DNA from: a virus
IMG/VR virus record: IMGVR_UViG_3300030098_002076
Span: 1-22,920 of that record
Length of the DNA stretch: 22,920 nucleotides
Strand: one strand, 5' to 3'
The position numbers were made by a program, and so were the translations under genes. Of this stretch, positions 1 through 22,920 are shown piece after piece (within the stretch, counting starts at the first letter, position 1; each line of letters begins with the position of its first letter). Below the pieces are notes generated by a model that had not been told where the DNA came from, searched no databases, and saw only the letters and a program-made list of their open reading frames with translations.

Positions 1-267
1 AGGTTTAAAGTCCCATCATACATGTTTGAACGTCAAGGCAAAGACCATAGGGTTAGCAGAGCCAGACAGACAGCATGGTATCTTATGAAGCTGCACGAAG
101 ATAGGATACAGCTAACAGAGATGGGACGTTTTTTTGGTCGGAACTGGTCTACTGTTGCATATGGGATCAGGAAGGTTGAATCTGTCTTGACCAAACACAG
201 ACAAGGCATAGCCTTGACCAATGATGAGCTAAGACAAATCGAAACCATTCATTCATTTGGGCGTTGA
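1..267 (+). CDS. DnaA domain IV-like DNA-binding protein, 5' end outside window
   Basis: The reading frame is open to the left edge, so the gene probably begins upstream; the ATG at 22 is only the first in-window start. The first codons read RFKVPSYMFERQ and lead directly into a DnaA C-terminal-like core. ARQTAWYLMKL resembles the ARQIAMYL helix, and FGRNWSTVAYGIRKVE resembles the DnaA signature (G.RDHSTV.HA..KI) that contacts DnaA boxes. Seen: this motif order over about 60 residues, followed by a short tail. Known: domain IV is the sequence-specific DNA-binding part of bacterial DnaA. Inferred: a phage protein that binds DNA at an origin or operator, fitting the replication genes downstream. 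No AAA+ motif is visible, but upstream sequence is missing, so a full-length DnaA-like protein cannot be excluded. Confidence 0.75.
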   Translation, partial: RFKVPSYMFERQGKDHRVSRARQTAWYLMKLHEDRIQLTEMGRFFGRNWSTVAYGIRKVESVLTKHRQGIALTNDELRQIETIHSFGR

Positions 268-292
268 CAATGACTAAGCAATCGTTTAAATT
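264..292 (+). promoter_or_regulatory. Candidate sigma70-type promoter
   Basis: A perfect TTGACA (264-269) is followed by a 17-bp spacer and TAAATT (287-292), which matches four of six positions of TATAAT. It sits at the end of the DnaA-like gene and could drive the early genes that follow. Transcription would begin near 299, inside the small open frame at 270-389, which weakens that frame's claim to start at 270. Only the hexamers and spacing are seen; activity is inferred. Confidence 0.35.
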
Positions 293-389
293 ACATATGG
301 ATGGCTTAGCCTTCGCCATCTTAGCGTGTTGCTACCCATTAGCGGCATGGATATTTTTGAAGGCCATCACACACACAATAGGACAATGA
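270..389 (+). CDS. Possible 39-residue single-span membrane peptide
   Basis: This short frame starts two bases after the preceding stop and ends one base before the next ATG at 391. It encodes a hydrophobic middle, roughly residues 11-32 (GLAFAILACCYPLAAWIFLK), which could span a membrane once. No Shine-Dalgarno precedes the ATG at 270; an in-frame ATG at 297 also lacks one. A promoter-like sequence overlaps its start. The tight packing and coherent hydrophobicity support a real gene; the missing ribosome site and small size argue against it. Function unknown. Confidence 0.35.
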   Translation: MTKQSFKLHMDGLAFAILACCYPLAAWIFLKAITHTIGQ

Positions 390-390
390 C

Positions 391-729
391 ATGAACCCAT
401 ACATTGAGATGTCACAAGCTTTAATTTTTTGTGACTTCCTTGATTCAATGCGATCACCACACACCACACAACAAAGGAGAAAGAAGACAATGAACTTCTA
501 CAATTATATACAATCTGAAATAACAGATCCAAGAGAGGCGCATAAAATGCTTAACGATTTTGAAGACATGCCATTGGATATGCTTCAAGAGGAGATGGGC
601 CTGGAGGATCTACCAGATGAGGAGTACCGAAAGGGATTGCTTGATGAGCTAAAAGAAATCAGAGATCAATTAGTAGAACAATCAGAGAGAGAATGGCTTT
701 ATAACACACACTACCCGGGAATGAGATGA
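391..729 (+). CDS. Small acidic protein of unknown function
   Basis: Not recognised. From 391 it has 112 residues; from the in-frame ATG at 490 it has 79. Both starts have ribosome sites: AGGA seven bases before 391, and AAGGAG (474-479) ten bases before 490, the latter behind a CA-rich leader identical over 14 bases to the one before the initiator gene. The part after residue 34 is strongly acidic and helical in character (EEMGLEDLPDEEYRKGLLDE), with no Cys motif or membrane span. The first 33 residues overlap a hairpin (411-435). The stop overlaps the next gene's ATG as ATGA, suggesting coupled translation. A small early-gene modulator is a guess. Confidence 0.6.
   Translation: MNPYIEMSQALIFCDFLDSMRSPHTTQQRRKKTMNFYNYIQSEITDPREAHKMLNDFEDMPLDMLQEEMGLEDLPDEEYRKGLLDELKEIRDQLVEQSEREWLYNTHYPGMR
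411..435 (+). other. Inverted repeat GTCACAA/TTGTGAC, possible operator or RNA hairpin
   Basis: GTCACAA at 411-417 pairs perfectly with TTGTGAC at 429-435 around an 11-base AT-rich loop. The dyad lies about 55 bases upstream of the alternative start at 490 and inside the first codons if translation begins at 391. It could be an operator for a small regulator such as the ribbon-helix-helix protein at 1675, or an RNA hairpin affecting start choice. It is short enough to be chance. Confidence 0.3.
465..479 (+). promoter_or_regulatory. CA-rich ribosome-entry leader with AAGGAG
   Basis: CACACAACAAAGGA at 465-478, extended by G at 479 to give AAGGAG, lies ten bases before the ATG at 490. The same 14 bases recur at 1905-1918 before the initiator gene. 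This supports 490 as a real, possibly second, start within the 391-729 gene. CA-rich leaders just ahead of a Shine-Dalgarno are consistent with translation enhancers, which is an inference here. Confidence 0.45.
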
Positions 730-929
730 TGAAAGAAGAAACTAAATCAAGCACACCAACAATCGAAGAAGAACCAAAGAAGCGAACTGTGATAAAGTTT
801 GAATCGGATACTGTAGATTATGTCATTGTTGGCGCAATCTGTAACGCTCTCGTCGATCTTGACTGTAGCAACATCCAGATCACAGCCAGCACGATCTACA
901 ATAACATTAGCATTGTATTCGATGATTAG
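726..929 (+). CDS. Small protein of unknown function
   Basis: A 67-residue protein that I do not recognise. It begins with two adjacent ATGs (726 and 729) whose first overlaps the upstream stop as ATGA, a common translational-coupling junction. The N-terminal third is charged (KEETKSSTPTIEEEPKKRT) and probably disordered. The rest is a compact sequence with alternating hydrophobics and two cysteines, VDYVIVGAICNALVDLDCSN then IQITASTIYNNISIVFDD, suggesting a small alpha/beta fold. It overlaps the RusA gene's start by eight bases. No membrane span or known motif is apparent. Its position among replication and recombination genes is the only functional hint. Confidence 0.6.
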   Translation: MMKEETKSSTPTIEEEPKKRTVIKFESDTVDYVIVGAICNALVDLDCSNIQITASTIYNNISIVFDD

Positions 930-1335
930 ATATTATCGTCTTCAAGGTCAACCTATCGCATTGCCAAGACAGCGATTCACCAGGACAGGCAGAAGCTACA
1001 AACCTGCAGCATATACGAAGCGGAAAGAAGCGGATGTCTTTATCTTGAGATCGTCACATCTTGGCGATGCGATAGATGGACCTATCAAAATGGTCATAGA
1101 GTTTTTTCACAAGAGGCCAAAGCGATTGCTTAGGGCTAAGGACAGTTCAAACCCTATACCAAAGGACAAAAGGCCAGACATAGATAACCTTTCAAAGCAT
1201 GTATTAGATTGTATGCAATCGGCTAACGTCATTAAGGATGATGGTCTTGTATGGCATCTAACATGTATTGATATGTACTGTGCAAAGGATGAAGAACCAC
1301 ACACACTAATCACCATAAGGACAAACAATGGGTAG
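922..1335 (+). CDS. rusA: RusA-family Holliday junction resolvase
   Basis: This 137-residue protein has the RusA layout: an N-terminal strand with PIALPRQRFT (compare the G.P.pK.RPR start of the family), a central strand GPIKMVIEFFHKRPKR, then the catalytic KRPDIDNLSKHVLDCM (residues 83-98), with D86 and D88, and a KDD at 105-107. Known: RusA homodimers resolve Holliday junctions with metal-binding aspartates, and lambdoid phages carry them beside replication genes. The frame is open back to 820, but similarity starts at the ATG at 922, which overlaps the previous stop by eight bases, and the length then equals the usual family size of about 120-140. Likely role: processing recombination or replication intermediates before packaging. 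Confidence 0.88.
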   Translation: MIRYYRLQGQPIALPRQRFTRTGRSYKPAAYTKRKEADVFILRSSHLGDAIDGPIKMVIEFFHKRPKRLLRAKDSSNPIPKDKRPDIDNLSKHVLDCMQSANVIKDDGLVWHLTCIDMYCAKDEEPHTLITIRTNNG

Positions 1336-1663
1336 ATATTCACAAGCATATTTAGATGAGTTTGGATACGATGAAGACTTTCATTGTGACCATGCGTCAC
1401 CATATGACATAGCAACAGATCATCCTAACTGGCATCATGCAATGGGCGTAGCCATCTACGCTTTAAGCATGGTGTTGGATGAACAGAATGGAAAGTATGA
1501 CGCTACATTCTTCGACGTTCACAATGCAGCCATTGAGTTAAGCGTTGAATCCATCATGAATGAATCGCTTATCACAAAGGATAAAGCTTACATAGCGTTG
1601 GGCTATCCAGTAGAAGACATGCCTAAGGACATGTTTGACGATGACTTTCCACTACCATTTTAA
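1328..1663 (+). CDS. Conserved-looking early phage protein of unknown function
   Basis: A 111-residue acidic protein, not recognised. The ATG at 1328 overlaps the rusA stop by eight bases and follows AAGG at 1317-1320, behind a CACACAC tract. It has a His/Asp-rich start (YDEDFHCDHASPYDIATDH, then HPNWHHAMG) and two helical stretches (AMGVAIYALSMVLDEQNGKY and FDVHNAAIELSVESIMNES), ending in acidic DMPKDMFDDDFPLPF. The clustered histidines and acidic residues could bind metal, but no established motif is complete. No membrane span. Its operon position between a resolvase and a regulator suggests an accessory early function. Confidence 0.6.
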   Translation: MGRYSQAYLDEFGYDEDFHCDHASPYDIATDHPNWHHAMGVAIYALSMVLDEQNGKYDATFFDVHNAAIELSVESIMNESLITKDKAYIALGYPVEDMPKDMFDDDFPLPF

Positions 1664-1674
1664 GGAGCATAACA

Positions 1675-1860
1675 ATGGACATTATTAAGAAAGAGAAAGG
1701 CGGAACGTATGAAGGCAAGCCAAGAGCGCAGAAGACTTCAAGCATATCCACCAGAATAACAACAGACCAGGCACAAGCAATCGAGCAAGCTTGTCAAGAC
1801 AACCAATGCACAAAGTCAACCCTTCTATATTCCATCATAGAAGACTGGCGAACCAAATAA
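1675..1860 (+). CDS. Ribbon-helix-helix (CopG/Arc-type) regulator
   Basis: This 61-residue protein has a basic N-terminal arm (IIKKEKGGTYEGKPRAQK), a short strand (SISTRIT, about 23-29), helix one (TTDQAQAIEQACQDN) and a second segment CTKSTLLYSIIEDWRTK. That is the strand-helix-turn-helix order of ribbon-helix-helix DNA-binding proteins, which act as dimers and insert a two-stranded ribbon into the major groove. AAGGAG at 1662-1667 lies seven bases before the ATG and overlaps the upstream stop, so the start is firm. Seen: fold-like pattern and size. Inferred: a repressor of early genes, perhaps acting on nearby dyads. The family is very divergent, so the DNA target is unknown. Confidence 0.65.
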   Translation: MDIIKKEKGGTYEGKPRAQKTSSISTRITTDQAQAIEQACQDNQCTKSTLLYSIIEDWRTK

Positions 1861-1862
1861 AA

Positions 1863-1901
1863 AAGGGGAGGACATGGCTGCTCGGCTAATGTCCTCCCCT
1901 T
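1863..1901 (+). terminator. Strong 13-bp RNA hairpin after the regulator gene
   Basis: AAGGGGAGGACAT (1863-1875) pairs perfectly with ATGTCCTCCCCTT (1889-1901) around a 13-base loop. The stem starts three bases after the stop codon of the ribbon-helix-helix gene and ends 29 bases before the next gene's ATG. It lacks a proper U-run, so it may be a weak terminator, an attenuator or an RNA-processing or stability element rather than a full stop. An ATG inside the stem (1874) is in frame with the next gene but is an unlikely start. Confidence 0.6.
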
Positions 1902-1904
1902 ACA

Positions 1905-1919
1905 CACACAACAAAGGAA
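1905..1919 (+). promoter_or_regulatory. CA-rich leader and AAAGGAA ribosome site that sets the initiator start
   Basis: CACACAACAAAGGA at 1905-1918, immediately after the 1863-1901 hairpin, leads to the ATG at 1931. It repeats the leader at 465-478 exactly over 14 bases. The spacing from GGAA to ATG is about 11 bases, a little long. It still favours 1931 over the in-frame ATG at 1874, which would place the ribosome on a 13-bp stem. Confidence 0.5.
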
Positions 1920-1930
1920 CGTGTTGCATC

Positions 1931-2797
1931 ATGAACGTATCACACAAACAGAGGACTATCAAATTGAACGGATTATTTACACCAATACCGCAGGGTCTAA
2001 GATATACATTTGTAGATGTTGACAGACCAGCATCTGACATCGAATGTTTTTACTGGACCATAACGCAGCTAAGACAAGGCAAGACACTAAGCATTAGGGT
2101 CATTGCAAGAGCATGTAAAATAAGCAGACATAAAGCCAGAAAGGTTCTTGAAGAAAGCCAAAAATTAATCGGCCAGGAGTCGGCCACTAAGCAGCCAGCA
2201 ATCAGCCAGCAATCGGCCAGGAGCAAGGGACCAGTACGTCTTTCAATAGTGGAAACCAGCCAGCAATCGGCCAGCAATCGGCCAGCGAGCAGCCAACAGA
2301 CAGACAACATAATAGTAAAGAGTAAGAGTAAGAGTAAAGATATAATTAATTATACTAAAAAACCATTGGGAAAAAGATGCAAGCCAGAACTGGTTACCAA
2401 GCAAGTCGGTGACGTTTGGAATCATTGGTTCTCATTCAATGCAAAGACAAGGACAGTCAACGGTGAGTGCGCCAGGGTTATCAGGACAGCATTGAAAAAT
2501 AACTACACAGTAGATGAGTTGAACCTGATTGTATCCTGGGCGATGGAGAGTGAAGACTACAAATGGCAGCGAGATAATGGCTTTCATTTTTGTAGAAACT
2601 TTCTGAACCAAGAGAAGATAGATGGCAACAATGAAAAGGCCCAGGATTGGAGTGAATCCGTAAACGTCCCAAATCAGCCAGAAAATAAGTCTTTCATTGA
2701 CAAGGCATATGATGCCCTAAGTGATTGGCGATATGGCCCAAATGGGTATCTCTTGCCCAAGTATGGTGGAGAGTATAGACCAGCAGGAGATTACTAA
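1931..2797 (+). CDS. Putative phage replication initiator / replisome organiser (lambda O-like role)
   Basis: A 288-residue protein in three parts. Residues 35-80 form a winged-helix-like segment (YWTITQLRQGKTLSIRVIAR, then CKISRHKARKVLEES). Residues 81-148 are a low-complexity Q/S/K linker with repeated QQSA and KSKSKSK. Residues 150-240 resemble the C-terminal module of phage initiators of the replisome-organiser/DnaD-like type (VGDVWNHWFSFNAKTR, YTVDELNLIVSWAMES, NGFHFCRNFLNQEKI). Known: such proteins bind iterons at the phage origin and recruit the helicase loader. The linker DNA holds an 11-bp periodic array, as in lambda O, whose gene contains the origin. The start at 1931 is chosen over 1874 because 1874 lies in a hairpin. 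The stop overlaps the next ATG (TAATG). The family is inferred from motif shape; the role is supported by context. Confidence 0.65.
   Translation: MNVSHKQRTIKLNGLFTPIPQGLRYTFVDVDRPASDIECFYWTITQLRQGKTLSIRVIARACKISRHKARKVLEESQKLIGQESATKQPAISQQSARSKGPVRLSIVETSQQSASNRPASSQQTDNIIVKSKSKSKDIINYTKKPLGKRCKPELVTKQVGDVWNHWFSFNAKTRTVNGECARVIRTALKNNYTVDELNLIVSWAMESEDYKWQRDNGFHFCRNFLNQEKIDGNNEKAQDWSESVNVPNQPENKSFIDKAYDALSDWRYGPNGYLLPKYGGEYRPAGDY
2172..2302 (+). repeat. 11-bp periodic direct-repeat array (iteron-like)
   Basis: Nine units begin with GCCA at exact 11-bp steps: 2172, 2183, 2194, 2205, 2216, then after a 32-bp gap 2259, 2270, 2281, 2292. The consensus is GCCAGCAATCG; the units at 2205, 2259 and 2270 are perfect and 2194 has one change, while the outer units keep mainly GCCA. 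Eleven is not a multiple of three, so each unit is read in a different frame and the repeat is a DNA-level feature. The spacing is about one helical turn, so bound proteins would line up on one face. The array lies in the linker of the putative initiator gene. Confidence 0.8.
2172..2362. other. Candidate phage replication origin (iterons plus AT-rich unwinding region)
   Basis: The iteron-like array is followed at 2306-2362 by a tract with 47 A/T out of 57 bases. That tract holds tandem AGTAAG hexamers (2321-2326, 2327-2332, then AGTAAA) and a 14-bp perfect palindrome, TATAATTAATTATA (2341-2354). Known: oriLambda has iterons inside the O gene followed by an AT-rich region that melts when O binds. 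The same order inside a gene placed like O, next to a loader candidate, makes this the best origin candidate in the window. Origin function is inferred. Confidence 0.6.
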
Positions 2798-3414
2798 TGG
2801 CTCATCCAATGACAATAGAAGAAAGTCTCCGAGAGTTTGTCACCAATTGGGGACGTGGACAAGAGCATGTAAACAAGCTTCTATCGATATGGCTTTATGA
2901 GTTTGCACAAACACCAGACAAGGTTTTATCTGCAGCTATTCGCAGACTCATGAGAGAATCTACTGCTTCATTCATTCCACCATTGGGAGTCGTTAGGGAT
3001 TATGTCTTAGCTGAAAACAATGGAAGCGTAGGTATAAAGTCATACAACAAATGCAATGACTGCAATCAGCATGGCATGAGATGGATTGCGATACACTACA
3101 ATGAAGCGCCTAAATCATTTGGTCGTTATCATGGCGAACCATTCTGTTATCACTTCACTTGCGCTTGCTCTTGTGATTTGGGAAAGGCTAAGAAAGAAAC
3201 GACGATTGAAACCATTGTAAACAATCTTGATAATGCAATGGCAAGACATAACCGTATCAGATATTATTATATCAATGGAGATGGTAAGCCATTAACAGCA
3301 CAAGAGTCTACACTGGAGGAGACATGGCAGCAGAACCTGGAGCAGATACGATCCCGAGGGGTCAACCCATATCGCAAGGCAATCTCTCGACTATTGCAGG
3401 AGCCCACAATGTAG
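2797..3414 (+). CDS. Putative helicase loader with zinc-binding motif (lambda P-like position)
   Basis: A 205-residue protein. Residues 10-72 are helical and end in STASFIPPLGVVRDYV, the pattern of phage helicase-loader N-termini (a helical bundle followed by F.P..G.....V). Then comes a Cys2 knuckle KCNDCNQHG (C86, C89) and a partner CACSCDLGK (C122, C124, C126), a likely zinc ribbon as in many loader-type or primosomal phage proteins. The C-terminal half is helical and basic. The start is fixed by AGGAG (2785-2789) seven bases before the ATG, which overlaps the initiator's stop. Known: loaders of this kind bring the host DnaB-type helicase to the initiator-origin complex. Assignment rests on zinc motif, size and operon position; an alternative is a generic zinc-finger replication accessory protein. 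Confidence 0.55.
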   Translation: MAHPMTIEESLREFVTNWGRGQEHVNKLLSIWLYEFAQTPDKVLSAAIRRLMRESTASFIPPLGVVRDYVLAENNGSVGIKSYNKCNDCNQHGMRWIAIHYNEAPKSFGRYHGEPFCYHFTCACSCDLGKAKKETTIETIVNNLDNAMARHNRIRYYYINGDGKPLTAQESTLEETWQQNLEQIRSRGVNPYRKAISRLLQEPTM

Positions 3415-3635
3415 ATGGAATTATTTATTTAATGCTTGTACCATTCGGTACTAACTCTCCTCATATGGTGTTCTTTCAAGAGACACATCCAATATGGGAA
3501 GACATAACTTATCAACTTGGAATAGATGATCCTGGCCTCATCATTCATTCCCCTAACTTACTAATGGGCCATGAGATAAACATATATACATACTTAAAGG
3601 AACAGTATTATGACCATGCAACCTACAATGAATAA
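3324..3635 (+). CDS. Small protein overlapping the loader gene; unknown function
   Basis: A 103-residue frame that overlaps the loader's last 91 bases in another frame. The ATG at 3324 has a very good ribosome site, GGAGGAG at 3315-3321, though the spacing is short. A second in-frame ATG at 3432, outside most of the overlap, lacks a good site and would give 67 residues. The unique part is a compact alpha/beta-like sequence (VDGIIYLMLVPFG, MVFFQETHPIWEDITYQLGI, EINIYTYLKEQYYDH), with no membrane span or known motif. It overlaps the next gene by 26 bases. The unique 3' portion is probably coding; whether the overlapping 5' part is translated is uncertain. Confidence 0.55.
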   Translation: MAAEPGADTIPRGQPISQGNLSTIAGAHNVDGIIYLMLVPFGTNSPHMVFFQETHPIWEDITYQLGIDDPGLIIHSPNLLMGHEINIYTYLKEQYYDHATYNE

Positions 3636-4227
3636 GACCGATCGCATCGTTAAGATCGCTGAAGTAAACGGACATATCTATGTCGATGGTGGTTTTCATC
3701 CACATTTTCAAGACGATATTAAAGCAAACCTGGATGCACAATTCCACAAAGAAAAGAAGATATGGTATGTCAAAGCAGACAGAGCTGCAGAGCTGGACGC
3801 ATTGATTGAAACATACTTTCCAAGTGCTACCATCGAAGACCATAGAAAGAAAGAACCAATGACCAAACAAAAAGATGAAGAAGAAAACCTAATCCAAATG
3901 ATGAAAAGCCAAGGCTTCATCGTAAACCTAAAGGGAAAAAACTATGTATTGTTTTCTGGTCTACTTCACTTGGCGCATTTGAATGGGCTTGAATCAATAG
4001 AGACTGATAGCGTAGTCCTAAACACAGAGAAGCAAACAGCAGTATTTATAGCTACTGTTAAGGGACCAAGGGGAACATACAACGGACATGGAGATGCAAG
4101 CCCACAAAATGTTTCTAAGATGATGGTGCCATCCTATATCCGAATGGCTGAAACCAGAGCAGTAGCCAGAGCATTGCGTTTCTATTTAGGTATGGGTATG
4201 ACCTGCCGAGAAGAGTTACCAGGATAA
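3610..4227 (+). CDS. Putative DNA-recombination protein, possible single-strand annealing type
   Basis: A 205-residue protein with two regions. Residues 10-70 read VKIAEVNGHIYVDGGFHPHF, then DAQFHKEKKIWYVKAD and LDALIETYFP, resembling the small HARP-like beta-beta-alpha module (predicted position, then K.W.V, then a helix) of some DNA annealing or remodelling enzymes. Residues 108-203 contain YVLFSGLLHLAHLNGLESIE and HGDASPQNVSKMMVPSYIRM followed by AETRAVARALR and GMTCREEL, the latter typical of a phage and haloarchaeal family that I associate with Erf/Rad52-like annealing proteins. AAAGGAA at 3596-3602 sits seven bases before the ATG. Role inferred: recombination near rusA. Exact family uncertain. 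Confidence 0.5.
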   Translation: MTMQPTMNKTDRIVKIAEVNGHIYVDGGFHPHFQDDIKANLDAQFHKEKKIWYVKADRAAELDALIETYFPSATIEDHRKKEPMTKQKDEEENLIQMMKSQGFIVNLKGKNYVLFSGLLHLAHLNGLESIETDSVVLNTEKQTAVFIATVKGPRGTYNGHGDASPQNVSKMMVPSYIRMAETRAVARALRFYLGMGMTCREELPG

Positions 4228-4748
4228 TGCGTTTCGCTTATGCCGATCCACCATACATAGGGCAAGCTAAAAAACACTACAAAAATGAAGCATTGTGTGC
4301 AGAAGTTAACCATGAGATATTGATTAACTATTTAGATTGTTCCTATGATGGCTGGGCATTATCATGCTCTTCATCGTCATTGCCTTATCTTCTTAGCCTA
4401 TGTCCGAAAGGCATAAGGGTAGCATCATGGGTTAAACCGTTTTGTGCTTTTAAACCTAATGTAAATCCTGGTTACACATGGGAGCCTGTTATTTTTAAAG
4501 GATCAGTAAAGCGTGAACGATATGAAGACACGATAAAAGATCATTTGATTTGCAACATAACCTTGAGAAAGGGTTTAGCTGGTGCAAAGCCTGTAGCTTT
4601 TTGCAAATGGATTATTGATTTACTAAATGTAAAAGAAAATGATACGCTTGACGATATATTCCCAGGCACTGGTATCATGAAAGCAGTTAGATACAATAAG
4701 TTTATGAACCTGGAGAGACAGGTTTCTTTATTTAATACTTCTTCTTAG
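4227..4748 (+). CDS. Short DPPY-type DNA methyltransferase (probable N6-adenine)
   Basis: A 173-residue enzyme with DPPY at residues 7-10 (catalytic motif IV) near the N-terminus and DDIFPGTGIMKAV at 142-154 (motif I, S-adenosylmethionine binding) near the C-terminus. This is the order of beta-class amino-methyltransferases. WEPVIFKG at 85-92 and KPVAFCKWIIDLL at 121-133 are further class landmarks. DPPY is usually N6-adenine. The protein is short and has no apparent target-recognition insert beyond about residues 12-80. The ATG overlaps the upstream stop (TAATG) after AGGA. Known: orphan phage methyltransferases protect DNA from host restriction or influence gene control. No restriction endonuclease is nearby. 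Last gene of the early block. Confidence 0.8.
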   Translation: MRFAYADPPYIGQAKKHYKNEALCAEVNHEILINYLDCSYDGWALSCSSSSLPYLLSLCPKGIRVASWVKPFCAFKPNVNPGYTWEPVIFKGSVKRERYEDTIKDHLICNITLRKGLAGAKPVAFCKWIIDLLNVKENDTLDDIFPGTGIMKAVRYNKFMNLERQVSLFNTSS

Positions 4749-4830
4749 GCTTCTTATATGGCTTAGCAATAGGTTTCTTATTGCTGGGCTTTTTTGGTTT
4801 CTTAGCGACTATCTTCTTAGGCTTCTTCAT
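4732..4830 (-). CDS. Lysine/proline-rich 32-residue basic peptide
   Basis: A short frame on the minus strand encodes 32 residues, 16 of them lysine and 6 proline, built from KKPKK-type repeats (MKKPKKIVAKKPKKPSNKK, then PIAKPYKKPKKKY). The DNA contains a 15-base direct repeat, CTTCTTAGGCTTCTT, at 4741-4755 and 4813-4827. The ATG (4828-4830) follows a weak AGGT. It is the last frame of the late block, 58 bases after the terminase-like gene, and overlaps the methyltransferase 3' end by 17 bp on the opposite strand. The early terminator lies inside it. Small basic proteins in phages can bind DNA or nucleic-acid-rich cores; that role is a guess. The composition is unlikely by chance, but no homolog was checked. 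Confidence 0.5.
   Translation of the reverse strand: MKKPKKIVAKKPKKPSNKKPIAKPYKKPKKKY
4761..4795 (+). terminator. Intrinsic terminator of the early operon
   Basis: An 11-bp stem (4761-4771 with 4779-4789; core AGCAATA/TATTGCT, then two G-U wobbles and a closing GC/GC) surrounds a seven-base loop and is followed by six T residues (4790-4795). It starts 12 bases after the methyltransferase stop. Read from the minus strand, the wobbles become A-C mismatches and there is no U-run, so it acts mainly on plus-strand transcripts. Confidence 0.8.
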
Positions 4831-4888
4831 TGTGTTACCTGTAATAAATTATGCACTGATGGAGGTATGGCGGGCGACGGATTTTTTA

Positions 4889-5383
4889 TTAAGCTTTCTT
4901 ATTTACAATTTGTAATGTTTTCCTAAGCTCGTCCAGCTCACCAGGATTGTAGTTACCTTTATCCAATAGCCGACCATAGATTGTATTCAATACAAACTTA
5001 CCTGCATTAACACGCGCTTGATCCGAACCCTTCTTATCCATTAGGACATGACCCAAAGCATTAATAGATGGCGTTAACAAGCGAGCCAGGTGCATGTCTA
5101 CATCTTCTGGCGTTAGCTCTGTTACAGTATCAACCGATGGCATAACCTGTACTTCATATTCATCATAGTACTTTACAAACTGTGGCTTCTTTAGCCAGTT
5201 AGTAATCGTATTAAAATGAACACCGACAGCCTTAGCAGTACGCGATTTGCTATAGCCTTCCTTTAATAGCTGTGCTGCTTGTAACTGTGCAACAGACAAG
5301 CCAGTGTTAAAATCTATAATATCTTTCTTAGTCTTCTTGAGTTCTTCGCTACGCTTCTTAGCTTCTTCTTTGTATTTGCTCAT
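4889..5383 (-). CDS. Small terminase subunit (TerS-like)
   Basis: A 164-residue protein. After a basic N-terminal helix, residues 29-75 carry a helix-turn-helix (LSVAQLQAAQLLKEGYSKS, TAKAVGVHFNTITNWLKK) ending in PQFVKYYDEYE, the form widely seen in small terminases (AA.LL..G.....A..lGVs..Ti..W.k.p.F). The C-terminal part is helical, as expected for oligomerisation. Known: TerS rings bind packaging sites and stimulate the large subunit. The ATG overlaps the upstream stop as ATGA. In T7 the small terminase also follows the holin. The large subunit is not in this window. A generic DNA-binding regulator is the main alternative. Confidence 0.7.
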   Translation of the reverse strand: MSKYKEEAKKRSEELKKTKKDIIDFNTGLSVAQLQAAQLLKEGYSKSRTAKAVGVHFNTITNWLKKPQFVKYYDEYEVQVMPSVDTVTELTPEDVDMHLARLLTPSINALGHVLMDKKGSDQARVNAGKFVLNTIYGRLLDKGNYNPGELDELRKTLQIVNKKA

Positions 5384-5652
5384 GAAAAGCTAACCGTCAT
5401 CTGGCCTCGCTTCTGCCATACACCATCATCTTTATTGCCAATGTGAAACATAAACCGATGTGTCTCATCAAAGTATCCCATAGATGTTATGCCAATCACT
5501 TTAACATCAAGCTTGCTTAGCTTCTTATCTACACTGTCTCGTATTGCATCAGTCTTAGATATGTCTTCGCTATGCTGTACAGTTTTATTAAACTTAACTG
5601 TGTGTTCTTTAGAATCTATGGTTACCTTGCTGGCTTTAAATGCTGTACGCAT
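5380..5652 (-). CDS. Unknown late protein in the lysis/packaging segment
   Basis: A 90-residue protein, not recognised. The ATG at 5652 is preferred to the GTG at 5655 because AGGAG lies six bases upstream and the ATG overlaps the previous stop as TGATG. The sequence is charged with alternating strands (FKASKVTIDSKEHTVKFNKT, VKVIGITSMGYFDETHRFMF, KRGQMTVSFS), suggesting a small mostly beta protein. No membrane span or signal peptide. It is linked by ATGA to the terminase-like gene. It could be a packaging or virion-assembly accessory protein, but nothing in the sequence establishes this. Confidence 0.65.
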   Translation of the reverse strand: MRTAFKASKVTIDSKEHTVKFNKTVQHSEDISKTDAIRDSVDKKLSKLDVKVIGITSMGYFDETHRFMFHIGNKDDGVWQKRGQMTVSFS

Positions 5653-6047
5653 CACAATCTCCTATCAAAATATTCGAGACATGCCTTTTGTTTATCAACA
5701 TCCTCGTTCTTACAGACTAACATGATTGCAGTCTTATTGTTTACATTGCTTATATCTTCACATTCATCGCCACTTGTCTTGCTGTCTATGCCTCGCGTAG
5801 TCATGCGGCAGTAAAGCTCTCTACATAAGCCGTAGCTGTGTTCTTTAATAAACTCTGTTGAGCATGGAACTTTTAATATATCTGTAGCCGTTAGATTCTT
5901 TTGTACTTCTATTTGTTCTTTGGCTACTTCTTCTCTAACAATCACAGGAGGAGGTGGTGGTTTAAGCCAATGGAATACAGCACTGCCACCTACACCAGAA
6001 CCTGTACCAATTAATAGCCATCCCCACCATTCCATTTTAAACCTCAT
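5652..6047 (-). CDS. Membrane-anchored Cys-containing protein near the holin (spanin-like position)
   Basis: A 131-residue protein with an N-terminal hydrophobic segment (WWGWLLIGTGSGVGGSAVFHW, about 7-27), a proline run (KPPPPP), then an extracytoplasmic-type domain with six cysteines (C62, C75, C80, C95, C111, C118). It may be a signal-anchored protein. The ATG at 6047 overlaps the upstream stop (ATGA); the ATG at 6035 has a GAGG six bases upstream and is an alternative. Known: Rz-type spanins sit in this position in many phages and often have an anchor plus a periplasmic domain. The cysteine-rich domain does not look like a classical coiled-coil Rz, so this role is only a possibility. Confidence 0.55.
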   Translation of the reverse strand: MRFKMEWWGWLLIGTGSGVGGSAVFHWLKPPPPPVIVREEVAKEQIEVQKNLTATDILKVPCSTEFIKEHSYGLCRELYCRMTTRGIDSKTSGDECEDISNVNNKTAIMLVCKNEDVDKQKACLEYFDRRL

Positions 6048-6430
6048 GCTTTACTTGCTTCTCGTTTTACAAGTTCTTTTAATTGAAACTCTTTCATTTG
6101 ATCCTTTAACGTATCAACACTAACGCCCATAAGTTCTACTTCTTTCTTTAAACCATTTTGGTTAGTGATTAAGAAATCAATCTTATCAACTATAGAGTTA
6201 CGCATAGTCTCTGACTTTAATCTAAGCTCATCAATTACTTTGTCGTATCGAGTACGCAATTGGTCTTCACGCTTTAATGCTTTCTCTTCTTGCATGTCTT
6301 GCGTCTGACGCGCATCAGATAAAATCTTATCTAACTTTGCATCAAGCTTATTGTTTTTTGTAATCAAATATACAGAGAATAAACCCAATGGCCCTGCGTT
6401 CATTAGCAAATCATATACTGTTGCATCCAT
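6044..6430 (-). CDS. Putative single-span holin-like protein with coiled coil
   Basis: A 128-residue protein starting at the ATG at 6430. It begins with a short N-terminus and one hydrophobic helix (YDLLMNAGPLGLFSVYLITK, about 6-25), then a long charged coiled coil (KNNKLDAKLDKILSDAR, and later heptad-like stretches). This resembles BhlA/UviB-type holin-like proteins, with one span and a cytoplasmic tail, and the T7 holin occupies the same place between fibre and small terminase. An upstream ATG at 6484 is in frame, but the extra 18 residues would be read through a strong hairpin (6448-6474), so it is not favoured. Known: holins time lysis by forming membrane lesions. A virion or anchor protein is an alternative. 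Confidence 0.5.
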   Translation of the reverse strand: MDATVYDLLMNAGPLGLFSVYLITKNNKLDAKLDKILSDARQTQDMQEEKALKREDQLRTRYDKVIDELRLKSETMRNSIVDKIDFLITNQNGLKKEVELMGVSVDTLKDQMKEFQLKELVKREASKA

Positions 6431-6447
6431 TCCACACCCCAATGAAT

Positions 6448-6474
6448 GGCGAGGAGAGTTAACCCCTCCCCGCC
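6448..6474 (-). other. RNA hairpin between fibre and holin-like genes
   Basis: GGCGAGGAG at 6448-6456 pairs with CTCCCCGCC (6466-6474) over nine positions; in the minus-strand transcript the one mismatch becomes a G-U wobble. The loop holds GTTAAC. It lies between the fibre stop (6486) and the ATG at 6430. There is no U-run after it, so it is more likely an RNA-processing, stability or translation-control structure than a full terminator. Confidence 0.45.
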
Positions 6475-6485
6475 AATATACCACA

Positions 6486-8003
6486 TTAAGCGATGTATGA
6501 AACTACAATAGAATCACCAGCAGTTAACCCAGCACCGAAAGTAATACGAGCATTGCCACTACCACCACCAGTAAGTGAGACAGTAAACTCATCTGAGTCA
6601 GCAGCAGAAGCACCAAGAGCTGTCATGTTACGCAAGGCCAAACCATTCTTGGTAATCTGTACGCCAGAATCCCAGTTAGCAGTCAACGGACGAGCAAGAT
6701 CCAAAGTTGTTTGGTTAGCATTAGCTTGAACACCTTCCATGTATGGACGATAACCAATCTTAGCAAGCGTGACACCACTATTCTTTAGTCGCAATTGATC
6801 ACCAGATACTTCGATAGTTGAGTCATCAACATTAGCATTAAGTGTAACAGTACCACCAAGGGTAACTGCACCACCGCCAGCCAAACCAGAACCAGCAGTA
6901 ACAGTCAAGTTGTTAGCTGTAATGGTTCCACCTGATGCACCGAAGTGTGTGCTGTTGAATTGAGCAATACCTTTCTGTGAAGTTGATGCGTCTTGTGCAC
7001 TATAGGTAATGGTTCCAGAAGACTCAGCTACTTGAATAGCTCCGCTTCCAGCATAGGTAATAGTACCACCGAGAGCAACACCAGTAGAAGAACCACCAGC
7101 AGAAACAGTAATGCTACTGTTGCTAAGCTTACCGTTGCTAATGCTACCAGCAAGCATGGCGTCAGTTACTCCAAGTGCTTTGATTCTCAAACCAGAAGAG
7201 TTTTCAATGCTTGTACCATTTAACTGTACAGCAGAACCAGCTACTTTATTAGCCGTTGCAATTTGCAAAAGCTTAGAGTCAGCAATGCTACCAGCCAAAT
7301 CAGCATTAGCAATAGCACCAGTCAAGTTTAACTTGCTATAGGCAATCGCTGCACTGTTTGAAATCTGGGCATTAGCCAAGCTTGCATCTGCAACTTTAAT
7401 GCCTGATGCTGAGATGTTAATAGTAGAACCATTAGCAATAGCTGACAAGGTGTTACCGCTTTTAGTTAAACCACTACCAGCAACAACAGTACCAGTACCA
7501 GCAAACTGTGCAAAAGCAATAGCAGTAGAGCCAAGCGTTACAGCATCGTTAGTACATACCCAACCTGTATCTGCATTGCTTGTACCTTCTCGTACAAATA
7601 CAGCAGCACCAGGAAACTCAGCACCAGCATCCATATCAGAAGCGCGTGTCATGGCAGAAGCTGCGCCATTCCATACATAGATACCATTTTGTGATGCAGT
7701 ACTTTGGTCAGCCAATAGAACACGATCACCACTTGAAAGTGAGACACCATTAATAGCAGCACCAGGACTTGCTATGTTAACGTTTGCAGTAGACCGAACG
7801 CGGCAACTATCTTTCCAATGCAAACCTGCGGCTATTCCGTCAAGGTCTTTCTTAGTTACAAGATCATCACTATTGGTAGCAGATCCAGCCCAACGTAATG
7901 ATTGGGTATTTGCAAAGTGCCAGTTCTGAGAACCAGTAAAATTAATATTGGTTGAAGTAATAGCAGCAGATTTAATCTGTGCTCCTGAGATTTGTACAGC
8001 CAT
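6486..8003 (-). CDS. Tail fibre / receptor-binding-type protein with tandem repeats
   Basis: A 505-residue virion protein. The N-terminal 45 residues (AVQISGAQIKSAAITSTNIN) look like an attachment segment. Residues 48-170 form a module seen in many phage fibres (VTKKDLDGIAAGLHWKDSCR, GDRVLLADQSTASQNGIYVW, ending in TLGSTAIAFAQFAGTGTV). The middle is built from repeated A-I/L-x-N/D units (SNSAAIAYSKLNLTGAIANA, DLAGSIADSKL, DAMLAGSISNGKL) and Gly/Ser beta stretches. The C-terminal domain (about 425-505) resembles the neighbouring 86-residue protein. The start has GGAG six bases upstream. Repeats and low Cys content fit a trimeric beta-structured fibre. Higher GC than the ejection-protein genes. 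Confidence 0.78.
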   Translation of the reverse strand: MAVQISGAQIKSAAITSTNINFTGSQNWHFANTQSLRWAGSATNSDDLVTKKDLDGIAAGLHWKDSCRVRSTANVNIASPGAAINGVSLSSGDRVLLADQSTASQNGIYVWNGAASAMTRASDMDAGAEFPGAAVFVREGTSNADTGWVCTNDAVTLGSTAIAFAQFAGTGTVVAGSGLTKSGNTLSAIANGSTINISASGIKVADASLANAQISNSAAIAYSKLNLTGAIANADLAGSIADSKLLQIATANKVAGSAVQLNGTSIENSSGLRIKALGVTDAMLAGSISNGKLSNSSITVSAGGSSTGVALGGTITYAGSGAIQVAESSGTITYSAQDASTSQKGIAQFNSTHFGASGGTITANNLTVTAGSGLAGGGAVTLGGTVTLNANVDDSTIEVSGDQLRLKNSGVTLAKIGYRPYMEGVQANANQTTLDLARPLTANWDSGVQITKNGLALRNMTALGASAADSDEFTVSLTGGGSGNARITFGAGLTAGDSIVVSYIA

Positions 8004-8017
8004 GTTTAACTCCAGTG

Positions 8018-8278
8018 TTAGCCGCGTTTATAATCCACCACCAAACTGTCGTTGTTTGCTGGTGTCACACTTAATGTGAATGTTTTAACCGTAGACTCCG
8101 ATATAGATACGGCTCTCATTCGCAATCCATTCCAGAATATTCTAAGAGAGCCTGACCTGTACACCTCGGGCATCGTAAAGGTTTGAGTAGTGCCGTCACA
8201 CTGTGGAGTTAAATCGACTGTAAAAGTCTCATTGGATAAGGTCCCGCCTGATGGACCATAGACATCGTTGATCGCCAT
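8018..8278 (-). CDS. Small beta-rich virion protein related to the fibre C-terminus
   Basis: An 86-residue protein predicted to be mostly beta strands (ETFTVDLTPQCDGTTQTFTM, GSLRIFWNGLRMRAVSI, NNDSLVVDYKRG). Its pattern G-x-x-I-x-x-NGL-x-x-R followed by G/N-DS-L/I-VV-x-Y matches the last 60 residues of the fibre (GVQITKNGLALRNMTALG, then TAGDSIVVSYIA). It lies directly upstream of the fibre, with a 14-base gap, in the same transcript. No Shine-Dalgarno is obvious. Likely role, inferred: a tail-tip or fibre-associated structural protein derived from the same domain. Confidence 0.65.
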   Translation of the reverse strand: MAINDVYGPSGGTLSNETFTVDLTPQCDGTTQTFTMPEVYRSGSLRIFWNGLRMRAVSISESTVKTFTLSVTPANNDSLVVDYKRG

Positions 8279-8285
8279 AAATCAT

Positions 8286-8690
8286 CTACTGCTCGTAGGT
8301 AATAGTCACACTATCAACAATAGCAGTACCAGTATTTGTTTTGCAAAATACATATACGACAGCAGGTGCTAATGCAACATCAACATCTGCTCTATAGTCT
8401 GCGGTTCCACTTGTAGCGGTTGATACACCAGGCGCAATGCTGCTAATCGTATCAGTGATAATACAGCTATCACCAGTACTATCGCGAGTAATACGCATTG
8501 TTAATGCAGTTGGCAATCCAGAACCAGAAGAAGTTAAAGATTTTAATTGCACTGTAATTCCTGATATGCGTGCAAGTATGTTTCCACCTGGGTTTAAATC
8601 AAGCGTTGAGTATTTAGCTGCATCATATCCATCTAATATATTGACGTCTGTTTCATCTGATGCGTTTCTATATGATCTATGTATAAGCAT
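8286..8690 (-). CDS. Beta-rich late virion-type protein of unknown role
   Basis: A 134-residue protein with no membrane span. Alternating strand segments (GNILARISGITVQLKSL, ALTMRITRDSTGDSCIITDT, APAVVYVFCKTNTGTAIVDS, SVTITYEQ) suggest a beta sandwich or jelly roll. AAGGA precedes the ATG and only one base separates it from the giant gene's stop. It sits between the ejection proteins and the fibre genes, so a structural role (adhesin or tail decoration) is likely but not proven. Not otherwise recognised. Confidence 0.6.
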   Translation of the reverse strand: MLIHRSYRNASDETDVNILDGYDAAKYSTLDLNPGGNILARISGITVQLKSLTSSGSGLPTALTMRITRDSTGDSCIITDTISSIAPGVSTATSGTADYRADVDVALAPAVVYVFCKTNTGTAIVDSVTITYEQ

Positions 8691-8691
8691 T

Positions 8692-11600
8692 TTATTTATC
8701 CTTTCGTTTTCCAGTATTATATTGGTTCAATTTTTTTAATTCTTGGTTCATTAAAAAATCTAATTTTTTATTTTGTTTTCTTTTATCTTCACTAACTTTA
8801 AAATATCTTTGTGTACCACTATAAGACTCTAATCCTGTGCCTAAAGAATAAATACCAAAATCACTTCCTGGCGTTAATGGTAAGCCTAATTCTAATCCAA
8901 ACACATCACGACCAATCTCTATATCTTCTGCCATTAATGCCCCGGCTGAGCTGTATATAGGTTGTTTAGCACCCGCTAACATTAATAACCATTCAGTTAT
9001 AGCCCAATTTTTAGCAACATTTTTATTTAACCATCTTCTTTGTGTCGCGTATGGAAAGTCTGATGGTTCACCTGTTTGACGTCTACCAAAATAAGTAGGT
9101 TTATCAAAATCTCTTTTGTCAAATTCAATATCTTCCATAGGAAAATACTGCTCAAACCAATCTAAATTATTAGTGTTTCTTAAAAAGTATAATAGTTTAT
9201 CTGGTACTCTTTGACCTTTCCATTGATCATCTTTTTGCGCTATATCAATAAGCAATTCAATTGATGGACGATAGCCCGGCTCAGTCATTATTTTATTCAT
9301 CACAGAAGCTACATTCTTTTTTTTACTATCACTCATAGTAAAATTAATTGCTTCAGCTAAAGTATTAACTACTTCTAATGCAGGTATTCTCGGACCAGAA
9401 GCTAAGTATTCTGAATCATCTTTTTTAATTGTTTGTAATGCTTTCCATATAGGATGGAGTCTCATTTTAGTTTCATCTGATGAATGATACCAAGCATCTG
9501 CATCTTGCAATCTTTGATTTTGCAAACGCACATATGACATAAGCATATTAGGCTTATCATCTTTTAAGATTCTATATGCCCCATTAATAGTCTGTTTAAT
9601 GTTTTCAATTCTAAATGTAGTAAACAACATAAATCGACTAAGCATATTTTTAGCATTTTGATTTAATGCACTGTAATCAAATATAGATCGTCTTGCTAAA
9701 GCTGCTGCTTGTTCTGGTGTTTTACCTTCCATTAAGCCTTTAATAAATACTTGATTTCTAATATGCTGATCAACAGCAATGTTTATACGATGATAAATAT
9801 TTTTGTATCTTGGATCTACATATTTAGAAAATATATTCTTAGCTTTTCCTTTAGGCATACCGGATACATATAATCCTAAATCTCTAAACACTTCATCAGC
9901 AACAGTGTCGCTTAATACTACTTGTGATTGACTTAAACCAAGATTGTGCTTGCCCATTAAATACTTTAATTCTGCATTAGTATATGAACGACCACGCGCA
10001 TTTGTAAATACGATTGCATCATCTGGTGTATGTTTTAACTTTTTAAGGGCAGCTCCTGGTGATGCAATTGCTGTCATTGCACCTCTATTACCTAAAGTAA
10101 CTGCGGTTATTGTAGGCATACCAACAATGTTATTAACTATATTAACAAGCCCAGGCATCCATGCACCACCAAGCATACTTGCAGTACCTAAACGCCTTGC
10201 GTCATCTAATATATTTAAAACAGCTCTGGTATAATTAGTCTTGTCTGCTGGCGTTAGCTTTTCTAAATGTGTATCTAACTTTCCATACGACAACATATCC
10301 TCTAAGCGATGTAAGGTTTTAGAAAACTCAGGACCATATATTAATGCTACATTTGCTCCTTTTAAATTTTTTGCGTTCATTCTGTTAATGCGAAGTGATT
10401 TTCTTAATAGATTATCAGCATCTACTGCGCCAGATCCTTTTAATGTAGAACGCAATTGTTTTAAACTTTGGCCAAACGCATCTGAACCCAATGATGTATT
10501 GACATTATTAAAACCTAAAAATCTTCTATTAATTTCTTTAAACAAAGTATCTTTTTGTTTTTTTGTTAGGTCTGCATTTTTTAACAGTGAATTATATGTA
10601 TTTTCTAATGCAACAACAGAGTCACCAGCAATCATATTAGCTCTGTGCATTAAAGATTTAATGTTTAAATCCATTGTGCCTTGTCTAATCATTGATCCCA
10701 TCATCCATTTAATCATTTCTAAACGATCATTTGGACTTAATCGTGCAATGCTTTGAATGTGCTTTTGTGCCATTTGATCAGCAAATTTATCAATAAAAGC
10801 CGCATCAGCACCTGGTATGGTTTTAGCTATTTCAGCATATTCTTTGTATAAATCTTTTCCATATTTTAAATTCATTTCACCTATATTAGGGTCTTGAATC
10901 ATATTTAATACTTGTCTTGGATTTTCATCTACAAATCTTTGCAATCTAATTTGCGCTGCTCTTCCTTGTCTTTGCTGTAAAGCCCAACTTAATAATGCTG
11001 TACCAATAGGAGCATCTTTATTTAACCTTGCTTTCTGTCTTGTTTTAGCTGCTATTAATCTTGGTTTTACTACAGCTTTACCTGCTAACTCAGGTTCAGC
11101 ACTTTCTAATCTTCTTATTATTTCTCTAAATGTATCAACATTAGGATCAAAAACATTAGACGCTCTGGCTCGCAACATTTGTTGTTCTCCAACACCTAAC
11201 TTACCTTCTCTATAAGGTTTCTTTATTACAGCAGATAAATGTTTTCTATTTGTAATTAAATTGCTTACAGTTTCACCACCACCATAATACTTTTTAATTA
11301 AGTTTTCCCATACATCTAATTTTGTAAGATAAGTATCATAATCTAAAATAATATTTCTAAGAAACTCTTCTGGTACATCACCATCTGGATAGTTCTTTCT
11401 TACAATTTTTCGTATTTGATTTGCTATTGTTGTATGTCTATTCTTATCTCTGGTAGTTAAAATATAATCTAAATATGCTTTGTAAGATCCACCAAAATTA
11501 CGATTAACAAAATCATCTGTATTTTTAGCTACGTCATTGGCTTGAGTTTTCCAAGTGTCATTAAAAACTTTATTAGCAGCTTCTCTTGGATCTAAGTTTT

Positions 11601-14600
11601 TTTTATTTTCATTTACTTCATCAACAAACTTTTTAAATACACTTTGAGATTCTTCTGCAATATCATTCAATGCTGTATGCAATCTTGTTAAATCTTGTCT
11701 GCTTGGCAAGTCTTTTGTTTTATTTATTTTTACAAACTGTTTTAATGCTTGACCAAGCCCTGGCGTCCATCCAAGTGGTTTATCTGAACCAGTAAATAAT
11801 GTGCTTGGAAATAAACTATCTTGTATAACTTTATCGGTTTTAGCTTTTTTAGCTTGATCACCAAACAAGTTTAAAGCTTTACCGTCCATATGTTTCTTAG
11901 CTAAATGATCTTCAATTGTACCTTTAACAAAAAGGAACTCATCCATAGTTAAGGCTTTATTTGATTCCATTTTGGATAATATTTCTTGCCATGCTTTAGA
12001 TTGGGCAATAACATTTGGCCCTCCTATTTCCTGTGTTAAAGCAGCAAACAGTTTATCTTTATCTTTAATTTTTAAAACAACTACACGCTCTCCGTTTTCT
12101 TTTATGATTTTTGGAGTAATGTTATCGTCGATTAATTCTTTCCAATCTTTTTTTGTAGCAGCTATTCTCTTTTTGTCTGAAGCAAAACTTCTTAATACCG
12201 CTGTATCGTTGCCTATAATTACAAAATCTATAGGGGATAAGTTTGAAAACAATTCATCGGCTTCTTTAGCTAAAGCACCCTTAGAGGCTAATAGGTTCGT
12301 TTTTAAATCAGTAGGTATAAAGTCATACCCATGGCCTCTAATAATGGCTGCTAACGTATCTATTGTGCGTTTATTGGCTGGTACATTAGCAAACTCTTCT
12401 GCCATTTTAGCTAACTCTTTTTCCGAATATTGACCTTTAGCTATTTTGTCTGCAAAGTTTATTAAGAATGTTTCTTTTATTAAACCTTCATTAAGAGCTG
12501 TAATCTCTCTTACTAAATCAGTATTTTCTGTTGTAACATTTGGCTCAAGTCTACCTGTTTTATTATTCTTTTTATAAATAGTAGTCTTTAAAGTATTTCT
12601 GTTTTCTAGTATTTTGCCCGCATCTTGAGCGGTTAAAATCATATTGTTTAAACTTGTATCGCCTTTATTAGCTTGTTTTTGTGCTGTAATTTTTAAATTT
12701 AAAATATCGTCTTTAGCTATATCTTGTATTTTTTCTAATCTTTTTAATGGATCTTGTACATGTTCTTTTGTTTCATCAAATAATTTTTTAATGTAATTAG
12801 AGTGTTCTTCCATATCCATTAATTCATCTAATGTATCTAAAGAACCAGGATTAGATTTAATAAAACCATTTACTACAAACGGTGACGATACATTATCAGC
12901 GGTTATTTCACCCATCCTTTTGTACAGAGTGTTTTGCAAAGCATTCTTTTTAAACATTGTTTCAAAGTCTGCACCTTTAGCTGTTGAGCTATACAGTTCT
13001 TTAACTGCTTTTGTACCTGCCCCATTAGCTATTTTATCAGCATGTCTTTTGACTTTGTTTATGTTCCATGCTTCAGCCGGATTAGTAACTATTCTTACTG
13101 CTTTTGCTGCTGTTGGTGCATCAGCATTTTTTAATACAAAAGACAATCCTCTACCAGCTTTTCCAACATTTCTCGCTAAAGTAAAAAGCCCAGTAGCTGG
13201 TACAACAAGCTCTGTTGCATACCCTTGCATTTTAGCTCTTGACCTTTGTATTGGAAATGCATCTGGATCAATTCTTAATTCTGCTGCTTCTCCTACACCT
13301 TGCAAGGTTCCTACATTAATCATCCATTGATCAAAAAACCCACGTTCTTTATCTATTTTTTGATCACCCTTATATATTTTACCTGGTAATGCTACATTAA
13401 AAGCGTGTATGGCGCCTGGTGCTATATTTAATGGGCCTCTTAATAATGCTGCTGTTGTAGACTCAGTCCATTCTGGGCCTTGATCATCAATTAATAATGA
13501 TTGCAAAAAACCTTTATCTTTTTTTTCTGATGCTTTTTCTAAAGATTTATCAGTTATATTTCCTTCTTCATCTAAAGCATATCTATTTTTTATAGTTTTA
13601 TATATATTATATTCTTTAGGATATTGATCTTTAAACTTTGAAAGGTCACCATCAAGTCTACTGTATTGTTTAAAGATTCCAAGCGATTTCATTTCTCCAT
13701 CTATTTTATCTTGTAAATCTTTATATAATTTATCTTGATCTGCTTTTTCTTGCTCATCTGCATCTAATGCTTTTGCTATGCTAACTTTTGCTAAAGACGC
13801 ATCTCTTTCTGCTGCTGTTTGTATTACTTGTGGCTTAAAAGCATTTGTTAACATTTCTAATGTTGTAGCTTTTCTTCTAACTCCATCTTTTAAAATGATG
13901 TTATTTTCCCAATCAACAATATCAGATCTAATCTTTTGTGAGCGATAATTAGGATCACCAGAAGCTATAGTAAAATTAATTGTTTCTGCTACTCTTAAAG
14001 CTTCAGCTCTGGATTTTTCTATACGATCTAATTTAACTTTTTGAAACTCTTCAGGACTTAACTTTGCATCATTAACAGCATTTTTTGCCATCATATCTTG
14101 CAATAATAATCTTTGAGTTACGCTAAATGTTTTTTGTCTTATTTTGGCAAGATCATTTTGTTTAATTGTAACATCATTTAGTTTTTGTATTTCTCTTATT
14201 TGTTCTTTTGTAAAATATTTAGATCGTTCAAAAAGTAAATGATCAATATCATTTAATACTATTGCTGCTTCTTTAGAGTTAGCCCCAACATTTCCATCAA
14301 TGTATCCTTTTGCTAAAGCCGAAACGGCTATTTTATTTTCTATTTCAGATGTTGGTTTACCTTCATTAAGTTTTTTTATAATTCTTTGTTGTTCATCTGC
14401 ATTTGCTTTACCTGCAGCTATTTTTGTATCTGCAACAACATCAGTATTTAAACCTATTTTTTCTTGCATATATCGAGGCAAATAAAAACGTGCTACCGCT
14501 ATAGCTTGTTTACCCAATCCTCTTGCACCAGAACGATCAACATTTTTTTGTAAATATCTTTCTTTTTGAAACTCTTTTAAAGCCAAATCTTCTACACGTT

Positions 14601-15102
14601 TTTGTCTTTTTTCTTCTGCTTCAGCTTCAGCTCTTTGTTTTCTAATGCGCGTTAGATATTTATCGCCTTCTTTTAAATATCCTTTCGCATCAGGTATTTG
14701 ATTATATTGACCATCATCTGTTGCTTCTAAATACTCTAACTCTAAAGGCAACGCTGGCATATCTTGCATGTAGCCTCGGCCCTGCATACCAACCCATGAT
14801 TCAGAACGATAAGGAGTATATGGATCTTCATCTATTTCTTGAAGTTCTTTGTATCTTTCAAGAGTTATACCAGCATTTTCTTTTAACCATTTTCTTCTTG
14901 CTTTATTTAATACATCTTCTTGTGATGCTTTATAATCTTGTGCAAGTTTTAATTGATAACCAACGCCTCTACCTGTTGCAGCTTCCATTCCAAGCTTTTT
15001 ATATCTTTCTTTATCTGCAAAACTTAGCTTATTATATTCTTCGCTACCAAACGGTATAGAAAATATATACTTATCAGAATACTGTCCTTCAGGATATGCC
15101 AT
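8692..15102 (-). CDS. Giant internal virion / DNA-ejection protein (T7 gp16 position)
   Basis: A 2136-residue protein, about 28% of the window, low GC (one sampled line, 12661-12720, is 25% GC). It follows two smaller internal-protein-like genes and precedes the fibre, the place of gp16 in T7. Long charged, helical regions are interrupted by hydrophobic stretches near residues 627-647 (TELVVPATGLFTLARNVG), 1640-1665 (LGGAWMPGLVNIVNNIVG) and 2030-2048 (WAITEWLLMLAGAKQ), plausible membrane-interacting segments for a channel through the host envelope. A segment at about 1800-1830 (RSIFDYSALNQNAKNMLSRF, then FTTFRIEN) resembles a recurring phage large-protein motif (FDY..L...EK...R..PF..). No lytic transglycosylase, protease or polymerase motif was identified, so no enzymatic role is assigned. 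Known: gp16-like proteins are ejected first. A giant vRNA-polymerase-like or polyvalent protein is not excluded. Confidence 0.7.
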   Translation of the reverse strand: MAYPEGQYSDKYIFSIPFGSEEYNKLSFADKERYKKLGMEAATGRGVGYQLKLAQDYKASQEDVLNKARRKWLKENAGITLERYKELQEIDEDPYTPYRSESWVGMQGRGYMQDMPALPLELEYLEATDDGQYNQIPDAKGYLKEGDKYLTRIRKQRAEAEAEEKRQKRVEDLALKEFQKERYLQKNVDRSGARGLGKQAIAVARFYLPRYMQEKIGLNTDVVADTKIAAGKANADEQQRIIKKLNEGKPTSEIENKIAVSALAKGYIDGNVGANSKEAAIVLNDIDHLLFERSKYFTKEQIREIQKLNDVTIKQNDLAKIRQKTFSVTQRLLLQDMMAKNAVNDAKLSPEEFQKVKLDRIEKSRAEALRVAETINFTIASGDPNYRSQKIRSDIVDWENNIILKDGVRRKATTLEMLTNAFKPQVIQTAAERDASLAKVSIAKALDADEQEKADQDKLYKDLQDKIDGEMKSLGIFKQYSRLDGDLSKFKDQYPKEYNIYKTIKNRYALDEEGNITDKSLEKASEKKDKGFLQSLLIDDQGPEWTESTTAALLRGPLNIAPGAIHAFNVALPGKIYKGDQKIDKERGFFDQWMINVGTLQGVGEAAELRIDPDAFPIQRSRAKMQGYATELVVPATGLFTLARNVGKAGRGLSFVLKNADAPTAAKAVRIVTNPAEAWNINKVKRHADKIANGAGTKAVKELYSSTAKGADFETMFKKNALQNTLYKRMGEITADNVSSPFVVNGFIKSNPGSLDTLDELMDMEEHSNYIKKLFDETKEHVQDPLKRLEKIQDIAKDDILNLKITAQKQANKGDTSLNNMILTAQDAGKILENRNTLKTTIYKKNNKTGRLEPNVTTENTDLVREITALNEGLIKETFLINFADKIAKGQYSEKELAKMAEEFANVPANKRTIDTLAAIIRGHGYDFIPTDLKTNLLASKGALAKEADELFSNLSPIDFVIIGNDTAVLRSFASDKKRIAATKKDWKELIDDNITPKIIKENGERVVVLKIKDKDKLFAALTQEIGGPNVIAQSKAWQEILSKMESNKALTMDEFLFVKGTIEDHLAKKHMDGKALNLFGDQAKKAKTDKVIQDSLFPSTLFTGSDKPLGWTPGLGQALKQFVKINKTKDLPSRQDLTRLHTALNDIAEESQSVFKKFVDEVNENKKNLDPREAANKVFNDTWKTQANDVAKNTDDFVNRNFGGSYKAYLDYILTTRDKNRHTTIANQIRKIVRKNYPDGDVPEEFLRNIILDYDTYLTKLDVWENLIKKYYGGGETVSNLITNRKHLSAVIKKPYREGKLGVGEQQMLRARASNVFDPNVDTFREIIRRLESAEPELAGKAVVKPRLIAAKTRQKARLNKDAPIGTALLSWALQQRQGRAAQIRLQRFVDENPRQVLNMIQDPNIGEMNLKYGKDLYKEYAEIAKTIPGADAAFIDKFADQMAQKHIQSIARLSPNDRLEMIKWMMGSMIRQGTMDLNIKSLMHRANMIAGDSVVALENTYNSLLKNADLTKKQKDTLFKEINRRFLGFNNVNTSLGSDAFGQSLKQLRSTLKGSGAVDADNLLRKSLRINRMNAKNLKGANVALIYGPEFSKTLHRLEDMLSYGKLDTHLEKLTPADKTNYTRAVLNILDDARRLGTASMLGGAWMPGLVNIVNNIVGMPTITAVTLGNRGAMTAIASPGAALKKLKHTPDDAIVFTNARGRSYTNAELKYLMGKHNLGLSQSQVVLSDTVADEVFRDLGLYVSGMPKGKAKNIFSKYVDPRYKNIYHRINIAVDQHIRNQVFIKGLMEGKTPEQAAALARRSIFDYSALNQNAKNMLSRFMLFTTFRIENIKQTINGAYRILKDDKPNMLMSYVRLQNQRLQDADAWYHSSDETKMRLHPIWKALQTIKKDDSEYLASGPRIPALEVVNTLAEAINFTMSDSKKKNVASVMNKIMTEPGYRPSIELLIDIAQKDDQWKGQRVPDKLLYFLRNTNNLDWFEQYFPMEDIEFDKRDFDKPTYFGRRQTGEPSDFPYATQRRWLNKNVAKNWAITEWLLMLAGAKQPIYSSAGALMAEDIEIGRDVFGLELGLPLTPGSDFGIYSLGTGLESYSGTQRYFKVSEDKRKQNKKLDFLMNQELKKLNQYNTGKRKDK

Positions 15103-15107
15103 GTGTG

Positions 15108-16805
15108 CTACCTATTTTCTTTATCATAAAGTCGTTTTGCTTCTTCGAATTGAGCTGGATTGGGATCTTTACGCCTTCCATTTGGATCAATATATTTAAA
15201 TTTAGGATTACCATTTGCATCTAATCCAGTAAATTCATAGTAATATTTTTTACTTGTAACTACGCCATTTCTTGTTTTTGTAAATGTTCTTTCAAAACGA
15301 TGACCTGTTTCTATATTATCAGAAGCATCACCTAAAGTTGCGTCTTTAGCAAGTGGGGCAGGTAATTTATTTGTTTTTGATTTTGTTTTAGGTTTAAAAT
15401 TCTTTTCTATTTCCTTTTCAAAATTTTCATTTTCTTGGACTGTCCCTTTTACAGTATCAAAAATGCGTGCAATGCCGCGTATTGTCATTTCATCTTTTAA
15501 TTGTTCGGGGATCTCTAATCCTTTTTGATAATTTAAATAATCTTTTAAGATATTAGTGTTTGTTGTTTCATTTGGATCATAATCTTTTATATATGTATCA
15601 ATAGCTTTCTTAATACCACTATGATTTAAACCATCACCATGAGCTGGTATACCTTTATTAGATAATTCTTCAGCACGTTTATAATATTTATAGAATTGCT
15701 TTTCTTCATCAGGCATGTTTTTCAATGCTTGTTTCATTCTATCGTTAGCTATTTTTTGCAACTCATTTTTAAACAATATGTTACCAGCACGTTCTGATAA
15801 CGTTTGTGGGCCTGTACTTACTTTTGGTTTATCTAATTGACTTGTTAGTTCAGTAATTCTTTTTTGCGCAGAGTCCATAGATTCTGTTGTTTTTCCAATA
15901 GTATCTTTTATTTCAGACATTTGTACAGGAGTAACATTGTTATCTTTGCCCCAATTATTAATTTTTACTTCTAATCTTGCAGCATTTCTTTTCAAACCTG
16001 CTAAAGAAGCTGCTTTATCTGGAGATATATTTAATGCATTAATACGTTCTGCAAGTTGTGTATTTGCATCTTCTACTGATAATTTTTCTATATCAGCAAA
16101 TTCAACTATACCTCGCTTTAAAGCTTCTTCTATTTTATCTCTTGCTTCACCTAATCTTTTACCGATAATTCGAGGATTGCCCATTCCATCATGTTTTTCA
16201 AATATTAAATAATCAAACGCTCTTCTTTTTTGTATTGTTCCAAATTCATCGTCTGGTATTTTTGCAAAAGCTTTTTGTAATTTAACCAATTCTTGTGCAT
16301 TATTAGAATCAACATTACCACCTTCTGGCGTACCTAAATGTACTGCAAGCCTATGATTGTTAGTTAATTGTAAAGCTGGTTTACTAGTTCGTAGCACATA
16401 CGCATTTATAGCTGCTTTTATATCTGGCTGTATAATATACGCTTTATTATATTTATCTATTTTTGCAACAGCAGAAGCATCAAGTTCAGATGTAGCCTTT
16501 AAATAATCAGCTTGCACTTTAGTATAAGCATTAGATAATCCAGTAAATTCAGATAATTTTTGTGGTGATGCACCAGTTTTACTTACTTGTTTTTTTAACT
16601 GAGTTTTTTGTTTTCTTAAACCATTAAGAAGGCTGTATTCTAATTTAAGACGATCCATTAAGTATTGTCTTTGTGCTAATTCAGATGCTTGCTCTGACTG
16701 CATTTGTCTTGCAGCTTCTTGAAATGCCATTTGTGTTTGCTGCCGTATATGTCCACTATAATAGCTCATAGCTTGTGCGAAAGGACTTCTGTATTTTTGT
16801 GCCAT
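15108..16805 (-). CDS. Internal virion protein (T7 gp15-like position)
   Basis: A 565-residue, helix-rich protein with Gln-rich coiled-coil stretches at the start (IRQQTQMAFQEAARQMQSEQ, then RLKLEYSLLNGLRKQKTQLK) and a basic C-terminus. No transmembrane segment or enzyme motif is clear. It lies between a gp14-like gene and the giant gp16-position protein. The ATG overlaps the upstream stop (TAATG) and has AGGA nearby. Known: in T7, gp15 is a long helical protein that with gp14 and gp16 makes the ejection conduit. The assignment rests on order, size and coiled-coil style, not on sequence identity. Confidence 0.6.
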   Translation of the reverse strand: MAQKYRSPFAQAMSYYSGHIRQQTQMAFQEAARQMQSEQASELAQRQYLMDRLKLEYSLLNGLRKQKTQLKKQVSKTGASPQKLSEFTGLSNAYTKVQADYLKATSELDASAVAKIDKYNKAYIIQPDIKAAINAYVLRTSKPALQLTNNHRLAVHLGTPEGGNVDSNNAQELVKLQKAFAKIPDDEFGTIQKRRAFDYLIFEKHDGMGNPRIIGKRLGEARDKIEEALKRGIVEFADIEKLSVEDANTQLAERINALNISPDKAASLAGLKRNAARLEVKINNWGKDNNVTPVQMSEIKDTIGKTTESMDSAQKRITELTSQLDKPKVSTGPQTLSERAGNILFKNELQKIANDRMKQALKNMPDEEKQFYKYYKRAEELSNKGIPAHGDGLNHSGIKKAIDTYIKDYDPNETTNTNILKDYLNYQKGLEIPEQLKDEMTIRGIARIFDTVKGTVQENENFEKEIEKNFKPKTKSKTNKLPAPLAKDATLGDASDNIETGHRFERTFTKTRNGVVTSKKYYYEFTGLDANGNPKFKYIDPNGRRKDPNPAQFEEAKRLYDKENR

Positions 16806-17443
16806 TATTTATTCCTGTCCTGACCTGTTAATGCTTTATAAGTTTTGTTTGCTTTACCAGAATCTTTTGGGGAAATACCATAAGTCCTAAACATATATTC
16901 ATCATATTTTTGTGACGAATTTTTAAGAGCCTCTTGTTCTTCTTTTGCTAATCCTAATTTAGTTAGCTCTGCTCCTATTTCTCCAGTTTGACCAAACAAA
17001 TCTTTTAATCCGTATTTCCACCAATCATCTTGAATCTTTTGCAAGGCTTCTAATCTTTCCATTTCTTGTTTATTCATTGCTGCTTGTTGTGCCATATCAA
17101 CTTGTGCGCGTTTTGCAGCATCACTACGTTCTTTAGCAGCAGCAGACTCCATAGCTTGCTGGCCTCTAAAGTAAGCACCAGAAGACATATCTTGCGTTGA
17201 TACATTTTGTGCCATACGTTCTTTAGCCTCACGCATAGCACCTTGTACTGGGGTCATTTGCTTACCCATAGCAACATTATAATCACCCCCAAGCATACCT
17301 ATAGCTTCCATACGCTCTAATTCTTGTAGTCTCTTTTTTTGTTCTGGTGTCATGGCTCCATAAGCTTCAGAAGCCGTCATAGCTGCACCACCTATAGCAC
17401 CAGTACCTGCTGCAATTAAACCTGCTATTGTTAATGGATCCAT
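16805..17443 (-). CDS. Internal virion protein (T7 gp14-like) with hydrophobic N-terminus
   Basis: A 212-residue protein. The first 30 residues are Gly/Ala-rich and hydrophobic (MDPLTIAGLIAAGTGAIGG), followed by a charged, Gln/Ala-rich coiled coil (DAAKRAQVDMAQQAAMNKQ, MERLEALQKIQDDW). A short hydrophobic N-terminus plus an Ala/Gln coiled coil is the usual look of gp14-type ejection proteins, which insert in the outer membrane after adsorption. AGGTG precedes the ATG. It is the first of three successive ejection-type genes. Confidence comes from the combination of feature, size and location. Confidence 0.6.
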   Translation of the reverse strand: MDPLTIAGLIAAGTGAIGGAAMTASEAYGAMTPEQKKRLQELERMEAIGMLGGDYNVAMGKQMTPVQGAMREAKERMAQNVSTQDMSSGAYFRGQQAMESAAAKERSDAAKRAQVDMAQQAAMNKQEMERLEALQKIQDDWWKYGLKDLFGQTGEIGAELTKLGLAKEEQEALKNSSQKYDEYMFRTYGISPKDSGKANKTYKALTGQDRNK

Positions 17444-17450
17444 ATTTCAC

Positions 17451-18122
17451 CTACATATAAAAAAGTTCTAAACATACACCCCAAGACAATACTTGGCAAT
17501 GATTGTTTTCAGTACGACCGCGTAAACCCATAAAAAAGTTTAATAATGAACCATCTAATACTGTAAACCCAGTCAAATAACTTGATGCTGATATATTTTT
17601 ACCTGCATTAAATGGAGTGTTATTATGAATAATTTTTGCCTGCGACTCACCCATAGATACATGCGTTCCGCTTGGTGTGGTTGTATCATTATATGCGCCA
17701 ACAAAATAGTTAAGCTTTGCATTAGATACAGTTGTATCTTTACTTGACTGTTCTTGAATCCACCATGAAAACAAAGTTGTAGCAGGTCTACCTAAGTTTA
17801 TTGTAAAAGATGTTTCGGGAATAAATATATTATTTGTATTGCCTGATGTTCTTGTTGTATTGTACTTGGTTAAAAACGTATAGTTTAATGATTGATATGA
17901 ATGTTGTTGACCACCAAATACACCTGTACAGTTGTGTGTAACATTTGTTTGTGCATCTATTGTTCCGGGCATAACATGTTGTGTATCTACAAACTTTGCA
18001 TTTTTTAAATCAGTATTACCAATTTGATGCGTATATTTACGCAATCCAATCATTTCTGTATTTAAATCATCACCAGTTAATACATTGCCTGATGCCCATG
18101 TTTTTATAGGTGTATACGTCAT
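17451..18122 (-). CDS. Late virion protein, one of three related tandem proteins
   Basis: A 223-residue protein. The N-terminus (MTYTPIKTWASGNVLTGDDL, then NTEMIGLRKYTHQIG) resembles the assembly segment seen in phage fibre or whisker-type proteins. The remainder is beta-rich, with Asn/Thr/Gly stretches (KYNTTRTSGNTNNIFIPETS) and a hydrophobic C-terminal strand (CQVLSWGVCLELFYM). GAGG lies five bases before the ATG, which overlaps the previous stop (ATGA). With the two genes that follow to the right it forms a tandem group between the tail tube and ejection genes; they are probably appendage or adhesin subunits. Confidence 0.55.
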   Translation of the reverse strand: MTYTPIKTWASGNVLTGDDLNTEMIGLRKYTHQIGNTDLKNAKFVDTQHVMPGTIDAQTNVTHNCTGVFGGQQHSYQSLNYTFLTKYNTTRTSGNTNNIFIPETSFTINLGRPATTLFSWWIQEQSSKDTTVSNAKLNYFVGAYNDTTTPSGTHVSMGESQAKIIHNNTPFNAGKNISASSYLTGFTVLDGSLLNFFMGLRGRTENNHCQVLSWGVCLELFYM

Positions 18123-19021
18123 TTAGACCTCATGACCATAAATACCATATCAGTATCATTAAAGGTTATTGTTGGTGCAACCAAAGCAATTGGCCCACCA
18201 AGATCTCCAACCAACCAATTGTTTTCATTACCTGCTGCATTTTCATAATACGGTGTTACAGGTCCAGTTGCCATTAACCGAAATTGTATTGTAGCAGAAC
18301 CTGCTTCTGATCCTGTAACAGTATGCACCCAACATCCAGAAGCCATATGCTTACTGTTTGGGTAATAGTCTGTAATATCTGATAATACTACTGAGGCATC
18401 ATTATTAGTTGGTGCTGGATCAGTAGGTGCAATATTAGCGGCAGTTGTTCCATCATTAATAATTCTAACAAACTGTATTAAACAAGTAGCTTTTGTGTTT
18501 TCAACCTCTGTTCCTATTGCTGTTAATGGTGCTGTAGTTGTTGCCCTATTAAATAATGTTTGTCCAGGTACAGGTGTAAACCCTGCACTATTAAAGTTCC
18601 ATTCTAAATATGTAGCAAAAAACCTATTTAATAATCGTGTTTTATTGCTTATTGCAGCCGTATCATCCCAATCTTTACTAAACTTAGAGTGCCAGTAAAC
18701 CCGTATAGTATCACCTTCTACTAATTGACCACCAAATGCAGTCCAATTAGATCCTAATTGTACAGGTGTAGCAAGTGATGTATGTGTAACAGTAGCTCCT
18801 GAAAACTCATTAATGGCTATACCATTTGCAGACAATTGTATTCCTTGCTTACCATTAGTTGCACCAATATTAAATTGTGGAATATCTATAGCTGAATCTC
18901 TTATATTGTTATCATCAACTTGAGAGTTAACTGCGGTAGATACATCTTGAAACTTAGAGTTTAATGATGATGGATCAAGCTTCGTATCACGATTAAAATT
19001 ATTATTTACTAATCTACTCAT
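18119..19021 (-). CDS. Late virion protein with an N-terminal fibre-type segment
   Basis: A 300-residue protein starting at the second ATG of MAMSRL. The ATG at 19021 overlaps the upstream stop as ATGA, as the neighbours do, and AGG lies nine bases upstream; the ATG at 19027 has only three bases to that site. The N-terminus carries LDPSSLNSKFQDVSTAVNSQ followed by VDDNNIRDSAIDIPQF, a pattern seen in phage appendage proteins (LN..F..v...vN...i...NI.d..id). The rest is beta-rich (VEGDTIRVYWHSKFS, SATIQFRLMATGPVTPYY) and ends in an aromatic strand. A receptor-binding or whisker role is inferred. Confidence 0.55.
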   Translation of the reverse strand: MSRLVNNNFNRDTKLDPSSLNSKFQDVSTAVNSQVDDNNIRDSAIDIPQFNIGATNGKQGIQLSANGIAINEFSGATVTHTSLATPVQLGSNWTAFGGQLVEGDTIRVYWHSKFSKDWDDTAAISNKTRLLNRFFATYLEWNFNSAGFTPVPGQTLFNRATTTAPLTAIGTEVENTKATCLIQFVRIINDGTTAANIAPTDPAPTNNDASVVLSDITDYYPNSKHMASGCWVHTVTGSEAGSATIQFRLMATGPVTPYYENAAGNENNWLVGDLGGPIALVAPTITFNDTDMVFMVMRSK

Positions 19022-19668
19022 CGCCATCTACCTATTAATAATGTTCGCATAGCAAACATATGAAACTGAACTTTATGTAACCAATCAGTTTGTCCTTTTG
19101 GCGTCATCCTTGCTTTTATTGTAAGCTTACCATTACCACCAGGACTAAAAGTATTTGCAAATATGCGCACTGTTTGTATTGGCATACTAAAATCAAACGT
19201 ATTTAACAATGACACGCCATTCCATTCTATTGCTATTTGTACACCTTTATCGTTTACAGTTGGCGTACCACCATTGTCTACCATAGAAAATTGTGTATGA
19301 ATAAACAATTGGCACATAAACTCTATTTGCATCATGCCATCTTTTAAACCAGTGTATTCACGCTCTACTACATTAATCCAACCACCATTGTATGTACTGT
19401 ATGTTAAACCTTTAAACTCACCTAATGTTAATACAGGTGATGATGGGTCTACATATGGACTTGTAGTAGTAAACTCACCTTCATCATTGTAGTACACGCG
19501 ATGCAATGCGTTATCGACTATTCGATTTTTGTTAACTGTTAGCTGAGGAATCTGTGATCGATCTAATCCACCATTAATAGACGATTTACTTGCATTGTAT
19601 TCATTGTTGAATTGTTCATAATCAACGATGTTAGCATTTCTAATATCTGCTTCAGTCCATCGTTTCAT
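19018..19668 (-). CDS. Late virion protein, first of three tandem appendage-like genes
   Basis: A 216-residue protein. Its N-terminal 60 residues (YEQFNNEYNASKSSINGGLD, then RSQIPQLTVNKNRIVDNA) follow the same layout as the next gene's N-terminus (a short N-rich helix, then an I/L-P/Q strand), and the rest is beta-rich (GLKDGMMQIEFMCQLFIHT, QIAIEWNGVSLLNTFDFSM, GKLTIKARMTPKG). The ATG overlaps the stop of the tail tubular B-like gene (ATGA). It is probably a neck, tail or adhesin component. Not otherwise recognised. Confidence 0.5.
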   Translation of the reverse strand: MKRWTEADIRNANIVDYEQFNNEYNASKSSINGGLDRSQIPQLTVNKNRIVDNALHRVYYNDEGEFTTTSPYVDPSSPVLTLGEFKGLTYSTYNGGWINVVEREYTGLKDGMMQIEFMCQLFIHTQFSMVDNGGTPTVNDKGVQIAIEWNGVSLLNTFDFSMPIQTVRIFANTFSPGGNGKLTIKARMTPKGQTDWLHKVQFHMFAMRTLLIGRWR

Positions 19669-21767
19669 ACTTTCTTACCTGCTATCATTTTAGTACCAGC
19701 AGCAGTAAACTCTACTGCATACCCTATTAATACAATATCATTTGTTGTGTTAATTTTAAACTGAAAATGACTGCATGATCCTTGTGCTATTGGATAACGT
19801 ATAGCAGTTGCTAATGGTTCTTCCCATGGCGTATCAGATCCTGTAATTACTTGTGCGGTATTGTACACTGATTGATCATTGTGATCGGCTCTTTGCAGTT
19901 TGCGACCTTCAGCAGCAATGCCAGTATAATAAAAGTCTTTAAAGTATTCTATAGATATAGGGTTATCGCCTTGCGTTAATACATATAGATATACAAAATG
20001 AACATGTTTTTTTACTGTTTCATCTCCCATATCCATCCATGGACTTCTAAAAGTACTTATTGGTGGTGCAAGATCTACAATGTTTTCACCATCTAATCGT
20101 TCTCCAACAGCACGTTTTTTTGATATTACAAATACTCCAGGTTGGACATTGCCTTCATTAGTACTACCAATAAATATATTTCCTATATAATCTCTGGCTA
20201 TTGCGCTAACTGGAAACTCTTCTCTTGTACTAAAAGCATTTTTTTCTAAATGATAAACTATACCTAACGATGGAAAATTGTTTCCATCAGCAGGGTAATA
20301 ACAATGCCATTCTTGCCATTTAGGAGAGTAAATAGCGCAAGCTTTACCAAGACAATCTTCATTTATACGATTCATTGTCTTTAACATATGCTTTGATATT
20401 TGTTTAATACCAGGACTGTCTGAATATTCCATATTAGAACTTACAGTATACACACCATCTGACGCTAAGAACATTATCCCTACACCAGGCACATTGGTCA
20501 CTGTATTGATTGCGCGTGTTCCAACCTCTGTTGATATAGGTACAGCAGTAAAGTTAGGATAATCGCCCATTATGGCGTCTATTCCACGTTCTCTGAATAC
20601 CAATAGAAAGTTGAAGTAAGGGTGCAGCCCAGTAATCCCACCGCTATTGCGGTTGCCCAGCTCGATAAAACTTGTTGCTTCATATTGGTCTGGCAACGTG
20701 GGTTTGCTATAAAAAAGCATGGTATCATTATCAGCACCGCCTTCTACAAATAAGCAGTCCTTATATACCGCGCTAAAGCGTGTTCTGGTAGCTGGAAATA
20801 AAATACTTGATGATTCATCTGGCGCAAGTGATCCCAATGCACCATCAGGAACTGCATCATACACAGCATCATCTGTATTGTTATTAATATCTTTAACAAA
20901 ATAAAAATCTGATTCAGTGCCTACAGCGGCAGTACCATAGTTTTTTGTACGGTATAAACGCCTGGCTACCGTACCTTCTGGACCCATTGGTATTTCTATA
21001 TAGATAGCATACTTATATTGCGTACCACCAGGAGCTTCTGTATTCCATCTAACTTCTGTACTTTCTTCTGATAGTGGAGACTCTGCACCTGCGTTATTAA
21101 TAAACGTTACACGATACTTATATTTGTTAGTATCACCTACACTACCAGATGTAATTGTATTAGTTCCTAATCCAGCATCAGATGTAATATCATAGTATAC
21201 ACTTATACTTGTTCCATTAATTGATAATCCAGATGCCCAGTTAGTAACGCCCCATGGTACAGGGGCCGTTGGTATCGTATTCCATCCTAAATCAAATATG
21301 TATGGTGTAAACGATACTGACGATTGATGTATAGGCCATCCAGAATATTTAAACGCTTTATTGTAACCATTGCTAACAATTAACCACTTAGCATAAGTTG
21401 TATACTGCGTACCAGACTCATTTTGTGCTGGCTTAGTTCTATTAGATGATATTGTTTTTAGATCCATCGATGGACCGCTGTTTTCATTTAACTGATACAG
21501 TGTTCCATTTGATTCTAAAAATACTGACTGCATAGCACCTTGATGACGCGAAAATACAAACATTGTATCAATACGTCCTAACGCAGCAAACGGTGCAAAT
21601 GATCCTGTTGGCAATGGATTATAACGCTCATATCCTATGCGATTATCCCATCCACCAGTGTATTTATCTACCGTCCAGTTGATTAATTCAGTAGCACCAT
21701 CTTGTGCTTGTGGTAATTTTTCATATAAACCAGATAAGGCTTTTATTTGTACGGTAGTATTTTTCAT
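19665..21767 (-). CDS. Tail tubular protein B-like nozzle protein
   Basis: A 700-residue protein directly downstream of the tubular A-like gene, in T7 order 11-12. The N-terminus (ALSGLYEKLPQAQDGATELI, then NWTVDKYTGGWDNRIGYERY) and repeated beta-propeller blades are typical of tail nozzle proteins (RFSAVYKDCLFVEGGADND, GGITGLHPYFNFLLVFRERG, GVGIMFLASDGVYTVS). An insertion near residues 225-290 looks like an fn3/Ig-type domain (INNAGAESPLSEEST, then ARRLYRTKNYG). The ATG overlaps the upstream stop (ATGA). Known: gp12-type proteins form the tail tip, contact fibres and complete the short tail. Sequence identity was not tested. Confidence 0.65.
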   Translation of the reverse strand: MKNTTVQIKALSGLYEKLPQAQDGATELINWTVDKYTGGWDNRIGYERYNPLPTGSFAPFAALGRIDTMFVFSRHQGAMQSVFLESNGTLYQLNENSGPSMDLKTISSNRTKPAQNESGTQYTTYAKWLIVSNGYNKAFKYSGWPIHQSSVSFTPYIFDLGWNTIPTAPVPWGVTNWASGLSINGTSISVYYDITSDAGLGTNTITSGSVGDTNKYKYRVTFINNAGAESPLSEESTEVRWNTEAPGGTQYKYAIYIEIPMGPEGTVARRLYRTKNYGTAAVGTESDFYFVKDINNNTDDAVYDAVPDGALGSLAPDESSSILFPATRTRFSAVYKDCLFVEGGADNDTMLFYSKPTLPDQYEATSFIELGNRNSGGITGLHPYFNFLLVFRERGIDAIMGDYPNFTAVPISTEVGTRAINTVTNVPGVGIMFLASDGVYTVSSNMEYSDSPGIKQISKHMLKTMNRINEDCLGKACAIYSPKWQEWHCYYPADGNNFPSLGIVYHLEKNAFSTREEFPVSAIARDYIGNIFIGSTNEGNVQPGVFVISKKRAVGERLDGENIVDLAPPISTFRSPWMDMGDETVKKHVHFVYLYVLTQGDNPISIEYFKDFYYTGIAAEGRKLQRADHNDQSVYNTAQVITGSDTPWEEPLATAIRYPIAQGSCSHFQFKINTTNDIVLIGYAVEFTAAGTKMIAGKKV

Positions 21768-22920
21768 GTTCTGGTCAAAGGTGTGTACAAGGGGAGAGGA
21801 TTAACAACACCGTCAAGCATACCGCGTTTAACAAATCTTCGAGGAATCTGCGTAAGGTATCTTTGTTCAAGTTTAACCATCTCTTGAGCTACTTTACGCT
21901 CGTACATGTTTGCTTGTGGCAAGTTGTCTAACTTAACAAACAGCTCTCTAAGAGCCATGTATGCTAATATATGATGAGCAGATGATGGCATTTCTGGCGT
22001 ATCGTTATCATTAACCAATGGCTGTGGTCTAAACATATATCGAACTGTTATATCGTAGTCTTGATCTTGTCTTGGATACAGCCGTATGCGTTGCGTATTG
22101 CCATCTATAGCAGTGTAGGGTTCTGTATTAAACTCAAAATCATCTTCAAAAACCACTGACCTAATATCAAATACTTCTGATGTACTTGTTAATGGAATTA
22201 GATTTATTCTTGATCCTGATATATTTAAACACCTTTCACCTTTCCAACCTGCTGCTGGATTGCTTACATATATTTTTCGATAATATCCTGATCTGTTTGG
22301 AAGCACTGTAAAGTTTACAGTTAAGTTTGCTTTATCTGTTGTTATGGTTGTAAATGCAGATAATGCTGATTCTCTACCTGCATAGACATATGACATAGAT
22401 ACATTTAAAGTTACGCTTGTACCTGACGCTCCGGCAGTAGCCATGCTTTTAACCGCTCTTGGTGTAGATACATGGTATTCATCATAAGGAATCCAAAAGT
22501 TAGGAAGGTTAACTTCATCTAACGGTAGGTTGTAATACTCGTCTTCATACCTGGCTATTGGTGTAAACATACCAGGTTCTTGTGGTGTTAACGTCATTGA
22601 TCGTTTAGCCACATTCATAATAGCAACACAATCAGATGGTAGATCTAAATACCTAAACTTAATCTTTGCAGCAAATGTAGTTGCTGTTGCATAGCTTGGA
22701 TTGTCTGTTGTTAACCACAATGTAGTGGTATTTTGCACCCATGCTATTTCATATTCAACACCATCAACCTCTATAACTTGACCTGCCCAATGTGTGGGTG
22801 CTGGGCTTACTGGTGCGGCTAAAGTTAACTGTGCTGTTGTTGTACCAGGTGACGTAACATTAACTTCAATATCTTTATAAGCTTTTACAATTGTTTCCTT
22901 CTGGGCAAATGTAAATTGCT
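21764..22920 (-). CDS. Tail tubular protein A-like (head-tail connector), 5' end outside window
   Basis: The frame stays open to the right edge: about 60 residues precede the GTG at 22738 (starting near QFTFAQKETIVKAYKDIEVN), so the gene begins beyond the window and that GTG is unlikely to be the start. The C-terminal part matches the tubular A/gatekeeper style (ITVRYMFRPQPLVNDNDTPE, SAHHILAYMALRELFVKL, then MYERKVAQEMVKLEQRYL). An insertion around 96-190 of the in-window frame looks like an fn3/Ig-type domain (YVYAGRESALSAFTTI, RSGYYRKIYVSN), as in the next protein. Known: gp11-type proteins form the ring between portal and nozzle. The stop overlaps the nozzle gene's ATG. Confidence 0.6.
   Translation of the reverse strand, partial: QFTFAQKETIVKAYKDIEVNVTSPGTTTAQLTLAAPVSPAPTHWAGQVIEVDGVEYEIAWVQNTTTLWLTTDNPSYATATTFAAKIKFRYLDLPSDCVAIMNVAKRSMTLTPQEPGMFTPIARYEDEYYNLPLDEVNLPNFWIPYDEYHVSTPRAVKSMATAGASGTSVTLNVSMSYVYAGRESALSAFTTITTDKANLTVNFTVLPNRSGYYRKIYVSNPAAGWKGERCLNISGSRINLIPLTSTSEVFDIRSVVFEDDFEFNTEPYTAIDGNTQRIRLYPRQDQDYDITVRYMFRPQPLVNDNDTPEMPSSAHHILAYMALRELFVKLDNLPQANMYERKVAQEMVKLEQRYLTQIPRRFVKRGMLDGVVNPLPLYTPLTRT

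Follow-up and report, generated by a model that had tools for sequence, protein, structure and literature searches.

The window, by which we mean the whole stretch of 22,920 nucleotides of viral DNA analysed here, carries a putative replication-initiator gene with two blocks of 11-bp repeats and an AT-rich tract inside its coding sequence, and a second gene directly downstream. The features discussed below are the following:

1931-2797, plus strand: initiator gene, open reading frame of 288 amino acids, with a ribosome-binding-site-like AAAGGAA at 1913-1919
2172-2226, plus strand: iteron block 1, five 11-bp units (GCCAGGAGTCG, GCCACTAAGCA, GCCAGCAATCA, GCCAGCAATCG, GCCAGGAGCAA)
2227-2258, plus strand: spacer between the blocks, 32 bp, encoding SKGPVRLSIVETS
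2259-2302, plus strand: iteron block 2, four 11-bp units (GCCAGCAATCG, GCCAGCAATCG, GCCAGCGAGCA and the degenerate GCCAACAGACA)
2303-2362, plus strand: AT-rich tract, proposed DNA unwinding element, 48 A/T out of 60
2797-3414, plus strand: gene for a 205-aa protein, its ATG overlapping the initiator stop codon; contains a Cys-rich motif

An upstream ATG at 1874 would lengthen the initiator gene, but in the relatives of this phage indels in the interval 1874-1931 shift it out of frame. The 288-aa product comprises an N-terminal part with a helix-turn-helix-like stretch (residues about 40 to 80, recognised by inspection only), a variable linker that bears the array, and a C-terminal domain that, by sequence, weakly resembles a phage replication-initiation family. 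The match is to phrog_16167, 'replication initiation protein', and is weak (E-value 4e-4 for the whole protein, 0.0036 for its C-terminal part). The C-terminal domain also aligns with those of the 'replication initiation protein' of Vibrio phage VvAW1 and its homologue in Vibrio phage 24E30.2 (22 to 24% overall, with YTV, HW and DNG shared), at BLAST E-values of 2 to 4 that are not significant alone; the linkers of these two proteins, however, carry repeats at lags 12 and 21 and no comparable 11-bp array. Phage_rep_O does not match the window's initiator, a PDB sequence search with the protein found nothing, and AlphaFold models were poor (pLDDT of 34 for the whole protein and 43 for the N-terminal part). 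It is a guess that the invariant spacer peptide SKGPVRLSIVETS forms a wing strand of the DNA-binding domain, which would place block 1 inside the wing loop. As for the 205-aa gene, it occupies the helicase-loader position, the place of P in lambda, and is conserved in two other contigs (L006 and L007); its best PHROG match reached only an E-value of 0.067, and Pfam gave no match for its product.

The 11-bp array and its AT-rich tract

The first-pass annotation placed nine GCCA units at 2172, 2183, 2194, 2205 and 2216, and at 2259, 2270, 2281 and 2292, and all nine coordinates are correct. Three units (2205, 2259 and 2270) are the perfect GCCAGCAATCG, which is absent from the rest of the window, and Tandem Repeats Finder detects two stretches of period 11, 2167-2220 and 2257-2295. 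From the last unit of block 1 to the first of block 2, the offset is 43 bp start to start, or about four helical turns.

R1 parC likewise consists of two clusters of about 11-bp direct repeats, and the array recalls it, so that a plasmid-type centromere read by a ParR-type protein was considered. However, the array lies inside a coding gene and not in a promoter, and no ParA-type ATPase was found in the window or its relatives, by a search whose control was positive in 14 of 14 genomes. We regard a centromere as very improbable.

The periodicity might also belong to the protein: the linker would be an S/Q/A-rich stretch of low complexity, periodic by chance or through a recent tandem duplication, with no function as DNA. 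It is indeed hydrophilic, and an exchange of units between blocks may have occurred in one relative (L002). Nevertheless, the protein does not explain the period, as had been argued from the fact that 11 is not a codon multiple. Self-identity at lag 11 is 0.565 over 2165-2300, against 0.350 +/- 0.043 after synonymous re-encoding of the same protein with random codons and 0.275 +/- 0.041 after shuffling the codon order, and none of 20,000 sequences of either kind reached the observed value. For the best 33-base stretch of the gene the figure is 0.82 at lag 11, and lags 10 and 12 give 0.48 and 0.61; one of 300 gene-specific codon shuffles reaches the lag-11 value.

Relatives of the initiator bear on the same question. 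The lineage, as far as it was recovered, has three members: the window and two IMG/VR contigs, L001 (91% identical) and L002 (87%). A tblastn search of 50,697 phage records and 72,556 plasmids added none. All nine units are at the same positions in both contigs. It had been proposed that the repeat spacing should outlast the protein sequence, and this is what we observe: both relatives preserve the spacing of 11 bp and the CCA core exactly while linker residues change. In L002, for instance, ATKQPAIS of the linker protein becomes ASERPVNV, and several units are re-lettered in place; two of these changes (GCCACTAAGCA to GCCAGTGAACG, GCCAACAGACA to GCCAGGAGTCA) bring the sequence nearer the unit. 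Among the three phages, variable codons in the iteron blocks are non-synonymous in 13 cases and synonymous in 3, against 29 and 70, respectively, in the gene outside the blocks, spacer and AT tract (Fisher p = 1e-4). Five unit positions (C2, C3, A4, 8 and 10) are invariant over nine units and three phages (permutation within codon positions, p = 3e-4), and each of them runs through all three codon positions. Since linker residues vary more than synonymous sites while these unit positions are fixed, selection acts on the DNA. Amino acids thus change where the DNA core stays, and we give a linker periodic for the protein's sake, or by accident, almost no credence. Synonymous variation is scarce in the spacer and AT tract too, affecting 2 of 32 codons compared with 70 of 222 (p = 0.003), and the bases that vary among the three phages number 2 of 32 in the spacer and 3 of 60 in the tract.

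Directly after block 2 comes the AT-rich tract. Its composition had been given as 47 A/T out of 57 (2306-2362), a count that is right and that is unmatched by any other 57-mer in 1-4800; by nearest-neighbour energy, 2306-2361 are the least stable 56 bp of the same region. The hexamers and the palindrome described there are present as well, the former as 3.3 copies of AAGAGT (2318-2337) and the latter as the 14-bp TATAATTAATTATA (2341-2354). A hexamer is a codon multiple (KSKSKSK here), so that the protein could account for it, unlike the 11-mer. Direct repeats inside a replication-initiator gene and an adjoining AT-rich tract of low stability, the two marks of an iteron origin embedded in an initiator gene, are therefore both found, the identity of the initiator being drawn from weak PHROG matches, position and layout.

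Iterons frequently serve for control too, as in iteron plasmids. The array could accordingly be an operator or copy-control site by which the initiator regulates its own gene or handcuffs copies, with replication starting elsewhere. It lies, however, 240 to 370 bp into the coding region, beside the least stable DNA of the region, and the early region contains no second array and no AT tract comparable to 2303-2362. A site devoted to control is in our opinion highly unlikely.

Arrays in other phage initiator genes

The first-pass annotation likened the layout to that of oriLambda, which holds in outline. In lambda, too, the initiator gene, O, contains iterons with an AT-rich tract after them; the adjoining gene there is the helicase loader, for which the window has a candidate by position. 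The details of the array, however, are unlike lambda and match HK620, Sf6 and phage L. That the repeat itself differs from lambda's was rightly noted: lambda has four 18-bp iterons with a spacing of 20 to 24 bp, and no lag-11 signal. In the closest match, HK620, Sf6 and phage L / ST64T (O / gene 43 / gene 18), two 11-bp blocks lie mid-gene, about four turns apart, with an AT-rich stretch after them. These phages have 3+3 units and a 44-bp offset where the window has 5+4 and 43 bp; their units are TACCAGCAAAT or TGTCCAACGGA, that of the window is GCCAGCAATCG, and their O-type proteins have no detectable homology to the 288-aa protein (hhalign probability 0.1%, no phmmer match). The offset is exactly 44 bp, with 3+3 units, in HK620, HK630, ST64T, phage L, Sf6 and CobraSix, and the two-block layout of HK620 recurs in Pantoea PA-1, Yersinia 30.14 and Cronobacter ENT47670. 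The array stretches are annotated as putative origins in the HK620, Sf6 and L records, and the six 11-bp TGTCCAACGGA repeats of phage L gene 18 are the likely origin of that phage (PMC8022706).

A scan of IMG/VR at the DNA level only, with two and a half motif units, gave 15 hits. Six are in initiator linkers, two of these being the known relatives, most others resemble unrelated or GC-rich repeats, and some lie at contig ends. The arrays found in replication-gene linkers of other phages (L074, L080, L082 with four units GCCAG[TC]GAACA, and L069) are in genes whose proteins match DnaD-like and O-like initiator families, and a second DNA-only scan gave four arrays, all four in DnaD/O-like genes. 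Separately from these scans, a Vibrio hit (L019) proved false and sits in a potassium transporter. Perfect 11-bp arrays were also seen at the ends of the available stretches of two viral contigs (GCCAGCCATCA in L073:1-60, GCCAGCCAGCG in L077:1-100), which are possibly assembly breaks at repeats. An ORF near another contig end (L076:6821-7237) has a long 11-bp array whose units start with GCCAG and are mostly free thereafter.

For a survey of initiator genes, 80 IMG/VR homologues, collected by N-terminal peptide patterns, were combined with about 20 cultured phages, and near-duplicates were removed. Strong lag-11 arrays occur in 31 of 49 non-redundant initiator genes of at least 215 codons, the window and its two relatives included, a proportion that is not an unbiased frequency because the sample was seeded by array-bearing genes. 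None of 58 neighbouring ORFs reached the lag-11 threshold, and none of 21 shorter initiator genes had a strong array. Among the strong cases are Staphylococcus HSA84 (ACAACAAATCA), Lactobacillus Lc-Nu and phiAT3, Vibrio 1.085.O and 1.172.O, and Pseudoalteromonas HS2; Listeria P7 has a lag-11 value of 0.82, yet 16 of 300 codon-shuffled versions match it. Like the window, the DnaD-like and O-like genes of Staphylococcus, Lactobacillus, Listeria, Vibrio and environmental phages have linker arrays of 11 bp; theirs have a common core, to which the unit of the window is only a moderate fit. They usually have a single block of 4 to 7 units, and their protein family differs by sequence. Profile comparisons with three alignments and an iterative HMM showed no homology between the 288-aa protein and the O/DnaD-like sets. 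Iterons of 11 bp have been published for phage L.

Eleven is not a universal period. The peak is at lag 20 in lambda and at 15 in Lactococcus phage TP901-1, whose rep gene (orf13) also contains repeats, reportedly essential for replication, but with a period of 15 bp and no lag-11 signal. The initiator gene of one contig (L103, near locus position 1501) has a 22-bp, two-turn repeat of alternating units (0.91 at lag 22), and Anoxybacillus phage A403 (L176) likewise peaks at lag 22. In many linkers (L090, L156 and L174 among them), the 11-bp array is followed by an AT-rich tract of period 9, of AATGTAAAG / GATAAGAAT type and encoding KN-rich protein; it is possible that this is a conserved unwinding element with a repeat of its own.

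When 27 units are aligned by rotation, a core of about ARCNARTGNMC emerges, with 8.7 bits of information, against 5.4 +/- 0.26 bits for letter-shuffled units required to encode, in every frame, a hydrophilic linker free of stops. Part of the core may still reflect the constraint of coding in three frames and not a common reader. In a leave-one-out fit to this core, GCCAGCAATCG gave p = 0.047 and GCCAGTGAACG of L002 p = 0.025, and two other unit variants were not significant. If the repeats of 27 arrays were perfect, they would create 26 in-frame stops. In 21 of these a one-base change removes the stop, and departures from the repeat have four times the density within would-be stop codons that they have elsewhere. 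An open reading frame has to break such stops in any case; the telling point is that usually one base is changed. In L188 and L190, a T-to-C change returns in every third unit. The excess of deviations at these bases is a further argument against the linker being periodic for the protein only, and what repeats in the surveyed arrays is the DNA, which the reading frame accommodates, and not the protein. In a broader scenario, initiators of different protein families and bacterial phyla would read a common one-turn iteron of 11 bp (about ARCNARTGNMC) in the linker, linkers such as EQQVNNKRTTSEQQVNT would be by-products of this DNA code, and the code would have persisted, or evolved again, in the unlike initiator of the window. 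We entertain this scenario tentatively, and lean slightly against it. In the literature searched, mostly outside subscription journals, we found no general account of 11-bp arrays.

Putative origin function and neighbouring features

We consider it very probable that the array is a theta-type origin, placed where the phage's initiator gene codes for the linker, and that the product of this gene binds the iterons, with opening at the AT tract. This reading is founded on the array, which the protein does not explain, on its conservation at the level of DNA, on the adjoining tract of low stability, on the weak but recurrent resemblance of the C-terminal domain to phage replication-initiation proteins, and on the same layout in phage genes that are annotated as initiators with putative origins. 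The proposal of an origin candidate at this place is thereby supported, with a putative replication start here and putative binding of the repeats by the encoded protein; binding, melting, helicase loading and the origin function of the array are what we infer.

The process might run as follows. Copies of the 288-aa protein would bind the nine iterons, one per helical turn, so that the bound proteins would be on one face of the DNA, and the 43-bp offset would keep the two blocks roughly in helical phase. One-turn iterons that stay in phase across both blocks suggest an initiator filament along one DNA face, unlike the situation with the palindromic iterons of lambda. Wrapping or oligomerisation would then open the adjoining tract (2303-2362), and the C-terminal part of the initiator, perhaps together with the 205-aa protein, would recruit the host DnaB helicase and replisome. 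Searches of the window, L001 and L002, records that may be fragments, revealed neither a helicase of the DnaB type nor a DNA polymerase of family A, so that the host replisome is probably recruited. GC skew cannot place the origin, because the skew flips where gene direction flips. An Rfam search of the window gave nothing, and scans for sigma-70 promoters and terminators remained at chance level overall.

Alternatively, the array may be an origin or control site read by another protein, chiefly the phage DnaA domain IV-like protein encoded at 22-267 of the window. DnaA-type proteins are origin binders; this one matches Bac_DnaA_C (1.3e-10), and its gene recurs in L001, L002 and another two contigs. 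Its DnaA-type helix-turn-helix has an altered recognition signature, NWSTV in place of the DHTTV by which DnaA reads its boxes. Its site is thus probably not a standard DnaA box, and, standard boxes being at chance level in the window, it must be something else. However, lambda O and SPP1 gp38 read repeats inside their own genes, the same kind of array sits in a winged-helix initiator gene in other phages, and in the short annotated stretches inspected around those arrays no gene for a DnaA-like protein came to notice. We find a reader other than the initiator unlikely. The DnaA-like protein is complete, with 163 amino acids, in L063:7768-8259, and has the same length and a coiled-coil-like N-terminus in L001; it had no match in cultured phages.

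If the array is an origin bound by its own initiator, an odd and fast-evolving protein linker would be accounted for as DNA read in three frames, and phage replication origins could be sought by a simple rule needing only sequence: an 11-bp periodicity in the linker-coding part of an initiator gene would mark the place. It would also be predicted that most genes annotated 'DnaD-like helicase loader' or 'O-like' hold their own origin and encode origin-binding proteins.

Two other features of the window deserve mention. Just before the initiator start, at 1863-1901, lies a 13-bp stem that on the minus strand is followed by a U6 tail (-24.7 kcal/mol, z -4.8), and in which L001 and L002 show a compensatory pair change (GGGGAGG/CCTCCCC to GGGTAGG/CCTACCC); it would be a conserved leftward terminator beside the putative origin, perhaps comparable to lambda oop. 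Among the late genes, the minus strand of 8692-15102 encodes a protein of 2136 amino acids that has no PHROG match and is a candidate for a large virion or ejected protein.
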